Below, one piece after another: positions 1 to 64,000 of a stretch of 64,000 nt of DNA (the stretch's first letter is position 1; each line of letters starts with the position of its first letter). The stretch spans positions 248,001 through 312,000 of the forward strand of contig BPGT01000003.1 of NCBI GenBank assembly GCA_026003175.1, written 5' to 3'. This DNA is from Armatimonadota bacterium (GTDB lineage: Bacteria > Armatimonadota > HRBIN16). The notes under the pieces were generated by a model. That model did not search any database and was not told where the DNA came from. It saw nothing but the letters and a program-made list of their open reading frames with translations. Made by a program: the position numbers and the translations under genes.

Positions 1-1227
1 ATGTACTTCGGAGCGGGCGGATTCGAAAGCGGTGCGTACAACCAGCACCACGGATGGGTGTTGTGGTGTATCGGCATGCACTACTTCCTGACGGGCGACG
101 CCGAGTGGCTGAGCCGCGTGGCTCCCTCGTTGATTGCAGGATGCGACTGGGTATTCCGACAGCGACGCAACACCATGCATAACCTGCCCCATTCTCGCGG
201 ATGGGAGTACGGTTTCCTGCCCGCAGGCAGTCTGGAAGATGTGACCGATTTCCACTACTGGCTTTCGACCAACGCGCTCACCTGGCGCGGAGTGGACACG
301 GCGGCGAAGGCGCTGGAAGCGATTGGTCACCCTGAGGCGGCACGCATCCGACGGGAAGCAGACGCCTATCGTGCCGACCTGATACGCGGCTTCGAAACCA
401 TGCGGCAGCACAGCCCGTTAGTACGCCTGCGCGATGGGCGATGGGTTCCGCATTACCCCAGCCGTCTCTACCAGCGTGGACGCGACGTGGGCTGGATCCG
501 CGAGGTACTGGAAGGTTCTGTCTACCTGTTGATCAGCGGCTTGTACGACGCCGACAGCGTGCAGGCGCAGTGGATTCTGGACGACTTTCAGGACAATCGC
601 TATCCCACTCCGCCTTATGGATACCGGATCCCCGACTTCGAAGCGAATTGGTTTGACCGCGCGGGCTTTTCCATCCAGCCCAACCTGCTGGCAGGACTGA
701 TGCCCCACTTAGAGCGTGACGAGCCAGAGATTTTCATCTGGATGTTTTTTAACGCATGGTGTGCCTGCTACCGCGAAGAGATTAACGCCATGATCGAACA
801 CCCCATGCCCGTGCTAGGTTACTCCAACTCGGCGCACTTCAAAACCAGCGACGAGGCGAACGCGGTTTCGTGGCTCCGGGCGATGTTCGTGTATGCCAGT
901 GAGAAGGTGCTGCATCTGGGGAGGGCGATACCGCGTGAGTGGTTCCATAGCGGCAAGCCGATAGCAACCACAGGCGTGTGCACACGCTACGGTACGGTAA
1001 GCGTAAGTTATCACGTTTCGGGTGATGGCAAGCGCATAAAAGCAGCAGTGGATTTGCAACTGCGAACCCAGCCTCCGAAGCTGCTCGTGCGCTTCCGCCA
1101 CCCAGAGAGCCTGCCTATCCGCGCCGTGCGCGTTAACAGTTCGCCGCACAATCGCTTTGACCCTCAACGCAACGATGTAGACATCACCGGCTACTTGGGT
1201 AAAGTGGTGATAGAGACGGCATTTTGA
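1..1227 (+). CDS. (alpha/alpha)-barrel glycosidase-like protein, probably 5'-truncated
   Basis: The reading frame is open from the first base of the window, so the N-terminus is probably missing; the ATG at position 1 is not a demonstrated start. The 408 visible residues are rich in Trp and His and contain helical stretches typical of six-hairpin glycosidases (for example YNQHHGWVLWCIGMHYF near residue 14 and SYHVSGDGK-like beta-strand text near the end). The last 90 residues look like a C-terminal beta domain. The likely role is polysaccharide or glycoside hydrolysis, which fits the other carbohydrate enzymes nearby. No exact family can be named from sequence reading, and no catalytic residue is assigned. 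Confidence 0.6.
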   Translation: MYFGAGGFESGAYNQHHGWVLWCIGMHYFLTGDAEWLSRVAPSLIAGCDWVFRQRRNTMHNLPHSRGWEYGFLPAGSLEDVTDFHYWLSTNALTWRGVDTAAKALEAIGHPEAARIRREADAYRADLIRGFETMRQHSPLVRLRDGRWVPHYPSRLYQRGRDVGWIREVLEGSVYLLISGLYDADSVQAQWILDDFQDNRYPTPPYGYRIPDFEANWFDRAGFSIQPNLLAGLMPHLERDEPEIFIWMFFNAWCACYREEINAMIEHPMPVLGYSNSAHFKTSDEANAVSWLRAMFVYASEKVLHLGRAIPREWFHSGKPIATTGVCTRYGTVSVSYHVSGDGKRIKAAVDLQLRTQPPKLLVRFRHPESLPIRAVRVNSSPHNRFDPQRNDVDITGYLGKVVIETAF

Positions 1228-1257
1228 CGGCTGTTCAGACGTATCCAGCCTTTACTT

Positions 1258-1740
1258 CTACTTTGCAAAAATGCTTATCTGTCCTCTCAACACGGTGCCG
1301 GCAGGTACCTCGTCAATCGGTATCACTACGCAGGAGGAACGACTCGGCAGGCGCACATCCAGTCCCGGGATAGATAGCGAATCCTCCACCACAAATCCGT
1401 TAATCACATAGAAGTAGATACGGCAGTTGCGAGCAGTCTGGTCAATCTCCAGCGTAACGGGGTTACTATAAGTGGTGACCTGCCGACCATCCCTGGTAGT
1501 GTAAGTGGCGGAAGCCTGCAGCTGGAGCGTCTGGCGCGGCAAGGGATTCTGCAGACTGAAGCGCACCGTCTGCACGGTACCCGATGGAAACCTGCCTCGC
1601 ACACCCTGGATAGAGAGATTCACCGAAAACTCGTTGCCGGACTCCGCCCATGCCCGTAGTAGAGCGTCGGCAGATACCTGTGCTACGAACCACGCAAGCA
1701 GCATCACACTCACAAACAGGTGCAGAACGTTCCTGAACAT
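1258..1740 (-). CDS. Small secreted beta-rich protein of unknown function
   Basis: This encodes 160 residues. The start at 1740 is chosen because the ATG follows an AGGAGG ribosome site and opens a clean signal peptide (MFRNVLHLFVSVMLLAWFVAQVSA), whereas upstream in-frame starts do not. The mature part is beta-strand rich and ends with a VPAGTVLRGQISIFAK-like strand. It contains two Cys residues. It probably acts outside the cytoplasmic membrane. It lies divergent from kdsB with a 217-bp spacer and is convergent with the preceding glycosidase-like gene. I do not recognise the family. Confidence 0.7.
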   Translation of the reverse strand: MFRNVLHLFVSVMLLAWFVAQVSADALLRAWAESGNEFSVNLSIQGVRGRFPSGTVQTVRFSLQNPLPRQTLQLQASATYTTRDGRQVTTYSNPVTLEIDQTARNCRIYFYVINGFVVEDSLSIPGLDVRLPSRSSCVVIPIDEVPAGTVLRGQISIFAK

Positions 1741-1957
1741 CAAACGACCTCCTCGTTTGTTGGGAAAGGTATTCGCAGGAAAGGCAGCAGGTTCGACCGT
1801 TGTTCGTGCCGCCAGGCACAAGCGTTTGTTTACTAACATGGTATCACAGAGTAACCCTGATGACCAGTAGTCCAAAATACAAAACCCGTCTCATGTCGAG
1901 GGGGTGGAAAAGAGGGTTGCTGTTGAGGGTAGCGAATGATTGTACGAAAGGAGGAAG

Positions 1958-2701
1958 ATGAAGGAAATGGAAGTGGTGGGCATTATTCCTGCGCGGCTGG
2001 CGGCGGTGCGCCTGCCGAATAAGCCCCTGCTGGACATTGCGGGCAAACCGATGATATGGTGGGTATGGCACAACGCCAAACAGGCGAAAACGCTTCGTGA
2101 GGTAATGGTCGCTACGCCCGATGAGCAAATCGCCGAGGTGGTGCGCGCCTTCGGTGGTATCGCGGTGATGACCTCGCCCAAACATCGCTCTGGCACGGAG
2201 CGGCTGGCGGAGGCGGCGCAAAGTCTCTCCGCCGACATCATCGTCAACATTCAAGGAGATGAACCGCTGATGCCGCCAGAGAATATCGACGCCGTAGCAC
2301 GCCCGCTCATCGAAGACCCCTCCCTGCAGATGAGCAGCCTGATGTGTCCTGCTACGGAGGAAGAGAAGGATAAGCCGACGGTGGTGAAGGTGGTGGTAGA
2401 CCGCATGGGCAACGCGCTGTACTTTTCGCGCGCACGCATCCCCTACCCGCGCGAACCATCTGCCCCTGCTATCACGTATAAGCATCTGGGCATCTACGCC
2501 TATCGACGAGATTTCCTGCTGCAGTACGCGGCGATGGAGCCAACCCCGTTAGAGCAGATGGAGATGTTAGAGCAGCTGCGTGTGCTGGAGAACGGCTACC
2601 GCATCCGCATGGTGTGTGTGGAGCAGACCTCCATCGGCGTGGATACGGAAGAAGACCTGAACCGGGTGCGTGCTATCATCGCGCAGCGTCAGGAGGGCTA
2701 G
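1958..2701 (+). CDS. kdsB: 3-deoxy-manno-octulosonate cytidylyltransferase
   Basis: This enzyme activates Kdo with CTP to give CMP-Kdo for lipopolysaccharide core synthesis in the cytoplasm. Family signatures are visible in order: IPARLAAVRLPNKPL at the nucleotide-binding N-terminus, HRSGTERLAEA, VNIQGDEPL, YFSRARIPYPRE, KHLGIYAYR and SIGVDTEEDL. Its 247 residues match the usual length. The ATG at 1958 is preceded by AAAGGAGG at 1947-1954; a TTG at 1940 would overlap that ribosome site. The gene heads a four-gene run, with nnrDE starting 3 bases after its stop. Its presence implies an outer membrane with Kdo-containing LPS. Confidence 0.93.
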   Translation: MKEMEVVGIIPARLAAVRLPNKPLLDIAGKPMIWWVWHNAKQAKTLREVMVATPDEQIAEVVRAFGGIAVMTSPKHRSGTERLAEAAQSLSADIIVNIQGDEPLMPPENIDAVARPLIEDPSLQMSSLMCPATEEEKDKPTVVKVVVDRMGNALYFSRARIPYPREPSAPAITYKHLGIYAYRRDFLLQYAAMEPTPLEQMEMLEQLRVLENGYRIRMVCVEQTSIGVDTEEDLNRVRAIIAQRQEG

Positions 2702-2704
2702 CCG

Positions 2705-4267
2705 ATGTTGCCTGTGCTGGTGACCGCCGAGGAGATGCGCGAGATGGACCGCCTCACCATCGAGGATTTCGGCATCCTCGGCTTGCTGCTGATGGAGAAC
2801 GCGGGCTTTCAGGTGGTGAATCAGGCGGAGAGGCGGTTCGGCGGCTGGCGGGGCAAGCGTGTGCTGGTGCTGTGCGGCGGCGGCAACAACGGTGGCGACG
2901 GTATGGTGGTAGCGCGTCACGCAGCGCAGCGCGGCGCTGAGGTGCAGATAGTGCTGGCTGCCGACCTGGCAAAGGTCGCCGGCGATGCCCTCACCAACCT
3001 GCAAATCGTACAAAAGCTGGGCTTGCCCCTGCATGTGTTGCACGCTGCGGATGAGCTAGCCTCCATCTGGAAACAGGGGTGGGACCTGGTGGTAGACGCC
3101 TTGCTGGGTATCGGCGTCAGGGGCGAGGTGCGCGGGCTCATCGGTGAGGTCATACGCTTTTTCGACAAATGTTCCGTACCGGTAGTGGCGGTAGACGTGC
3201 CCTCGGGCATAGATGCCGATACGGGAGCAGTATGCGGTTGCGCTATCCGTGCCGCCCTGACGGTTACCTTCGGCGCGATGAAGGTGGGGCTCGCCCTGTA
3301 TCCGGGAGCGGAGTACGCCGGGGAGGTCGTGGTCGCCGATATCGGCATCCCGGAGACAGTGGTGGAACAGGCAGGCGTTCCCCGCCGTCTGATAACCCGG
3401 GAGCAGTTACGTGATTGGCTTCCCGTTCGCCCACCGGACGCGCACAAGGGGCGGTTTGGGCATGTGCTGGTGGTGGGTGGTTCGGTAGGGCTAGCGGGCG
3501 CGCCGATGATGGCGGCGGAGGCGGCTCTGCGCGTGGGCGCGGGATTATGTTCGGTGGCGGTGCCGCGCAGCATTTATACCGTGGCGGCGAACACCCTGCG
3601 CGAGGCGATGGTGCATCCCCTGCCCGATGCGCCCGAAGGCTGTCTGAGCCCGAAGTGCCTCGACGCGATGGGGCAGCTATTGGAGCGGGCGAACGTACTC
3701 GCCATCGGACCGGGATGGAGCACCCACTCACCAGCACGCGAGGCGTTGCGCAAACTGCTGAGCATCGTGCGGGTTCCCTGCGTGATAGACGCCGACGCGC
3801 TGAACTGCCTCGCGCTGGAGCCGGACCTCCTGCCCGCGCAACATCCGCCGCTGGTGCTCACTCCGCATCCGGGCGAGATGGCGAGGCTGATGAACACCGA
3901 CACAGCCACGGTGCAGGCGAATCGGCTGGAGAGTGCGTTGCAGGCATCGCGGCGTTTTGGGGCAGTAGTCGCGCTGAAGGGGGCGCGCACGGTGGTTGCC
4001 ACGCCCGAAGGCAGGATCTGGGTGAACCCCACCGGCAACGCGGGCATGGCGACGGGAGGCAGCGGCGACGTGTTGACCGGTGTGGTCGCAGGGTTGCTGG
4101 CGCAGGGTTTGGATGCGGAGCACAGCGCGGCTGCAGGCGTATATATACACGGACTGGCGGGCGACCTCGCCGCGCAGGAAGTAGACATGGCAGGTTTGAT
4201 AGCGAGCGACATCATCCGCTACCTGCCCAGGGCGTGTGAATCCTCAAGTCAGGAGGAACGAAGGTGA
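2705..4267 (+). CDS. nnrDE: Bifunctional NAD(P)H-hydrate epimerase / ADP-dependent NAD(P)H-hydrate dehydratase
   Basis: This 520-residue protein repairs damaged NADH and NADPH hydrates. The N-terminal YjeF epimerase domain (about residues 1-220) carries the GGGNNGGDGMVVARH motif and VDVPSGIDADTG. The C-terminal ribokinase-like dehydratase domain (about 230-510) shows GHVLVVGGSVGLAGA, VIDADALN, LTPHPGEMARL and the glycine-rich GGSGDVLTGVVAGLLAQG. The two-domain fusion is the usual bacterial form. The stop overlaps the GTG start of the following FHA gene (GTGA), so translation is probably coupled. Confidence 0.93.
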   Translation: MLPVLVTAEEMREMDRLTIEDFGILGLLLMENAGFQVVNQAERRFGGWRGKRVLVLCGGGNNGGDGMVVARHAAQRGAEVQIVLAADLAKVAGDALTNLQIVQKLGLPLHVLHAADELASIWKQGWDLVVDALLGIGVRGEVRGLIGEVIRFFDKCSVPVVAVDVPSGIDADTGAVCGCAIRAALTVTFGAMKVGLALYPGAEYAGEVVVADIGIPETVVEQAGVPRRLITREQLRDWLPVRPPDAHKGRFGHVLVVGGSVGLAGAPMMAAEAALRVGAGLCSVAVPRSIYTVAANTLREAMVHPLPDAPEGCLSPKCLDAMGQLLERANVLAIGPGWSTHSPAREALRKLLSIVRVPCVIDADALNCLALEPDLLPAQHPPLVLTPHPGEMARLMNTDTATVQANRLESALQASRRFGAVVALKGARTVVATPEGRIWVNPTGNAGMATGGSGDVLTGVVAGLLAQGLDAEHSAAAGVYIHGLAGDLAAQEVDMAGLIASDIIRYLPRACESSSQEERR

Positions 4268-5562
4268 TGTGGCGTATCGCATGGGTAATTTGGTTGATGA
4301 TTCTTACAACGCTGGTGTACGCGCTGCCCGATAAGGTGACGGTGACCGTGCCCAGCGATGGCAAATACCTGGTGTGGCTGGAGTCGGCGAACGGGCAGAC
4401 GGTGTTCCTGCCACCCAACGAAAGCGTGGGAGGCAAGGTAGAGCTGGACATCGCCTCGCTCAAGAAGCGGTTTGCCGATACCGCTGACAAAACACTAGAA
4501 GGCGCACGGGTGGGCGTCTACGATACCAAGTATGGCAACCTCGCTCTGGTGACCCTGAAACCCAACGACACCGGCGTTACCATCACGCCCGACCAGTTCC
4601 AGTACGCGATGCGCGTGCAGGTGCGGTTGCAAACACCGGAGGACAAGCCTATCGCGGCGGCGTTCGTGATGCTCACCGACGCCAACAACACCATCCATAC
4701 CGCCCTGCTGGAACCGTCGCAAAACGGCGTTGTCTCGCTGGAGCGGGTGAAGCTGGGTAAGGTGAGTGTGCTGGTGAACTACGGCAGCAACCTGACCGCC
4801 TCGCAGGAGGCGGAGATTAAAGCCGAACGTGCCGACCCGGTGGTCACCCTGACGATGGTCATCTCCAGCGGCGCGCCGGTGCTGGATGTTGCCCCCGCAA
4901 CGCCTCAACCTACCTCCCAGACACAGCCTGCGACACCAGCGCCCGCGCCTGCAAGCCGTCCCTTCCCGGTGTGGAACACGCTGTTTGGATTGCTGGTGCT
5001 GGCGGGCTTGATTTACAGCGGCTATCGCATCTGGAAACGCAAGCAGTTGACCCTGCCCGATGCGCTAAAGAAACTGGGCATCGATGTGGCGCAGGAGCCG
5101 CCTGCTACACCCCCCGCACAACCTTCCCAGAAACCAGCAGTGCAGGTTCCCGAAGGGCATTGCCCCTTCTGCGGCCAGCCGGTAGACCCGGTCACCGGAG
5201 CGTGCGCCTGTTCGGTCACGCCTGCTGCAGCTTCGGCTACCTCCACCGCTCCAGTCGCCACCGCCGTTGCCACGGCGCCGCGCCTGGTGGGAGCACGCGG
5301 AGCATACGGTGGAACCATCTTCGAGATTACCGGCGCGGAGGCGAGCATCGGGCGCGAGGTGGGAAACACTATCCAGTTGAGCAACGACAACACCGTCAGT
5401 CGACGCCACGCCCGTTTGCTCAAGCAGGGCGATAGCTGGGTGATTCGCGACGAGGGTTCCTCCAACGGCACATGGGTGAACGGCGTGCGCATCACCGAAC
5501 ACCCCCTGCGCCCGGGCGACGAGATACAAATTGGCGCAACCTTCTTCCGATGGGAAGTGTAG
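4264..5562 (+). CDS. Membrane-anchored FHA-domain protein with zinc ribbon
   Basis: This 432-residue protein begins with a hydrophobic signal or anchor (MWRIAWVIWLMILTTLVYA), then has an extracytoplasmic beta-rich domain to about residue 200 and a Pro/Ala/Thr linker. A single membrane helix follows near 240 (TLFGLLVLAGLIYSGYRIW). A CPFCGQP...CACS zinc ribbon lies near 300. The C-terminal FHA domain (about 340-432) keeps IGREVGNTI, VSRRHARL and SSNGTWVNG, the phosphothreonine-binding core. The FHA end should be cytoplasmic and read a Ser/Thr kinase signal; no kinase lies in the window. GTG at 4264 and ATG at 4267 both follow AGGAGG (4251-4256). Confidence 0.85.
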   Translation: MMWRIAWVIWLMILTTLVYALPDKVTVTVPSDGKYLVWLESANGQTVFLPPNESVGGKVELDIASLKKRFADTADKTLEGARVGVYDTKYGNLALVTLKPNDTGVTITPDQFQYAMRVQVRLQTPEDKPIAAAFVMLTDANNTIHTALLEPSQNGVVSLERVKLGKVSVLVNYGSNLTASQEAEIKAERADPVVTLTMVISSGAPVLDVAPATPQPTSQTQPATPAPAPASRPFPVWNTLFGLLVLAGLIYSGYRIWKRKQLTLPDALKKLGIDVAQEPPATPPAQPSQKPAVQVPEGHCPFCGQPVDPVTGACACSVTPAAASATSTAPVATAVATAPRLVGARGAYGGTIFEITGAEASIGREVGNTIQLSNDNTVSRRHARLLKQGDSWVIRDEGSSNGTWVNGVRITEHPLRPGDEIQIGATFFRWEV

Positions 5563-5565
5563 CCG

Positions 5566-7020
5566 ATGATTGGCAAGCTGCTGCTAGGTCTGGTGCTGGG
5601 TGCTGTAGGAGGCGCAGTGGCTTTCCTGATCCAGGAACCACTGATAGACCACCAGAAGGCACTTTTTGACCCGGCAGCGGCTGTGCAACAAACCGTCTGG
5701 TTGTCCGTCATCCTGGGGGTGTGTTATGGCTTTTCGCTGGGCATGGTGGATAGCCTCACGCGCGGGTTGACTGGGCAGGCGATTCGAAAAGGGCTTCTCG
5801 CCGCGCTGATTGGGTTGCCCGGGGCGATGATCGCGCTCTTCCTGGGCAACTTGGTGTACGGCACGCTCAGCTATCTGTTAGGCAATCCGCCAGGCGCGGG
5901 AGCAGCGCCGACGCCGCTGGGTTTCCTCACCGACATCGTGCCGCGCACGTTGGGATGGCTGTTCTTCGGCACGGGCATCGGCGCGGCGGTAGGGGCGGTC
6001 ACGGGCTCTGCCAAACGCTGGTGGCACAGCACCATAGGCGGTGCCATCGGAGGCGCACTAGGTGGAGTGGCTTTTCAGATATTCACGCTGATATTCACCC
6101 CCATGTACCTCGCCATGTCTGGCGGTGAGCGGGTGGAAATCGGCGCGCCGGGGCGAGCGGTAGGTTTCCCCGTGCTGGGTGCAAGCATTGGTTTCTTCAT
6201 CGCGCTGGTGCAAGAGGCGTTGAAGGCGGCATGGGTTCGCGTGATTTTGGGACGCAACGAGGGCAAAGAGTATCCCGTAGATAAACCCGTTTGCATCATC
6301 GGACGGGACGAGTACGCCGATATTCCCCTCTTCGGCGACATGCACATCGCGCCCCAACACGCCCGCATCATTAAGCAGCAGAATCGCCATCTGCTGGAAG
6401 ACCTCGGCTCGCCCGCGGGCACTTTGCTGAACGGACAGCGGGTGCAGCAGGCGTGGTTGAAGGACGGCGATACCATCCAGATTGCCTCCATGCGCCTGCA
6501 GTTTTTTGAGAAAGCCACGCGCTCGCTGGTGCGGGAGGCGATGGAGCGCGTAGAACAACCTTCCTCGCGCCCGCCTGTGCCCGACTACCTCTGCCCCTAC
6601 TGCGGCGAGCGTAAAGACCCTGTGACCGGGCAGTGCGCGTGCAGCGTGTTGCCTGGCACGGTTCCATCGGGCGCGCCGACTGCCGCAACGTCTTCATCTG
6701 CCGGGATAGCCGTGCAACCTGCCGCAGGAGCAACACCGACCAGACTCGTCATCGTGAACGGCGCCAGGGCGGGAACGGCGTTCCCTCTGCAGGGCAACGT
6801 GCTCACCATCGGCAGAGAACCAGGACGCGATGTGCAGATAGATTTTGATCCCACCGTCAGCCGTCGGCATGCGAGGCTGGAAAGACAGGGCGACCAGTGG
6901 GTGTTGATCGACGAAGGCTCGCGCAACGGCAGCTTTGTGAACGGTCAACCCGTGCAGCAGAGGGTGATTCAGGCGGGTGATGTGCTGCGCTTCGGCAATA
7001 CGGAGATGCGGGTGGAGTAG
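5566..7020 (+). CDS. Polytopic membrane protein with two FHA domains and zinc ribbon
   Basis: The 484 residues start with about five to six Gly/Ala-rich membrane segments (to about residue 225), followed by a first FHA domain (about 240-325) and a zinc ribbon (CPYCGERKDPVTGQCACS). The second FHA domain is at 390-484. The second domain has the full IGREPGRD, SRRHARLERQ and GSRNGSFVNG motifs; the first keeps IGRDEYAD and PQHARI but has SPAGTLLNG in place of SxNGT, so binding may be altered. It starts 3 bases after the previous FHA gene and shares its zinc ribbon layout, so the two probably arose by duplication and act together at the membrane. Confidence 0.85.
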   Translation: MIGKLLLGLVLGAVGGAVAFLIQEPLIDHQKALFDPAAAVQQTVWLSVILGVCYGFSLGMVDSLTRGLTGQAIRKGLLAALIGLPGAMIALFLGNLVYGTLSYLLGNPPGAGAAPTPLGFLTDIVPRTLGWLFFGTGIGAAVGAVTGSAKRWWHSTIGGAIGGALGGVAFQIFTLIFTPMYLAMSGGERVEIGAPGRAVGFPVLGASIGFFIALVQEALKAAWVRVILGRNEGKEYPVDKPVCIIGRDEYADIPLFGDMHIAPQHARIIKQQNRHLLEDLGSPAGTLLNGQRVQQAWLKDGDTIQIASMRLQFFEKATRSLVREAMERVEQPSSRPPVPDYLCPYCGERKDPVTGQCACSVLPGTVPSGAPTAATSSSAGIAVQPAAGATPTRLVIVNGARAGTAFPLQGNVLTIGREPGRDVQIDFDPTVSRRHARLERQGDQWVLIDEGSRNGSFVNGQPVQQRVIQAGDVLRFGNTEMRVE

Positions 7021-7029
7021 GGTACAATC

Positions 7030-7191
7030 ATGATAAAGACCACTCGCTACTTTACAGAACAGGTATTGCGAAAACGCCCTTACATTCGATGTAGACCACG
7101 CGAGCCAGCGCATCCAGCTGGACCGCCTGGAAAGAAGCGACTTACCTGCTCGCGTGCTCGTTGCCAGCAAAACGTAACGGGAGAGCGATAG
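7030..7191 (+). pseudogene. Remnant of a short conserved gene (MIKTTRYFTEQVLRKRPY type)
   Basis: A 53-codon frame starts with MIKTTRYFTEQVLRKRPYI, which I recognise as the N-terminus of a small protein family common in Chloroflexota and Armatimonadota genomes. After about 20 residues the text turns into Arg/Pro/Cys-rich nonsense, while another frame (roughly 7075-7171) reads more protein-like and ends at a TAA. The piece is therefore probably the head of a truncated or frame-broken gene. It abuts the start codon of the next gene. Family recognition is from memory. Confidence 0.4.
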
Positions 7192-8583
7192 ATGGCAGGA
7201 GCGATGAGAGATCTCGTATCCAATCTGCAGCGTATCGTGGGCGAGGACGGGGTGATTCATGACCCGTTTGACCTGTTGGTGTACGAGTGCGACGCCTACA
7301 CGATGGAAAAGGCAACGCCGCAGGCGGTAGTCTTCCCCACCGAAACTGCGCAGGTGCAGCAGGTGGTGCAGCTGTGCAACCGCCTGGGTATTCCCTTCGT
7401 GCCACGTGGGGCGGGAACGGGGCTTTCGGGTGGCGCGCTGGCGTTGCAAGGCGGCGTGGTTATCTGTACCAGCCGTATGACGCGCATTCTGGAAGTAGAC
7501 ATCCCCAACCGACGCATCACCGCACAGGCAGGTGCGATCAACCTGCACCTCACCCAGGCGGTGAAGGCGCACGGCTACCACTACGCACCTGACCCCTCCA
7601 GCCAAGGCGTCAGCACCATTGGCGGCAATGTGGCGGAAAACGCGGGCGGTCCGCACACCCTGAAGTACGGCGTGACCGTCAACCACATCACCGGTCTGGA
7701 GGTGGTGTTGCCTGACGGCGAGGTCGCGTGGCTCGGCGGCAAATGTGAGGAGCCGCTGGGCTACGACTTGGTAGGCGTATTTACCGGCAGCGAGGGCACA
7801 CTGGGCATCCTCACCACCGTCATCGCCAAGCTCACGCCTCTACCCCAGGGCTGGCGCACCCTGCTGGCGGTGTACCCACGTTTAGAAGATGCCTGCCAGA
7901 CTGTCTCCGACATCATCGCCGCCGGCATTGTGCCCGCCGCGATGGAGATGATTGACCGTACTACCCTGCAGGCGGTGGAAGCGGCATTTCATTTCGGCTT
8001 CCCGCAGGATGCGGATGCGGTGCTGGTGATCGAGCTGGACGGGTGGGAAGCGGGGCTGGATAGGCAGCTCCAGCGCGTGGTGGACATCTGCAACGCCAAT
8101 CATGCTGAAGAGATACGCCTCGCTCGTGACGAGGACGAGCGCACCCGCCTGTGGACGGCACGCAAGAAGGCGGTGGGCTCGCTGGGCAGACTGGCTCCCA
8201 GTACCGTCACGCAGGATACGGTGGTTCCGCGCAGTAAGCTGCCGCAGGTACTACGACGCATCATGCAAATCGGGCAGGAGCACGGCGTGCGCATCGCCAA
8301 CGTCTTCCACGCGGGCGACGGCAGTCTGCACCCGATCGTGCTTTTCGACGAGCGGGACCCGGAAGAGGTGCGTCGGGTACGCGCTGCGAACGACGCCATC
8401 GTGCGATGGTGCATCCAGATGGGTGGCAGCATCACCGGCGAGCATGGCGTCGGTGTGGAAAAGGCGCACTATATGCGCTTACTTTATAATGACACCGACC
8501 TGCAGGCGATGCGCAAAGTGCACGACGCCTTTGACCCACAGGGCTTGTGCAATCCCGGAAAGATATTCCCGCCATCAGGTTAG
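7192..8583 (+). CDS. glcD: FAD-binding oxidase, glycolate/lactate oxidase GlcD-like subunit
   Basis: This 463-residue flavoprotein of the VAO/PCMH fold oxidises a 2-hydroxy acid such as glycolate or D-lactate. The FAD-binding domain (about residues 40-215) contains PRGAGTGLSGGALALQGGVV and PDPSSQGVSTIGGNVAENAGGPHTLKYG. The C-terminal FAD oxidase domain keeps the GNVFHAGDGSLHP-like text (IANVFHAGDGSLHP), GSITGEHGVGVEKAHYM and a final FDPQGLCNPGKIFP. No GlcE or GlcF partner is adjacent, so the exact substrate is open. ATG at 7192 follows a weak GGGAG; ATG at 7204 is an alternative. Confidence 0.85.
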   Translation: MAGAMRDLVSNLQRIVGEDGVIHDPFDLLVYECDAYTMEKATPQAVVFPTETAQVQQVVQLCNRLGIPFVPRGAGTGLSGGALALQGGVVICTSRMTRILEVDIPNRRITAQAGAINLHLTQAVKAHGYHYAPDPSSQGVSTIGGNVAENAGGPHTLKYGVTVNHITGLEVVLPDGEVAWLGGKCEEPLGYDLVGVFTGSEGTLGILTTVIAKLTPLPQGWRTLLAVYPRLEDACQTVSDIIAAGIVPAAMEMIDRTTLQAVEAAFHFGFPQDADAVLVIELDGWEAGLDRQLQRVVDICNANHAEEIRLARDEDERTRLWTARKKAVGSLGRLAPSTVTQDTVVPRSKLPQVLRRIMQIGQEHGVRIANVFHAGDGSLHPIVLFDERDPEEVRRVRAANDAIVRWCIQMGGSITGEHGVGVEKAHYMRLLYNDTDLQAMRKVHDAFDPQGLCNPGKIFPPSG

Positions 8584-8622
8584 CAGCATCCCGTCCCTGA
8601 AGCTCATACAGGTTGTAAGCCT

Positions 8623-9282
8623 CTACTCACACGGCCAGACCTCCTCGCCACGCAAGGCAGGATCTGTGTCCAGCACCTCTTTGGGGATGGGACGAACGTC
8701 GGTATACAGATACCAGGGATGGCGTTGTTTCGTAGGGTAGTGGTTAGTGCCGGGTGTTTTGTGGCACAGCATTTCCGCATAACCGTGTGATATGGAACCG
8801 TCTAACCTCAGGCGCAACACCTTGCCCACATAGTCGAACTCGGCAAGCGGCCCCGGCGGCATGGAGAGGCGCTTACCGTGTAGAACACACACAGCTATGC
8901 CGTGATTGGGATCAGCCTGTTCCAAGATACGCACGAATTCGTCAGTGAAAGGGCGGTAATAGTGGTAGCTGGTTTCAATCCATTTCGTTCCTTTGTCTGA
9001 CCCCCACCACCCGGCTCCGCGTTTGTAGGTATCCGCCGGGCAACGCAGGATGCGTCGGTCGCGGATATAGGGCAACAGCAATGCCTGGAACTTGGCGGTC
9101 TCGCCGTAGTCCTCACGATACAGCGAGAAGGCTACGTGAAACTGCCTCAGGTTGCTGGTGCATACTGGCTCGTACGACTTCTTGCGCGCTTGCTGGAACA
9201 CGGGCAACAGCAACGCCACCAGCAGGGCAATAATCGCCACCACAATCAGCATCTCCAGCAGGGTGAAACCTCGTCGGAACAT
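8623..9282 (-). CDS. Type IV pseudopilin-like protein (copy 1 of identical pair)
   Basis: These 219 residues start with a class III signal: MFRRG|FTLLEMLIVVAIIALLVALLLPVF, with Gly before the cleavage site, Phe+1 and Glu+5 as in prepilins. The globular part has RCPADTYKRGAGWWG and an H-x-DG-like tail ([22 protein letters not shown]). It should be processed by a prepilin peptidase and sit in the inner membrane, possibly in a pseudopilus. The ATG at 9282 follows GGGAGGT. It lies 5 bases after a membrane protein gene. Its DNA is duplicated at 11225-11959 and the protein is identical to that copy. Confidence 0.85.
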   Translation of the reverse strand: MFRRGFTLLEMLIVVAIIALLVALLLPVFQQARKKSYEPVCTSNLRQFHVAFSLYREDYGETAKFQALLLPYIRDRRILRCPADTYKRGAGWWGSDKGTKWIETSYHYYRPFTDEFVRILEQADPNHGIAVCVLHGKRLSMPPGPLAEFDYVGKVLRLRLDGSISHGYAEMLCHKTPGTNHYPTKQRHPWYLYTDVRPIPKEVLDTDPALRGEEVWPCE

Positions 9283-9359
9283 CGGTTTTACCTCCCGTAG
9301 TTGAGAAAATCGTGAACAGGCTGGTGCAGGTATTGAAGCCACTTCGGCATTTTCAGGAT
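8625..9359. repeat. 735-bp direct repeat, copy 1
   Basis: This stretch matches 11225-11959 at a constant offset of 2600 bases. The only difference I find is G at 9329 against A at 11929. It covers the whole pseudopilin gene, the 5-bp spacer and the last 24 codons of the upstream membrane gene, then identity stops sharply at 9360. Confidence 0.9.
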
Positions 9360-9839
9360 GGCGACCCCCGCAACGATGGGCTCCACAGATAGTCCTATAA
9401 ACGCCAGCAGGGCGTAGCGCCAGTCGTTACCGGGCGGTGGTCCATACTTGCCAGACATCCCCACCAGCACGCCAGCCAGCCACAGGAGCCAGCCGCTGTT
9501 TATCAGCAATAACCCTAAGCAGAGGAACATTACCAATTTTCGGACACGAGCGGTTTCATCGGCGCGATGTCTCCACGCCAATGCTCCTGCCAATCCACCC
9601 CACATCAAGTAACCAAGCCAGATGACAGGCATCAGCATCAGAGCGGTAATGTCGGACGTGGCGAGTATCGCCCCCTCGGGTGGGCGTGGCGACCACAGTA
9701 GACGGGGCACGATAGCGTACACGACGGCGAGCAGCACGCCGACCAGCAATCTTGCTATCACCGCAACGAGCATGCCGGATAGCACGGCAGCTATCAGGAG
9801 GGTTATCGTTTGTGCTTTCGCTTTCTGTTGCCTGCGCAT
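9288..9839 (-). CDS. Four-to-five-helix membrane protein of pseudopilin cassette A
   Basis: This 183-residue protein has about five hydrophobic segments and ends in ILKMPKWLQYLHQPVHDFLNYGR. The same ending is found in the frame-broken gene at 11888-12419, and the two align over their length (for example PRLLWSPRPPE with NLLWSLSVPDE), so they are paralogues. It is immediately followed by a pseudopilin gene. No Shine-Dalgarno sequence is visible before the ATG at 9839. The function is unknown; the fixed pairing suggests it assists or anchors the pseudopilin. Confidence 0.7.
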   Translation of the reverse strand: MRRQQKAKAQTITLLIAAVLSGMLVAVIARLLVGVLLAVVYAIVPRLLWSPRPPEGAILATSDITALMLMPVIWLGYLMWGGLAGALAWRHRADETARVRKLVMFLCLGLLLINSGWLLWLAGVLVGMSGKYGPPPGNDWRYALLAFIGLSVEPIVAGVAILKMPKWLQYLHQPVHDFLNYGR

Positions 9840-9864
9840 ACACAGTATAGTCCATCACTACTGC

Positions 9865-10554
9865 TCACACTATGTTCTGCTTGCAGTCCACATCTTGTGG
9901 ACAAGGGACATCCGTGAAGAGATACCAGTTGTAGCGCGAGCAGTGGTCTATGTAGGGTACTTGTGCCCGTTGCACCGAACCATCCAGCCGCAGACGCAAC
10001 ACCAGTCCATGAAACATACCCGCAACGGAGGGGCTGTTTCCCATCTCGTAGGACCGCCACAGCCATTCACAGCCGCGCTCTCCGTGCAACAGACAGACTA
10101 TCACACCGTGATTGGTATCTTCGCGCTGCAAGACGCGGAAAAATTGCGATAGTTTCTCATCCTCAGGTGTGCGAACACCAAGAGCCCCGTGCGTCGCCGT
10201 ACCTGCGAACAGCAACACCGACGGATAGCTCACGGGATACTTGCTATGTGCTCCCCAACGCGCTATCGTTTCGGTCCGAGCAGCTCCCCCGAAAATATCG
10301 AGGGGGCATTTATATATCTCTTTGCTACGCAGGTATGGCTCCAGCCTTGCCAGATAGTACGGCCAGCCCATATCGCAGTCCTCGCGATACATGACAAGGG
10401 CAGCATGCAGCTGTTTCAAGTTGTTGATGCAGGGCGATTGCTGGGCATGTCTGCGTGCTTGCAACAAGACGGGTAACAGAAGTGCTGCCAGCAATGCCAG
10501 AATAGCTATCACGATAAGCAGTTCTATGAGAGTGAAGGCACGTTCACTTCTCAT
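9865..10554 (-). CDS. Type IV pseudopilin-like protein (cassette B)
   Basis: This 229-residue protein opens with [35 protein letters not shown], a canonical prepilin signal and helix with Glu+5, here with Ala before Phe+1. The body contains [10 protein letters not shown] and a tail [19 protein letters not shown] like that of the cassette A protein, but overall identity is low, so this is an older paralogue. AGGAGG lies 9 bases before the ATG at 10554. Its start overlaps the end of the upstream membrane protein gene by 11 bases, which supports co-translation. Confidence 0.85.
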
Positions 10555-11059
10555 TGGAAAACACCTCCTCTGCGGAGAGAAAATGCTTGCCTAAACGCCA
10601 TATCAAAGCGATGCCTATCACTAACAGGAAAGTGTTGACGGTGCCGTAAAAAGGGTCAGACCAGATAGGGTAAGTCAACAGATACCACAGAGCGAAGGCT
10701 ATGGTGATACCCTGGAACCAGCGTGCTTGCAACTCGGTTTTACCCCATGTGTAATACTGCACCAGATAGATACCGGTGCCCAGCACCGCCCATAGCCAGC
10801 TCCATCGCCACGTGTAGGAAGAGACGAGTACCTCCCACAGCCGTGGCAGTAGATTTCCCCGGAAGTAACCAGAGTAACCTCCAAAAGGTGCCAGATATGC
10901 CTGTCCAGATGGGAACAGCGCGAGGATACCCATAAAAAGCATGGACAGTATGTGGGGGAGCAGGTGCAGGAAACAGGTGAAAAGCAGTACACTAGCAGCG
11001 GCTGTTAGCACTGCGCCCCATGCTTCCGGTTGCGTTTTGGACCTGCGTACGCGTTCCAT
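10544..11059 (-). CDS. Membrane protein of pseudopilin cassette B
   Basis: This 171-residue polytopic protein has about four membrane segments ([69 protein letters not shown]). It has no clear sequence match to the cassette A membrane proteins but occupies the same place, directly before a pseudopilin gene. The start at 11059 (MERVRR) follows GGGGAG at a usable distance; ATG at 11065 is also possible. Its function is unknown. Confidence 0.65.
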
Positions 11060-11222
11060 ACACATGCTCCCCTTTACCTGCTGGCTACAGATCACCGACG
11101 CTGCTGCACTGCTTCAGCGGATTACCGGACAGTCCGCCCAAGTAGCCCGGAGCTGTCCCACTCACGCCGCAGCAGAGTGACGTACCTGCGTAAAGATTGT
11201 AGATAGCACTACTGGGGGGTCG

Positions 11223-11882
11223 TCACTCACACGGCCAGACCTCCTCGCCACGCAAGGCAGGATCTGTGTCCAGCACCTCTTTGGGGATGGGACGAACGTC
11301 GGTATACAGATACCAGGGATGGCGTTGTTTCGTAGGGTAGTGGTTAGTGCCGGGTGTTTTGTGGCACAGCATTTCCGCATAACCGTGTGATATGGAACCG
11401 TCTAACCTCAGGCGCAACACCTTGCCCACATAGTCGAACTCGGCAAGCGGCCCCGGCGGCATGGAGAGGCGCTTACCGTGTAGAACACACACAGCTATGC
11501 CGTGATTGGGATCAGCCTGTTCCAAGATACGCACGAATTCGTCAGTGAAAGGGCGGTAATAGTGGTAGCTGGTTTCAATCCATTTCGTTCCTTTGTCTGA
11601 CCCCCACCACCCGGCTCCGCGTTTGTAGGTATCCGCCGGGCAACGCAGGATGCGTCGGTCGCGGATATAGGGCAACAGCAATGCCTGGAACTTGGCGGTC
11701 TCGCCGTAGTCCTCACGATACAGCGAGAAGGCTACGTGAAACTGCCTCAGGTTGCTGGTGCATACTGGCTCGTACGACTTCTTGCGCGCTTGCTGGAACA
11801 CGGGCAACAGCAACGCCACCAGCAGGGCAATAATCGCCACCACAATCAGCATCTCCAGCAGGGTGAAACCTCGTCGGAACAT
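11223..11882 (-). CDS. Type IV pseudopilin-like protein (copy 2 of identical pair)
   Basis: The 219 residues are identical to the protein at 8623-9282, including the MFRRG|FTLLEMLIVVAII signal. The ribosome site GGGAGGT is conserved as well. A longer reading frame runs upstream to 12482, but that is the coincidental joining of this gene with the frame of the broken membrane gene. The only visible coding difference from copy 1 is the stop codon (TGA here, TAG there), at the edge of the repeat. Confidence 0.85.
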   Translation of the reverse strand: MFRRGFTLLEMLIVVAIIALLVALLLPVFQQARKKSYEPVCTSNLRQFHVAFSLYREDYGETAKFQALLLPYIRDRRILRCPADTYKRGAGWWGSDKGTKWIETSYHYYRPFTDEFVRILEQADPNHGIAVCVLHGKRLSMPPGPLAEFDYVGKVLRLRLDGSISHGYAEMLCHKTPGTNHYPTKQRHPWYLYTDVRPIPKEVLDTDPALRGEEVWPCE

Positions 11883-11959
11883 CGGTTTTACCTCCCGTAG
11901 TTGAGAAAATCGTGAACAGGCTGGTGCAAGTATTGAAGCCACTTCGGCATTTTCAGGAT
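11225..11959. repeat. 735-bp direct repeat, copy 2
   Basis: This is the partner of 8625-9359. Outside it, the membrane genes are clearly diverged paralogues. The near identity inside therefore points to recent gene conversion or a recent tandem copy of this segment only. Confidence 0.9.
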
Positions 11960-12419
11960 AGCCAGAGCGTTTACCGCAGGTTCTATCGTCATGAGTACGC
12001 ATCCCTCCACAACAACCCTCCATCCATGGGGATACATGGGACGTATATGAAGTAGCACAGCGCCTATCTCTACAGGTTGAAGAAACCATCCGGTTTGAAT
12101 CAGCAGTACCCCCCAGCATAGCCATAATGCCCTGCGCTGAGCTAAGGCCGAATGCCGGTAATGCCATGCCAAGAAGCTTGCTAGTGCTACCCCAAAGCAA
12201 GTACGCAAACCATGCGGATGGAGACGTGACCAACGAATTTACCCAGACGGGTGATAACCTGAGCTCGTCAGGCACTGAAAGTGACCATAGCAGGTTGCTC
12301 GTCATCCATGCAAACGCCGCGAGCAGTGAAACAACAAGCAGCCTAGCGACAGAGGTGACAAGTACCCCAACGAGTATTGCTTCTCCTATTTGCCCTGAGC
12401 GTGACGGTGTTTTTCGCAT
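11888..12419 (-). pseudogene. Cassette A' membrane protein, frame-broken
   Basis: The start at 12419 (MRKTPSRSGQ) follows AGAGGAGG. The frame encodes two membrane helices to AWFAYLLWG. The rest of the homologous protein continues in another frame as VALASFLAWHYRHSALAQ and ends in the shared ILKMPKWLQYLHQPVHDFLNYGR at 11888. The shift falls at a run of four Gs on the coding strand near 12190; one extra G would restore the frame and align it with the intact paralogue at 9288-9839. Either the gene is newly inactivated or one base was lost in the assembly. Confidence 0.65.
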
Positions 12420-12482
12420 TGGCTCCTCCTCTGCCCAATCGGATTTGGCATGGCCAGGGAGGCGCCCTAGCCATGCCGACAA

Positions 12483-13013
12483 CTAGTTACAATTAGGTTG
12501 TGGTTGTATACAGGGAGGCAGAGCACATGGCGCATCGTTGCCCTGACAGGGGATGTCGCCAGTTGGGGTGTCACAGCACTCCACAAACGACCACGGACAA
12601 CACGCGACGATGTAGCATCGCCGGCTACCGCAATACCATCGATACTTCCACCGTCGGTACAGCTCAGGGCCAAACATGCAGTACCATGCGCTCTCGTTAT
12701 TGCACTTAACCTGCTGTTCTGGAGGGGCTGTGGAACATTCTCCGTCTACGTCAATACACGTTGCCACTAGCGGTTGCAGGCTTTGCGGGGCAATTTGCGT
12801 TGTCTGCACCAGAACATTTTCTTGCGTTAGCGGCTGATCGGACGAACGGGCAGAACCGCTACCTCCACAGCCGCAGCCGCTATTCAATAGCAGACTCGCC
12901 GGAGCCGTCCCCCCCGCGTGCACGCCCAGCGCGGCGAGAGTGTGGGGCAGAGCGAACACGTTCGCCACGAACAGACTTACCGCCGTCCAGACCAGAAACC
13001 TCCTTAAGCGCAT
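12483..13013 (-). CDS. Cys-rich secreted protein of unknown function
   Basis: This 176-residue protein has a signal peptide (MRLRRFLVWTAVSLFVANVFA) and a mature part with 16 cysteines, starting with GCGCGG and clustered toward the end (WYCGSRRCYIVACCPW, VECCDTP, a final PNCN). Many Trp, Tyr and Pro residues accompany the Cys. The ATG at 13013 follows AGAGGAGG. It should fold outside the cytoplasm with disulfides or bound metal. It is the second gene of a unit that continues into three pseudopilin cassettes. I know no family with this pattern. Confidence 0.75.
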   Translation of the reverse strand: MRLRRFLVWTAVSLFVANVFALPHTLAALGVHAGGTAPASLLLNSGCGCGGSGSARSSDQPLTQENVLVQTTQIAPQSLQPLVATCIDVDGECSTAPPEQQVKCNNESAWYCMFGPELYRRWKYRWYCGSRRCYIVACCPWSFVECCDTPTGDIPCQGNDAPCALPPCIQPQPNCN

Positions 13014-13344
13014 TTCGTGCCTCCTCCTCTCGGTGTGATGCGGAAGCCTCCACTCCCGAAAGGCTTCCATATATATTACCGTCGCAAGAGGGCGGTTTGG
13101 TTGGGTCATAACCGTAGTATTTCACAAATTTTTTGCGCAATTCCGCCAGATACGCCTGCACCGTGCCCGGCGACAGCGACATCTGCTCCGCTATCTGGGC
13201 ACAGGTGTATCCCTGCAAGCGTAACTGCAGCACCTCGCGCAGACGCTCAGGCAGGTTGTTTGCAAAACGTTCGGCATCCAGTTCGTCTACCGCCAGCGCC
13301 TCTACGCAGGTTTCCGCTCTGTTGGGCATGGTCAGTAACCCCAT
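12880..13344 (-). CDS. HTH protein, sigma-70 region 4 / LuxR-like
   Basis: About residues 27-75 form a helix-turn-helix of the sigma region 4 or LuxR type: LPERLREVLQLRLQGYTCAQIAEQ, then MSLSPGTVQAYLAELRKKF. No region 2 or receiver domain is present. It is the first gene after a consensus promoter and so may control the pseudopilin unit. The start may be the ATG at 13344 or the one at 13329; neither has an ideal ribosome site. The frame stays open 134 bases into the next gene, and its last 45 or so residues look like an out-of-frame reading of that gene's signal peptide, so the true C-terminus is doubtful. Confidence 0.65.
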   Translation of the reverse strand: MGLLTMPNRAETCVEALAVDELDAERFANNLPERLREVLQLRLQGYTCAQIAEQMSLSPGTVQAYLAELRKKFVKYYGYDPTKPPSCDGNIYGSLSGVEASASHREEEARNALKEVSGLDGGKSVRGERVRSAPHSRRAGRARGGDGSGESAIE

Positions 13345-13386
13345 CGCTCCCGTCAGGGGTCGGTGAAAGACCGTTTATTGATGCTC

Positions 13387-13415
13387 ATTATAGAGGCACG
13401 TTGCAAGATTGTCAA
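13387..13415 (-). promoter_or_regulatory. Consensus sigma-70 promoter for the HTH/pseudopilin unit
   Basis: On the minus strand, TTGACA (13415-13410) and TATAAT (13392-13387) are separated by 17 bases. Transcription would start near 13380, about 35-50 bases before the HTH gene. Both boxes match consensus perfectly. Confidence 0.75.
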
Positions 13416-13423
13416 TGTGTTCG

Positions 13424-13609
13424 GAGGGTGTTCGAGAATTGTTGAGAAGTTGGTTGTAGCGCAAGGAGAGAGGCGTTCTTGCTATCCCTGCCTTACCTCA
13501 CCCCCGTCCCCTCTCCTACGAGTAGAGGGGCGTTCCCCCTTCCCTTGCAGGGAAGGGGGCAAGGGGGTTAGGTTATCTATCCATTCAACCAGCAATTTCG
13601 AACACCCTC
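13424..13609. mobile_element. 186-bp MITE, copy 1
   Basis: The ends are perfect 12-bp inverted repeats (GAGGGTGTTCGA at the left, its complement at the right), extending imperfectly to about 18 bp. The element is flanked by a 9-bp direct duplication, ATGTGTTCG, at 13415-13423 and 13610-13618. It is near-identical to 45917-46102. The interior holds a C/G-rich repeat with nested palindromes around GAGAGGGGCG and CCCTTGCAGGG. It encodes no transposase, so it would have to move with help from elsewhere. It fills most of the gap between the HTH promoter and the gene at 13802. Confidence 0.85.
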
Positions 13610-13801
13610 ATGTGTTCGGGGTGAGGGTATCCGAAAAAGCTTTCGTCGCCTCTGTTTCTCGGATGGTCGCAGGCGCTTCTTCGGAGGGATGCGCTCTGTT
13701 GCCTTCGAAGTGGGCGGTTCGGCAGGAGTCCTGTGATCCGCGGGGAAGAATGTGCGTGGTGTTGCACCGTACACTGGCTTCAGCGGAGGAGTGTGCTCAA
13801 G

Positions 13802-14932
13802 ATGTTACTTTCTGCAAACGTGTATTCGCGCTGGAAGTTTGGTCCGCCAAAGGACTCCTCTTACTTTCCTATCGCCGTGTGGCTACAGCAACCGCGTAAC
13901 GCCCCGCGCTTCAAGCAGGCAGGGTTTAACCTCTATGTGGGCTTGTGGCAGGGACCGACGGAGGAGCAGCTCTCCACCCTGCGCGAGGCGAAGATGCCTG
14001 TTATCTGTGAGCAGAACGCCGTCGGATTAAAGCATCGTGAAGACCCCATCATCGTCGGCTGGATGCATCAGGACGAACCCGACAACGCCCAGCCTGTGAC
14101 CGACCCCGCTACCGGGCGCAAGGGGTGGGGTGGTCCGGTACCGCCTGAGAAGGTAGTAGAGTGGTATCGCCAGATAAAGAGCAAGGACCCTGACCGCCCG
14201 GTGCTCCTGAATCTCGGACAGGGCGTCGCCAACGATAGCTGGGTAGGGCGCGGCGCCGGCGCGCACCCCGACGACTACTTCACCTACGTGAGGGGAGCAG
14301 ACATCATTTCGTACGACGTATACCCTGTAGCTGGGCTCAACTCGGAAGAGCTGTTGTGGTACGTCGCGAAGGGACTAGAGCGTCTGCACCTTTGGACACG
14401 CTGGAACGAGTCCACCGATGGCAGAAAAATCATCTGGAATGCGCTGGAATGCACCCGCATCAGCAACCGTGAGCGCAAACCCACCCCGTACCACGTGCGA
14501 GCAGAGGTGTGGATGTCGCTGATTCACGGCTCGCAAGGCATCATCTACTTTGTGCACCAGTTCGAGCCGAACTTCGTGGAAGCCGCGCTGCTGGAAGACC
14601 GCGAGATGCTGGAGGCGGTCACCGCCATCAACCGACAAATTCACGAGCTCGCGCCAGTGCTGAACAGCCCGACGGTCGCGGATGGTGCGACGGTGCAATC
14701 CTCTGCACCGAACGTGCCGGTGCATTGCATGGTGAAGCGCTATCAGGGAGCCACCTACCTGTTCGCAGTGGGAATGCACAACGCTTCCACCACCGCCGAG
14801 TTCACGGTGCGAGGGATTCCCGAACGCGCTACCGCTGAAGTGCTGGGCGAGGGTAGGCGCATCATGGTGCGTCGCGGGCGATTCGTGGACTCTTTCAAGC
14901 CGTACGAGGTGCACCTGTACCGGATGCGGTGA
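13802..14932 (+). CDS. TIM-barrel glycoside hydrolase-like protein
   Basis: This 376-residue protein has the alternating pattern of a glycosidase TIM barrel: FNLYVGLWQGPTEEQ, MPVICEQNAVG, IIVGWMHQDEPDN, RPVLLNLGQG, DIISYDVYPV, KIIWNALECTRISN and QGIIYFVHQFEP. The Asp-Glu-Pro in HQDEPDN and the Glu in ALECTR are plausible catalytic acids at strand ends. A short C-terminal beta domain follows (TYLFAVGMHNAS). No signal peptide is visible at the start chosen (ATG at 13802, GGAGGAG at 13785-13791), so it may be cytoplasmic. The family is not identified; a clan GH-A member is the best guess. Confidence 0.7.
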   Translation: MLLSANVYSRWKFGPPKDSSYFPIAVWLQQPRNAPRFKQAGFNLYVGLWQGPTEEQLSTLREAKMPVICEQNAVGLKHREDPIIVGWMHQDEPDNAQPVTDPATGRKGWGGPVPPEKVVEWYRQIKSKDPDRPVLLNLGQGVANDSWVGRGAGAHPDDYFTYVRGADIISYDVYPVAGLNSEELLWYVAKGLERLHLWTRWNESTDGRKIIWNALECTRISNRERKPTPYHVRAEVWMSLIHGSQGIIYFVHQFEPNFVEAALLEDREMLEAVTAINRQIHELAPVLNSPTVADGATVQSSAPNVPVHCMVKRYQGATYLFAVGMHNASTTAEFTVRGIPERATAEVLGEGRRIMVRRGRFVDSFKPYEVHLYRMR

Positions 14933-14963
14933 CGATAGCAGGCTGTAGATTGCGCCCAAACTG

Positions 14964-16007
14964 CTACTCTTCCAGCAAGGCAGCCGACTTCGCTTTGCCT
15001 GCCGGCAAGGTAAACAGCACCGTCGTGCCCTTGCCCAGCTCGCTCTCAATCCAGATACGCCCCTTCTGCGCCTCTACTGCCAGCTGGCAGAAGGTCAGCC
15101 CCAGTCCGGTACTGGCTCCCTCTTTGCGTGCCTCCACCTGCGCGTACTTGTCGAACACCTTGTCTACCCACTCCGGCGGGATGCCCGGGCCCTGGTCGGT
15201 CACGCTGAAGGTCACCGTGCCTCCTTCTGAGGCGCGGGTGCGGATGGTGATAGTCGAATCGGGCGGACTGTATTTTAGTGCGTTGCTCAACAGGTTCACC
15301 AGCACGCGCATGGTGATGTCGGGGTCGGCGATGACGGTGCTGACCTGTGGGTCAGCTTCGTACACTATCTGCACCCGGTTCTGCGCCGCCCACATTGCCA
15401 CCACCGCGAGCGAGTTGTTTACCAGTTCGTCCACACTCACATCCCGAGTGTGCACGGGCATCTTACGGTGCTCGAGACGCGGTAAGTCGAGCAGGGAGTT
15501 AATCAGGGTCAACATGCGGTTGCTGGAGATGAGCGCCATGTCCAGCAGCTCCTGTTCGGATTCGTCCATCCTGTTCTCGCGCATTTGACGCAGAGTTTGC
15601 AAACCGGTCAGCACGTTAGTCAGCGGCGAGCGCAGGTCGTGGATGATAAAGTGCATCAGCTCCTCGTGACGCTTGCGTGTCGCCAGCAGTCCGGAGAGCA
15701 TGTAGGTCACGGTCAGGAAGATAGCGGAACGCACCGCCAGGTTCCAGTAAGGCACGACGCCTGCAGTATCGTGGGTGGTGCTTAACACGTCCGCTGCGAA
15801 CCACGCTATCGCGCTGGTAACCGCCAGAATAACGCCCGGCTTCTCACCCGCAAACCAGTCCACCAGAATAATCGGGATAAGGTACAGGATGAGCAGGTCG
15901 GGTTCAGTAAAGTAGTCTATCGTGGTGATGATAGCTACCAGCACCAGCCCTAAAGCGACCCAGAAGTGTCGAGACCGTCTACTCAGGAAGTTGTAGAGCG
16001 TTTGCAC
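14964..16007 (-). CDS. Membrane sensor histidine kinase
   Basis: This 347-residue kinase has four to five N-terminal membrane helices (to about residue 110), a HisKA domain with HFIIHDLRSPLTNV (phosphoacceptor His at about 123) and a HATPase domain. The N box (NLLSNALKYSPP), G1 (DQGPGIPPE), and G2 (STGLGLTFCQLA) are all present. The start is GTG at 16007 with GGAGG 8 bases upstream. It follows the site-2 protease gene by 13 bases. No response regulator is adjacent, so its partner lies elsewhere. The sensing part is only loops between helices, which suggests a membrane or small-ligand signal. Confidence 0.88.
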   Translation of the reverse strand: MQTLYNFLSRRSRHFWVALGLVLVAIITTIDYFTEPDLLILYLIPIILVDWFAGEKPGVILAVTSAIAWFAADVLSTTHDTAGVVPYWNLAVRSAIFLTVTYMLSGLLATRKRHEELMHFIIHDLRSPLTNVLTGLQTLRQMRENRMDESEQELLDMALISSNRMLTLINSLLDLPRLEHRKMPVHTRDVSVDELVNNSLAVVAMWAAQNRVQIVYEADPQVSTVIADPDITMRVLVNLLSNALKYSPPDSTITIRTRASEGGTVTFSVTDQGPGIPPEWVDKVFDKYAQVEARKEGASTGLGLTFCQLAVEAQKGRIWIESELGKGTTVLFTLPAGKAKSAALLEE

Positions 16008-16020
16008 GTTATGCCTCCAG

Positions 16021-17127
16021 CTACATGATACTCTGCCGAAAGCCTCTTCGGGACGCAGTATCCAGAGCGGACTGAATCAGCATAAACTCTCCGATGTTGT
16101 CCATTGTTAGCAGACCTACCAGTTCACCGCTGCGCACCACCGGTATCGAATGACAGGCGCACGCTTGCAGGCGTGGTAGTACGTTCTCCAGCATCTCAGC
16201 GGCATCTGCCACTTCGAAATCCCGCTGCATGACTTCCCGTACAAGGCGGTGCATCCCTTGTTGCGCCAACGCGTTCAGCAGGTCGCTGCGGGTCAGTATC
16301 CCTGCGATTCGCCCACCTTCAATGACTGGAAAGTCCTGTTGCCAGCCGCTGAGGATAAGCTCCACCACCCGTTCCAGAGGGTCATCAGGCGAGACGGTGC
16401 GAAAGTCGGTCAGCATCGCCCGTTGTACCGGAATGCCTCCCAGCGCGGATTTGATTTGCACCATGCTGGCTTCCTGTGCCGCGCCAATCCATACGAAGAA
16501 AGCGATGAACAGCAGGAACGGGTTGAGAAACAGCCCCAGAAAGCCGAACAGAAACGCCATGCCCTGTCCTAATGCCGCAGCGATGTTGGTCGCCTGCACA
16601 TAGTCCATGCGCATCGCCAGCAAGGCTCTGAGTACGCGCCCACCATCCATCGGAAAGGCAGGCAGCAGGTTGAACGCCGCCAGAAACAGGTTCACTATCA
16701 TCAGTCTCGTCCACAGGGAACCCTGCACCACATCCGGCTCCATCGGCAGCAACATGCTCCTCGCCTGCACGAAAAAGTAGAGCGCGAGAAAGATAACCAC
16801 GTTCACCGCAGGTCCCGCCAGCGCGACCCACAGCTCCTGCGCCGGATTGTCCGGCATCCTTTCCAGACGCGCTACGCCACCTATCGGTAACAGCGTGATG
16901 TCGCGCGTGCGGATTCCGTACCGCTTCGCCGCCAGCGCGTGTCCGAACTCATGCAACAACACACAGCCGAACAGCAACAGAATGAACACTACCCCGCTAA
17001 CGACCGCCTGTAACGTGCCAAGCCGGACCCAGTGCAAGAGGGCAATCCATCCGATGAGTAAGAGGAAAGTAGCATGCACATACACTGCGATACCGGCATA
17101 CTCTCCCAGTTTCCATGACCATCTCAT
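16021..17127 (-). CDS. Site-2 protease family metalloprotease with CBS domains
   Basis: This 368-residue M50 protease cuts substrates inside the membrane. The zinc motif HEFGH is at about residues 59-63 and the third ligand is in NLLPAFPMDGGRVL (Asp at about 161). About six membrane segments surround these. Two CBS domains fill residues 240-355 and probably bind adenine nucleotides. This matches the group III S2P/SpoIVFB-like proteins. It is co-transcribed with a membrane histidine kinase, so a link between proteolysis and signalling is possible but unproven. Confidence 0.9.
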   Translation of the reverse strand: MRWSWKLGEYAGIAVYVHATFLLLIGWIALLHWVRLGTLQAVVSGVVFILLLFGCVLLHEFGHALAAKRYGIRTRDITLLPIGGVARLERMPDNPAQELWVALAGPAVNVVIFLALYFFVQARSMLLPMEPDVVQGSLWTRLMIVNLFLAAFNLLPAFPMDGGRVLRALLAMRMDYVQATNIAAALGQGMAFLFGFLGLFLNPFLLFIAFFVWIGAAQEASMVQIKSALGGIPVQRAMLTDFRTVSPDDPLERVVELILSGWQQDFPVIEGGRIAGILTRSDLLNALAQQGMHRLVREVMQRDFEVADAAEMLENVLPRLQACACHSIPVVRSGELVGLLTMDNIGEFMLIQSALDTASRRGFRQSIM

Positions 17128-17256
17128 AGTAACGTCCTTTCCTCATCTCTGTAGTCTTTTCTCTCCAGAATCAGTTACGCACGACGGGGAGAAGATATAA
17201 CGCCGAAGCACAGGTTATTTCGCGATGGAATCGGGGAATACCTTTGCCATCGGCGG

Positions 17257-17285
17257 TTGACAACGGGCAGACATCGGCGTATACT
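17257..17285 (+). promoter_or_regulatory. Consensus promoter for the TrkA pair
   Basis: TTGACA (17257-17262) and TATACT (17280-17285) are 17 bases apart. Transcription would begin near 17292, giving a leader of about 36 bases to the ATG at 17328. Confidence 0.7.
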
Positions 17286-17327
17286 GAAGTTCGGCATAAC
17301 TACAACGGATAGAGGCAAAGGTTGCAG

Positions 17328-17780
17328 ATGAGGGTAGTCATTCTGGGGTGCGGACGCACCGGCGCCGCGCTGGCACGTATCATGGCTGCAGAAGGGCATC
17401 GGGTAACCCTTATCGAGTGGAACAACGACGCGCTGGAGCGTCTGGGCGGCAAGTTCACTGGCGTGGTGATTACGGGCAACGGACTGGACGAGGACGTTCT
17501 GAAAAAAGCGGGCATCGAGCAGGCGGACATGTTCGTTGCCCTTACTGAAGGCGACAACCGCAACCTGATGGCAGCACAAATCGCCAAAGAGCGGTTTCAT
17601 GTGCCCAAAGTTATCGCCAAGGTCAACGACCCTATCAGGGCGGAAGCTTACCGGCAACGGGGCATCTACACGATATGTTATAGCCTGATTGGCTCCGCCA
17701 TGATACGAGACCTCGCATACGACCGCCCGCTGGGTTCGGTAGAAGAGTACAACATCGTTCCCCCAGAACTGAAGGACTGA
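17328..17780 (+). CDS. TrkA-N (RCK) domain protein, potassium channel regulator
   Basis: These 150 residues are a single Rossmann-type RCK_N domain, with MRVVILGCGRTGAALARIMAAEGH at the NAD-binding Gly-rich loop, LIEWNNDALERLGG for the acidic ribose-binding end, and KVIAKVNDPIRAEAY. It lacks the RCK_C half found in the next gene. Regulators of this kind gate K+ uptake from the cytoplasmic side. No TrkH/KtrB channel gene is present in the window. The ATG at 17328 is preferred over the in-frame TTG at 17322. Confidence 0.85.
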   Translation: MRVVILGCGRTGAALARIMAAEGHRVTLIEWNNDALERLGGKFTGVVITGNGLDEDVLKKAGIEQADMFVALTEGDNRNLMAAQIAKERFHVPKVIAKVNDPIRAEAYRQRGIYTICYSLIGSAMIRDLAYDRPLGSVEEYNIVPPELKD

Positions 17781-17796
17781 GTGAGGTAACTGTACG

Positions 17797-18465
17797 ATGT
17801 ACATTATCATAGTCGGTGCTGGCAACGTCGGTTACTATCTGGCGAAGACGCTATTGAACGCCGGGCACGAGGTGTTGCTGATTGAGCGCGATAAGCGGCG
17901 TTGCGACCTGCTGCGCGATGAGTTTGGCGAAGTGGTGATGCGCGGGCGCGGCGATGAAATCCGCATCATGCGCGAAGCGGGAGCAGACCGCGCAGACATC
18001 GTGGTCGCCTGTACCGGCGACGATGAGGACAACCTGATTATCAGCCAGATTGCCAAGTGGTATTTCAACGTTCCGCGTACGGTGGCGCGTATCAATGACC
18101 CGCGTAATGAGAGTATTTTCCAGCAACTGGGCATCGACGCCACAGTGAGCAGTACGAACATTATCTATCACCTAATAGAGCAAGAGCTCGAAACGGGCGA
18201 GGTCATCCCGCTTGCGGCGCTGAAGCGAGGTAATATCGAGATTGTAGATGTGGAGTTAACGACACGTTCACCAGTGTTAGGCAAACGCATTCAAGACCTG
18301 CCGCTGCCACCGGACGCGCTCATCGTGTGCATTATCCGACAGGAAAACGCCATGCTTCCGCATGGTGATACCGTGCTGGAACCGAACGATAGCGTGATCG
18401 CACTGGTGTCGGCGCAAAACGAACGCCAGCTGCGCAAGGTGTTCGCGGAGGAACAGGAGGTATAG
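17797..18465 (+). CDS. trkA: TrkA family potassium uptake regulator
   Basis: This 222-residue protein has an RCK_N domain (MYIIIVGAGNVGYYLAKTL, VLLIERDKRRCDLL, VARINDPRNESIF) and an RCK_C domain from about residue 140 (IVDVELTTRSPVLGKRIQDL to the end). It starts 16 bases after the shorter TrkA-N protein, and the two probably form a hetero-oligomeric gating ring. It is convergent with a secreted protein gene, with the stops 3 bases apart. Confidence 0.88.
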   Translation: MYIIIVGAGNVGYYLAKTLLNAGHEVLLIERDKRRCDLLRDEFGEVVMRGRGDEIRIMREAGADRADIVVACTGDDEDNLIISQIAKWYFNVPRTVARINDPRNESIFQQLGIDATVSSTNIIYHLIEQELETGEVIPLAALKRGNIEIVDVELTTRSPVLGKRIQDLPLPPDALIVCIIRQENAMLPHGDTVLEPNDSVIALVSAQNERQLRKVFAEEQEV

Positions 18466-18467
18466 TC

Positions 18468-19370
18468 CTATCTTCCCACGCTCAGTTGCAAACTCAGGTA
18501 ACCCGCCGGGCGGTCGCGCCAGCTTTCCACCAGACTGCCCGGACGATGCAGCGCAAATGCCGTCAGTCCCTCGATAGGCGTGCCTGCGATGGGAAAACCC
18601 CGCGGCGCAAAGGTGGCTCCCAGCTGTGCGTGCAGCCCTCGCACGAGGGGGAAGCCAATCGCCCCGCTTAGTACGGGGCGATAGACGGCATTTCGGTGGC
18701 GGTCAGCGTAGAGTCCGCCTTCCAGCTGTATCTGCCAGCGCGTCGTCTCTGTGGAAACCGCCCTGACCGATAGCCCGACGGTGTCTGCCGCTTCTGTGCC
18801 AGCGTGCGTGCGGGAGTAGGATAAGCGGGTGATTGTTGTCCATCCACGAAAGCGCTGGATGGAGAGCAGGCTGGTGGTGTCTGTACGGGGAGGCACATAG
18901 GTGAATAGTCCTTCCGCGACATCTGCGACGCCTTCGCTGCCCTCCAGCCGACACAGCGACAACACCAGGCGGCGGTCGCCTTCTCTCCGCAATACCCGCT
19001 CTGCTCCAAACCAGCGGGTTGAGGTAGAGAAACGGTTGGTACGCACACGCCCTTTCGCCACAAACCTCTGCCAGCCAACCTGCAGCTCCGTTTGGTCATC
19101 CAGTTGCAGAACAACCGACTGCTCGCTCGCCCACAGAGTGCGCCCCTCTACCTCAGCAGCACGCCATGTGGTGGAAACACGTACATGATTTGTCGCCTGT
19201 GCCCGCGCGCTGGCAGAAAGGAGTAACGTCAGCGGGATGATGAGGTAAAGGGAGGTGAGTAAGACCTCTCCTCCAACCCCTCTCCCACAGGAAGCGGGGC
19301 GTTCCGCCTTTCCTTGTAAGGAAGGGGGACAGGGGGTTAGGTCCTTTGACACACATCGCCAGCGATTCAT
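18468..19370 (-). CDS. Secreted beta-rich protein with repeat insertion in its N-terminus
   Basis: The 300-residue frame starts at 19370, where ATGA overlaps the stop of the lipoprotein gene upstream. The hydrophobic signal (LYLIIPLTLLLSASARAQA) only begins at about residue 41. The preceding residues 10-36 are the translation of a dispersed repeat (LTPCPPSLQGKAERPASCG). The mature part has many alternating strands and a terminal RPAGYLSLQLSVGR, resembling an outer-membrane beta-barrel, though no family is recognised. The repeat may have been inserted in frame into the start of a signal peptide; whether export still works is unknown. Confidence 0.65.
   Translation of the reverse strand: MNRWRCVSKDLTPCPPSLQGKAERPASCGRGVGGEVLLTSLYLIIPLTLLLSASARAQATNHVRVSTTWRAAEVEGRTLWASEQSVVLQLDDQTELQVGWQRFVAKGRVRTNRFSTSTRWFGAERVLRREGDRRLVLSLCRLEGSEGVADVAEGLFTYVPPRTDTTSLLSIQRFRGWTTITRLSYSRTHAGTEAADTVGLSVRAVSTETTRWQIQLEGGLYADRHRNAVYRPVLSGAIGFPLVRGLHAQLGATFAPRGFPIAGTPIEGLTAFALHRPGSLVESWRDRPAGYLSLQLSVGR
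19262..19345. repeat. REP-like palindromic repeat inside a coding region
   Basis: This C/G-rich segment shares its core (CCCCTCTCC, GGGGCGTTCC, CTTTCCTTGTAAGGAAGG, GGGGGTTAGGT) with the interior of the two MITE copies. Its ends form the inverted pair GACCT...AGGTC. It lies in frame within the first 40 codons of the gene at 18468-19370. Confidence 0.7.
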
Positions 19371-20098
19371 GGCTTTAACGCTTTCAGAATCAGACGTGAG
19401 ACGTTGCCCAAGGTAGGCCCACCGGGCAGGGCATCGAAACTCACAGCCGCTACGGGATTACCTCCTTCCGTTTGGGCGACAAAGGGGCGTGTCATATCTA
19501 CCGTGCCGTTAGCATGTTGCACGAACAGGCGCGAGGAGCCCCCTGCTGCCGCCGCGTCAGTGAGAAACGCTACGTATGAGTTCTCAATCACCGCGCCCAG
19601 CGCAGGGAACTTTGCCTCGAATTTGATAGGCAAGGTGGTGTGCAGGCTACCTCCCGAGGCGAACACATCAAACACGTACGCAGTGAGCGCGCTGCGGAAC
19701 TCCTTGCCGTCCTGTACCACATGGATGTTCTCCGCAACAGCGGTGTAGCGTCCTTCAGGCAATTGCAGGTCATCCAGCAAGGTACCGTCGCGGCTCACCC
19801 GAAAAGTGCGCAGGAAATCCGCAGGTGCGGGGGTATCTGTTCGGGGGTTGACGAAGCCGTCACCTCGATATAGCTTTACTTCCACCACGTCGTCGAAGCC
19901 CACGCCCGGCAGTTGCGACTGGTTCGCCTTGATGATGACGACGCCCGCTCCCTGCTCAACAACCACTTTGCCATTGGTCAGGGTGATATATTGTGAAGGG
20001 AGGACTGCCGTACCTCCGCCGCCACCGCAGCCATTCAGAATCAGCGCAGCCCACGCTGCTAAGACCACGCCCGCCAGCATGATGCTCGCTCTTGCCAT
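19367..20098 (-). CDS. Putative lipoprotein of unknown function
   Basis: The 243 residues begin with a lipoprotein signal ending ILNGC, so Cys at about 24 would be lipidated, followed by a Gly run. The rest is beta-strand rich, with GDGFVNPRTDTPAP, LQLPEGRYTAVAENIHV and a C-terminal VSRLILKALKP. The LPEGRYTAVAENI text suggests an Ig-like or carbohydrate-binding-like fold, but no family is recognised. A promoter lies at 20150-20179. It is translationally coupled to the secreted protein downstream, suggesting a shared envelope role. Confidence 0.7.
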   Translation of the reverse strand: MARASIMLAGVVLAAWAALILNGCGGGGGTAVLPSQYITLTNGKVVVEQGAGVVIIKANQSQLPGVGFDDVVEVKLYRGDGFVNPRTDTPAPADFLRTFRVSRDGTLLDDLQLPEGRYTAVAENIHVVQDGKEFRSALTAYVFDVFASGGSLHTTLPIKFEAKFPALGAVIENSYVAFLTDAAAAGGSSRLFVQHANGTVDMTRPFVAQTEGGNPVAAVSFDALPGGPTLGNVSRLILKALKP

Positions 20099-20149
20099 GT
20101 TCGTCTTACCTCGTTTCCGACGGATTTACCCGAAAGAATGCTGGCTTTC

Positions 20150-20179
20150 ACTGTAGCATGAGGCGGTTCAGGTTGTCAA
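20150..20179 (-). promoter_or_regulatory. Promoter for the lipoprotein gene
   Basis: On the minus strand TTGACA (20179-20174) is followed after 18 bases by TACAGT (20155-20150). The -35 box lies in the last codons of the mannosidase gene. The leader would be about 45 bases. Confidence 0.5.
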
Positions 20180-23100
20180 TCTCAATTTCACGGTCACAAT
20201 TTCGAACGGCTGGATCGGGATGGTAAACTCTCCATCTTGCAGAGGCAAAAGCTGGATATCCCGCTCCAACAGGTCACAAAGCACCGCTTCACGCACTGGC
20301 AAGCTGGTAGAGACCCTCACCGCGCCGCGCGAGTTGTACGCCTCATACAGCCGAACGATGACCGCCTCTTCATCCTCTGCTTTTTTGACCGACTCGATAA
20401 TCGCCCCATCGCGGTCTACCCAGAAGAATTGCTTCCTGACGTTCCAGTCGCCACGCTGACCTACAGGCAGCAGCACAGCTCTGGGTGGGCAGTTCAGGCT
20501 ATACGCCTCCTCAATCACGCCGCTCTCCTGCAAACTGCCTGCGTGCGGAAACAGCGAATAGGTGAACCGGTGATGTCCCATGTCCGCTTCAGGGTCGGGT
20601 GCTTTGGGCGAGCGCAACAGGGTAAGGCGCATGGTGTTACCGAACACGTCGTGCCCGTATTTGCAGTCGTTGAGCAGTGCCACACCGTAGCCGTGTTCGC
20701 TCAGGTCTACCCACTTTTGCGCGGCGACCTCGAAGCGCGCCATGTCCCAGCTGGTGTTGTAGTGCGTCGGTCGCTCCACATGACCGTATTGAATCTCATA
20801 CGTCGCCCGCTGGCTGTTTACTGCTACGGGGAAAGCCACCTTCAGCAGCTTATACTCCTCGTACCAATCCACTTCGGTCGCGAAGTCAATACGTCGGCTG
20901 CCCTTCGCCAGTTGCACTGTCTGGGTGATGCGGGATTTGTCGAAGGTGCGCGTAAAGCGTACTGCTGCCCGTACGGGACCGCTCTCTATCACCTCTACCG
21001 AGTCCAGTTCGGTAATCACACGCCCTTTCTCCTGGTAAAAGATGTCAATGTCCCATGCGTCCCAGAAGAGTGGCTTGTCCTCGAACAGCTGTAGCAGGTT
21101 GCCCTTTTCACCAGGTGCAAGCACCTCGCGCCCATTCTCACGGTCGTAGATGCGTTCTATAAGCCCCTGCGCGTCGAACTCTATCCGCAGGATGCCGTTG
21201 TCCAGCACGCGGGGGGAGACGGTAAACGGATTGGCTTCTTCGCAAGGTTCCTCGCGCAGGTCGTACACGATGTAAGCATACCCTTCCGAAGCGTACCAGT
21301 CTTCCAGCAACGCGAAACGCCTGTTCCCATCTTCCACCACCTGTACAGGCACTATTGTGCCTTCAAAAAGCGCGGAACGTGGAGCAGCGCCATCAGGCAA
21401 GGGCACTGTTACCACCTGCGTAAAAGGCGCGGGGGGCGTTGTACGCACCACCAACAGCGGCATCTGCATCCCTTCGGTGTTCACCTGCTCACCGATGGCG
21501 CGCAGGGCATCTTGCACCACGCGCTCGCCGATTTCGCGTACTTCCGCATAGTCGCGCTCCGAGTCGCGGTACACCTCGTTTACCGACGAGCCGGGGATGA
21601 TGTCATGAAACTGGTTGAGCAGCACCAGCTTCCACGCGCGTTCCAACTCCTGCGCAGGGTAGTTTCTCAGTCCATCGGGGCGCAAGCAGGAGAGGAACTC
21701 CGCCTCGCGCAGCAGGAACTCGCTCTTACGGTTGTGGCGTTTGTTGCGTGCTTGTGTGGTGTAGGTGCCGCGATGCAGCTCTAGATAGAGCTCACCCACC
21801 CAGACAGGTAGGTCTTTCGCCTCCGCCTCTGCTTTGGCAAAGAAGTCACGGGCAAACTCTAGCGTGACGCGCGGCATCCCTTCCACGTCGCGCAGGCGTC
21901 GGGCGTATTCCAGCATCTGCATTGTAGGACCGCCCCCTCCGTCGCCGTAACCGTAGATGTAAAGCGCACGGGTAGCACGGTCGTGCTCCTTGAAATTATG
22001 CACATGGTACATCAACTCGTGTGGTGTCATGTTGCCGTTATAGGTGTCGGCGGGCGGGAAGTGCGTGAAGATGCGCGTGCCATCGATGCCCTGCCACAAG
22101 AAAGTGTGGTGCGGGAAACGGTTGAACTGGTTCCAGCTAATCTTTTGCGTCATGAAGTAGCGGATACCCGCTTTTTTCAACAGCTGTGGCAGGCACGCCG
22201 CATAGCCGAACACATCCGGCAGCCACAGGTCTACCGTTTCGATACCGAACTCCTGCATCCAGAACCGCTTACCGTACAGGATCTGTCGCGCCAGCGACTC
22301 GCCGCCGGTGATGTTGCAGTCCGCTTCCACCCACATCGACCCGGCGACCTCCCACTGTCCCTCGCGCACCTTCTGCTTGATGCGTTCGTACAGACGCGGA
22401 GCCAGCTCCTTCACCCACGCATACTGCTGTGCCTGCGAGCAGATGAACTTGTATTCGGGGTACATATCCATCAACCTGACGGCGGTGGCGAAGGTGTGGA
22501 TGCATTTTTGCTGGGTGCGTTCGAGGGGCCACAGCCAGGCGGTATCGATGTGGGCATGTCCAATCGCGCTGATTTCGTGGGCAGAAGGGCAAGCGGGCTT
22601 ATTATACACCTCCGCCACCATCTGGCGGCAGCGGGCGATGCTGTTTCGGTCGTTGGGGGCGAAGGCGTTCACAGCGGCGTTGAGCGCAGTAAGCAGTTGT
22701 GCGCGGCGAGGCTCGTTCGCCGGCAGTTCCTTCAGCACCTCCAGCGCAACGCGCATGTCGAAGTACAGTGCAGTGATGTCGCGATCCCACACCGCCAGAT
22801 TCGCCAGACGGAAAGTGAAGGGGTTCGGTGGAGGCTCCACCGGTTTGGCATCCACGCTCACGAATGGGTTCATGCCCGTTGCCTGCACATAGAGGGTGAC
22901 TTCCTCGCCTCCCCGTGCGGAATCGGTGACCAGGTACTCGCGGTGGTTTTCGTCAATTCCCTGCCGCGGGTCATTGCCCACCCATACCACCGCCTCCGCC
23001 CCGCAGTCGATAAGGGCGCACACGCTCTCTCCACGCCACTCGGGAGGGATGACGGCGGTAAAGCGGAACCAGGCGTCGCTCCATATCGGTCCCCAGGTAT

Positions 23101-23275
23101 AGCCCGGCTCTACGGGAGTGTACGTTAGTTTGGGGGCGTCTTCAGGGCGAACTCTGCCTTCGGGACGGTACACCGCCGCCTGCATGGGTATCTGCTGCGC
23201 CCAGATTCGGGGTTGCAGCTCGTTGCGGATGAAGCGATCCACCCGCGCCAGAGTCAGTTCGGGATGTTTGAGCAT
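20168..23275 (-). CDS. Alpha-mannosidase, glycoside hydrolase family 38
   Basis: This 1035-residue enzyme releases alpha-linked mannose. The GH38 catalytic domain shows IGHAHIDTAWLWPLERT at about 238-254 (zinc ligands His and Asp) and WLPDVFGYAA at about 351-360 with the nucleophile Asp. QFHDIIPGSSVNEVY is also present. The C-terminal GH38 beta domains follow. There is no signal peptide, so it is probably cytoplasmic and acts on imported oligosaccharides. The start at 23275 (MLKHPELT) follows GGAGGTGA; the longer upstream frame has no such support. Confidence 0.93.
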   Translation of the reverse strand: MLKHPELTLARVDRFIRNELQPRIWAQQIPMQAAVYRPEGRVRPEDAPKLTYTPVEPGYTWGPIWSDAWFRFTAVIPPEWRGESVCALIDCGAEAVVWVGNDPRQGIDENHREYLVTDSARGGEEVTLYVQATGMNPFVSVDAKPVEPPPNPFTFRLANLAVWDRDITALYFDMRVALEVLKELPANEPRRAQLLTALNAAVNAFAPNDRNSIARCRQMVAEVYNKPACPSAHEISAIGHAHIDTAWLWPLERTQQKCIHTFATAVRLMDMYPEYKFICSQAQQYAWVKELAPRLYERIKQKVREGQWEVAGSMWVEADCNITGGESLARQILYGKRFWMQEFGIETVDLWLPDVFGYAACLPQLLKKAGIRYFMTQKISWNQFNRFPHHTFLWQGIDGTRIFTHFPPADTYNGNMTPHELMYHVHNFKEHDRATRALYIYGYGDGGGGPTMQMLEYARRLRDVEGMPRVTLEFARDFFAKAEAEAKDLPVWVGELYLELHRGTYTTQARNKRHNRKSEFLLREAEFLSCLRPDGLRNYPAQELERAWKLVLLNQFHDIIPGSSVNEVYRDSERDYAEVREIGERVVQDALRAIGEQVNTEGMQMPLLVVRTTPPAPFTQVVTVPLPDGAAPRSALFEGTIVPVQVVEDGNRRFALLEDWYASEGYAYIVYDLREEPCEEANPFTVSPRVLDNGILRIEFDAQGLIERIYDRENGREVLAPGEKGNLLQLFEDKPLFWDAWDIDIFYQEKGRVITELDSVEVIESGPVRAAVRFTRTFDKSRITQTVQLAKGSRRIDFATEVDWYEEYKLLKVAFPVAVNSQRATYEIQYGHVERPTHYNTSWDMARFEVAAQKWVDLSEHGYGVALLNDCKYGHDVFGNTMRLTLLRSPKAPDPEADMGHHRFTYSLFPHAGSLQESGVIEEAYSLNCPPRAVLLPVGQRGDWNVRKQFFWVDRDGAIIESVKKAEDEEAVIVRLYEAYNSRGAVRVSTSLPVREAVLCDLLERDIQLLPLQDGEFTIPIQPFEIVTVKLRLTT

Positions 23276-23316
23276 GGATGCCTTCTCGTCACCTCCGTGT
23301 ATGGCTTTGTTTGCAC

Positions 23317-23345
23317 CGGATAGTACCGGTAGTTTCTCCTGACAA
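23317..23345 (-). promoter_or_regulatory. Possible promoter for the alpha-mannosidase
   Basis: On the minus strand TTGTCA (23345-23340) and TATCCG (23322-23317) are 17 bases apart. The rest of the 309-bp gap to the sigma remnant (23346-23584) shows nothing I can assign; a TTGACA at 23401 has no matching -10 box. Confidence 0.4.
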
Positions 23346-23584
23346 GGGTGGTCTTCCTGCCTGCGAGGGGCAGGAACGTTTGCGCTACGCCCTCGCCTTG
23401 TTGACAAAAGTGACCTTAGCGGAGTGTCTTGTTTATCCCTTTCGCGCGATGTTTAACTGTTAGAAACCTGCTCTCCACCATGTTTGACAAATTCTCTCCA
23501 CGATGCCATGATGGACGCACAGCGATTCCCTGTCTGCGTTTGTCGTGAGGCACGTCCGCGGTTCTCCACAACACAGGGAAAGGG

Positions 23585-23848
23585 ATGGTGATTGTGTATC
23601 GCTACGAGGCGACCATACGCTACTTTCTCCGGCAGGGCTTTCCCCTGCACGAGGCAGAAGACCTGGCGCAAGAGGTGTAGATACGGCTCTGGCTGGCGCA
23701 ACAGCGCGGCCCGGAGTGTAACCTCCTGTCCTGGCGTCGCGCATGCCGTTCGGTGTTGTGCGACCATCTGCGTCACCTGCGCAGGGAACGGCAACTTTTT
23801 GTGCCTTTGGATGAGGCGGTGGATTACCCTGCGCCCTCGTGCTGGTGA
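23585..23848 (+). pseudogene. ECF sigma factor remnant with internal amber stop
   Basis: The frame reads MVIVYRYEATIRYFLRQGF then HEAEDLAQEV, a TAG at 23678-23680, and on in the same frame IRLWLAQQRG ... HLRRERQLFVPLDEA to a TGA at 23846. HEAEDLAQEV-x-IRLW is the region 2 core of ECF sigma factors, where the stop replaces the residue usually Phe. Region 4 is absent. The gene therefore has both a nonsense mutation and a lost C-terminal half. Only the region 2 part of the call is firm. Confidence 0.65.
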
Positions 23849-24702
23849 TGCCCACGAACGCGATGGCTCTACGTAGCAGCGCGGACATCCAAGGCGTTGC
23901 AGCAGCTTATTATCGTGAGATTGTGCGCACAGGCAACACATACATCCTGCGTCCCAGTCAACAAGCACCTCCAACATTCGGTACGACCTTCAGAAGAAAG
24001 CAGGAGCAAAGGAACGCCTCGCTGTTTCCCGCAGTGTGGTGGAAGGGGACTGAATATGGTCAGATGGAAATTCGCGTGAGGAGGAGCGAAGAGGGGGTAG
24101 TGCGGGTTTTCGTCAAAGCGATAGCAGTGCCTCTATCCAAATTCTGCGAACGATTCTCCAAAGAGACGGGCTGGCAACTGCAGGTGGAGCCGGATTTGCA
24201 GGCAGTACGCATCTTTGCCAAATGGCAATCTGTGTCGCCTGGGGAGGTGGTAGAAGCTATCTCGCTGTTGCTGCGCAGTGAGGTACAGGTATTTTTCTCG
24301 CGCAGTGTGGAACAGAAGCAGGCGGAACAACGTGCCCTGGAAGAAGAGGCATCTCTGGCAGAACGTGCAAAGATTGTGCACACACGTGCGGAGTATACGG
24401 AACAGCTGCTACCAGAGTTGCTGAACGAGCTGACGCCAGAGGAGCTGGAGCGGTTTCAACAGGGACAAGAGGTAGAGGTACCCGTGTCGCGCTTGTCGCC
24501 AGGTCTGTCTGATCGCGCTCTGCGCTTCGCAGCAGACTTATGGGATGCACTGTTTGCGACAATAGAACCTCAGCCGGGAGAGACATTTGTGAGAGAGCAT
24601 CTGCGTGAATGCGAACCAGTGCTCCGGCTACCCACGCCGCAGCGGAGCTACCTGGGTATTCGTTTCAGGAACCCTTCCAGTGGGCAGGAATACGTGCTTT
24701 GA
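23839..24702 (+). CDS. STN/secretin-N-like domain protein, start uncertain
   Basis: The open frame gives 287 residues, but the first 75 or so have no recognisable character and overlap the dead sigma gene. From about residue 90 the text IAVPLSKFCERFSKETGWQ, VEPDLQAVRIFAKW and VSPGEVVEAISLLL resembles a secretin/TonB short N-terminal (STN) domain. A helical, Glu-rich stretch follows (QAEQRALEEEASLAERAK), and then a variable C-terminus. No signal peptide is visible in frame; an ATG at 24064 or a lost upstream exon-like part are alternatives. It may once have worked with the sigma factor, but that is inference. Confidence 0.5.
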   Translation: MLVMPTNAMALRSSADIQGVAAAYYREIVRTGNTYILRPSQQAPPTFGTTFRRKQEQRNASLFPAVWWKGTEYGQMEIRVRRSEEGVVRVFVKAIAVPLSKFCERFSKETGWQLQVEPDLQAVRIFAKWQSVSPGEVVEAISLLLRSEVQVFFSRSVEQKQAEQRALEEEASLAERAKIVHTRAEYTEQLLPELLNELTPEELERFQQGQEVEVPVSRLSPGLSDRALRFAADLWDALFATIEPQPGETFVREHLRECEPVLRLPTPQRSYLGIRFRNPSSGQEYVL

Positions 24703-24856
24703 GGGCAGACATCTGGTTGGTTCCTCTCCTCCCATTATGCTCTGCCCTGTGTATTATCACCTCAACAACGGATAGGACACCAACATCCCCCCCTTAGAAA
24801 CTTCTGCCCACCCCCTGCGTCTATAACAGTGAGAACCTTCGTAGGGAGGTAGTGAA

Positions 24857-25483
24857 ATGAAAGCACGTATTTCCCTTCGGACGGTGGGGGGTATGGTGCT
24901 GGCGCTGCTGGTCGGTTTCCTGTTGGGTAGTAGCATCCAGCCGCTGCGGTCACAGCCATCGGCGCAACAGCCAGCTACCCAACCCGTCGGTGATGCGCTG
25001 GTGGAACGGCTGGTGCGTGAAGCGGACGAGACGGGCAGGCAGGTGCGTGCCGATGTGGCTGCATTAACAGAGTTGATGAAGCGGGTGATTCGCGAGGTGG
25101 AGTTCGGGCAGCAGAGTCCTGAACTGGAACAGCAAGGTAAGGTGCTTACCGAACGCATCGGGGTGGACGTAGAGGTAGCGATTGCTCAGACACTGCTGGC
25201 AGTGGCGGAGAAGTCGGTGGTACGCAATGGGCAAGAGCAATGGGTGATTCAACGCATCACGGACTTCTTTAAAGCGCCTCAGTCTGAGGTGCTGCGCTAC
25301 CGCGAGAAGGGGTATACGTTGAGCTCTATCATCTTGGCGTACGGTATCGCCAAAGCGGCGAACGCTTCACCGGAGCGAATATTCGAGATGCGCCAGATGC
25401 GGCAGAGCTACCCCGCCATCGCCGTTACGCTGGGTGTGAAACCACAGGCACTGGGCAAGGCGTTGCAGGGGCTATTCCCCTAG
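24857..25483 (+). CDS. Membrane-anchored helical protein of unknown function
   Basis: This 208-residue protein has an N-terminal membrane anchor (MVLALLVGFLLGSSI) and a Gln/Pro linker. An alpha-helical outer part follows, with KSVVRNGQEQWVIQRITDFF and YPAIAVTLGVKPQALGKALQ near the end. The ATG at 24857 follows GGGAGGT. The stop overlaps the convergent stop of the heparinase-like gene within CTAG at 25480-25483. I do not recognise the family. Confidence 0.7.
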   Translation: MKARISLRTVGGMVLALLVGFLLGSSIQPLRSQPSAQQPATQPVGDALVERLVREADETGRQVRADVAALTELMKRVIREVEFGQQSPELEQQGKVLTERIGVDVEVAIAQTLLAVAEKSVVRNGQEQWVIQRITDFFKAPQSEVLRYREKGYTLSSIILAYGIAKAANASPERIFEMRQMRQSYPAIAVTLGVKPQALGKALQGLFP

Positions 25484-28400
25484 CGAACGACTTCCGCTTG
25501 ACCCGGGATAAGCACACTATCGCCCGTGTCGAAGTCCCATATTAACAGCACGGCGCGACCGTCGCCGTCGGGATCTGCTTGAAGCGGGGCGAGAGAAGTG
25601 TTTCCATCCAGTACAATCTCGCCTTGCCAGGCGGATTTCAACCGCCACCGGGCGGTACGTGCTTCGTTGCTGACCGCCATGCCCTGCACGGGAGCCACCG
25701 CATCCAGAGCCAGTACGGTGGGTGTGCGGACGATACGCCTCGCCTCATCCACCTGGCTTACCAGCGCCCTGCCACGCAGGAACTCGTAATCGCCCAGCCA
25801 CAATCGCCACCGATTGCCTTCGCGCCGGGCACGGAAGATTTCATAGTCCGCCTGGTGCTCTCCTGCGCGGAACAGCACCGCACGGTGTTGCAGTGCCTGC
25901 GCTGTGACGTTGGCTCGCAGCTGCACCACTACCTCGTGCTTGTCGGGCAGCACCTCTGCAACGGTTCCTTGCAGGTCGTGCGCCTGCAGTTTCCATTCGC
26001 CACAGGCGACCTCGCCGCCACTGACGAATGCCTTTTGCACCTTGTCTGCGTTATCGTATCGGATGACAGCGAAAGCCGCTTTGCAGGTGAAACCGTCGGG
26101 CAGCTTCACCCGCTTTTCGGGCGTGAGAGAAAGCAAAACCACGTCGCGCCCATGCCGATGGACTATTTCTATCGCCACAGTATCCGCACCGGCGGGTGAA
26201 ACCGGAAGCAGGTGCAAGCTGTGGATGAGCGGTGTGCTTCGCGCCGCCTCGATAACCGTGACAAAAGTGCTTCGCAGAGGCTCTGTCCCCTCAGCCTGCG
26301 TGTGGGCAATGAGATACTTCAGTGGGGGGTTGGCGCGGTTGCCTTTGGGGTAGCCGTTGCAAGCGATAAAGCGCGTGGGCTGCGTGGGTAGCCAGTGGAT
26401 ACGCAAACGGATGTCGCCCTGACGCCAGCTTGCCAGCCAGGGGCGGTCGCTTTGCACCTCCTGCGGGTTGGTGAGGAAAGCGAAACCGCTGCCGGTATAC
26501 CCGTGAAAGCCTGAGGTAGCATTCGCACGCTGTGGGTCATCGTACATCTTTGCGAAGGGTACGTCTTCGCCGGCGAGAGTACCGGAGTGAGGCTCAGGGA
26601 AAGCTATCCCCCTGTATAGCACATCCGTCGTCGGCAGGTGCAGGGAGTAGTGATGTTGCTTGCCTCCCTGCACGTGGAACACATCCACCACATAGAAGGC
26701 ATCGTCGCCCGGCAGGTCTATCATGGCTGTCTGTCGACGATAGAGAGAGGCTTTATCGGGATAAACGCTCTCGGCGGAGGCGTCCACGAGCTGCACCCAG
26801 CTGGTGTGTGCGAATCGGTGCAAGCGTCCTCTGGCGAGGTTTGCCTGTCTCTGCGCGTCGATCATCACTGTGCAGTGGCTGACAGTGTGCGTCGTCCAGC
26901 CGGGTGGCTCGGGGTCGTCTGCAGCAAACTGCGGATAGCCGAGGTCGGGCAGTAACTTTTTGCCGAAGGCAAACAGTTCGATATTAAGCCGGTCGTAATG
27001 CCCATGTCCACCGCCTGCCCAGCCGTAGTACAACGTGAGGGCGCGCTGGTTATCGCCCTGTCCTTGGCGCAGTATCGCCAGTCCGTAATCGCCCAGCAGG
27101 CGCGAACGCTCGTAGGGAGAGGTATCGGGCGGGGTAGAGGGGGCAGGTGGCAGGGCAGGCTGGAACAGGTCGGTGAACCCAGTGTAGGCGCGTTCTGCAT
27201 CCCCTTGCAGTTTGGGAAGCAGGGGATAGAATAGCGGGTCGCCATACTGACGATAGGCGATTTCCGCCATCCAGGCGGGCAGGTCAATGCGTGAGACCTC
27301 CACACTGCCCGAATCGCCGATAGTGGGGGTGAAGCCCTTCGCCGCGCTCAGCTCGAACGGGTAGTAGAACAGTCGACGAACGACAGAGTGCTCGAACAGG
27401 TTCACTCCTGCTTGTTGCAGGTAGTCGCAGATACGCGCTACCTCCTGATTCCAGAGGAAGTGGTAGCCTGGCGCGGATTCGTGTCCCATCCCCTCGCGGA
27501 AGAAGAGGTTGACGAGCGCGAACTGCAGTCCCTCGTGCGTGTAGCGGTCGCTCGTGTTATAGAGCAGATAGTCTACCGACCACTTCAGCAGCTCCGGGTC
27601 CTGCGAAACGATAGCGGTAGTCAGCAGTGTCTTCTGGTGCATCCCGTAGTTGCCGGAGATGCGGTATTCCTTGATGGCTTTCACAAACTCCATTAGCAGG
27701 TTGTGGTAGAGATGCTGGCGGATAGCGCGGGCGTCTTTGCCGAGCGACCTTTGCAGCTCCGCATCCTCGTCGATGGCATCCCAGACGAAATCCACCGCCT
27801 CCGCAAGGTTCGTAGCGACACCCGTCTCCCAGATGGCGTTGACGATTTTGCCCGTGTAGGAGGGTAGGAACTCGGTAGCATAGCGTGACTGCTTGTTATG
27901 GTCCATGTCGGGATAGTAGTCGGCGATGCGGCAGAGCATCACCAGCGCCTTGTGTGCGTAGCGGCGGTCTCCCGTTAACAGATACGCCCGCGCCAGATTG
28001 TGCACCGCAGGGATGATGTGGCGCAGCCAGTGCCAGTGACAGTAGTAGGCAACGAACCAGTATTTCTTCTCCTCGCCGGGCTTCTTCCAGCCCCAGCCGT
28101 CGTCGGGGTAGTCGCCGGTGAGCAGGGAGCGGTCGGTCATACCGCTTTTCAGGAACGCACCGAAGTCGTTGGATGGGAACTCGCTCTTGCAGTTAGGACA
28201 GATGACCTTCCAGGGTTTCTCCAGCGGTGTTTCGAAGCCGTAGTTGCCGTATTTGAACGTCTCTCTACCGCACACGGGGCATCCCGAGAAGCTGATGTTG
28301 AATGCGCGGGGAACCTGCGGCGGGGGAATGGTCTCGCGCAGGTAGTCATCACTGAACTGCACCCACTGCCCCGCCATCTGCAGGATATCCTGCACTGCCT

Positions 28401-28548
28401 GGCGCGCTGGCTCTTCATGTGCCAGACGATGACGTGCGCGCTGTATCTGTTCGGGAGTGAACAGGGCAATGCCGTTTTTAGACACGCTATCCGCCTTTCC
28501 CACCGTGATGCCGAAGCAGAGCACGGTGAACAGGATAAATGCACGCAT
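25480..28548 (-). CDS. Heparinase II/III-family secreted polysaccharide lyase
   Basis: This 1022-residue protein has a signal peptide (MRAFILFTVLCFGITVGKA), then a helical (alpha/alpha) toroid, and from about residue 480 a beta-sandwich typical of heparinase II/III-like lyases (LTLYYGWAGGGHGHYDRLNIELFAFGKKL, a classic motif). A CPVC...CPNC zinc ribbon near residues 95-125 is an unusual insertion. The role is elimination cleavage of acidic glycans in the periplasm or outside the cell. ATG at 28548 follows AGGAGG. Confidence 0.88.
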   Translation of the reverse strand: MRAFILFTVLCFGITVGKADSVSKNGIALFTPEQIQRARHRLAHEEPARQAVQDILQMAGQWVQFSDDYLRETIPPPQVPRAFNISFSGCPVCGRETFKYGNYGFETPLEKPWKVICPNCKSEFPSNDFGAFLKSGMTDRSLLTGDYPDDGWGWKKPGEEKKYWFVAYYCHWHWLRHIIPAVHNLARAYLLTGDRRYAHKALVMLCRIADYYPDMDHNKQSRYATEFLPSYTGKIVNAIWETGVATNLAEAVDFVWDAIDEDAELQRSLGKDARAIRQHLYHNLLMEFVKAIKEYRISGNYGMHQKTLLTTAIVSQDPELLKWSVDYLLYNTSDRYTHEGLQFALVNLFFREGMGHESAPGYHFLWNQEVARICDYLQQAGVNLFEHSVVRRLFYYPFELSAAKGFTPTIGDSGSVEVSRIDLPAWMAEIAYRQYGDPLFYPLLPKLQGDAERAYTGFTDLFQPALPPAPSTPPDTSPYERSRLLGDYGLAILRQGQGDNQRALTLYYGWAGGGHGHYDRLNIELFAFGKKLLPDLGYPQFAADDPEPPGWTTHTVSHCTVMIDAQRQANLARGRLHRFAHTSWVQLVDASAESVYPDKASLYRRQTAMIDLPGDDAFYVVDVFHVQGGKQHHYSLHLPTTDVLYRGIAFPEPHSGTLAGEDVPFAKMYDDPQRANATSGFHGYTGSGFAFLTNPQEVQSDRPWLASWRQGDIRLRIHWLPTQPTRFIACNGYPKGNRANPPLKYLIAHTQAEGTEPLRSTFVTVIEAARSTPLIHSLHLLPVSPAGADTVAIEIVHRHGRDVVLLSLTPEKRVKLPDGFTCKAAFAVIRYDNADKVQKAFVSGGEVACGEWKLQAHDLQGTVAEVLPDKHEVVVQLRANVTAQALQHRAVLFRAGEHQADYEIFRARREGNRWRLWLGDYEFLRGRALVSQVDEARRIVRTPTVLALDAVAPVQGMAVSNEARTARWRLKSAWQGEIVLDGNTSLAPLQADPDGDGRAVLLIWDFDTGDSVLIPGQAEVVR

Positions 28549-28611
28549 GGTATACTCCTCCTGTGATAAAGGTTGGCGGGAGGTGGGTGAGGTTCCTGTT
28601 TTGGGGGAGGG

Positions 28612-28893
28612 TCAGGGAGTATCAGCTTGCCCCACGCACACTCTACCGAACACGTTCGGGACAACAAGGGTTTCGTCACCGTATGGGACACTGGGAGTAA
28701 CCCCATTCAGCATCGGGAGCCCTTCTGCGAATAACTTCCATCCCTGTTGGGCGGGTTGTTCGCACCGCCACAGTAGGGCTGAAGCCTCGAGTGCCGCCAC
28801 ACTCATCTGCTCATAGAGCCATTGGCGCAGATCTTCTTCGCTTCCGAAGCGAAGGCGCAGGTAATATGCAGGTTGTCGATGTTCTGGCGTCAT
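28612..28893 (-). CDS. Small protein ending the tubulin-like operon
   Basis: This 93-residue protein starts at 28893, where ATGA overlaps the stop of the preceding gene. It has an amphipathic helical N-terminal half (RLRFGSEEDLRQWLYEQMS) and no signal or membrane segment. It seems intact. Its function is unknown; the coupling places it with the tubulin-like module. Confidence 0.6.
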   Translation of the reverse strand: MTPEHRQPAYYLRLRFGSEEDLRQWLYEQMSVAALEASALLWRCEQPAQQGWKLFAEGLPMLNGVTPSVPYGDETLVVPNVFGRVCVGQADTP

Positions 28894-29725
28894 CCAGTGG
28901 TCAGATAGCTGGAGAGTTTATCCATGCGCTCTTGCAGGTCGGCTATCGTGTTGACGCCTATATCCTCTAATCCTTTGCGGATAACTCCGGCAAGGTCGCG
29001 TTTGCCCCATAGATCCTCTGCCATTGGCTGGATATGTTTCCAGTGAGAGACGATGGCTCGCAAGGGGCAGAGGCAAAAGAATTCGCAACGCTTGAGCCGC
29101 CTGTCTCCAAAAAGAAACACGGGTGTTGATATCCTGCTGCAGGTTTTGAGCGCGTTGCAGTTCGCTGGTGATAACCTCCTTCATCTCCTGTGCCGCGCTT
29201 TGTAGGACACAGAGCGCCCTCCACCGAAGGAGGCTCCGCGTGTTGTGCGCGCAGGCGTCCCAGGTAGTCGTCCCAGCATTCCTGCAGTCGCATCCTTCGG
29301 CGGCGATAGAATAGGTATGCTCCACCGCCTACTGCAACCGGAGGCAATATCGCCATTGCTGCCACCGCCCACCATAAGTAGGCTCCCAAGTGGGGAGACA
29401 GTAGCCATAACACGCCTTGCAGTAGAGCCCACAGGACCAAGATGATGAGGGCAGCAATGGTGATGAGTTTCCCTAGTTCTGGCAGCCGCTCCAGCGCCTC
29501 TTCAAAACGTGTTCTGGCGGATTGGATAGTTTCGCTGCCGGGCTCCGTCATGTTCATTTTCAGAACCGTCCAACGATCCATCGCCTGTGCTGCTTTATCC
29601 AGAGCGAATCTAAGCAGGGGCAGAGCACCCCGTGACACCAGCATATTGTTCTGGATGTATTGTCGGAGGTAGCTGCGGAACACCTGCAGCATTTCATCTG
29701 CTGCTGATTTGCAACGCCTGTTCAT
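28890..29725 (-). pseudogene. Membrane protein of the tubulin-like operon, frame-broken twice
   Basis: Read across three frames, this gene encodes about 270 residues. First comes an N-terminal helical domain (MLQVFRSYLRQYIQNNM onward), then two membrane helices (LITIAALIILVLWALLQGVLWLL and a second), YRRRRMRLQECWDDYLG, then after a shift near 29215 ALCVLQSAAQEMKEVITSEL, and after another near 29065 PLRAIVSHWKHIQPMAEDL to the stop at 28890. The start may be 29725 or the ATG at 29692, which directly follows the previous stop. Each shift is one base. The function is unknown. Confidence 0.55.
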
Positions 29726-30705
29726 TTTGAGGCAGCGTCTCTTGGCGCCAGCGGGCGTCCCACTCGTCTGTTTCCTGCAGCCATCGGTGTGGATCCCTGC
29801 TCAGTTCGGGACGGTCCTGTTGGAGCGACAGCGTCAATCCTGCGCCTGCACCAGCAACGTTGGGTATCGCTTGGAGCAGACGTTGCCACCAGGCGGTCTC
29901 TTCCGGTTCAAGTTGGGGGGGCTGTCTCCGGGGGTGTTTCCGGTTCGGTGTTGAGCACAGAGTAAGCATCTGCAAGCAGCTGGTACGTTAGGGCATCCTC
30001 AATCTCTGGTAGCGGCAGCACTACCAAACCGAAGCCGTGGTACTAACCACTCCTTATTAGACCCCAGCGGCTTGCGGAGCAACCAGTGTTCAACGCCGTG
30101 GTCTGTTGGCTGTAAGGCAGCAAAGAGAAAGTAAGGCAGGGTAGTCAAAAACTCATCCTCAGTGAGTATTGAACCATCTGAGCGTACCGGTGCCATTGTC
30201 CACCTGGAAGCAAAAGTGAGTAAATCGCTGTGGGTAAGTATGGCGAGTATCTTCGTCGTTAGGAAGGTCCAGACCACTGGAGTGTGGGTGGATAATCAAT
30301 ATGTGCAGCCTGGGCGGTATCTTCTCTTTGATGGACAGAGCAGCCTCTTCCAGCATACGAACGATCGCCGGGATATGCTCTGTTTGGTCACTGCTGACAA
30401 CTAACAGGATCTGCACCAGCAAGTAGCCACCAGCTGGACCAACGCTGATGCCTGCGTTTCTGACCCTTTCAAGATTTCGCTCGGCGCGGATGCGGCACAT
30501 CCATTCTGCAAGAGGGTTGACGAATTGCCCCGAAATACCCACATGGGGGATATGCAATTTCTCTACCCTTCCTGCTTCGTACCGCCCGATAGCCACGATG
30601 TGTTCCACTGGCGAGCGAAAGGAGCGCAATAAACGCACCGTTTGCTCTAAGGACCTGAGAGGCAATTTCCCCCGAGCCAATTACCAGCATGGGGTGGGTG
30701 GTCAT
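29694..30705 (-). pseudogene. Soluble protein of the tubulin-like operon, frame-broken several times
   Basis: The start at 30705 (MTTHPMLVIGSG) follows TAGGAG. The protein then runs in other frames: GKLPLRSLEQTVRLLRSF after a run of five Cs (plus strand, near 30670), LHILIIHPHSSG, then YHGFGLVVLPLPEIEDALTY after a shift near 30045, then after a C7 run near 29915 QLEPEETAWWQRLLQAIPN to 29694. The expected product is about 335 residues with an N-terminal Rossmann-like strand like that of the tubulin-like protein. All shifts are single bases; some lie in mononucleotide runs. Confidence 0.5.
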
Positions 30706-30743
30706 TCTCAGCTCCTATTGCTTAGGCTCGCCCGTGGTAGCGC

Positions 30744-33700
30744 CTAGTCCTCCTTCTGCAGTTGTTGGATATAGCGTCTAAGAGCCTCCATCTCCTCATT
30801 CAGCCGTTCTCTAAGCCTCTCGCTTGGCTCAGCATTGACTACTGCTACCAGCTGCTCGATGTATTCTTCCAGATGCATGGCTATCGTGTTGCGACCAGCC
30901 CATTTTTCCAGCTGTACACGAGCCGCGTCCGCCCGCTTCTGATGTTCTTGGCTGAACCGGAAGGCTTTGTAAGCAGCTTCTCTCCCATCACCAAGTTTAT
31001 CTTTGTGGAGTGGACGTTTCTGCCTCCATTTCCCCCACTGTGGAGGCAGTTTATCGGTCAGGGCTATCTGCCATTCAGTCTCGTACTTGGGTACCAGCTC
31101 ACCGGAGGTGGTTTCATGTATACCGATATAGTATGAATCACCATGTATAGCAATATATCCGTAAGCTGCCGCCCAGCTCCACAGCTCATCTACGTGATGC
31201 TGGTTCTCAACAGGATGAAGCGGAGGTAGCTTGTCAAAGAACCGTTTATCGAGGTGGAGCCTCGCTTTCACCTTGGGGTCGGCTATGCGTCGTTGATAGA
31301 AATGTCTCATTCTATTGGCGCTGCTCAGGTAGTAAGCACGCGCGCCGTAGGTGCGAAGCATGACCGTTAGCGCAAAGGGATAGCCGTCCTCTACCACCTC
31401 CGGACGATATCCATACTCCTGGCACAGTTGCGAGACTGCCTGTTTCAGTTCCTCAATATGCTCCTGCATGCCGTCCGTACCGTTCCTGGTGATTGGCATA
31501 CTCACCGCCATCAGCGTCTCGAACCGTGGTTCGCCCGGAGGACTGCTTGTACTCCAGAACGGCTGGCAAACGTCGAACAACAGGTCCAGTTTGCGCTTCA
31601 GGTACTCTGCTCTTGGTGTCTCTTTGTCCTTATCTCTAAGCACGACATTTAGTACGTTCGCTTCTTTGCGTAGCAGGGGCAAGAGCACCTCCGCAGCCGC
31701 TCGCAAACACAGTTCCGCGTCCTCTTCGGCAGTGAGGCGGGTCATGGTCAGGTTCCCAAAAGCAGGTTCGTGCTCGATTTGCGAGCGCTCCGCTGCTATC
31801 CTGTGGCGAATCTTATCATGTGGAACTTGAATCTGTTTATAGAAACTATCGAAGTCTTGGCTCACCATTGCGAGCCACTCCAGAGTGTAGCCCTGAGCGT
31901 ATTGCTGGCTCACAATGCGGTTCGCCCACTCTTTGAGCTTCTCAGCGGTTTTCTCGTTGTGTTTTTGCCAGTTCTGCACCAGCTGTGCCCATTCACGAAG
32001 GTTTGCTGCTAAAGGTAGCTGTAGTCTATTCCCTTGCTGTTCAATCGCTTGCAGCGCAGCAGACAGAGCCAGACGAGTGAGACTCTCATTTGCGAAGGCC
32101 TTCAATTGGTCTATGGCTTGGTCTATAGCGGCAATCTCTGATGGTGTACCGAGCGAGAACCACCCTATTTGGGCTTCTCTCAGCCTGCGACATTGCAGGT
32201 TGAAGCTTTGTATAGCTTCATCGATAACGGTTTCCTGCCTTTTTATCTTCTCGCTGATCGAGTTTTTCACCTGGTCGACGGCTTCGGCGAGTTGGTTTAG
32301 AAAAGCCTCTGCAGCTTCGTACCCCAAGTTTTCGAGTATCTCCTCCGCCTTTGTGCCTGCCGCCTCCAGAGCGTTTTGCAGGTGCTCTGATGCTTTCTTT
32401 TCTATTGTCTTCTGCTGTTCAGGTAGCCAGCGGGGACGGAGCCGCTCGAACTCGTCGTTCAACAACTGCGCCACGTACTCGAACTTCGCCTTCCAGCTTT
32501 TGTGACCAGCACCTTCAGCCTGGTTGAGTAGCTGCTGTTTCTGCGGGGGAGTGTAATACAGTCTGGTGCCGTTTGCGTTCAGCAGGTTTTCGGTTAACAG
32601 GTTACTGTTGTCACGCTCATCCAGGCTGTGTGTTCGCAGAAAGGTGTCCACCTCCTGAAACATGTCGCCGGATGCGTGCTTGGCTTTCGGCTCAAACCAT
32701 GCCTCCAGCGCAGCTCTGGCAGCGCAGTATCGTACGAGCTCTTCTATCGGTATCGCCAGGTTAGTGACCGCAAGGCTGTTCATGAGGCGAGGTTCGCCTG
32801 TTTCCGCACAGGGGATAGTCTCGATGACCGCCAGCGAATTGCGCTTGGCGCTGCGGGCGCGTGCTCCCAACGGCGAGCCGATATCAAGCATCAGGCTTCG
32901 CGCTACCATCTCGAAAGCGTCCCTCTTGCTGGTAACACCTTGTCCCTTGGCATTGGTGCCTTCTATCAGAAAGACCTCATCGAAGAGCGGTTCCTTCAGC
33001 GTTAATTCTCCTATCATCGGATAGGTGAACGTCCACCGCTCATTTTGAATGTGTTTGGGATTGCAAAAATACTCTAATTCCATTAGACCTGCGTAGGCAT
33101 TGGCTTCGATCACCTCCATCAGAGTAGAGCTGATCCCACTCTCATGACTGAACACAGAAGGCAGATAGAATATCCCGACGGTCTCTCCGTCAAGGTTGTT
33201 CTGTTCCATCAGATGCCGGACGACTAGCGCCGTGTCTAAAAAGATGCCAGATCCGGTTCCTCCACACAGGGAGCTGATAATGTAGATGCGCGGTTGAGAA
33301 TGGACAACCTTGATGTTTTGCTGTGCGCCTAGCATCATTGCTTGGGCAAGAGTGCGTACTTGCATGATGCGCTGTATCGCTGGCATAATGTAGCCCGGGA
33401 TAGATCGTGTCAAAGGAGGCATGAAAGGCAAACCTGCCAACAGGGCGAATGCCTGCTGCTCCTATCGCATCCTTCAGAATAACTACGTCTATCCCGTCGC
33501 CCAAAAACTGCTCGAAGTAAGGATGCAGATTGCGATCTCTCCTGAGCTCGCTGATCAGCTTCTCTGGATTATGCACAACCACGGACGCTCGCTCGTACTC
33601 CTCTACCGCCGCCAAATCACCGTCTTCCGTATAGACTCCTTCGTCCGTGTCTATGAAGAGAAAGCTGATCAGGGTATTCATCTGATATCGCTCGCGAAGA

Positions 33701-33837
33701 ATGCGCTTCAGCCTGCGAGCAGTCTCTACGCCGCTTCCACCTAAACCAATCACGAGCGTAGGGCGGAACTCGCCACCTTCTGTGAACTGGACTGCGCTCA
33801 TGACTTCCTTCGTACGCGCTAAAACCGGGTGACGCAT
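30744..33837 (-). pseudogene. Tubulin/FtsZ-like GTPase (Tubulin_2 type), one frameshift
   Basis: The first frame (start 33837, GAGGAGGT upstream) reads TLVIGLGGSGVETARRLKR and SFLFIDTDEG. After a one-base shift near 33420 the second frame continues as MPPLTRSIPGYIMPAIQRI, then IYIISSLCGGTGSGIFLDTA with the tubulin-signature GGTGSG loop, for about 890 more residues. A long coiled-coil-rich region (about 400-650) and a C-terminal helical domain follow. Family members are giant FtsZ-like proteins implicated in membrane remodelling (FtsZ-like families described by Makarova and Koonin). About 1030 residues in total. The body is otherwise intact, so a sequencing error is possible. Confidence 0.75.
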
Positions 33838-33849
33838 CCCTCTACCTCC

Positions 33850-35080
33850 TCATGAAGACGGTATCATTTGCATGAACCGCCAGTATGTCCACATTCCGTA
33901 AAGGAGAACTGCCGTTGCCAGGAAGAGTACCACTCGCTTGGACATCGTGAACGACCAGAAGGGCAACCTCATCTTTCCAGCTGCTCTGCACTCCCTATAG
34001 TACACTACTCGGTCGCCTGCAGGAAAGGCAATGGTGCTGGGATGGGGACGTATCTCTTTCCATCCGGTCCCATCCTCCATCCGAACATGCAAGAACTGTT
34101 CCCCTGGTTTTGCCATCACGGTGAAAAGCGTTCCTTGCACACCAGGTATCTGTATGGAACAACCAGAACCTCCTACTGTTTCATTAACCTCTTTTAATTT
34201 CTGAGGATGTACCTCCACCGGATAGGCGTTGCCATCTTTAGCACGGATGTCGAGGATGTGATTATACAGCCATACCTGCTTAGAAGGCAGCAAAAACGCT
34301 GCTACCAGTAACATGGTTCCCACCCAAAACGGCCACACCGGTGGAAACACGACGTTTACCCACACGCTATCCGGTTCCGATTCTATCCATCGTCCCTCGC
34401 GCAGTGTCTGGGCAGCCATAAAAAGGCGATACCTGCCCGGCCGCGGAAAGTCTATGCGAGCCGAGAAGCTGCTGGAGGGATTTTCTGGAACAATGGCTTT
34501 AGCTGCAGGTTCTATCCAGCAACGCAATCGCACTTCGTTGTCTGCAGGACGGTAAAGTTGTTGTTGGGAACCGACAAGCAGTGAAGCGGATACCTTCGTG
34601 ACGGACGCCACCCCGGGCATCATGATTCGGGGAGGTAATGTCCACGTAGGGAACCTGTACTACCGAGAAGGCAATTGGTTCGCTCCATTTCTCACGTTGC
34701 ACTTTTGAAGCAATGTCCGTCTGCTGTAGACGGGCTTTGATTTGAAAAGTGCCCTGCTCGTGCAGAGTATACATGTTGGTAAACAGCCCATCACCGGCAA
34801 CTGTATCCGTGTGAGAACCGTCATCATAAAGGGAAACTCGCTCGACCAGCCTTCCGGTTGCAGTAAATATATTGGCGGTCACGAAGTGGCGCGCTACAGA
34901 GGAAGACGGAGCCGCACGAACTTCTATACGAATGCTGGGTTCAGCTTTACCCCAGGCGTAAACCTGCTGGTTCTGTGGTGAAACTACCTCAGGAACAGGC
35001 AGAGACTGGGCGCAGAGTGGAGACGTGCTCCATAGCCACAAGCCAACCAAACTTATCCCGATTAGGCGTCCTGCACGCAT
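33850..35080 (-). pseudogene. Secreted membrane-anchored partner of the tubulin-like protein, one frameshift
   Basis: A signal peptide (MRAGRLIGISLVGLWLWSTSPLCAQ) leads to Ig-like beta domains, including VERVSLYDDGSHTDTVAGDG, which resembles the choice-of-anchor-X type. After DITSP the frame shifts at a G run at 34629-34632 and continues as MMPGVASVTKVSASLLVG. Two membrane helices follow (FPPVWPFWVGTMLLVAAFLL and VVLFLATAVLLYGMW) enclosing a cytoplasmic or periplasmic domain. AGGAGG precedes the ATG at 35080. It is the first gene of the operon; the tubulin-like gene begins 12 bases after its stop. Confidence 0.6.
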
Positions 35081-35483
35081 TAGAGTGCCTCCTACTGCGT
35101 GAGAGGGTGCGACTATTCGTCATCATGCTCGGTCATGATGCTTACTCTTATAGACACTTTATGATATCAAATGTTTCAACAAAAGTCGAGCTTTTAGGGC
35201 AAATCGGGTAAATTTGCCAGGTACTGTTCACTGAGAGTGCTCTTCTCTATACATGAAGGTGCTCCAGAGGACAGAGGCAAGCATTGTCACTGAAAATTCC
35301 TCCCAAGAACCTGAAACATTCCCCTGCGCTTGTGCATCCAAAAGAGTGAAGGAGAAACCGCAGAGTACTTCCACGAGGATATTCAGGTAGGGTAGACCTT
35401 CCCGCAGAACGGTTGCTCGCCCAGGAAGGTGAGAGGAGAACATGCGCTTTTGCGCATCTGGGAAGATGGAGGTTCAATCAAGT
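35081..35483. other. 403-bp AT-richer intergenic region
   Basis: This separates the divergent tubulin-like operon and the gene at 35484. The part from 35130 to 35220 is notably AT-rich and is the probable promoter zone for the operon; a loose match (TCGACT, 17 bases, TATCAT) can be read on the minus strand but is not convincing. Two 70-codon frames at 35228-35477 have no ribosome site and are not called. Confidence 0.4.
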
Positions 35484-36290
35484 ATGTGCTATGCTTCCAC
35501 ATTCCGATTTTTTACACACGTGGAAGTGGATGGTCTGGACGAAGTGCCTTTTGAGGATAGCGAGACCCTGCGCCTGCCCGACCCGCAGCGACTGCAGCAG
35601 CTGGAAGACCTGAGGATAGAGTTCCTGAACCGCTGGCAGGCGGGGGATGAGATAGAAGAGCTGGTTCAACGCATCTTTGCTGTGCCGGTAGATACCTTCC
35701 TGCCGGCGCATCCGCCTCGCTACATTGTGGGCTACAACGTACGGTGTCCCTTGCAGGCGCAGGTGTTTCGCCGCGTCATGCGCGACCTGGACCGCTACGT
35801 CGCCGTGCTGTCGCGCTTTGTGCTGCGGGTGCGGGTGTTGTCGGTTGCTTCGCCGCTACCGGAACGCCCTGATGGCTACCCCGACCTGCCGAGCGTGCTG
35901 CGCACCATCCGCTATTTAGGCGAGGGGCTGTGGCTGCGGGCGGTGAGCGACTTCGAGCGTGAGAGGCGCAAAACGCTGTGCTGGCGCTATCTTCCCAAAT
36001 CGCTGGTGGCGGAGGGGGCTGTGCCGGAAGGGATGGCGGACGCGCTGGACCTGCTGCTGTATAAAGCGCAAATCGTGCGTATCCTCGCCAGCGACCCTGT
36101 GGGAGAACTGCAAGATGCTCTGGCGCAAGGTGCGGAGGAGTATGTGCACGCGCTACATCGAGTGGTAAAAGCGGTAGCCATTCACCGGCGTCGGGAACGT
36201 CTTAGAAAATTTATGCTGTCGCCTCGCTCTTACCCTGTCGCGAGACGGCAGTTGACCACCTCAACACGGAACCTCGGGCATAGAGCATAG
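35484..36290 (+). CDS. Unknown conserved-looking cytoplasmic protein
   Basis: The 268-residue frame starts at the ATG at 35484, 10 bases after GGAGGT. It is rich in Arg, Leu and Glu, with repeated helical heptads (RLQQLEDLRIEFLNRWQAGDEIEEL; RRVMRDLDRYVAVLSRF) and a HALHRVVKAVAIHRRRERLRKF tail. There is no signal, membrane helix or known motif. GC content is back to that of the flanking genome. A strong terminator follows. The function is unknown. Confidence 0.65.
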   Translation: MCYASTFRFFTHVEVDGLDEVPFEDSETLRLPDPQRLQQLEDLRIEFLNRWQAGDEIEELVQRIFAVPVDTFLPAHPPRYIVGYNVRCPLQAQVFRRVMRDLDRYVAVLSRFVLRVRVLSVASPLPERPDGYPDLPSVLRTIRYLGEGLWLRAVSDFERERRKTLCWRYLPKSLVAEGAVPEGMADALDLLLYKAQIVRILASDPVGELQDALAQGAEEYVHALHRVVKAVAIHRRRERLRKFMLSPRSYPVARRQLTTSTRNLGHRA

Positions 36291-36316
36291 GGCCGCTCTC
36301 AAGCTCTCTACAGTTT

Positions 36317-36348
36317 GCGGCAGGGTAAAACACCCTGCCGCCTTTTTT
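36317..36348 (+). terminator. Rho-independent terminator
   Basis: A perfect 10-bp stem, GCGGCAGGGT with ACCCTGCCGC, encloses a 5-base AAAAC loop. It is followed by CTTTTTT. It terminates the gene at 35484-36290. Confidence 0.9.
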
Positions 36349-36351
36349 ACT

Positions 36352-37651
36352 CTACTTACCGACAGGGATCATCTCGCCGTGCGCTTCTAACAGGTCATCT
36401 ACCAACGACCAGATTTCGTCCAGCGTGAGCTCAGCCGCGGTGTGCGGGTCGAGCATCGCCGCATGATAGATATGCTCGCGTTTGCCGGTCAACGCGGCTT
36501 CTACCGTGAGGTACTGCACGTTGACGTTGGTGGAGATGATCGCTGCCAGCTGTGGGGGCAAGTCGCCGATGCGCACAGGCTGCACGCCGTTCTTGTCCAC
36601 CAGGCAGGGCACCTCCACACAACAACCGGGCAACAGGTTGGTAATCAACCCATCGTTGCGCACGTTGCCGTACACCACGCGCGGGACGCCCGTCTCCATA
36701 CTATGGATAATCAACGAGCCGTACTCCATGCTACGGTGCACCTCTATCGGCTCGTCGCTTTCGAACTCCACGCGCATCCGTTCCCAGCGGGCAATCACTT
36801 CCTCACAGCGGCGGATATATTCATCCAGCGGGATGTTGAACCGCTCGATGAGGTCGGGACGGTCGCGCCGGATGAAGTAGGGCACGTACTCCGCGTAGTG
36901 TTCGCTGGACTCGGTGACGAAGTAGCCCAATCGCATCATCATCTCGTAGCGCACGCGGTTATAGTGGGGCACGCGCCCCTCCAGATATATCTGGCGCAGA
37001 GCAGGGTACAGGTCTTGGCCGTTGCGCTCAAAGCGCAGGTAGAAAGCGTGGTGATTGATGCCTGCGCAGACGTAGTTGACCTCCTCGAAGGGGATTTTAA
37101 GGTCTTCCACCGCCAGCGACCACGCCGTGCCCTGTACACTGTGGCACAGCCCCACTACTTTCACCTTCGAAGCGCGGGTACCACGCCCAGCAGTTGATTG
37201 CCATTGGGTTGGTGTAGTTGATGAACAGAGCATCGGGACATAACTCCTCCATGTCGCGCGCGATGCTCAGCAATACGGGGATGGTTCGCAGTCCACGCAT
37301 GATGCCCCCAACGCCCAGTGTGTCGGCGATGGTCTGCCGCAAGCCGTACTTCTTGGGGATTTCGAAATCGATCACGGTGGAGGGTTTGTAGCCGCCCACC
37401 TGAATGGTGTTGATGACGTAATCTGCGCCGTCCAGTGCCTCGCGTCGGTCCAAAGTGGCGGTGATGGTAGGATGAGCGTTCACCGCCTTTGCCACCTTCT
37501 CCGCCACGCGCTTCGCGGTGTGCAAACGGTCGGGGTCAATATCCATTAAAGCGATGTGTGACTCCGCCAGTTCGGGGAAGCTCAAGATGTCGCCCAGCAG
37601 GTTCTTGGTGAACACCACGCTCCCCGCACCGATGATGGTTATTTTGGGCAT
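36352..37651 (-). pseudogene. GH4 family alpha-galactosidase/glucosidase, one frameshift
   Basis: The N-terminal frame (start 37651) reads MPKITIIGAGSVVFTKNLLGDI, IALMDIDPDRL, INTIQVGGY and FINYTNPMAINCWAWYPR. After a one-base shift near 37165 the second frame continues KVKVVGLCHSVQGTAWSLAVE, with the GLCHSVQG and CAGINHHAFYL motifs (metal-binding Cys and His) of GH4. These enzymes use NAD+ and a divalent metal to hydrolyse alpha-galactosides or alpha-glucuronides. The combined length of about 430 residues fits. Removing one base in the CCCGCGC stretch would restore a typical alignment. Confidence 0.75.
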
Positions 37652-37781
37652 TCTGCAGCTCCTTTCTGCTCGGTTCTTTCTGCTTTCGGTTCGGTAAAAT
37701 ATCGCTCGCTTCCTGCCGAAGCAGGAGTCCCGAGAGCCGGTACGAATCGAAAGCGTATCTACTGTATGGAGGCAACCGGAG

Positions 37782-38771
37782 ATGGCATTTCAGGGTAAGG
37801 AGCAGTGGAAAGGTGTGCATATCATGGCGCCTCGTTCGGAGGATATGCCTTTGCTCAACAGAGCGATTGAGCAAACTCTTGCTCCGCTGGGCGTGAACGT
37901 GCTGATTCTGGAGGTCAACTACGGCTTCGAGTACCGCTCGCACCCCGAACTGCGGATGAATGGGGCGCTGAGCAAGGCGGATATCCGTGACATACTGGCA
38001 ACGTGTCGCAAGTACCGTATTCGCCTGGTGCCGCAGTTTAACTGCCTGGGGCATCAGTCGTGGGCGAAGACCACCTTCCCCCTGCTGGTGAAGTATCCCG
38101 AGTTCGACGAAACTCCGCAAATCCCGATAGACAATCCCGATATCTACTGTCGCAGCTGGTGTCCCTTGCACCCAAAGGTGAACAAGGTGGTGTTCGCGCT
38201 CATGGACGAACTGATAGATGCCTTCGAGGCAGATGCCTTCCACGTAGGCATGGACGAGGTGTTCCTCATCGCCAGCGACCAGTGCCCACGCTGTCGCGGC
38301 AAGAACCCCGCCGACCTGTTCGCCAAGGCGGTCAAAGACTATCACCAGCATCTGGTGAAAAAGCACAAACTGGCCATGCTGATGTGGGGCGACCGGCTGC
38401 TGGACGACTCGGTGATGAAGTACGGCAAGTGGGAAGCCAGCCAGAACGGAACCGCGCCGTCCGTGGACATGATTCCCAAGGATATTATCATTTGCGACTG
38501 GCACTACGAGCTGCGCGACGAGTATCCCTCGGTGCCGTTCTTCCAGCAAAAGGGCTTTCGGGTGCTTCCGTCCAGCTGGCGCAATGTGCAGGCGGCGATT
38601 GCCCTGCGCGACTACGCTCGCAAGAACGCCACCGAGAAAATGATCGGTCACCTGTGCACGACGTGGTCTAGCGGTGGGGACATCGCCCGCGCCCTGCTGG
38701 ATGACCCCAAGTCTTCCGAGAGCGCGAAACAGGCGGTGCAGGCGTTAAAAGCGGTGGTGTCACCAGATTGA
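37782..38771 (+). CDS. GH20-like beta-hexosaminidase catalytic domain protein
   Basis: This 329-residue protein is a compact TIM barrel. It has GVNVLILEVNYGFEYRSHP, VPQFNCLGHQSWAKT, and FHVGMDEVFLI with the Asp-Glu pair (about 154-155) that GH20 enzymes use as acid/base and substrate assistance partner. CPRCRGKNP adds a CxxC. LMWGDRLLDD and IIICDWHYE follow. There is no signal peptide and no N-terminal GH20b domain. GGAGG precedes the ATG at 37782. It is divergent from the GH4 gene. The substrate is uncertain; beta-N-acetylhexosaminides are the best guess. Confidence 0.75.
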   Translation: MAFQGKEQWKGVHIMAPRSEDMPLLNRAIEQTLAPLGVNVLILEVNYGFEYRSHPELRMNGALSKADIRDILATCRKYRIRLVPQFNCLGHQSWAKTTFPLLVKYPEFDETPQIPIDNPDIYCRSWCPLHPKVNKVVFALMDELIDAFEADAFHVGMDEVFLIASDQCPRCRGKNPADLFAKAVKDYHQHLVKKHKLAMLMWGDRLLDDSVMKYGKWEASQNGTAPSVDMIPKDIIICDWHYELRDEYPSVPFFQQKGFRVLPSSWRNVQAAIALRDYARKNATEKMIGHLCTTWSSGGDIARALLDDPKSSESAKQAVQALKAVVSPD

Positions 38772-38921
38772 CAAATCTATTGCCACAAGTGCCTCTTAAT
38801 ATCGGGGACGCAATGTAGAGGCGGTATAACGGCATGAGCCTTATCATCCCTGACGAAATCCTGCAGGCAGCGTGGATGACGGAGAATGAGGTAAACCCGA
38901 ATAATCACGTGCGGTGAAGTA

Positions 38922-40526
38922 CTACCCTCTCTCCAGCACCAGCAGCCAGTCCTGGAACTTTGGCAGCACGGGTGTTGTCCAGCTACCCTGTTCATCGGCG
39001 CGAGCCTCGCCCAGCGGTATCTCCTGTCCGGTAGCGGGGTCGAACAGTAACGCCCGGTAGGAGACGTCCGGCTCCAGCGACTTCACCGTGATTCGCCACT
39101 GGTACGTGGGCGCATAGATAAGGCGTAACTCGCCCGGGATGCCTGCCGCATACGGCAGGAAGAAGTTTCCTTCGTTCCAGTGCGGCTCCACCCATTCGGG
39201 GTGTGGCTCAACGCGCCACCACGAGTAGCGCTCCAGCAGCCGTTTTGCCATGCCCAGCTGCGCGGAACCGGGCAGCTGGTACGCCTCCTCCCAGGGGGTA
39301 TCACCCCACGCCATGCCGTGCGGGGAGGCGCCGTATGGCTTCTCGCGCGTGTTCACCTGCCAGATGCCGTTCGCGCCATAGGTGAAGCCCTTCGCACCGT
39401 TCAGCCAGCACGCCCAGAACATTATCCGCTGCACTTCCTGCCTGCTCGCCTCGCCGATGCCTTCGTAGCACACCTCCCCCTCTACCACCGGCATCACCGG
39501 CTGGCGGTTGTAAGAGCGAACCACCTGCTGGATGGTGTTGGGCAGGCTGGTGCGGTCGCCGTGACCGGTCTGCAGCATATCGAAATCCAGCATCTCATCG
39601 GCAAGACTGTCGCGTGCCGACACGGAGGGGTGCGCCGTGATGGGGTGACCGTAGGGGTCTATGGTGTGCGCATATCGGGCCACCTCTTCCCACATCGCAC
39701 GGGTTTGGGCAGCGTACTGCTCGTGCCACTCGCGCGGGCGGTGGTGGTCGTCGTAGAAGGGCATGAGAATCTCGCCTGCCAGACACCACACCACGGGATA
39801 GGCTCCCCACCGCGCTACCAGATAGCGCCAGTGCTGTTTCATCTTCTCCACGCCCAACCAGTGGATGTAGTATCCCCAGCAGCCCACAATGCAGGGCACG
39901 AGTCCGTTCTTCACCAGCCAGTGAATGCGCAGATCCGCCATGTCAAAGTAGCGCGGGTTGATTCGTCTCCACCCCTCTTCCCACGCGAAGCCTGCTTCGT
40001 TCATGCTGCGCTCGTCGAAAGCCCCCATATCGGGGTACAGTCCCGCCACTATCTGGATGACCGTGAATCCCTTCTGCACGCGGTCGGCAGTCAGGGCGGC
40101 GAAGTCGCCGGGGAAGGAGAGCCGCTTGCTAAGACCCATCCACCACGTGTCGCCCAGCCAGAGGAAAGGCGTGCCATCGCGGTGTTGCAGGTAGCGTCCG
40201 TCTGCTGAGACCTGCAGACCGCCGCGACGCAGCAGGGGGTTGGTTCCCTCATACGGTTGGACGGTCAGCTTGCCCTCCACACCATGCAGGGAAGGGTTGT
40301 TGGTATCGGTGCACACGGTGCGCCAGCGGTACTCGCCTGCCTGCGAAGGGGCGAAGCGTACACGCCACTCCTGCTCCCCTGCCCAGAAGGCAGGTACCCT
40401 TTGTTCACTGCCGTCGGGCGCAGTGAAGAGCACATCCAGTTCCACATCGTGGAACGGGTCGGAGTAAGAGCGCGAGGACACAAGTCCCCACTCTATGGGG
40501 CAGTTTGCCTGTGCCGAATAGTGCAT
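38922..40526 (-). CDS. DUF4038-type glycosidase with DUF5060-like N-terminal domain
   Basis: Its 534 residues have an N-terminal beta domain (FHDVELDVLFTAPDGSEQRVPAFWAG...GEYRWRT) and a TIM barrel beginning LQHRDGTPFLWLGDTWWMGL, the hallmark of apiosidase-like (DUF4038) proteins. YPVVWCLAGEI and PVMPVVEGEVCYEG supply acidic residues at the expected strand ends. A small C-terminal beta domain closes it. The start at 40526 follows AGGAGG. It is the last gene of a run with DinB and Uma2 genes. No signal peptide is visible. Confidence 0.8.
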   Translation of the reverse strand: MHYSAQANCPIEWGLVSSRSYSDPFHDVELDVLFTAPDGSEQRVPAFWAGEQEWRVRFAPSQAGEYRWRTVCTDTNNPSLHGVEGKLTVQPYEGTNPLLRRGGLQVSADGRYLQHRDGTPFLWLGDTWWMGLSKRLSFPGDFAALTADRVQKGFTVIQIVAGLYPDMGAFDERSMNEAGFAWEEGWRRINPRYFDMADLRIHWLVKNGLVPCIVGCWGYYIHWLGVEKMKQHWRYLVARWGAYPVVWCLAGEILMPFYDDHHRPREWHEQYAAQTRAMWEEVARYAHTIDPYGHPITAHPSVSARDSLADEMLDFDMLQTGHGDRTSLPNTIQQVVRSYNRQPVMPVVEGEVCYEGIGEASRQEVQRIMFWACWLNGAKGFTYGANGIWQVNTREKPYGASPHGMAWGDTPWEEAYQLPGSAQLGMAKRLLERYSWWRVEPHPEWVEPHWNEGNFFLPYAAGIPGELRLIYAPTYQWRITVKSLEPDVSYRALLFDPATGQEIPLGEARADEQGSWTTPVLPKFQDWLLVLERG

Positions 40527-40543
40527 GGTTTGCCTCCTGCCTG

Positions 40544-41032
40544 CTATTCCCGAATGCCCTCTACCAGGCAACGCACGTACCAGATTTGTCCGGCGTGGTA
40601 GATATCATGTTCGATAGCGAGCAGGAAAATCTCCTCTGCGGACATCTTCTTACCGTGATAATAGGGAACCTTGTGCGTCAACTGCTCGTCGGTAAGGGTG
40701 TGGAGGGTTGCCAGCAGTTGCTCGTGTCCGGCGTCCGCAAGGCGGATGGCGGCGGCGAGGTCGCCTCCGTCTTCCTCGAATCGCTGCTGAATCTGCTCCC
40801 AGCGGAGCGCACCGTCTCCAAACGCCACGTTGTGCAGGGCGTGCTTGTCGCCGGCAGCGTGGAAGGCGATTTCCAGAATGGAGCCGTGCATCCAGGGGAA
40901 GCCTTTGTAGTGAGGAGGGCGCCATCGCGCCGTCTGGTCGTCCACGCCTTCCAGCGCACGACGCAGGGAGTGGTAGCGACTATCGCGATAGGCGCGCTCC
41001 AGCAACTGGGCAAGCGTCTGTACCCGGTTCAT
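40544..41032 (-). CDS. DinB/YfiT-like family protein
   Basis: This 162-residue four-helix-bundle protein has the three metal-binding His pattern of the DinB superfamily: SILEIAFHAAGDKHALHN, then AIEHDIYHAGQIWYVRCL. Such proteins are putative metal-dependent thiol or detoxification enzymes, and the precise role is unknown. It starts within the stop of the Uma2 gene upstream (ATGA at 41032-41029). Confidence 0.85.
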   Translation of the reverse strand: MNRVQTLAQLLERAYRDSRYHSLRRALEGVDDQTARWRPPHYKGFPWMHGSILEIAFHAAGDKHALHNVAFGDGALRWEQIQQRFEEDGGDLAAAIRLADAGHEQLLATLHTLTDEQLTHKVPYYHGKKMSAEEIFLLAIEHDIYHAGQIWYVRCLVEGIRE

Positions 41033-41604
41033 GAAATTACTCCCTCGTACACTTCAGCAAGAAGCAGGGTACACCCGATAGAGACGAGGTGAACCTCCCC
41101 CTCCAGCCCTTGCACCACGTTCAGCAGCCAGCGTCCGTTCGGCTGGCGTTCGTAGTGTTCGACACGCGGTTCGCTCTGGGACACCAGCAGGTAGTCGCGC
41201 AAGGAAGGTATCTGGATATACTGCAGGAACTTCTCACCGCGGTCGCGTGCTTCGGTGGACTCGGAAAGCACCTCCACGACCAGTGTAGGGTTGAGCAGCA
41301 CGTCCTTCTGTTCATCACGAAACTGTGGCTCTCCACACACGACCGTCAGGTCCGGGTAGGCGAACATCTCCTGCCCGGGCGTTTGCACCTTCAGGTCGCT
41401 GGCGTATCCCCTGCAGGACGTGTGGCGCAACTGAGTGTGCAGAATCCCCGCCAGATTGAAAACAATCTGGTTATGCGCAGGGCTTGCTCCTGCGAACGCA
41501 AAGACCTGCCCACGTATGTACTCCCGCTTGACCGAGGAGCTGCGCTCTTCTCGCAGGTAGTCTTCGGGGGACAGTTTATCCCGGTATGCACTGGGCAGAG
41601 CCAT
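41029..41604 (-). CDS. Uma2 family (DUF820) restriction-endonuclease-like protein
   Basis: This 191-residue protein has the PD-(D/E)XK-like core: YIRGQVFAFAGASPAHNQIV, FAYPDLTVVCGEP and LNPTLVVEVLSESTEARDRGEKFLQY, with Pro-Asp and Glu-Val-Leu at the catalytic positions. It ends in a YLLVSQSEPRVEHYER strand. Uma2 proteins are abundant in Cyanobacteria, Chloroflexota and Armatimonadota, and their function is not established. It lies 6 bases downstream of a second Uma2 gene. Confidence 0.9.
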   Translation of the reverse strand: MALPSAYRDKLSPEDYLREERSSSVKREYIRGQVFAFAGASPAHNQIVFNLAGILHTQLRHTSCRGYASDLKVQTPGQEMFAYPDLTVVCGEPQFRDEQKDVLLNPTLVVEVLSESTEARDRGEKFLQYIQIPSLRDYLLVSQSEPRVEHYERQPNGRWLLNVVQGLEGEVHLVSIGCTLLLAEVYEGVIS

Positions 41605-41610
41605 CGCCTG

Positions 41611-42249
41611 CTATACCTCTCGACGCAGGATACTCCACTGCTCGGCGACATCCAGCAGGTCGGGTAGCGGCCGTTGCCAGAGCCAGCTTTCGCGCACCCA
41701 AAAGCCAGACAGCACCGTGCTATGGTAACGTCCTTCGCTATCCGGCTGAAGAGGATGATATAATCCATCCTCGCCGAGCGTGTACACCCGCATAACCTGC
41801 TCAGCAGGATCAATCAACCAGTATTCACACACTCCTGCCTTCTGGTAGTTCTGCAGCTTCTCCTGTGTGTCTCGCAGCTGGCTTTCGGGTCTGACAATCT
41901 CCGCCACCAGGTCTGGAGCGCCGTCCAGGTACGTGGTTCGCATCAGATGTCGACGCGATTCGCTCAGGAAGAAAACGTCCGGCGAGTAAACCACGTTCAG
42001 GACAGGAAGCCGTACGACGAAGGGCTCACCACGAACAATACCAGCCCTGTGGCGTTCTACAAACATGCGTAGGATGGAACGCAGGAAATCGTTCAGGTCA
42101 GCGTGCTGGTCAGATACCGGGCTCAAAAACCTCACCTCTCCCTCTATCCACTCTGCCCATACGTCCTCGTCCGTCCACTGAAGGAACTCCTCCAGAGTCA
42201 TGCGCTCAGGCGGAGCCTGTTTCGGGGGCAGGTTCATCTGCGCTTCCAT
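41611..42249 (-). CDS. Uma2 family (DUF820) protein, second copy
   Basis: This has 212 residues with the same fold as its neighbour: MTLEEFLQWTDEDVWAEWI, VVYSPDVFFLSES, PDLVAEIVRPESQLRDTQEKLQNY and EYWLIDPAEQVMRVYT. The PD...AEI pattern supports the nuclease-like site. Overall identity to the adjacent copy is low, so it is not a recent duplicate. GAGGAGGG precedes the ATG at 42249. It begins 19 bases after the serC stop. Confidence 0.88.
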   Translation of the reverse strand: MEAQMNLPPKQAPPERMTLEEFLQWTDEDVWAEWIEGEVRFLSPVSDQHADLNDFLRSILRMFVERHRAGIVRGEPFVVRLPVLNVVYSPDVFFLSESRRHLMRTTYLDGAPDLVAEIVRPESQLRDTQEKLQNYQKAGVCEYWLIDPAEQVMRVYTLGEDGLYHPLQPDSEGRYHSTVLSGFWVRESWLWQRPLPDLLDVAEQWSILRREV

Positions 42250-42268
42250 CGGTATCCCTCCTCCCCGC

Positions 42269-43363
42269 TCAGGCGTGCTTCTGGCGGAAGTGCTCCATGA
42301 ACTCTACCAGCGTACGCACGCCTTCGATGGGCATGGCGTTGTAGATGCTGGCGCGGATGCCTCCTACCGAGCGATGTCCCTTCAGCTCGTGCAGACCCGC
42401 TTCTTTCGCCTGCTGGACGAACGCCGTCTCCAGTTCTTCACTGGGCAGGCGCCACGTGACGTTCATCAGCGAACGGCTATCGGGCTGCGCGTGCCCGCGA
42501 TAGAAGCCCTCACTGCGGTCGATGGCGTCATACAGCATCTGTGCCTTTTGCCGGTTAATGGCGTGCATCTGTTCTAACCCACCGATGTTCTCCAGTAGCC
42601 AGCGCGTTACCAGCATCACGATGTACACCGCGAACACCGGCGGCGTGTTGTACAGCGAGCGATGCTCCGCATGCACCTTATAGTTGAGCATGGTGGGCAG
42701 GTTGTCCGGTACTTGCTCTAACAAATCCTGCCGAATGATGACGATGGTCACCCCCGCAGGTCCTACATTTTTCTGCGCCCCCGCGTAAATCAGCCCGTAG
42801 CGTGCGACGTCGATATGGCGAGACAGGAAGTCCGAAGAAGCGTCGCACACCAGCGGCACGTCGCCCGTCTCCGGTTCCGACGGGAACTGGATACCCTGAA
42901 TCGTTTCGTTGGAGGTGAAGTGCACGTACGCTGCGTTGGGGTCTACCTCGTATTCGCCGTGCCCGGGCACACGGCTGTAGTTCTCGCCTTTGCCGTCCCA
43001 GACCACACGCACATTGCCTTCCCGTTGCGCTTCCGCCAGAGCACGCTTCGCCCAGGAACCGGTGACGATGTAATCGGCAGAGCGCCCCGTGCCGCGCAGG
43101 AAGCTCATCGGCACCTGCGAAAACTGCAGGCTAGCTCCACCCTGCAGGAACAGCACGTGGTATTCCGGCGGCAAGTTCAGCAATCGGCGGATGTTCTCCT
43201 CAGCTTGCGCGATAATCTGCTCGAAAGTCTTGGAGCGGTGGCTGATTTCCAGAATGGAAGCGCCCACTCCGGGCAGAGCAAGCAGATTCTGCTGTACCTC
43301 CTGCAGCACCGGCAGCGGTAAGGTCGCTGGCCCTGGCGAAAAATTGAAAACTCGTTCGGTCAT
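42269..43363 (-). CDS. serC: Phosphoserine aminotransferase
   Basis: This 364-residue PLP enzyme makes 3-phosphoserine in serine synthesis (and the equivalent step of B6 synthesis). It has FNFSPGPATLPLPVL at the start, EISHRSKTFEQII, LFLQGGASLQFSQVPMSFL, and LIYAGAQKNVGPAGVTIVII with the PLP-binding Lys at about 198. The C-terminus has GHRSVGGIRASIYNAM. The length fits the family. It heads a run with Uma2, Uma2, DinB and DUF4038 genes on the minus strand. Confidence 0.95.
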   Translation of the reverse strand: MTERVFNFSPGPATLPLPVLQEVQQNLLALPGVGASILEISHRSKTFEQIIAQAEENIRRLLNLPPEYHVLFLQGGASLQFSQVPMSFLRGTGRSADYIVTGSWAKRALAEAQREGNVRVVWDGKGENYSRVPGHGEYEVDPNAAYVHFTSNETIQGIQFPSEPETGDVPLVCDASSDFLSRHIDVARYGLIYAGAQKNVGPAGVTIVIIRQDLLEQVPDNLPTMLNYKVHAEHRSLYNTPPVFAVYIVMLVTRWLLENIGGLEQMHAINRQKAQMLYDAIDRSEGFYRGHAQPDSRSLMNVTWRLPSEELETAFVQQAKEAGLHELKGHRSVGGIRASIYNAMPIEGVRTLVEFMEHFRQKHA

Positions 43364-43428
43364 TACGGATACCTCACTGCGGTTTATTCAGCATAATGGT
43401 ACCAAATCTCGCTTGCGTTTTGCACGTG

Positions 43429-44433
43429 CTACTCCACCCACAGTCTTGAATCGTGGCGAACCTTCACCGTGCGGGTTTTGCCTCCGGGTAGTTTACAGCG
43501 GATGCTGGCAACATAACCATCTTCCGTCGCTTGCAAAACGGGCGGCTCGCAGCCGCGCAACAGCTCCGGCTTCCAGTCCAGTTCCTGTAAACTTTTCGCC
43601 CAGCGTTTGTGTTTTTCGTGGAACGCCTTCTGCGCATAGTACAGACGCATCAGCTCCGTGCGTGCAGGATATGTATGGTCTGGGCGGAACCGCGCTCTAC
43701 CGACGGGAGCCGTGCTGAACTGCACGTAGCCCCAAGTTTCGGGGCGATGCATATTGATAACTCCCTGTGGCGACCACACCCAGTTGTCCTCCGGCATGTT
43801 GGGCACCTTCTCGTAGCGTCCGTTCACCACACGTACAAGCCACTCTACTCGCGAGAAGTTGACCCGCCACTGGTCGCCGTCGCGTGGAGGCACGGGGCAA
43901 CCCGCGTATTCCGCCAGAGGCTCCCACGGGATGGCTATCTCCACGCTCCAGCCGCGGTCTATATCGTAGGGGTTGTTCAGGGTGCCATCGACGTGCACTG
44001 CTGTCTTCAGGCCAGGAATATCCCACTCTATCAGGGCGGTGCCGCCATCTTTGTAAGGTTTTTCCAGGCGAAGGTCAAAGACTGTGTTCAGCGCGTTGAT
44101 TTCCAGCTCGTAGTACTGGTGGTTGTCTCCATCGGGGTCAATGAACACCTCGAAATCGTTATCGCGATAGATAATGGAGTCGCGCTTTGTCAACGTCGCC
44201 CACACGTGCGGTTCTTCCATCTCCGCGCCGACGTAGAAGTACTGGTCGTCCCACAACATCTTGGCACGCGTGCGGAAGCGTGGACGGGGGCGAATGTCTC
44301 CTTCGATATCCACAAAGTACTCTGTCCATGCGGCGTCGCGCCACGCCTCATCATCCAGTTTGCCGTCGATCACTATCGGTTTGCGCACGCGATAGCAGAT
44401 GTAATGTCGCGGATAGGGTGCCTCTTTGAGCAT
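43429..44433 (-). CDS. CBM9-like carbohydrate-binding protein
   Basis: This 334-residue protein begins a family 9 carbohydrate-binding domain at about residue 20: KPIVIDGKLDDEAWRDAAW, RTRAKMLWDDQYFYVGAEMEEP and DNDFEVFIDPDGDNHQYYELEINAL. GWSVEIAIPWE and WRVNFSRVEW follow. The C-terminal third is of unknown fold. The start at 44433 follows GGGAGG; the longer upstream frame overlaps the GH10 gene and is not used. No signal peptide is seen. It lies 88 bases downstream of the GH10 gene and probably shares its promoter. Confidence 0.82.
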   Translation of the reverse strand: MLKEAPYPRHYICYRVRKPIVIDGKLDDEAWRDAAWTEYFVDIEGDIRPRPRFRTRAKMLWDDQYFYVGAEMEEPHVWATLTKRDSIIYRDNDFEVFIDPDGDNHQYYELEINALNTVFDLRLEKPYKDGGTALIEWDIPGLKTAVHVDGTLNNPYDIDRGWSVEIAIPWEPLAEYAGCPVPPRDGDQWRVNFSRVEWLVRVVNGRYEKVPNMPEDNWVWSPQGVINMHRPETWGYVQFSTAPVGRARFRPDHTYPARTELMRLYYAQKAFHEKHKRWAKSLQELDWKPELLRGCEPPVLQATEDGYVASIRCKLPGGKTRTVKVRHDSRLWVE

Positions 44434-44521
44434 ATTTTCCGCCTCCCTGTTGCTAATGATGGCTGCGTCTCCGCCTTGCGCGCGTACTGGGCTCACCGCA
44501 ACCCCAGAGCACTCTAGCACT

Positions 44522-45790
44522 TTACTGGAGAGTAAACCTCGCATGTTGCTTTTTATCTTTTTGCAGGTGGAAGTGGAAAACCTGTTTGTGTCCACGCAAG
44601 TCGGCTTCCACCTGGTACTGCCCGAAGAACCCCCGCAGGTGTATCTTCCCCTCCTTATCGGTCGTTGCCGAGCAAGAGGTACGCCACTCCTGCCGAATCA
44701 GCTGATGCAGGCGATGCCACGCAGGGCGTGGGGTGCCGTTTTCGTCCAGAAGTCCTCCCTCTGGCAGCCAGATCTCGTTCCCCTTCAGCCCGAAGTAGAC
44801 GATTCCCGCCACCTGCGGATGCCCGAACACCGTGCGATAGAACTCCTCCACTGCATCCGCCTGCTGTTCCACACCCCACACACCTTTGCGATACTGACCC
44901 TGTATGGGTGCACTGGGGGAACAAGAGTAAGCCAGCTCGGTGAAGTAGATAGGCAGTCCCAGCCGCGTGCCGAAAGTCTCACACGCTTGCCAGAGCTCTT
45001 CGGGGGAGGGCCAGTAGGTCGCCGCCCTGTCGTGAGCCTGAATGCCCACCGCGTGCAGGGGAACGCCTTTTTCCAGCAACATCTCCAGCAGTTGCAGGAA
45101 CCGCTCGCGGGCGCGGGCATCGGCGAACAGCTCGTACTCGTTCACCAGCAGAGGGGCTTTGGGGTTCGCTTCGTGCGCCCAGCGGAGGGAATCTGCGACG
45201 TATGGGAACACCCTTTCTAAGGGTTCAAAACTATCCTCGGGCTTCTCCCACTCGCCCCACACGCGGCAATGTATGGGCTCATTCACGACATCCCATACCA
45301 TGTGCACATCGCGGTAGTCTCGCACCTCGCGCTGGATACGTCGCTTGAGCAGTTCGTACTGGGTAGCGTGGTCGTACCGAAACAGCCACAGGGGTTGTGC
45401 GGTCTTGGGGTACTCTCCGTACTGCCGACTCCATACCAGCATGTGTCCATAGAAGTGATCGATGCCCTGTGGGATGCACCATTCACGGATAAACCGTCTC
45501 CTTTCGTCCACAAGGGGCTTGCCTTCGTCGGGTTCGTACTGCCCCCAGTTGAACTCCAGCAGTTCCACGAAGTTGAATAGTTCTCGCACGTAGTGCAACG
45601 TCTTTTCGTCACGATAGTGGCGCGGGCGCAGCGGCACACCGAACAGGAAATCATGGCGCTGCTGCACCACGCGGACGGAGACATCCTGTGCGGGCGAACC
45701 ATTGGGCAGGCGAAACTCCAGGAGTGCTTCCCCTTTGCGATGCTTCTCTATCCCCTCCTTTGATGGAGGGTAGGATACTACGTTCTGCAT
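44522..45790 (-). CDS. Endo-1,4-beta-xylanase-like, glycoside hydrolase family 10
   Basis: This 422-residue protein has a short N-terminal strand region and a GH10 barrel. VWDVVNEPIHCRVWGE holds the acid/base Glu (about 171) and LPIYFTELAYSCSP holds the nucleophile Glu (about 285). FYGHMLVWSRQYGEYP and GIQAHDRAATYWPSP are also typical. No signal peptide is visible. The start at 45790 has no clear ribosome site. Its promoter lies at 45879-45908. It pairs with the CBM9-like gene downstream, consistent with xylan use. Confidence 0.88.
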   Translation of the reverse strand: MQNVVSYPPSKEGIEKHRKGEALLEFRLPNGSPAQDVSVRVVQQRHDFLFGVPLRPRHYRDEKTLHYVRELFNFVELLEFNWGQYEPDEGKPLVDERRRFIREWCIPQGIDHFYGHMLVWSRQYGEYPKTAQPLWLFRYDHATQYELLKRRIQREVRDYRDVHMVWDVVNEPIHCRVWGEWEKPEDSFEPLERVFPYVADSLRWAHEANPKAPLLVNEYELFADARARERFLQLLEMLLEKGVPLHAVGIQAHDRAATYWPSPEELWQACETFGTRLGLPIYFTELAYSCSPSAPIQGQYRKGVWGVEQQADAVEEFYRTVFGHPQVAGIVYFGLKGNEIWLPEGGLLDENGTPRPAWHRLHQLIRQEWRTSCSATTDKEGKIHLRGFFGQYQVEADLRGHKQVFHFHLQKDKKQHARFTLQ

Positions 45791-45878
45791 GGTGTTTTGC
45801 TCACAGGGTGTACTCTCGGTTCGCAAGGCTGGTTTTCAACGTGAATGTTTTGGGCATCGGACGGATTTTTGCCCTTCC

Positions 45879-45908
45879 AGTATACGGGAGAGAAGTAAGC
45901 GGTGTCAA
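45879..45908 (-). promoter_or_regulatory. Consensus promoter for GH10-CBM9
   Basis: On the minus strand TTGACA (45908-45903) and TATACT (45884-45879) are 18 bases apart. The leader to the GH10 start is about 80 bases. The left target duplication of the second MITE begins at 45908, touching the -35 box. Confidence 0.7.
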
Positions 45909-45916
45909 GCAACAGG

Positions 45917-46102
45917 GAAGGTATTCGAGAATTGTTGAGAAGTTGGTTGTAGCGCAAGGAGAGAGGCGTTCTTGCTATCCCTGCCTTACCTCACCCCCGT
46001 CCCCTCTCCTACGAGGAGAGGGGCGTTCCCCCTTCCCTTGCAGGGAAGGGGGCAAGGGGGTTAGGTTATCTATCCATTCAACCAGCAATTTCGAACACCC
46101 TC
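45917..46102. mobile_element. 186-bp MITE, copy 2
   Basis: This is near-identical to 13424-13609. The right end is intact (TCGAACACCCTC), while the left inverted repeat has two changes (GAAGGTATTCGA). A 9-bp duplication, AGCAACAGG, flanks it at 45908-45916 and 46103-46111. Inside, GAGGAGAGG replaces GAGTAGAGG of copy 1. Confidence 0.85.
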
Positions 46103-46161
46103 AGCAACAGGACTTCGCCCTGCCGCCGTCGAAAGGTTATGGTCACGGAGGGGGGTAGGCA

Positions 46162-47046
46162 ATGGAAGGTTTCTTCGCAGCATTGATGAACCAGATATTC
46201 TGGCTCTTCCTGATATATTCGTTCCTTGCGCCGCTGGTGAAGCAAAGGATGTTAGAGGCGGCGCGGCTACAGGCGATTGCTGCCTTCGAGAGGAAACGGG
46301 GCACGCGCGTGATCGCCATGATACATCGGCAGGAGGCGCTGGCGCTGTTTGGTATCCCTCTTTTCCGTTACATCAACATCGAGGACGCCGAAGAGCTGCT
46401 GCGCGCAGTGCGGATGACGCCAGCGGACCGTCCGATTGACCTCATCCTGCACACGCCAGGCGGACTGGTGCTTGCCAGCGAGCAGATTGCGCGAGCCTTG
46501 TGTAACCATCCAGCGAAGGTGACCGTGTTCGTACCGCACTACGCGATGTCCGGGGGCACCCTCATCGCTCTCGCCGCGGATGAGATTGTGATGGACCCTC
46601 ACGCGGTGTTGGGACCGGTGGACCCGCAGCTGGGCGAGTACCCCGCTGCGTCCATCCTACGAGCCGTGGAGATGAAACGTCCCGATCGCGTGGATGATCG
46701 CACGCTGATATTAGCCGATGTCGCTCGCAAAGCGATATGGCAGGTACGCCGCCTGCTGGAGGAGATTCTCTCCTCGAAAATGCCTGAAGAGAAGGCAAAG
46801 CAGCTGGCAGCGTTGCTCAGCGAAGGCACATGGACACACGACTATCCCATCTGCGCAGAGGAGGCGAAGGCGATGGGTCTGCCGGTGAGTACCGACTTCC
46901 CCGAAGAGATTCACCGGCTGATGGCGCTGTATCCCCAGCCTGTGCAACGCAAAGCGAGTGTGGACTACGTGCCTATTCCTTACGAACCGGATACTCGTCC
47001 GCAACCGGCGCCTCGCCGACGCACGCGAGGAAGTCGGAGTGTGTAG
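46162..47046 (+). CDS. SDH-family Clp-fold serine protease (membrane)
   Basis: This 294-residue protein has one N-terminal membrane helix (MNQIFWLFLIYSFLAPLV) and a ClpP/crotonase-like domain. It has LILHTPGGLVLASEQIARAL, VPHYAMSGGTLIALAADEIVMD with the catalytic Ser at about 130, and HAVLGPVDPQLGEYP. It matches the serine dehydrogenase proteinase (SDH, DUF114) family. It probably degrades or trims membrane-associated proteins. GGAGGGGGG precedes the ATG at 46162. The C-terminus is an Arg/Pro-rich tail. Confidence 0.88.
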   Translation: MEGFFAALMNQIFWLFLIYSFLAPLVKQRMLEAARLQAIAAFERKRGTRVIAMIHRQEALALFGIPLFRYINIEDAEELLRAVRMTPADRPIDLILHTPGGLVLASEQIARALCNHPAKVTVFVPHYAMSGGTLIALAADEIVMDPHAVLGPVDPQLGEYPAASILRAVEMKRPDRVDDRTLILADVARKAIWQVRRLLEEILSSKMPEEKAKQLAALLSEGTWTHDYPICAEEAKAMGLPVSTDFPEEIHRLMALYPQPVQRKASVDYVPIPYEPDTRPQPAPRRRTRGSRSV

Positions 47047-47051
47047 CGTTT

Positions 47052-48290
47052 TCACGGTGAGAGGGATTTTCGTAACGGGCGAGGCTCTGGCTCCTTCGTC
47101 ACACGCAAACCCGCCCGGTGCATCCCTCGCTGTATCTCTGGACGACGCATAAACAGCTTCCACACGCCTCCGGTACGATAGTCCTCTATCGCCAGCAATG
47201 CCATACCCAAGTCGATACCGATAACGTCCTTATCCCACCAGTCGCGATCCACATTAAAAGCGTTGCTGAAGCCGTATCGCCCCCAGATTCTGGATCTGTA
47301 GCGGTCGTACATGGTTTGCATCGCACGGAGGGATTCCTTTGGGGTGAAAATGATGGAACCTATCGGCGCGGTGGGAGCTACCGTGCCATCAGGCTTGTCC
47401 CACATGATTATCGCTGCGTAACCACGATAGCCATCGGGTCCGTCGCAGGCGGTCAACCCCCACACATCCTCATCGAAAGTTTTGAATCTCTCTTTGTTGT
47501 CGATGCAGAACTGCCGACTGGCAAGCGTAGCGTTGACGGAGCTCACCCAGTAGTCCCAGCCCAGTCGGTCGCGGCGCCCGCGCAGGTCAATATAATGATG
47601 CGACATCTGATGCATAAACAACGGTCCGCCTGTCAGGTGCTCATATTTGCCCCGGTAGTTCACCACCGGACGTTCCCAGGCATCCCACATTCTTTCGGGC
47701 AGATTCTGGTGCGGCGCACCCAGAGCGAGGACGTACAGGATAATGTGCTCGCAGTAGGAATGCCAGCGGGTTTTCAGGAAGCCTTCTTCAGGGCGCCACC
47801 CGTGTGAAAGCAGCATCTCGTTGGGTTTGCTGCCGCCATCCGTGCGCATCACGTCGAAGTCTACACGGCGGTAAAAACGCTCTACCAGTCGGGCGACCTC
47901 TCCTTTGAAAAACTCTGCCGCCAGCAGCGCGCCCGCCAGAAACAGGGCAGTGTCGATAGTGGACACTTCGCAGTTCCACACGCGCTTGCCGCTGCGCCAG
48001 TCTACGAAGTGGTATAACCAGCCATGGAAGTGGAACATCTCATCCAGCACGAAGCGCAGGGTTTTGAGGGTCCTTTGTTCAGCCTGCTTGCGCTCCAGCC
48101 AGCCCCGCTGGACCGCTACCACGTTCGCTGCCAATGCATACCCTGTGCTGGCAACGCTGGCGATGGTGTAGTCGTCGGAAGTGAAGTTGCTGGCGCGGTC
48201 TTTGGTCAGACCGGTTTCAGGGTGAGACTCGTTCCAGAAAAATCGCCATGCGCGTTCCTGTACTTCGTTCATCAGCTGCTGGGTATCCAT
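47052..48290 (-). CDS. Glucoamylase-like protein, GH144 type
   Basis: This 412-residue (alpha/alpha)6-barrel protein reads ERAWRFFWNESHPETGLTKDR, SVASTGYALAANVVA, WNCEVSTIDTALFLAGALLA, HYIDLRGRRDRLGWDYW and EDVWGLTACDGPDGYRGYA. These are signatures of the PF10091 glucoamylase-like group, in which GH144 endo-beta-1,2-glucanases are known. There is no signal peptide. Two adjacent ATGs (48293, 48290) follow AGAGGAG; the second has the better spacing. Its stop is 5 bases from the convergent SDH gene. Confidence 0.85.
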   Translation of the reverse strand: MDTQQLMNEVQERAWRFFWNESHPETGLTKDRASNFTSDDYTIASVASTGYALAANVVAVQRGWLERKQAEQRTLKTLRFVLDEMFHFHGWLYHFVDWRSGKRVWNCEVSTIDTALFLAGALLAAEFFKGEVARLVERFYRRVDFDVMRTDGGSKPNEMLLSHGWRPEEGFLKTRWHSYCEHIILYVLALGAPHQNLPERMWDAWERPVVNYRGKYEHLTGGPLFMHQMSHHYIDLRGRRDRLGWDYWVSSVNATLASRQFCIDNKERFKTFDEDVWGLTACDGPDGYRGYAAIIMWDKPDGTVAPTAPIGSIIFTPKESLRAMQTMYDRYRSRIWGRYGFSNAFNVDRDWWDKDVIGIDLGMALLAIEDYRTGGVWKLFMRRPEIQRGMHRAGLRVTKEPEPRPLRKSLSP

Positions 48291-48424
48291 CATTTCTCCT
48301 CTGTGCTTACGGTGTGCGGTTTTTCTTGCCCGTCCATCTATACCTGAAAGTTGCGGCGACAGGCAAACGGAACCACTCTACTCATATCCGAATCATCACG
48401 AGTACTCCCATTTGGCACATAAAA

Positions 48425-48451
48425 GAATGGGCAGGGAAACCCTGCCCATTC
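48425..48451 (-). terminator. Terminator after the pseudopilin gene
   Basis: A perfect 12-bp stem (GAATGGGCAGGG with CCCTGCCCATTC) and 3-base loop lie just after the stop at 48464. On the minus strand it is followed by TTTTATGTG, a short U tract. Confidence 0.75.
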
Positions 48452-48463
48452 GAGGAGGGTGCT

Positions 48464-49303
48464 TTAGCGCACCTGGCCGTTAGCCACAGCCTCGCGGAAC
48501 GTGCGGCACATGGTATCCAGCCAGGTCAGGTCCATGCCGCCGATAATAACGTTACCGTTGGCATCCTTCGCGTAGCCCCACTTGTTGGTGCCGTCGGGGT
48601 TGTCATGGGTGCAGACGGCATCCCATGTGGTCCACTTGGCGTGACCGTCCAGATAGGTAAGGTTCACGGCGCGGTCGCTGCCTCGGTGGCGTGCTCCAAA
48701 GTTGGAGCCAGCGGCACCCCAGTTAGGATCGAACGCCATCCATGGACCATAGTCGGGCCATACGTCTTTGTGCTCGCCAACGATAAGCGTATTGGCGGGG
48801 TACGGGAAGTTGACCTCTGCATAGTTGAAGCCTGCCCACCACTCTCCAGAGCCGACGGGACTGCCCGACTTGAAGAACGCATGGTACAGGAAGTAGCTGC
48901 GAACGGTCTTCTGTACGGTGGGCGGATAGACTTCGCAATCTACCGTGCCGTTGCCGTCTAAGTCGCCGCTGGTGTCGTCCAGGGTGCGGTTCAGCGGGTT
49001 GGTGGGGCATCTGAACAGATCCCAGTTCTTGATGTAAGGGAATAGCATGTGCTTCCAGTTTGCGTCACAGCCCTGTGCACACCAGGCGCCCGGGCAGGTT
49101 CGACGCATAGGGAGTACCTCGTCGTAGTCCTGCGAGTACATGCGGATGGCAAGTCCAATCTGCTTCATGTTGGATAGACAGGACGAAACCCTCGCCGATT
49201 CTCGCGCCTGCGAGAACACGGGGAACAGGATCGCCGCCAGGATCGCGATAATCGCGATGACGACGAGCAGTTCGATGAGCGTAAAAGCTCGGTTGCGATA
49301 CAT
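48464..49303 (-). CDS. Type IV pseudopilin-like protein with H-x-DG tail
   Basis: This 279-residue protein starts [35 protein letters not shown], a prepilin signal with Glu+5. It continues [22 protein letters not shown], as in the DUF1559-like pseudopilins common in Planctomycetota and Armatimonadota. The tail holds [20 protein letters not shown] (H-x9-DG). It lies 56 bases after a small membrane protein gene and ends at a terminator. It belongs to the presumed LacI regulon. Confidence 0.88.
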
Positions 49304-49359
49304 TGGATGTTCGACCTCCTTTTGGATGTAGTGTTAGATGTGTTACCTGTGCTGTTTCC

Positions 49360-49584
49360 CTAACGCCCCGGCGCGCCTGGTGTTATTGGCGCAGCCACGG
49401 GAGTATTGGTTTTGCCGGGTATCACGCCCGGATACATAGGCGGACCGGCGCCCGCCTCCTTTGCCGTCCGCGTGCCGCGGCTAAAGCTGCCGGTCATCGC
49501 CATATAACCCACGATAAGCACGATGACCACCACCACGATAACCGCAATCGCCACGGGCGGACTGACCTCTTTCTTCATGTTCAT
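49360..49584 (-). CDS. Small single-helix membrane protein
   Basis: The 74 residues have a positively charged start (MNMKKEVSP), one long membrane helix (VAIAVIVVVVIVLIVGYMAM), then a Gly/Pro/Thr-rich outer tail ending PITPGAPGR. GAGGTGAC precedes the ATG at 49584. It is the first gene after the LacI-type site at 49608 and is co-directional with the pseudopilin gene. The function is unknown; it may be an accessory to the pseudopilin. Confidence 0.7.
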   Translation of the reverse strand: MNMKKEVSPPVAIAVIVVVVIVLIVGYMAMTGSFSRGTRTAKEAGAGPPMYPGVIPGKTNTPVAAPITPGAPGR

Positions 49585-49607
49585 AGCCTGTCACCTCACC
49601 ATGTTAC

Positions 49608-49619
49608 ATTAACCGATTC
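49608..49619. promoter_or_regulatory. LacI-type operator, site 1
   Basis: ATTAACCGATTC with a central CG lies 24 bases upstream of the start at 49584 and next to a possible -10 box (TACACT on the minus strand, 49625-49620). It shares CATTAACCGATT with site 2. Confidence 0.55.
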
Positions 49620-49662
49620 AGTGTATTTGAAGCGAAAAGCCCTCCCGTGTACAGATGGCTGC

Positions 49663-50700
49663 TCAGGAACCCCCGCAAGAGCGGCGAACATCCAGAGTCG
49701 GCTCAAACACTCTGGCGACTCGACGAGGGCGTTCGCCGTCTATCAGCCGAGCAAGCGTTCTGACTCCCTCGCGCGCCATCTCGTAGATGGGCTGGCGCAC
49801 GCTGGTTAGAGGTGGGTCGGTGTGGTTGCATACCTCTGTGGAGTCGTAGCCGACCACAGCCACATCCTCCGGGATGCGCAACCCCAGCTCGCGCATGACC
49901 TGCATGGCGCGAATAGCTACATCGTCGCTCCATGCGAAGATGGCTGTCGGCCGGTTGGGAGAGCGCATTATCTCCACCAGCGGCGTGGCATCTGAGAGTG
50001 GACCGGGCATTTCGATAACCCACCCCTCTTCCGGCTCGATGCCCGCTTCGCGCATCGCCTGCACGTAACCGTGCCATCGATCCAGCGCGGGCGCGGAGTG
50101 CGAGCTTCCACGCAAATGCACAATCGCGCGATGCCCCAAATCCAGCAGGTGCTTTGTGGCAATATAGCCGCCCTTCACGTTGTCGCAATCCACGTAGTAC
50201 ACATCGGGGCGGCGTGCGCGGGTGAAAATGAGCACATGCGGGAAGCCACTATCCGCCAGAATGTCCGACAAGGGGTCATCGATGTCGCGCAGGAGCAATG
50301 CGCCGTCGATGCGCCCGTCCATCACCGCGTTCGCTTCGTGTTCCGCATCGTCGCCGTGCGCTCCGGTGTACATCATCAGGTCATACTGCTGTTCAATCGC
50401 TTCGTGCGACGCGCCATGCAGCAATTCCAGAATAAATCCCGACCACCCGCCGAAAATCGCTGCGTACTGCATCACCACCCCAATAGTGTGCGTGCGCTGC
50501 TGGGTCAGCGCACGGGCGACGGCGTTCGGGCGATAACCTAGTTCCCGTATCACCTCCCAGATGCGCCGGCGCGTCTCGTCGCTGATGCGAACCTTGCCCT
50601 CGCGTCCGTTAATCACGTAGGATACGGTGACTTTGGACACGCCTGCTTTCTGCGCCACATCGGCTATGGTCACTCGCTCGCGTCGCATGGTTCCACTCAT
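49663..50700 (-). CDS. LacI family transcriptional regulator
   Basis: This 345-residue repressor-type protein has the N-terminal HTH VTIADVAQKAGVSKVTVSYVIN and the hinge helix YRPNAVARALTQQRT. A periplasmic-binding-like sugar domain follows (TIGVVMQY, LLLRDIDDPLSDILADSGFPHV, VDCDNVKGGYIATKHLLDLGH, AIFAWSDDVAIRAM, VGYDSTEVCNHTDPPLTSVRQP). ATG at 50700 or 50688 may be used. An operator-like palindrome overlaps its own transcription start, so it is probably autoregulated. The likely effector is a sugar. Confidence 0.93.
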   Translation of the reverse strand: MSGTMRRERVTIADVAQKAGVSKVTVSYVINGREGKVRISDETRRRIWEVIRELGYRPNAVARALTQQRTHTIGVVMQYAAIFGGWSGFILELLHGASHEAIEQQYDLMMYTGAHGDDAEHEANAVMDGRIDGALLLRDIDDPLSDILADSGFPHVLIFTRARRPDVYYVDCDNVKGGYIATKHLLDLGHRAIVHLRGSSHSAPALDRWHGYVQAMREAGIEPEEGWVIEMPGPLSDATPLVEIMRSPNRPTAIFAWSDDVAIRAMQVMRELGLRIPEDVAVVGYDSTEVCNHTDPPLTSVRQPIYEMAREGVRTLARLIDGERPRRVARVFEPTLDVRRSCGGS

Positions 50701-50711
50701 TAATCGGTTAA
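50700..50711. promoter_or_regulatory. LacI-type operator, site 2
   Basis: TTAATCGGTTAA is a 12-bp near-palindrome with central CG (half-sites TTAATC and TTAACC). It lies just downstream of the -10 box of the lacI-type gene, so binding would block its transcription. Confidence 0.65.
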
Positions 50712-50720
50712 TGCACTCTT

Positions 50721-50749
50721 AGTATAGCACCGCTCGCTGAGTTTGTCAA
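50721..50749 (-). promoter_or_regulatory. Consensus promoter of the LacI-type gene
   Basis: On the minus strand TTGACA (50749-50744), 17 bases, then TATACT (50726-50721). Transcription would start near 50714, leaving a very short leader before the first ATG. Confidence 0.75.
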
Positions 50750-50800
50750 GAGGATAGACCCGATTTCCACAAAATTTTCGCGAAAAATCTGCAAAATTGC

Positions 50801-50829
50801 TTGACTTTTCTGCAATCTTGTGCTACTGT
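50801..50829 (+). promoter_or_regulatory. Promoter of the PEP-CTERM gene
   Basis: TTGACT (50801-50806) and TACTGT (50824-50829) are 17 bases apart. The start would be near 50836, giving a leader of about 110 bases that contains operator site 3. Confidence 0.55.
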
Positions 50830-50865
50830 TTAAAGCAGAGGAGCGGGGATAGAGGTCAGGTTCGT

Positions 50866-50877
50866 TTTACCGGTTAA
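50866..50877. promoter_or_regulatory. LacI-type operator, site 3
   Basis: TTTACCGGTTAA, read on the other strand within CACATTAACCGGTAAA, shares CATTAACCGG with sites 1 and 2. It lies about 30 bases after the predicted transcription start of the PEP-CTERM gene. Confidence 0.6.
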
Positions 50878-50946
50878 TGTGCGAGAGCGGCCCTTGCATT
50901 CCCCATTCGGAAAATAACTATCCTTAACCAGAAAGGAGGATACACC

Positions 50947-51720
50947 ATGAAAAAACTTCTGCTGTTGACCGTGCTGAGTCTGGGGCTGATTACCTGGGCA
51001 AATGCACAGGTCACCAATGTCGTCATTCTGGACCGAGTGTTCAATGACGACACCGACTCCATTTCCAGCCACATCAAGGCGCTGCCTGCGGTGCTGCTCT
51101 CCGACAACAAGGTGGACGGCGACGGCGCCGCGCCGGACTGGGCGAATCGGCATGCGTGGTTTGTGTCCAGCGATGGCATGAACTCCCTGCAGATTCCGCT
51201 GAGCCAATCGTGGAAGCTGGAGTTTGACCTCACGCTCATCGGCAGCCCGGTTGCTCCGCGCAAGGAGGCGGGGTTCCTGATCCGCATCGGCATGCCCTGG
51301 GGCTACTCGGAGGGGCAGTTCATCGTTAACACCGATGCTCATGAGGTAGTCGCTTTCGGCTGGCCCTTCCCCTTCTACAGCTTCGGCGCTAGCCACGGGC
51401 TGTCGTACAACTCCGGTGACACCATCCATCTGGGCGTGCAGTTCTTCCAGGACCCGAGCGATAACCTGTACAAAGTGATTTACTCGGCGAACGGTATCGA
51501 CAGCCCCGCCCTGGCACTGGACTACGTGGACCCGAACCACCCGTGGATTACGCCGGGCGGCTACTTGCAGGTGCAGGTGATGGCGGGAAATCCCCGAAAC
51601 GGCGGTGCTGCGCTGTTCAATAACATCCTGTGGAACGGCGCTCCGGTACCTGAACCTGCCAGCGTTGCGGTGCTCGGGCTGGGAGTGGTAGCGCTGGCTT
51701 TGCGCAGGCAGAAGAAGTAG
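50947..51720 (+). CDS. PEP-CTERM sorting domain protein
   Basis: This 257-residue exported protein has a signal peptide (MKKLLLLTVLSLGLITWANAQ). The single domain is beta-rich and lectin-like (WKLEFDLTLIG, GFLIRIGMPWGYSEGQF, GVQFFQDPSDNLYKVIY). The C-terminus is VPEPASVAVLGLGVVALALRRQKK, a PEP-CTERM signal for exosortase-type processing. AAAGGAGG precedes the ATG. Transcribed divergently from the LacI-type gene with a shared operator motif, it is probably induced by a sugar. Confidence 0.88.
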   Translation: MKKLLLLTVLSLGLITWANAQVTNVVILDRVFNDDTDSISSHIKALPAVLLSDNKVDGDGAAPDWANRHAWFVSSDGMNSLQIPLSQSWKLEFDLTLIGSPVAPRKEAGFLIRIGMPWGYSEGQFIVNTDAHEVVAFGWPFPFYSFGASHGLSYNSGDTIHLGVQFFQDPSDNLYKVIYSANGIDSPALALDYVDPNHPWITPGGYLQVQVMAGNPRNGGAALFNNILWNGAPVPEPASVAVLGLGVVALALRRQKK

Positions 51721-51742
51721 TTTTTGAGCCTGTTGTTGCTTC

Positions 51743-51772
51743 GCCCCCGACGTTGTGTGTGGCGTCGGGGGC
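51743..51772 (+). terminator. Terminator after the PEP-CTERM gene
   Basis: A 10-bp stem GCCCCCGACG / CGTCGGGGGC encloses a 10-base loop and is followed by AATTTGTTTG, a moderate U tract. Confidence 0.7.
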
Positions 51773-51799
51773 AATTTGTTTGAGGAATAGGGAGTCCCT

Positions 51800-53749
51800 T
51801 CACGTCAGAAACTGGTATATCGGCACATCGAATATCTTTCCACACAGCGCCCATCCTGCCTGTGTTACGATGTCGCCCAGCGTCACCCCTACGAAGAACG
51901 CCAGACTGCGCCGGTAGCCTTTGCTCCCGCCGAAACGCTGTACCAGCACTTTCGCGCTCCACGCAATGAGGAAGGTGAGGAAGAAGGCGTTCATCGTAAT
52001 CGTGTTCGCCATCACGTAGCCCACCGGGTGCAAAGGGAAGACATTCAAGCGCGCCCGCAGGCTGGCGAGCAACAGCGTGAAAACGCCTCCGGCACAAGCC
52101 GCCAGCACCCCACTCTTATCCCAGGCGACCCGCGTGCTGGCAAGAGAGTGCATCTGCTGCATCCCATACTGCACCTTCCACATTGCATAGGCGTTGCTTT
52201 TAGCGGTCGCCGCGCCGAGTGCGTAGAAATTGGTGAGGCTACTCCACCATCCTACCGCCAGCGCGGTGAGCGTGCCTATCGCTACCCAAGCCAGCACCGT
52301 GCGCCAGCGCAAGCCGACCGAATCAGCGATTTTGAGCCCTTCCATCAGGTAGGGCAGCGACTGTGCACGGATGTCTACATGCACGAGGTCAAAATAGCCG
52401 CCCGCCACTACCGCGCTCTCCGGAAGGTTCTGCGTGCCCAGTACTGCGTTCGCCACCCGATGAGGCGTCCATGTGGCGGGAGCGAACGTCCACTGCCCAC
52501 CCGCCTCAGCGCGGATGCGTGCCCCGCTCAGCACGTATGTCACATATACCCCGATAATCATCAGCGCGAACAGGGGTGGGATGCCGGTCGCCATCATCAT
52601 CAGCGCGCACAGCAAAGCACACCCCAGTGCCAGCCAACCTAACAGACGCACGGTGCGCAACTCGTCGGGCGTCAGGTGGCGAAGGAGGCTCTTCCAGTGG
52701 TAACGCGCTCCCCAACCCACCATGAGCGCAAAGGCAATCCACGCGCCTGCCGCCTGCTCCTCTTTATAGGGGAAGCGTGCTGCGGCGGTATCGCCTACCT
52801 CTAACCCGAACGCCGCGCCCACCACGTACAACAACCGCGTGACCAACCAGAAGAACCAGCAGCTGAAACTGATACTGCTCGGCACGAAATACGCCAGCCC
52901 CACCGCCATCGGGTAGATGCCCAGCGGGAAATCGGGGAAAGCGTTCCACGGCGGAGACTGAAAAAGGGGGATTTTGACATAGGTCGCCTTCAACTGTATC
53001 GCCGGGATAGCGGGATACCAGTCGTGCAGTACCAGCAGACTCTGCATCACTGCAGGAATGGCAAAGCCCAACCAGAACAGCGGTCGTCGCAAGAGGTCGT
53101 CCTGCGGGGCGGTCAGCTGCAGGGGCAGTACGGTGATGGGAAAAGTTAGCCGTTCCTGTCGTATCCAGATGCGATGCAGCACCGCCGCCAACCCTATCCA
53201 GATGCCTGTGAGCAACACCAGGTATAGGCTCCAGAAGAGAATAGGGGTTATCCACGCTTGCCAAGGCACACTGCTTTGCCCACGATACAGAGCGCGGATG
53301 GCTTCGGGGTCATGCAGGATGGGCAGGTGAGCGAGATAGGGCAGGTAACGGTTCCACTGAGGTTGTGTCTGCGCGAAGTAAGGGAAGAAGCCCATGCCTG
53401 GCATCAAGAAACGCAACCCGCCAAAGCCGACGATGGGGATGGTGGCAGTGAGCACAATATAGCCCATTAGCAGCTCCTCGCGGGTGAACGGCAGCCATCG
53501 GCGTAGCAGGCGCACGAACAGCAGGTACAGCGCAGTAGGCATCATCAGCGAGTAGCAAATAAGATAGATACTGCGGGCGATTTCGCTGTCCGCCACCCAC
53601 CACACCATCACCGCCTGCGTCAGCAGGATGAACAGAGCAAGGCGTGGACGGATACCCGCAATCGTTATCCCACGCAGCTGCTCGACAACTCGCCCGGTAC
53701 GCACCGTGCTATCGGTAACGAGATGCAACGGTGTTTGCCCCCCGAACAT
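51800..53749 (-). CDS. Large polytopic membrane protein (DUF6785-like)
   Basis: This 649-residue protein has about 13-14 hydrophobic segments from residue 33 to the end. Loop motifs include LPFTREELLMGYIVLTATI, RFLMPGMGFFPYFAQTQPQWN and RIRAEAGGQWTFAPATWTPHRV. I associate this layout with the DUF6785/DUF6784 proteins of Armatimonadota and Planctomycetota, whose function is unknown. No ribosome site is visible at 53749. It lies 46 bases after another membrane protein gene and probably belongs to the mogA-moeA transcript. Confidence 0.75.
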   Translation of the reverse strand: MFGGQTPLHLVTDSTVRTGRVVEQLRGITIAGIRPRLALFILLTQAVMVWWVADSEIARSIYLICYSLMMPTALYLLFVRLLRRWLPFTREELLMGYIVLTATIPIVGFGGLRFLMPGMGFFPYFAQTQPQWNRYLPYLAHLPILHDPEAIRALYRGQSSVPWQAWITPILFWSLYLVLLTGIWIGLAAVLHRIWIRQERLTFPITVLPLQLTAPQDDLLRRPLFWLGFAIPAVMQSLLVLHDWYPAIPAIQLKATYVKIPLFQSPPWNAFPDFPLGIYPMAVGLAYFVPSSISFSCWFFWLVTRLLYVVGAAFGLEVGDTAAARFPYKEEQAAGAWIAFALMVGWGARYHWKSLLRHLTPDELRTVRLLGWLALGCALLCALMMMATGIPPLFALMIIGVYVTYVLSGARIRAEAGGQWTFAPATWTPHRVANAVLGTQNLPESAVVAGGYFDLVHVDIRAQSLPYLMEGLKIADSVGLRWRTVLAWVAIGTLTALAVGWWSSLTNFYALGAATAKSNAYAMWKVQYGMQQMHSLASTRVAWDKSGVLAACAGGVFTLLLASLRARLNVFPLHPVGYVMANTITMNAFFLTFLIAWSAKVLVQRFGGSKGYRRSLAFFVGVTLGDIVTQAGWALCGKIFDVPIYQFLT

Positions 53750-53795
53750 GATGGGGAAAGATTGGATGGAAGGGGAGGAGACTCCTGCTCAACCC

Positions 53796-55622
53796 TTAAA
53801 TCGCGCTGCCCGGTCTCTGCGGTCGCTGGGCGGTTTCGCGTACCCGAATCGTGCCCACATCGCTGACCGGTGCACTCACTTTCACCACAGGAGTTAGACC
53901 CTCCACCTGCACCGCCCCAGGCATCGGCGGCAGGCGTCGCGCCTCTACCCGCAGTAGAAGCACGTATTCGCCGTACGGCAGAGACGGAAGCTCAAAACGC
54001 CCCGATGCATCCGTTGCCACCACCCCTGCCACCACGCGCCAGTCGAAGGGACGCGCCAGCAACACCCCTCGGTCGGCGCCCGGGCGGTTGCGCGTAAACG
54101 GCAGCGCGTTCTCTCGACCGATAACACCTACGCGCACGCCCTCTGCCGGTTGTCCGTTCCACAGGATTCTTCCCGTTATCTTACCCGCTGATGAGGTGTT
54201 TCGACGCATCTCCTCCGGTATCTGGCCCCGCTCGTACCATTGCTGCGCCTTGCGCCCATCGCCGAAGCGGGCGTACAAGTCGCCCATCGTCTGGCAGGCG
54301 CGCTGCGATTGACGGAAGGGACGGGCGCGGGCATCCAGCCAGTCCAGGTACTTCCTTGCCTCCGGTGTCACCGCGCAGTTGGAGAGCGTTTCCACCATCA
54401 GCTGCACGAACTGCAGGCGTGGAGCACGTTCGATGCACAGGCGGTCCACCTCTAAACTGCGCACGGGGTCCCAGTCGATAGAACGCACATCGTGCAGATG
54501 CACAAACAGCGGGCGCGCCAGTATGGTCTGGTAGCGCCGTGCCCGCAGGTACTGTTCCACTTTGTAGGTCACGCCCGGCTCGTTGGGGAAGCCTACGATA
54601 GTCTGGAAGGGGATTCGCGCCACGCGTGTTTTGCCATCGGATGCAAGCAGCAGCACCGTATCCGTTCCCGCCGCACCGAAGGGGATTTGCTCCCTTTCCG
54701 CCATTCGAGGCAAGATGCGCTTGTAGTCCATCCTGCCGATGACGAGCCCGTAAAACAGCCACACTGCAGCCAGCGTTGCCACAGACAGGGGCACCAGTGC
54801 TGCCGCCAGCGCACGCACTCGTTGGTGGTAGCCCTGCGCCGGGGCGACAACAGCTGTCCATAAGCTTGCCCAGCAGAAGCTGCCCGCCGCCGCAATCGCC
54901 AGCGAGATGCCCACAAAGGTCAACCAGCCGCGCGGGTTCAGGTCAGCCAGCCCCTGCACACCGCCCGGCGGCACGAAAACGGTGGGGAAGTCAAACATAA
55001 ACCGGTAGAGCGCCGCACCGAAGTCGAAACCGGTAAACTGCAGTACCAGCGCACCCACCAGCCCGCACGCAATGCCTCCTGTTGCTAACCTTACCAGCGC
55101 CCAGCCGCTTATCCGCTTCCTGTAAAACAACCAGCCCGCTCCTCCATCTTCCGACCACAGCAGAGCGGATGTAAGACAAACGGCGCCGCAGAGCAGCATC
55201 AATCCCTGCATGGACCGGTTGGACGCATCCCCAATCCACAACACCATCAGCAATCCGGCGCCCAGCCATACCGCCGTCAGCGTGACAAGTCGCACCCAGC
55301 CGCGCCTGTCGCTCAGCCAGGAGACGAAGGAAGGGGTTGCCATGCGCAAAGCGATTACCAGCAGTGAGAAATAGACCGCCACCAGTAACACCGCGCGTAA
55401 CGGCAACGTCACGGAGCCCACCACCGAAATCCACCGCACCAGCGCAGACGACCACGCCAGCGTATCCGGTATGGGTAATCCTGAGGCATCCAACGAGCGC
55501 AATACAGCCGGCAGGATGCGCAGCGTTTCGATATGCACCCGCAGGAAGGTGGGTATCATGCCCAGAACGGCAAAGCACAGACCTGCCAGCCATACCCGCC
55601 GCACCGGAAGCGACCTTTCCAT
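53796..55622 (-). CDS. Membrane protein with C-terminal carboxypeptidase-regulatory-like domain
   Basis: Its 608 residues have about eight membrane helices in the first 310, then a soluble part with a TPR-like stretch (RACQTMGDLYARFGDGRKAQQWYERGQIPE), and a C-terminal Ig-like domain of CarboxypepD_reg type (GKITGRILWNGQPAEGVRVGVI ... GRFELPSLPYGEYVLLLRVEARR). Its ATG overlaps the moeA stop (TGATG at 55624-55620), indicating coupled translation. The link to molybdopterin synthesis is unexplained. No family is recognised for the membrane part. Confidence 0.75.
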   Translation of the reverse strand: MERSLPVRRVWLAGLCFAVLGMIPTFLRVHIETLRILPAVLRSLDASGLPIPDTLAWSSALVRWISVVGSVTLPLRAVLLVAVYFSLLVIALRMATPSFVSWLSDRRGWVRLVTLTAVWLGAGLLMVLWIGDASNRSMQGLMLLCGAVCLTSALLWSEDGGAGWLFYRKRISGWALVRLATGGIACGLVGALVLQFTGFDFGAALYRFMFDFPTVFVPPGGVQGLADLNPRGWLTFVGISLAIAAAGSFCWASLWTAVVAPAQGYHQRVRALAAALVPLSVATLAAVWLFYGLVIGRMDYKRILPRMAEREQIPFGAAGTDTVLLLASDGKTRVARIPFQTIVGFPNEPGVTYKVEQYLRARRYQTILARPLFVHLHDVRSIDWDPVRSLEVDRLCIERAPRLQFVQLMVETLSNCAVTPEARKYLDWLDARARPFRQSQRACQTMGDLYARFGDGRKAQQWYERGQIPEEMRRNTSSAGKITGRILWNGQPAEGVRVGVIGRENALPFTRNRPGADRGVLLARPFDWRVVAGVVATDASGRFELPSLPYGEYVLLLRVEARRLPPMPGAVQVEGLTPVVKVSAPVSDVGTIRVRETAQRPQRPGSAI

Positions 55623-56848
55623 CACCTACTCTCCAGAGGCAGGTCTATCATCAACACGTCCACAGTGTCCCCTTGCCGTAAATCGCTTCTGGCTGGAGCC
55701 ACAATCAGCGCGTTCGCACCCACCATCGACGCCACCATGCCTGACTCCTGCGCTCCCGTAGAGCACACCAGCCACCTGCCCTCGCTCCAGCGCAGTCGCC
55801 CGCGAATATATTCCCGTCTGCCGCCAATGGTGCCGAGGTCGTGCTCCAGCATCGCCTGTACCCGGGGGCGGAAAAGCGAGTTATGCCCCATCATCTTACG
55901 CAGGGCGGGCCTCACGAACAGTTCGAAAGTGACCATTGCCGAAACGGGGTTGCCCGGTAACCCCGCGAACACAGCCTGCCCCACACGCCCGAAGGCTATC
56001 GGCTTGCCCGGCTTGATGGCAACGCGCCAGAAACGCAGCTCCCCCAGGTTCTCCACCGCCTGCTTGACGAAATCCCGCTCGCCGACCGACACGCCGCCAG
56101 CTGTCAACACCATGTCGTACCCTCGCGCCTGCGCCAGCGCGTCGCGCGTGGCAACGGGGTCGTCGGGAACATGCAGGTGCTCCAGAATCGCTCCCGTTTC
56201 GTGTATCTGCACCGACAGGGCGTAGCGGTTGCTGTTGTAGATTTTGCCCAGAGGCAGTGGTTGACCTGGCTCCACCAGTTCGTCGCCGGTGGTGAGCAGA
56301 CAAACTCTTGCAGGGCGTACTACGGAAGCAGTGTTCCTGCCAATCGCGGCAAGTACCAGTATCTCACCCGCTCCAAGACATTGTCCTTTTTTCAGTACTG
56401 TTTCGCCCTGTGCCACTGCCTCGCCCCGTCGCCGGATATGCTGTCCGATACGGGCAGGGGATTTTATCCATACCTCCTCTCCGTGCTGTTCGGTGTCCTC
56501 TACCATTACCATTGCATCTGCGCCAGCGGGTACGGGTGCACCGGTCATTACGCGTGCCGCTTCACCGCGCCGGATGGCAAAATCGGCGATCTCGCCTGCG
56601 TTTACCGTTCCAACCACCTTCAACCGCACAGGACTGGCAGCGGAAGCGTTCGCTGCATCCTCCGCGACCACCGCGTAACCGTCCACTGCTGCATTGTCGA
56701 AAGGCGGAATATGCACGGGGGAAACGACATCCTCCGCCAAGGCGCGTCCTACTGCCTCCAGCAGGGGCATCTCCATCGTCTCGGAGAACGTCTGCACCGA
56801 CTGCAAGATGAGCTCCTGTGCCTCTTCTACGCTCAGCAGGTCTTTCAC
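55622..56848 (-). CDS. moeA: Molybdopterin molybdenumtransferase MoeA
   Basis: This 408-residue enzyme inserts molybdenum into adenylated molybdopterin. Signatures are PVHIPPFDNAAVDGYAVVAED, RIGQHIRRRGEAVAQGETVL, VCLLTTGDELVEPGQPLPLGKIYNSN, LTAGGVSVGERDFVKQAV and FAGLPGNPVSAMVTFELFVRP, in the usual order, with the MoeA C-terminal domain. The start is GTG at 56848, overlapping the mogA stop (GTGA). It implies that the organism makes a molybdenum or tungsten enzyme. Confidence 0.95.
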   Translation of the reverse strand: MKDLLSVEEAQELILQSVQTFSETMEMPLLEAVGRALAEDVVSPVHIPPFDNAAVDGYAVVAEDAANASAASPVRLKVVGTVNAGEIADFAIRRGEAARVMTGAPVPAGADAMVMVEDTEQHGEEVWIKSPARIGQHIRRRGEAVAQGETVLKKGQCLGAGEILVLAAIGRNTASVVRPARVCLLTTGDELVEPGQPLPLGKIYNSNRYALSVQIHETGAILEHLHVPDDPVATRDALAQARGYDMVLTAGGVSVGERDFVKQAVENLGELRFWRVAIKPGKPIAFGRVGQAVFAGLPGNPVSAMVTFELFVRPALRKMMGHNSLFRPRVQAMLEHDLGTIGGRREYIRGRLRWSEGRWLVCSTGAQESGMVASMVGANALIVAPARSDLRQGDTVDVLMIDLPLESR

Positions 56849-57342
56849 TGTGCGCCTCCTTGCGGCGAATGTGAGGTGGGGTGTTCTTGAATCAGGTCGA
56901 TGGCGTGCGGAAGTAACGGCAACAGCACGTCCAGGCTCTCCCGAACCGCGCGGGGGCTACCCGGCAGGTTGATGATCAGAGTACGCCCCCGGATGCCCGC
57001 CACCCCGCGTGACAGAGCGGCGAAGGGTGTTTTCTTCAACCCCTCAAGCCGCAACAGTTCGGCGATACCAGGCGCTTCGCGTTCTATCACGTCGCGCGTG
57101 GCTTCGGGCGTCACGTCACGGGGGGCGAAGCCTGTGCCTCCGGTGGTCAGGATGAGGTCGCAGACATCACACGCTTCCCGCAGCCACCCGGCGATAAGCT
57201 CGCGCTCGTCAGGCAGAGTGGCGCGTCGCACCACTTCGTAGCCGGCTGTGCGCATCGCTTCTTCCAGCACCTGGCCGGAAACATCCTCTGCCTTGCCCGC
57301 TGCGCATCGGTCGCTGATGGTTAACACGCCCGCTCGTCTCAT
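56845..57342 (-). CDS. mog: Molybdopterin adenylyltransferase, MogA/MoaB family
   Basis: This 165-residue protein activates molybdopterin with ATP before metal insertion. It has RAGVLTISDRCAAGKAEDVSG, LILTTGGTGFAPRDVTPEATRDVI and LIINLPGSPRAVRESLDVLLPLL. It is the first gene of the operon with moeA. ATG at 57342 lies only 10 bases after a TATACT box and has no ribosome site, so a leaderless transcript is plausible. The longer upstream frame overlaps the dockerin gene region and is not used. Confidence 0.92.
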   Translation of the reverse strand: MRRAGVLTISDRCAAGKAEDVSGQVLEEAMRTAGYEVVRRATLPDERELIAGWLREACDVCDLILTTGGTGFAPRDVTPEATRDVIEREAPGIAELLRLEGLKKTPFAALSRGVAGIRGRTLIINLPGSPRAVRESLDVLLPLLPHAIDLIQEHPTSHSPQGGAQ

Positions 57343-57352
57343 AGCAAGATAC

Positions 57353-57382
57353 AGTATAGCGTGTTGTGCCTGTTTGTGTCTA
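57353..57382 (-). promoter_or_regulatory. Promoter for mog-moeA
   Basis: On the minus strand TAGACA (57382-57377), 18 bases, then TATACT (57358-57353). Predicted transcription would start at or within a few bases of the ATG. Confidence 0.6.
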
Positions 57383-57456
57383 TGGGGTGGTTCGCAAGAT
57401 GGATGTGGGAAAGTAGGGACGGGTTCAGAGATGCACCCGGTTTGCGGCAAATGCCG

Positions 57457-57485
57457 GCACGGGCAGGTTTCCAACCTGCCCGTGC
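57457..57485. repeat. Perfect 13-bp inverted repeat downstream of the LamG-dockerin gene
   Basis: GCACGGGCAGGTT and its complement enclose a 3-base loop. There is no U tract on either side, so it may be a repeat element or an atypical terminator for the gene that ends at 57500. Confidence 0.6.
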
Positions 57486-57499
57486 TACCTGCGAACATT

Positions 57500-57688
57500 T
57501 TATTCGTCGCCAATCGCGCCGAAGTTGCGCACCAGCACGCCGAAGTCGAACAGGGTAACCTCCTCATCCCCGTCCAGGTCGGCATCCGGGTTCCAGTTGC
57601 TGTCACCGGGCACACTGCCAAAGGCGGCAACCAGCGCGCCGAAGTCGAACAGCGTGACCTCGTTATCGCCGTCGATGTCGCCGTTGAT
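57500..57688. repeat. Dockerin-coding repeat, copy 1
   Basis: This 189-bp stretch matches 58883-59071 at an offset of 1383 with about six substitutions, most of them silent. It encodes the dockerin tail. Confidence 0.8.
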
Positions 57689-58726
57689 AAGGTCAAAGTT
57701 TATGGCTGTACTCGGCGGGGCAATGGTCACACCACCCTTGACGGAGCGCAGCCAGTGTGAAGCCTTCGCTGCTACGTCAAATGTGCCCTTCAGTCCGGTG
57801 ATAAACGCATATTGCCCGGAGCTGTTCAGGTTGACCACATGTGTCTCCACAGGTGTGGTTTCACCGGGGTTACGGATTTCGACGGTCACCGGTACAGTGG
57901 TCACGTCTCCGCCGTAGTCACCTAGGTTCACTGTACCCGACACCTCGGCAGGGATGGGGATGCCTGCCGCCGAGGGACCACCTAGCGCCGCGATCTCGGC
58001 GTCAGACATGGGGTAGTCACGCAGCTGCAAGCAGTTGATAAAGCCCTCCTGTGTCTCGCCGTCCTCATCCGCGAACAACAGGAAGGTGGTTCCCAGAGAA
58101 AACCGCCCGTCCACGCCCCAGCCGCTCGGGCTCTGCACGATGTTCTGTAGCTGCCCGTTGATGTAGCAGCGGTACACACAGCTATCTCCACCGGAGGGGG
58201 TCGTGGTGTCGATTACCAGCGCAATACGCTGCCACACACCATCCTGGAAGCGCAGAGGGTTCCCCGGGTCCGAGTAATTGCCCGAGATGCCCAGCCCATT
58301 GGTTCGCTCATCGCCGGGTACATCGTGGAAAATGAACCAGTCGCCGTCATTGGTGTTGTTGGGGTTGGTTTGGTAAAGGCTCACGTAGCCTGGGGTGACA
58401 GGGAACATCACGTCCATGATGATAGTGTACCGGTTCGTGTAGATCCCGCCCCCGTTCGCGCCGATGGGGTTAGGAACGATGAAGTAGGTATTGTGTCCGG
58501 TTGTCCACGTTTCATCGCCGTCCCACCAGTCATCACCGAAGCGAACCACCTGCGCGGTCTGCCCACCGATGACAGCGGTTTCAAAGAAGAAGTTGCCCAC
58601 GCCAACCAGCGGGTTGCCGATGGTGCCGTTGAGGTTGCCGTTGAAGTCCCAATGCCCCACCACGCGCTGTGCGCTCGCCGATACCGTCATGAGCAGCACG
58701 GCAATTGCTGCCATTGCCGATTTCAT
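57500..58726 (-). CDS. Secreted LamG-like protein with C-terminal dockerin
   Basis: This 408-residue protein has a signal peptide (MKSAMAAIAVLLMTVSASA) and a concanavalin/LamG-like domain (VVGHWDFNGNLNGTIGNP ... GVWQRIALVIDTTTP, CVYRCYINGQLQNIV). A beta domain follows with GDYGGDVTTVPVTVEIRNPG. The tail is a type I dockerin with two calcium loops (NGDIDGDNEVTLFDFGALV and DADLDGDEEVTLFDFGVLV). Its place is extracellular, tethered through a cohesin-like partner not seen here. The dockerin DNA is nearly the same as in the next gene. Confidence 0.85.
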   Translation of the reverse strand: MKSAMAAIAVLLMTVSASAQRVVGHWDFNGNLNGTIGNPLVGVGNFFFETAVIGGQTAQVVRFGDDWWDGDETWTTGHNTYFIVPNPIGANGGGIYTNRYTIIMDVMFPVTPGYVSLYQTNPNNTNDGDWFIFHDVPGDERTNGLGISGNYSDPGNPLRFQDGVWQRIALVIDTTTPSGGDSCVYRCYINGQLQNIVQSPSGWGVDGRFSLGTTFLLFADEDGETQEGFINCLQLRDYPMSDAEIAALGGPSAAGIPIPAEVSGTVNLGDYGGDVTTVPVTVEIRNPGETTPVETHVVNLNSSGQYAFITGLKGTFDVAAKASHWLRSVKGGVTIAPPSTAINFDLINGDIDGDNEVTLFDFGALVAAFGSVPGDSNWNPDADLDGDEEVTLFDFGVLVRNFGAIGDE

Positions 58727-58882
58727 GGTTCGTCCTCCTCCTTTCTTGGGATGTTATGCTCAGGGCATTTCTGCCCTTGTCGCCTCAGGCAGTTGGGTTC
58801 CGAACCCGCCCCTGTATGTATGGTCTGCAGGCAAGGGCAGATTCCAGACATGCCCCTGACACCTTACCTACTGGCGAACGTC

Positions 58883-59071
58883 TTATTCGTCGCCAATCGC
58901 ACCGAAGTTGCGCACCAGCACGCCGAAATCGAACAGGGTAACCTCCTCATCCCCGTCCAAGTCGGCATCCGGGTTCCAGTTGCTGTCACCGGGCACACTG
59001 CCAAAGGCGGCAACCAGCTCGCCGAAGTCGAACAGCGTGACCTCGTTGTCGCCGTCGATGTCGCCGTTGAT
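58883..59071. repeat. Dockerin-coding repeat, copy 2
   Basis: This is the partner of 57500-57688. The genes have unrelated N-terminal domains, so only the dockerin has been shared. Confidence 0.8.
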
Positions 59072-60220
59072 GAGACTCACGCCCAGCCCGGTCAAACCCT
59101 CTTTGGGCACAACCACATCGCGCACGACCACTTGCAGCCAGTGACTGGCTTTGAAGGCGAAGTCATAGGTACCCGCCACCACGTTGGGCAGAGTGTAGTT
59201 GCCGTTCTCATCCAGCGTGAGCGTAGCGGTACGCACCAGTTGCCCTGCCTTGTACACCTTGAGGCTCACCGGCACCTGAGACACCTTCGTCGGGTCATAG
59301 TCGCTCAGTTCCACATTGCCCGTTACCGAACGGGGCGTGAACAGGATCATGCCCGGCTGTGTTAACCCACCTGCTCCCGCTGCGACGAAGGTGTCGATGA
59401 ACGCGCCGGTAGTGCCGTCGTAGCGCAAGATGCGAGCGTCTCCGTAGCTGGCGAGGTAGAAACGCCCATCAGGTCCCCACTCGAACCCGTATGCGCCGTA
59501 CAGCCCACCGCTGGCAGTAGGGATAAACAGCCCCATGAACGCGCCGGTGCTGCCGTTGTACTTCGCCACGCGATGGAACAACCCACCGGAAACGTAGAGA
59601 TGCCCATCCGGTCCGAAGCGGACGCCAATAGCGGGATAGAGGTTTACCGGGTCATTCACGAACACACCCATAAACGCGCCGGTCTGCCCATTGTAACGGA
59701 GCACTGTCCCGTTGGTCCACGTGGCGACGTAAAGATTGCCATCGGGACCGAAAGTAATACCGGCAGGCTGATCCAGCCCACCGCTACCGGCAGGCACAAA
59801 GGCGTCGATGAACGCCCCGGTGAGCCCATCGTAGCGCAGGATGGCGTCACCGCCATAGCTGCTTACGTACAGGTTGCCGTCGGGACCGAACTCGAGGTCG
59901 CCCGGTGAGTCCAGACCGCCGCTTCTGGGCGGCACGAAGGCATCGATAAACGCGCCCGTTACTCCGTCAAAACGCAGTATCGCGTGCTGGTCGTTACTGC
60001 ACACGTACAGGTTGCCGTCGGGACCGTATTCCATCCCCTGCGGCTCATTCAACCCACCAGTTCCTGCGGGAACGAAGTCACCCAGATACGCCCCGTCTAC
60101 CTCACTGAAGCGAAGGATGCGGTCGCCGTTGATGCTGCACACCAGCAGGTCAGCCAGCACTGCTGGCGCCAGTACGGTGAGAGCCAGAACGAATGTGGTC
60201 AAACGCATAATCAGTTTCAT
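58883..60220 (-). CDS. Secreted NHL-type beta-propeller protein with dockerin
   Basis: Its 445 residues comprise a signal peptide (MKLIMRLTTFVLALTVLAPAVLA) and six or so propeller blades of about 45 residues (FGPDGNLYVSSYGGDAILRY, TGAFIDAFVPAGSGGLDQP). An Ig-like domain (TGNVELSDYDPTKVSQVPVSL) and the two-loop dockerin complete it. The repeated phrase GPDGNLYV marks NHL/SMP-30-like blades. GGGAGG precedes the ATG at 60220. It is probably a cell-surface scaffold or binding protein rather than an enzyme. Confidence 0.87.
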   Translation of the reverse strand: MKLIMRLTTFVLALTVLAPAVLADLLVCSINGDRILRFSEVDGAYLGDFVPAGTGGLNEPQGMEYGPDGNLYVCSNDQHAILRFDGVTGAFIDAFVPPRSGGLDSPGDLEFGPDGNLYVSSYGGDAILRYDGLTGAFIDAFVPAGSGGLDQPAGITFGPDGNLYVATWTNGTVLRYNGQTGAFMGVFVNDPVNLYPAIGVRFGPDGHLYVSGGLFHRVAKYNGSTGAFMGLFIPTASGGLYGAYGFEWGPDGRFYLASYGDARILRYDGTTGAFIDTFVAAGAGGLTQPGMILFTPRSVTGNVELSDYDPTKVSQVPVSLKVYKAGQLVRTATLTLDENGNYTLPNVVAGTYDFAFKASHWLQVVVRDVVVPKEGLTGLGVSLINGDIDGDNEVTLFDFGELVAAFGSVPGDSNWNPDADLDGDEEVTLFDFGVLVRNFGAIGDE

Positions 60221-60276
60221 GTTAGTTCCCTCCCTTTCTCTTAAGCAATGGGACTGCGAACGATACTACATACTCT

Positions 60277-60305
60277 AGGATAGAGAATTCCCCCCAAAAA
60301 GTCAA
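60277..60305 (-). promoter_or_regulatory. Promoter for the propeller-dockerin gene
   Basis: On the minus strand TTGACT (60305-60300), 17 bases, then TATCCT (60282-60277). The leader would be about 50 bases with a good ribosome site. Confidence 0.5.
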
Positions 60306-60447
60306 CAGGTTGCGATCGGAACTGGGCAAAGATTCTTGCTATGAGCACACAACACCTGCGTCCAAATCGCTCCGCGCAAAGCATCGCCTGCGAGCGGATA
60401 TAGCGGGGGAAATAGTGCAGGAGTTTGTTCAAACTCCAGTCAAATGG

Positions 60448-60476
60448 TTGCCAAATGCAGCATCAGGCACTATAAT
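60448..60476 (+). promoter_or_regulatory. Promoter for the PhyH gene
   Basis: TTGCCA (60448-60453) and TATAAT (60471-60476) are 17 bases apart. Transcription would start near 60483, giving a 215-base leader that carries two hairpins. Confidence 0.65.
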
Positions 60477-60552
60477 TTATCTACGCTAAGCGGATGCGCA
60501 CAGAAGAATCAAACACATTGGGGTTGCTCTTCACCCAACGGCGCTGCCTGTC

Positions 60553-60605
60553 CGCGGCTGAAGCCGCGCCCTCTCAAGCGAAGCCAGCCTGCGGAGGCTG
60601 GGTTT
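60553..60605. repeat. REP-like double hairpin in the PhyH leader
   Basis: The first hairpin is CGCGGCT-GA-AGCCGCG (7 bp). The second is formed by AGCCAGCCT and AGGCTGGGT around GCGG. This layout resembles bacterial REP elements, which would be transcribed here as part of the leader. Confidence 0.55.
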
Positions 60606-60697
60606 CGTCTGCAAGGGAAAGGCTTTGCCGTGTGTGTACTGCGTTGAAATTTTCGTGCGTGTTCGCTTAACAACTTATCAGAAGTGGAGGGTGCCTG

Positions 60698-61576
60698 ATG
60701 CTGTTTCAACCGTTTACGGACTCACGGGCTTTATTGGGCTATCCTGACGCATTGCGAGAGCGGATGCAGGAAGAGGGGTACCTCTTTATCTCCGAGCTGA
60801 TTCCCGAAGCGGAGGCAAACGCGCTCTACGAAGCCATCATGCGTATCTGCCGTGAACAGGGTTGGGCAGATGAGCAAAATCTTGCGCGGGGTGAGCCTCG
60901 CCTGGAAGGACATGAAGGCTGGTGGGAGGTATACGACCGCGTGCAGTGTTTAGAGGAATTTCACGCTCTGGCACACCATCCCCATATCCTGCGTGTGATA
61001 GGAGCGATTGTGCAGGAGCCGGTATTGGTGCATCCGCGCAATATCGCCCGTATTACCTTCCCTGCCACCGCGCATTACACCACCCCACCTCATCAGGATT
61101 ATCCGCTGATTCAGGGCACGCCCGACACCTACACTGTGTGGATACCGCTGTGCGATTGTCCGATAGATCTGGGCGGGCTGGCGGTTGTGCCCGGTTCTCA
61201 CAAGGTAGGGCTATTGCCGGTGCATCGCGCCAGCGGACCGGGCGGACTGAGCGTAGACACCAGCCGCTGGGGTGACATGTGGCTGGCGCAGGACATGCGT
61301 GCTGGTGATGCGCTGGTATTCCATAGCTATACCGTACATCGCGCCCTGGTGAACGTTAGCCAGCGCAGATTGCGCGTGTCAGTGGACTATCGCTATCAAG
61401 GAGCCTCACAGCCCATTGTGGAAGACTCGTTGCGCCCGCATTACGAGCGGCTCAGCTGGGAGCAGGTATATCGCGGCTGGAAGCGAACGGATATTCAGTA
61501 CTACTGGCAAAAGTTCGCATTGAACGTGGTATCTCGCGATTTCAGCATCATGCAGCCGGAGGAGGAGTACCGGTAG
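60698..61576 (+). CDS. Phytanoyl-CoA dioxygenase (PhyH) family protein
   Basis: This 292-residue Fe(II)/2-oxoglutarate oxygenase folds as a double-stranded beta helix. The iron ligands are His and Asp in TPPHQDYPLIQG (about 132, 134) and His in FHSYTVHRALVNVS (about 214); the 2-oxoglutarate Arg is likely in RRLRVSVDYRY. VWIPLCDCPIDLGGLAVVPGSHKVG is typical. The substrate cannot be predicted. GTGGAGG precedes the ATG. A large unknown (alpha/alpha) protein follows 36 bases later, probably in the same transcript. Confidence 0.9.
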   Translation: MLFQPFTDSRALLGYPDALRERMQEEGYLFISELIPEAEANALYEAIMRICREQGWADEQNLARGEPRLEGHEGWWEVYDRVQCLEEFHALAHHPHILRVIGAIVQEPVLVHPRNIARITFPATAHYTTPPHQDYPLIQGTPDTYTVWIPLCDCPIDLGGLAVVPGSHKVGLLPVHRASGPGGLSVDTSRWGDMWLAQDMRAGDALVFHSYTVHRALVNVSQRRLRVSVDYRYQGASQPIVEDSLRPHYERLSWEQVYRGWKRTDIQYYWQKFALNVVSRDFSIMQPEEEYR

Positions 61577-61612
61577 AGGTAAGTTCCCTCACATCAGTCG
61601 GAAAGCAGCAAG

Positions 61613-64000
61613 ATGGAAATCTGGATAACCCCTCATACTAGGGGACGCCAGCTGGTGCGCCAGTCGCTGCCATTTCCTGCAGGATTCCTGCGCGAAGGGC
61701 AGTCGCTGCTGGTGTCGGATGCGAAGAACGATATCGCCGCCAGTGTGCGCGTGCTCACGCAACATCCGCGAGACCGCTCGGCGCGCCGGGCGATGGTGAC
61801 GTTCGTCTATACTTTTGAAAGCACCGCGCCGGCGCGCTTCCAGTTGACCGCCGCGCCAGAAGAGAGCGACTCCTCGCTCTCCTTTCCCGTTACCGTGCAC
61901 GTACGCGGGGAGAGGGTAACCATCGCTTACGAGGATGGTGCCACATTCACCGCACAACTGCTTGCTCCTCAGCGCAGCACGTCTCAACGGGCGCGTGTGG
62001 AGACGATAGAAGAAAACACCCACTTCCTCTGGCTGAGAGTGATACTGCCCGATCCGCAGTGGACGCGCATCATCGAGGTTCGAGCCGACGTGCTGGGGGG
62101 TGTGGCAGTGATCGCCCATCTGCAGCGACATCTGCCCGGAGATGGCTATGCCCCTCCCTTCGGCTGGGAGTTGCGATGGCATCAGGCTCCTGCCAATGCT
62201 CGCCTGCAACAGGACACGACCTTCACTACCGTCTCTGACACGCCTGTGGAGCACTCGTTGACGGGGGGACAAGGGTGTGCGTTTCTGGCGGGGGAGTATC
62301 GCATCGAGCATCCCGCTGCCCCCTTCACCCGCCGTAGTAAGGTGGAAGCATGGCGCGAAGGCTCCACGCTGGTGTATCGCTACTGGCGATGCACTGCCGG
62401 TGAAAAAGTACCGATGCAGGAGAGCGCATGGCGTCGCGCGGAGTTCGTGATTTCACCGGCGTCAACCCCATCCCTCAAGCCCACGCTGCAGTATCCGCAG
62501 TCGTTTCGGGTAGACCCGCAGCTGTGGCACGAGCTGTACGGGATAGAACCTCTGCCCAAACTACCACCGGAACTGCAGGAAGTGCTCCGTTATCATCACG
62601 AGGCAATCCTTCGTAGCGTTGCAGCAGGTGACGACTGGGGCAACATCACTGGCTACTCAGACGGCAGTCCTCATGGGGACGTGTTCGGCATGAACCGTCT
62701 CAATCATTGCGCTCCCCTCTTTGAGGAGGCTTATCGTTCTGACGATCCCCGTCTGCTGGAGGCGGCGTTGCTCTGGTGTCAGAACTTCGCCGACCTCAGC
62801 ATCTGGTGGGGAGCGAGGGAACACGGCGGCACTCGTTACAACAACGTGGTCGCTCAAGGAGGGACACCTCCTCAGGGCGACCGCCCTTTTATGTGGCGTT
62901 CCAACGACGCGGTGAGTTTCTGCACCAAAGGCTTCGATGCCTTCTACCTCGCTTATGAAGAGACAGGCGACCCGCGCATGAAAGAGGCGTTGGAAGCGCA
63001 GGTATCTTACGCAAGCCAGTGGGTGCATGCCCATCAGGGAGAATGCCGCAACGTGGGCGTTGTACGCGATTTCGTGCACCTCTATGAACTCACCGCCGAG
63101 CGCAGGTATCTACACGAGGCATTGCGTCTCTTCCGCGAACTGCGCACCAGACTGTGGGAGAACAACCTGTTTGACCAGGGCGGTAAGCCCCCTTCCCCGC
63201 ACCTGCCCTTCTTTGACGACGACGCTACCGGTTTGCGGTACGGTTACGCAAAGCCGTATATCATCGGTTACGCGCTTGCGGGGTTGCCTGCTCTGCTGCG
63301 TTACGCCCGCACAGAGCCGCGGCTCAGAGAGGTGGTAAAAGCGGTGTCGGATTTTCTGGCGGAAAGCCAGGACCCCCTCGGCGGGTGGCGATATCCTCAC
63401 CCCCGTTCCAGTACGCTGATACTCTCGCAAGCAATGGAGCACGCGTGGCAGATAGTGCAGGCGGACAGGGCGATCGGCGCGACTCAGAGCCATCTGGACA
63501 CCGTAGAGCGCGTGCTTCGCCAGCGAATCTACGTGTTGCGCGAGAAAGGCAGCCTGCTCAGCGCGGTGCGAGGTTGGGAGTGGGAAACGGGCACTGTCAA
63601 GAGCCAGGGGGATATCAACACGCTTTACCGTCGCTTCGAAGAGCGCGACTTTATCCGCGACTACGAGCAGGGACAGGTGCAACTGGGTACCTCTCCGCCC
63701 GAAGGGCTGGTGTACTTCACAGAGGTACTGGCGTTTTATCTGAAGCATCGCCCACTATCGCGCCTGCTCTCCCCTCTGTTGGAGAATGAGCCGCTGGCAA
63801 AAGTGCTGCGTCGTGTTTCGCAACGAGAAACCCTTGAGTCCCGTCATATAATAAACCGCCAGGAGGCACCCGCCATGCTGGTCACCGCCAACAATCCGAA
63901 CCCCAAAGCCTTTCCCATACTGGCGGTGTGGGAAGATGAAGAGCTGAGCCCGGGCAGGAAACTCACGATGGTCGCAGCAACCTTCCCCAATGTGCCCGGC
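61613..64000 (+). CDS. Large (alpha/alpha)-barrel glycosidase/lyase-like protein, 3'-truncated by the window
   Basis: From the ATG at 61613 the frame stays open for all 796 codons to the window end. An N-terminal beta-rich part (about residues 1-330) is followed by a helical toroid with GYSDGSPHGDVFGMNRLNH, RSNDAVSFCTKGFDAFYLAY, YAKPYIIGYALAGLPALL and DPLGGWRYPHPRSS. This architecture fits six-hairpin glycosidases or polysaccharide lyases, but no family is recognised and no signal peptide is present. A weak GGAAAG precedes the start. The end of the gene lies outside the window. Confidence 0.7.
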   Translation, partial: MEIWITPHTRGRQLVRQSLPFPAGFLREGQSLLVSDAKNDIAASVRVLTQHPRDRSARRAMVTFVYTFESTAPARFQLTAAPEESDSSLSFPVTVHVRGERVTIAYEDGATFTAQLLAPQRSTSQRARVETIEENTHFLWLRVILPDPQWTRIIEVRADVLGGVAVIAHLQRHLPGDGYAPPFGWELRWHQAPANARLQQDTTFTTVSDTPVEHSLTGGQGCAFLAGEYRIEHPAAPFTRRSKVEAWREGSTLVYRYWRCTAGEKVPMQESAWRRAEFVISPASTPSLKPTLQYPQSFRVDPQLWHELYGIEPLPKLPPELQEVLRYHHEAILRSVAAGDDWGNITGYSDGSPHGDVFGMNRLNHCAPLFEEAYRSDDPRLLEAALLWCQNFADLSIWWGAREHGGTRYNNVVAQGGTPPQGDRPFMWRSNDAVSFCTKGFDAFYLAYEETGDPRMKEALEAQVSYASQWVHAHQGECRNVGVVRDFVHLYELTAERRYLHEALRLFRELRTRLWENNLFDQGGKPPSPHLPFFDDDATGLRYGYAKPYIIGYALAGLPALLRYARTEPRLREVVKAVSDFLAESQDPLGGWRYPHPRSSTLILSQAMEHAWQIVQADRAIGATQSHLDTVERVLRQRIYVLREKGSLLSAVRGWEWETGTVKSQGDINTLYRRFEERDFIRDYEQGQVQLGTSPPEGLVYFTEVLAFYLKHRPLSRLLSPLLENEPLAKVLRRVSQRETLESRHIINRQEAPAMLVTANNPNPKAFPILAVWEDEELSPGRKLTMVAATFPNVPG

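Follow-up and report, generated by a model that had tools for sequence, protein, structure and literature searches.

The A1-A2-A3 module (type A) lies on the minus strand of a 64,000-nucleotide stretch of Armatimonadota DNA, here called the window, and consists of three genes. They encode a membrane-anchored protein (A1), an FtsZl1 protein of the Tubulin_2 family (A2) and a third protein (A3) whose N-terminal domain is, according to profile and model comparisons, tubulin-like but diverged and devoid of the GTP signature loop. In the source genus the same chromosomal site can carry a different FtsZl1 module (type B) with ZorA/ZorB-like genes. We give about an even chance to the explanation that A1, A2 and A3 form an accessory, membrane-tethered and GTP-driven three-component FtsZl1 system.

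The module and its disrupted reading frames

A preliminary description of this DNA had counted six genes. Intact relatives of the same genus have three (tblastn; 430 aa for A1, 1032 aa for A2 and 700 aa for A3 in the G009 copy), and the six ORFs are fragments that arose from a 16-nt deletion and nine insertions of one base each, as seen in frameshift-aware and DNA alignments (Table 1). A1 was located by tblastn with the intact orthologs from G009 and G003 as queries, and A3 was mapped by tblastn with the intact G009 ortholog, by frameshift-aware alignment and by DNA alignment. The soluble Rossmann-like protein, the two-helix membrane protein and the 93-residue protein, which had been taken for separate products, are the N-terminal, middle and C-terminal parts of A3. 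The double-anchored beta-rich product is indeed anchored and has a choice-of-anchor X domain, but its two ORFs belong to a single protein, A1. The close packing of the neighbours had been described correctly; they lie on the same strand as A2.

Table 1. Features of the A1-A2-A3 module, in window coordinates
Feature	Location	Strand	Basis
A1, membrane-anchored, periplasm-facing protein, about 410-430 aa, split by one +1 insertion	33853..35080	-	tblastn, frameshift-aware alignment, TM by hydropathy
Choice-of-anchor X domain of A1 (approximate)	34739..34846	-	NCBIfam NF041940 in the intact ortholog, placed in the window by alignment
A2, FtsZl1 / Tubulin_2 protein, about 1030 aa, split by one +1 insertion	30747..33837	-	Pfam PF13809, ortholog alignment
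GLGGSG, first glycine loop (T1) of A2	33730..33747	-	sequence; conserved in alignment
CGGTGSG, GTP-binding signature loop (T4) of A2	33246..33266	-	sequence; conserved in alignment
A3, about 700 aa (about 660-700 aa in intact relatives), split by seven +1 insertions and the 16-nt deletion	28612..30705	-	tblastn, frameshift-aware and DNA alignments
A3 N-terminal domain, predicted diverged Tubulin_2/tubulin-fold domain without GTP signature loop	29925..30705	-	profile-profile comparison; AlphaFold2 model and VIA comparison of the intact ortholog
A3 TM hairpin, two hydrophobic segments	29306..29467	-	sequence and hydropathy
+1 insertion in A1	about 34609		frameshift-aware alignment
+1 insertion in A2	about 33396		frameshift-aware alignment
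Seven +1 insertions in A3	about 30651, 30239, 30034, 29919, 29708, 29230, 29064		frameshift-aware alignment
16-nt deletion in A3	near 28900-28916		DNA alignment; net -1 in frameshift-aware alignment

The frameshift-aware alignment contains zero in-frame nonsense codons in the window copy of the three genes, and dN/dS against the intact G009 copy is about 0.10-0.19; for these reasons the sequences indicate that A1, A2 and A3 have all been under strong purifying selection in the past. It is conspicuous that the ten indels are crowded into 6.2 kb at the module, whereas rpoB and FtsZ are unbroken, as are nearly all other genes of the window. (The Viterbi frameshift scan penalised shifts too heavily for counting, and what we take from it is only the intactness of most other window genes.) This crowding would fit a decaying pseudogene cluster in the source genome instead of a working system overlaid with base-calling errors, all the more as a replaceable module could be lost, and we hold decay to be quite possible, if somewhat short of an even chance. 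On the other hand, all nine one-base events are insertions, nonsense codons are absent, dN/dS is low, and a highly conserved GH4 gene near the module (97% identical to its ortholog) is broken by the same kind of one-base insertion at position 37176. We lean slightly towards base-calling error. The identity of the module is the same either way, but the window copy may be non-functional if the indels are real. The genome around the window comprises 4.1 Mb in 7 contigs, and the surroundings of the module at this locus are sugar-metabolism genes.

The tubulin-like and membrane components

The presence of a tubulin/FtsZ-like protein with a GGTGSG motif was confirmed. The two window pieces of A2 match Pfam PF13809 (Tubulin_2) with 120.7 and 53.9 bits and the intact ortholog matches with 181.3 bits, the curated cut-off being 27. 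The signature loop CGGTGSG is invariant in the aligned A2 orthologs and differs from the classical GGGTG(S/T)G in its first position, i.e. the first glycine is replaced by cysteine. FtsZl1 proteins have an extended coiled coil in the centre and a C-terminal domain of alpha-helices; of A2, residues 400-640 gave weak matches to helical bundles, which bear on this layout only indirectly. When solved structures were searched by sequence for kin of A2 and A3, only helical or coiled-coil look-alikes were matched, and they were rejected. A phage origin of the module was rejected, as IMG/VR yielded no relative of A2. A cell-division role is unlikely, since a canonical FtsZ is present and intact elsewhere in the same genome and since the module is replaceable (see below).

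The intact ortholog of A1 (L037:5491-6783) matches the NCBIfam model NF041940 at residues 103-138 with 51.9 bits (cut-off 25). Both families named in the preliminary description (Tubulin_2 and choice-of-anchor X) were found. The layout of this ortholog, judged from hydropathy only, is a signal-peptide-like segment, the choice-of-anchor X domain, a TM segment at 263-287 and, after about another 100 residues, a final hydrophobic segment at 396-415. Pfam gave no match to a VWA domain in A1. By inspection, a comparable layout (signal, outer domains, TM segment, cytosolic tail) is seen in the vWA protein of the FtsZl1 operons of Thermales, and because of this we infer that A1 may occupy the place held by an anchored vWA protein in other FtsZl1 operons.

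For A3, Pfam reported nothing above its cut-offs. The N-terminal 260 residues scored 41.7 against the Tubulin_2 profile (P 7e-5), as compared with at most 18.5 for column shuffles (n=60) and 20.0 for the reversed profile. The score was 36.7 when all type A tubulins had been removed from the Tubulin_2 profile, i.e. when the cis neighbours could not drive it; here no shuffle exceeded 22.4, and the probability of an alignment forced from end to end was 87%. Single-sequence controls (n=9, several of them dinucleotide-fold proteins) scored up to 27.5, the top one on a 22-column glycine loop. The profiles of the A3 domain and of Tubulin_2 align collinearly from end to end. An early iterated profile with far stronger A3-tubulin E-values was discarded in favour of these clean profiles, as tubulins had been absorbed into it.

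The AlphaFold2 model of the A3 N-terminal domain alone (intact ortholog) has a pTM of 0.75 and is confident to about residue 200. Tubulins or BtubA fill 17 of the best 19 rows of its VIA comparison (Z 7.5-9.1). The VIA alignment to tubulins covers about 165 residues and starts at the first tubulin strand, and the comparison of the full-length A3 model agrees with it. We note that the margins are modest, since an INTS13 chain reaches Z 8.0 and flavoproteins up to 7.5, i.e. unrelated folds come within 1-1.5 Z. Foldseek found no significant match to the domain and listed vWA-, WrbA- and CD38-like chains first. For full-length A3, the alpha-helical pore-forming proteins brought up by Foldseek were distrusted as relatives, as the matches were non-significant and confined to the helical part.

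The small VIA margins and the order of the Foldseek list are what one would expect if the domain were an ordinary dinucleotide-fold (flavodoxin-, vWA- or NAD-type) that resembles tubulin through a common alpha/beta arrangement. We regard this as improbable, given that the end-to-end alignment with Tubulin_2 beats the shuffled, reversed and other-protein controls and that tubulins dominate the best VIA rows. The GGTGSG loop is missing in 10 out of 10 A3 sequences. In view of the profile and VIA matches and of the missing loop, we read A3 as a tubulin-like protein that would not bind GTP in the usual way and that continues into long helices. The N-terminal domain is best described as a diverged relative of the Tubulin_2/tubulin-fold domains without the GTP signature, and not as a Tubulin_2 member, because the Pfam search did not detect it. 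Since the A3 domain appears tubulin-like and has no GTP signature, A2 as a GTP-binding tubulin probably has a GTPase-dead partner in A3. Tubulin-like partners of FtsZl1 may be more general, because in a second FtsZl1 operon (genome G044) the adjoining 898-aa protein has a similar, weaker Tubulin_2 signal (32.1, single sequence).

The TM hairpin of A3 is present in the source genus and, by hydropathy, absent from A3 of a second family. Together with the TM segments of A1 it supports the membrane association that had been suggested for the module; the four uncharacterised subunits, in contrast, reduce to two partners, and the N-terminal domain of A3 can be characterised.

Exchange at one site and possible function

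The DNA flanking the site is 83-86% identical on both sides between genomes G002 and G004. Between these flanks G002 has A1-A2-A3, whereas G004 has type B. This module encodes an anchored protein that looks vWA-like on inspection (Pfam gave no match) and an FtsZl1 protein whose identity to A2 is about 28% in the region that could be matched. Its two other proteins are of MotA/ExbB type, containing a long coiled coil, and of MotB type, with an OmpA domain. The G005 counterparts of these two proteins match the ZorA and ZorB models of PADLOC (E 1e-7); in a non-systematic look no ZorC/D/E was seen in type B. G005 carries both types, and in G004 a 61-residue remnant of A3 is found at the far edge of the type B module. 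Divergence within type A is high as well: comparing G009 with G002, the identity of A2 is 48% and its synonymous sites are saturated, as against 97% identity and a dS of 0.70 for the GH4 gene next to it. The simplest reading is that divergent alleles replaced each other at the site. A module that is swapped within one genus is more suggestive of an accessory function, possibly in conflict, than of housekeeping.

A3 was found in 16 of 291 genomes of the phylum (including one weak hit and one remnant), mainly in the source genus and one other family, and the order A1-A2-A3 is kept in two Armatimonadota families. On the fetched contigs that reach upstream of A3, A2 stands directly before A3 and A1 before A2 as far as the contig extends, the exceptions being G004, with its remnant, and G235, with the weak hit. 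In an independent GTDB scan 12 out of 12 loci with A2 have A1 and/or A3 alongside; these relatives are Armatimonadota assemblies, including HRbin16, a Chthonomonadia bacterium and Fimbriimonadales KatS3mg018. Co-occurrence with a tubulin-like protein is thus conserved both within the genus and in another family, and the objection foreseen in the preliminary description, i.e. that the neighbouring genes might not accompany such proteins elsewhere, does not arise.

This patchy spread would be unusual for a housekeeping envelope machine in which A2 and two lineage-specific partners remodel the inner membrane or make vesicles in normal physiology. Such a role is the published inference for FtsZl1 from genome context (PMC2875224) and comes close to the interpretation given in the preliminary description, and the membrane segments in A1 and A3 and the strong purifying selection on the three genes agree with it. 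Nevertheless, we consider it rather unlikely, since the module is replaced at a single site by a divergent one that retains a piece of A3, and since its divergence is far above that of its flanks.

Starting from the observed gene order, motif status, profile homology of A3 and swap, we picture the accessory FtsZl1 system as follows. A2, with its tubulin/FtsZ GTP loops intact, would assemble with GTP. A3 would add another tubulin-like domain, probably GTPase-dead, borne on a long helical body (with the TM hairpin in the source genus). As an inactive subunit it may cap or nucleate A2 assemblies at the inner membrane, or join them. A1 is predicted to cross the membrane, exposing an Ig-like/choice-of-anchor X region to the periplasm and keeping another part in the cytosol, and may sense or anchor; A3 and A1 would together tie A2 to the membrane. 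On a signal, A2 would assemble there, and the membrane would be deformed or made permeable. Counted against this explanation are the absence of the A3 hairpin in the second family, the non-significant Foldseek result and the fact that PADLOC recognises none of the proteins (no match of its models to A1, A2 or A3 at E 0.01).

The same explanation with its purpose specified is that of a conflict or anti-phage system, in which the module would sense an envelope attack and A2, acting on the membrane through its assembly, would kill or protect the cell. We put this forward tentatively, as less likely than not. It is suggested by the fact that a module with ZorA/ZorB-like genes can take its place at the same site, by three Thermales plasmids in which the genes for a vWA protein, a Tubulin_2 protein and an about 680-aa protein are followed by brxL, and by an Azospirillum FtsZl1 gene that adjoins caspase-family genes. 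However, the ZorAB-like, brxL and caspase-family neighbours are all absent from the window locus, where the module sits amid sugar-metabolism genes; PADLOC gave no match in type A, and the homology of the third Thermales protein to A3 is non-significant. A bolder and, in our opinion, unlikely generalisation is a swappable family of bacterial FtsZl1 membrane conflict systems, where the GTP-binding tubulin would have as its partner either a GTPase-dead tubulin, in a membrane-tethered hetero-assembly (type A), or an ion-driven motor resembling ZorAB (type B), and where one kind can take the place of the other at a single chromosomal site. That two-tubulin and motor-bearing versions are exchanged within the genus suggests machines that are accessory and quickly replaced, and a function can accordingly be sought among conflict or envelope-stress roles.

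Relation to known systems

The FtsZl1 (FtsZ-like 1) family, Pfam PF13809 (Tubulin_2), which belongs to the tubulin superfamily, and the vWA/FtsZl1 operons were described by Makarova and Koonin in 2010 (PMC2875224). Membrane remodelling, which the preliminary description rightly cited as a proposal for FtsZ-like families of this sort, was proposed for FtsZl1 in that paper and is thus already known; OmpA-family neighbours were also reported there, and a vWA-domain protein is frequent but not universal, being found in most of the known operons. No reported function for FtsZl1 was found in the literature searched. A2 belongs to the family by its N-terminal Tubulin_2 domain and GTP loops and probably shares the long helical remainder, and the module resembles the known operons in having an anchored membrane protein, with a canonical FtsZ also in the genome. 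In contrast to the operons of 2010, as given in the available part of the paper, type A is without a vWA, kinase, P-loop GTPase or OmpA gene and has A1 with its choice-of-anchor X domain and A3 with its putative diverged tubulin-like domain instead. Two points appear to be new in the literature searched, i.e. the reading of the A3 N-terminal domain as tubulin-like without a GTP signature, and the within-genus swap with a ZorA/ZorB-like (MotA/MotB) module. Neither was found there, though the 2010 paper, parts of which were available, may list partner families without such an interpretation (PMC2875224).

The Thermales plasmid operons have the same gene order and sizes as the module, and their third protein, like A3, begins with a strand-like HPTLLL segment; their first protein, unlike A1, has a vWA domain. 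Homology to A3 is non-significant for the third proteins of Thermales and was not shown for those of Azospirillum. The likeness to Zorya lies in type B, the occupant of this site in sister genomes, with its ZorA-like and ZorB-like proteins. Type A has neither of these, and type B differs from Zorya by its additional FtsZl1 and vWA-like proteins. The literature search returned no paper in which BrxL, or Zorya and MotA, were brought together with tubulin-like proteins.

In alpha/beta tubulin and in BtubA/BtubB two tubulin-fold proteins are made together, one of which does not need to turn over GTP. The putative pair of A2 and A3 differs from these in that A3 is far more diverged, the GTP loop is gone, and the tubulin-like domain is carried on a helical body with a TM hairpin (in the source genus). 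As in those systems, however, the module would make paired tubulin-fold proteins together, and a tubulin-like partner free of the GTP signature suggests a concrete mechanism for A3, i.e. hetero-assembly, capping or membrane recruitment.

Neighbours of the module in the window

The gene of the 282-aa protein marks one edge of the site at which modules are exchanged, and it is kept as a neighbour of the module in the same-genus genomes G002, G003, G004 and G009. A Pfam search with the protein gave no match. The GH4-type glycosidase gene is broken in two by a one-base insertion at 37176.

Features discussed here (L-coordinates are local to loci of other genomes)
Feature	Location	Strand	Remark
282-aa protein gene	window 35442-36290	+	divergent from module
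GH4-type glycosidase gene	window 36352-37651	-	97% identity to ortholog
898-aa protein gene, another Armatimonadota family	L050:2165-4861		adjoins FtsZl1 gene
Type B FtsZl1 modules	L034:7063-13965; L036:4746-11824; L045:5538-13094; L051:4842-13612
Type B FtsZl1 module, Deinococcus sp. QL22 plasmid	L119:4292-11089
Thermales plasmid loci with Tubulin_2 gene	L112:5318-13395; L113:5428-13387; L116:4366-12843
Tubulin-like gene locus, Azospirillum sp. TSA2s plasmid	L117:5950-12914

A candidate tubulin-like partner

Profile comparison of the 898-aa protein gave a weak Tubulin_2-like signal across 141 columns; it is possibly a second case of a tubulin-like partner that lacks the GTP loop.

Tubulin-like genes on plasmids and type B modules

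In Azospirillum two caspase-family genes and OmpA-family genes adjoin the tubulin-like gene. All three Thermales plasmids have the gene order vWA protein, Tubulin_2 protein, hypothetical protein of about 680 aa, brxL; in one of them a Swt1-HEPN/DUF499 gene and a DUF1156 gene lie upstream. Type B modules encode an anchored (vWA-like) protein, FtsZl1, a MotA/ExbB/ZorA-like protein with a long coiled coil and an OmpA/MotB/ZorB-like protein. The layout in Deinococcus, with genes annotated MotA/TolQ/ExbB and OmpA, is identical to type B.
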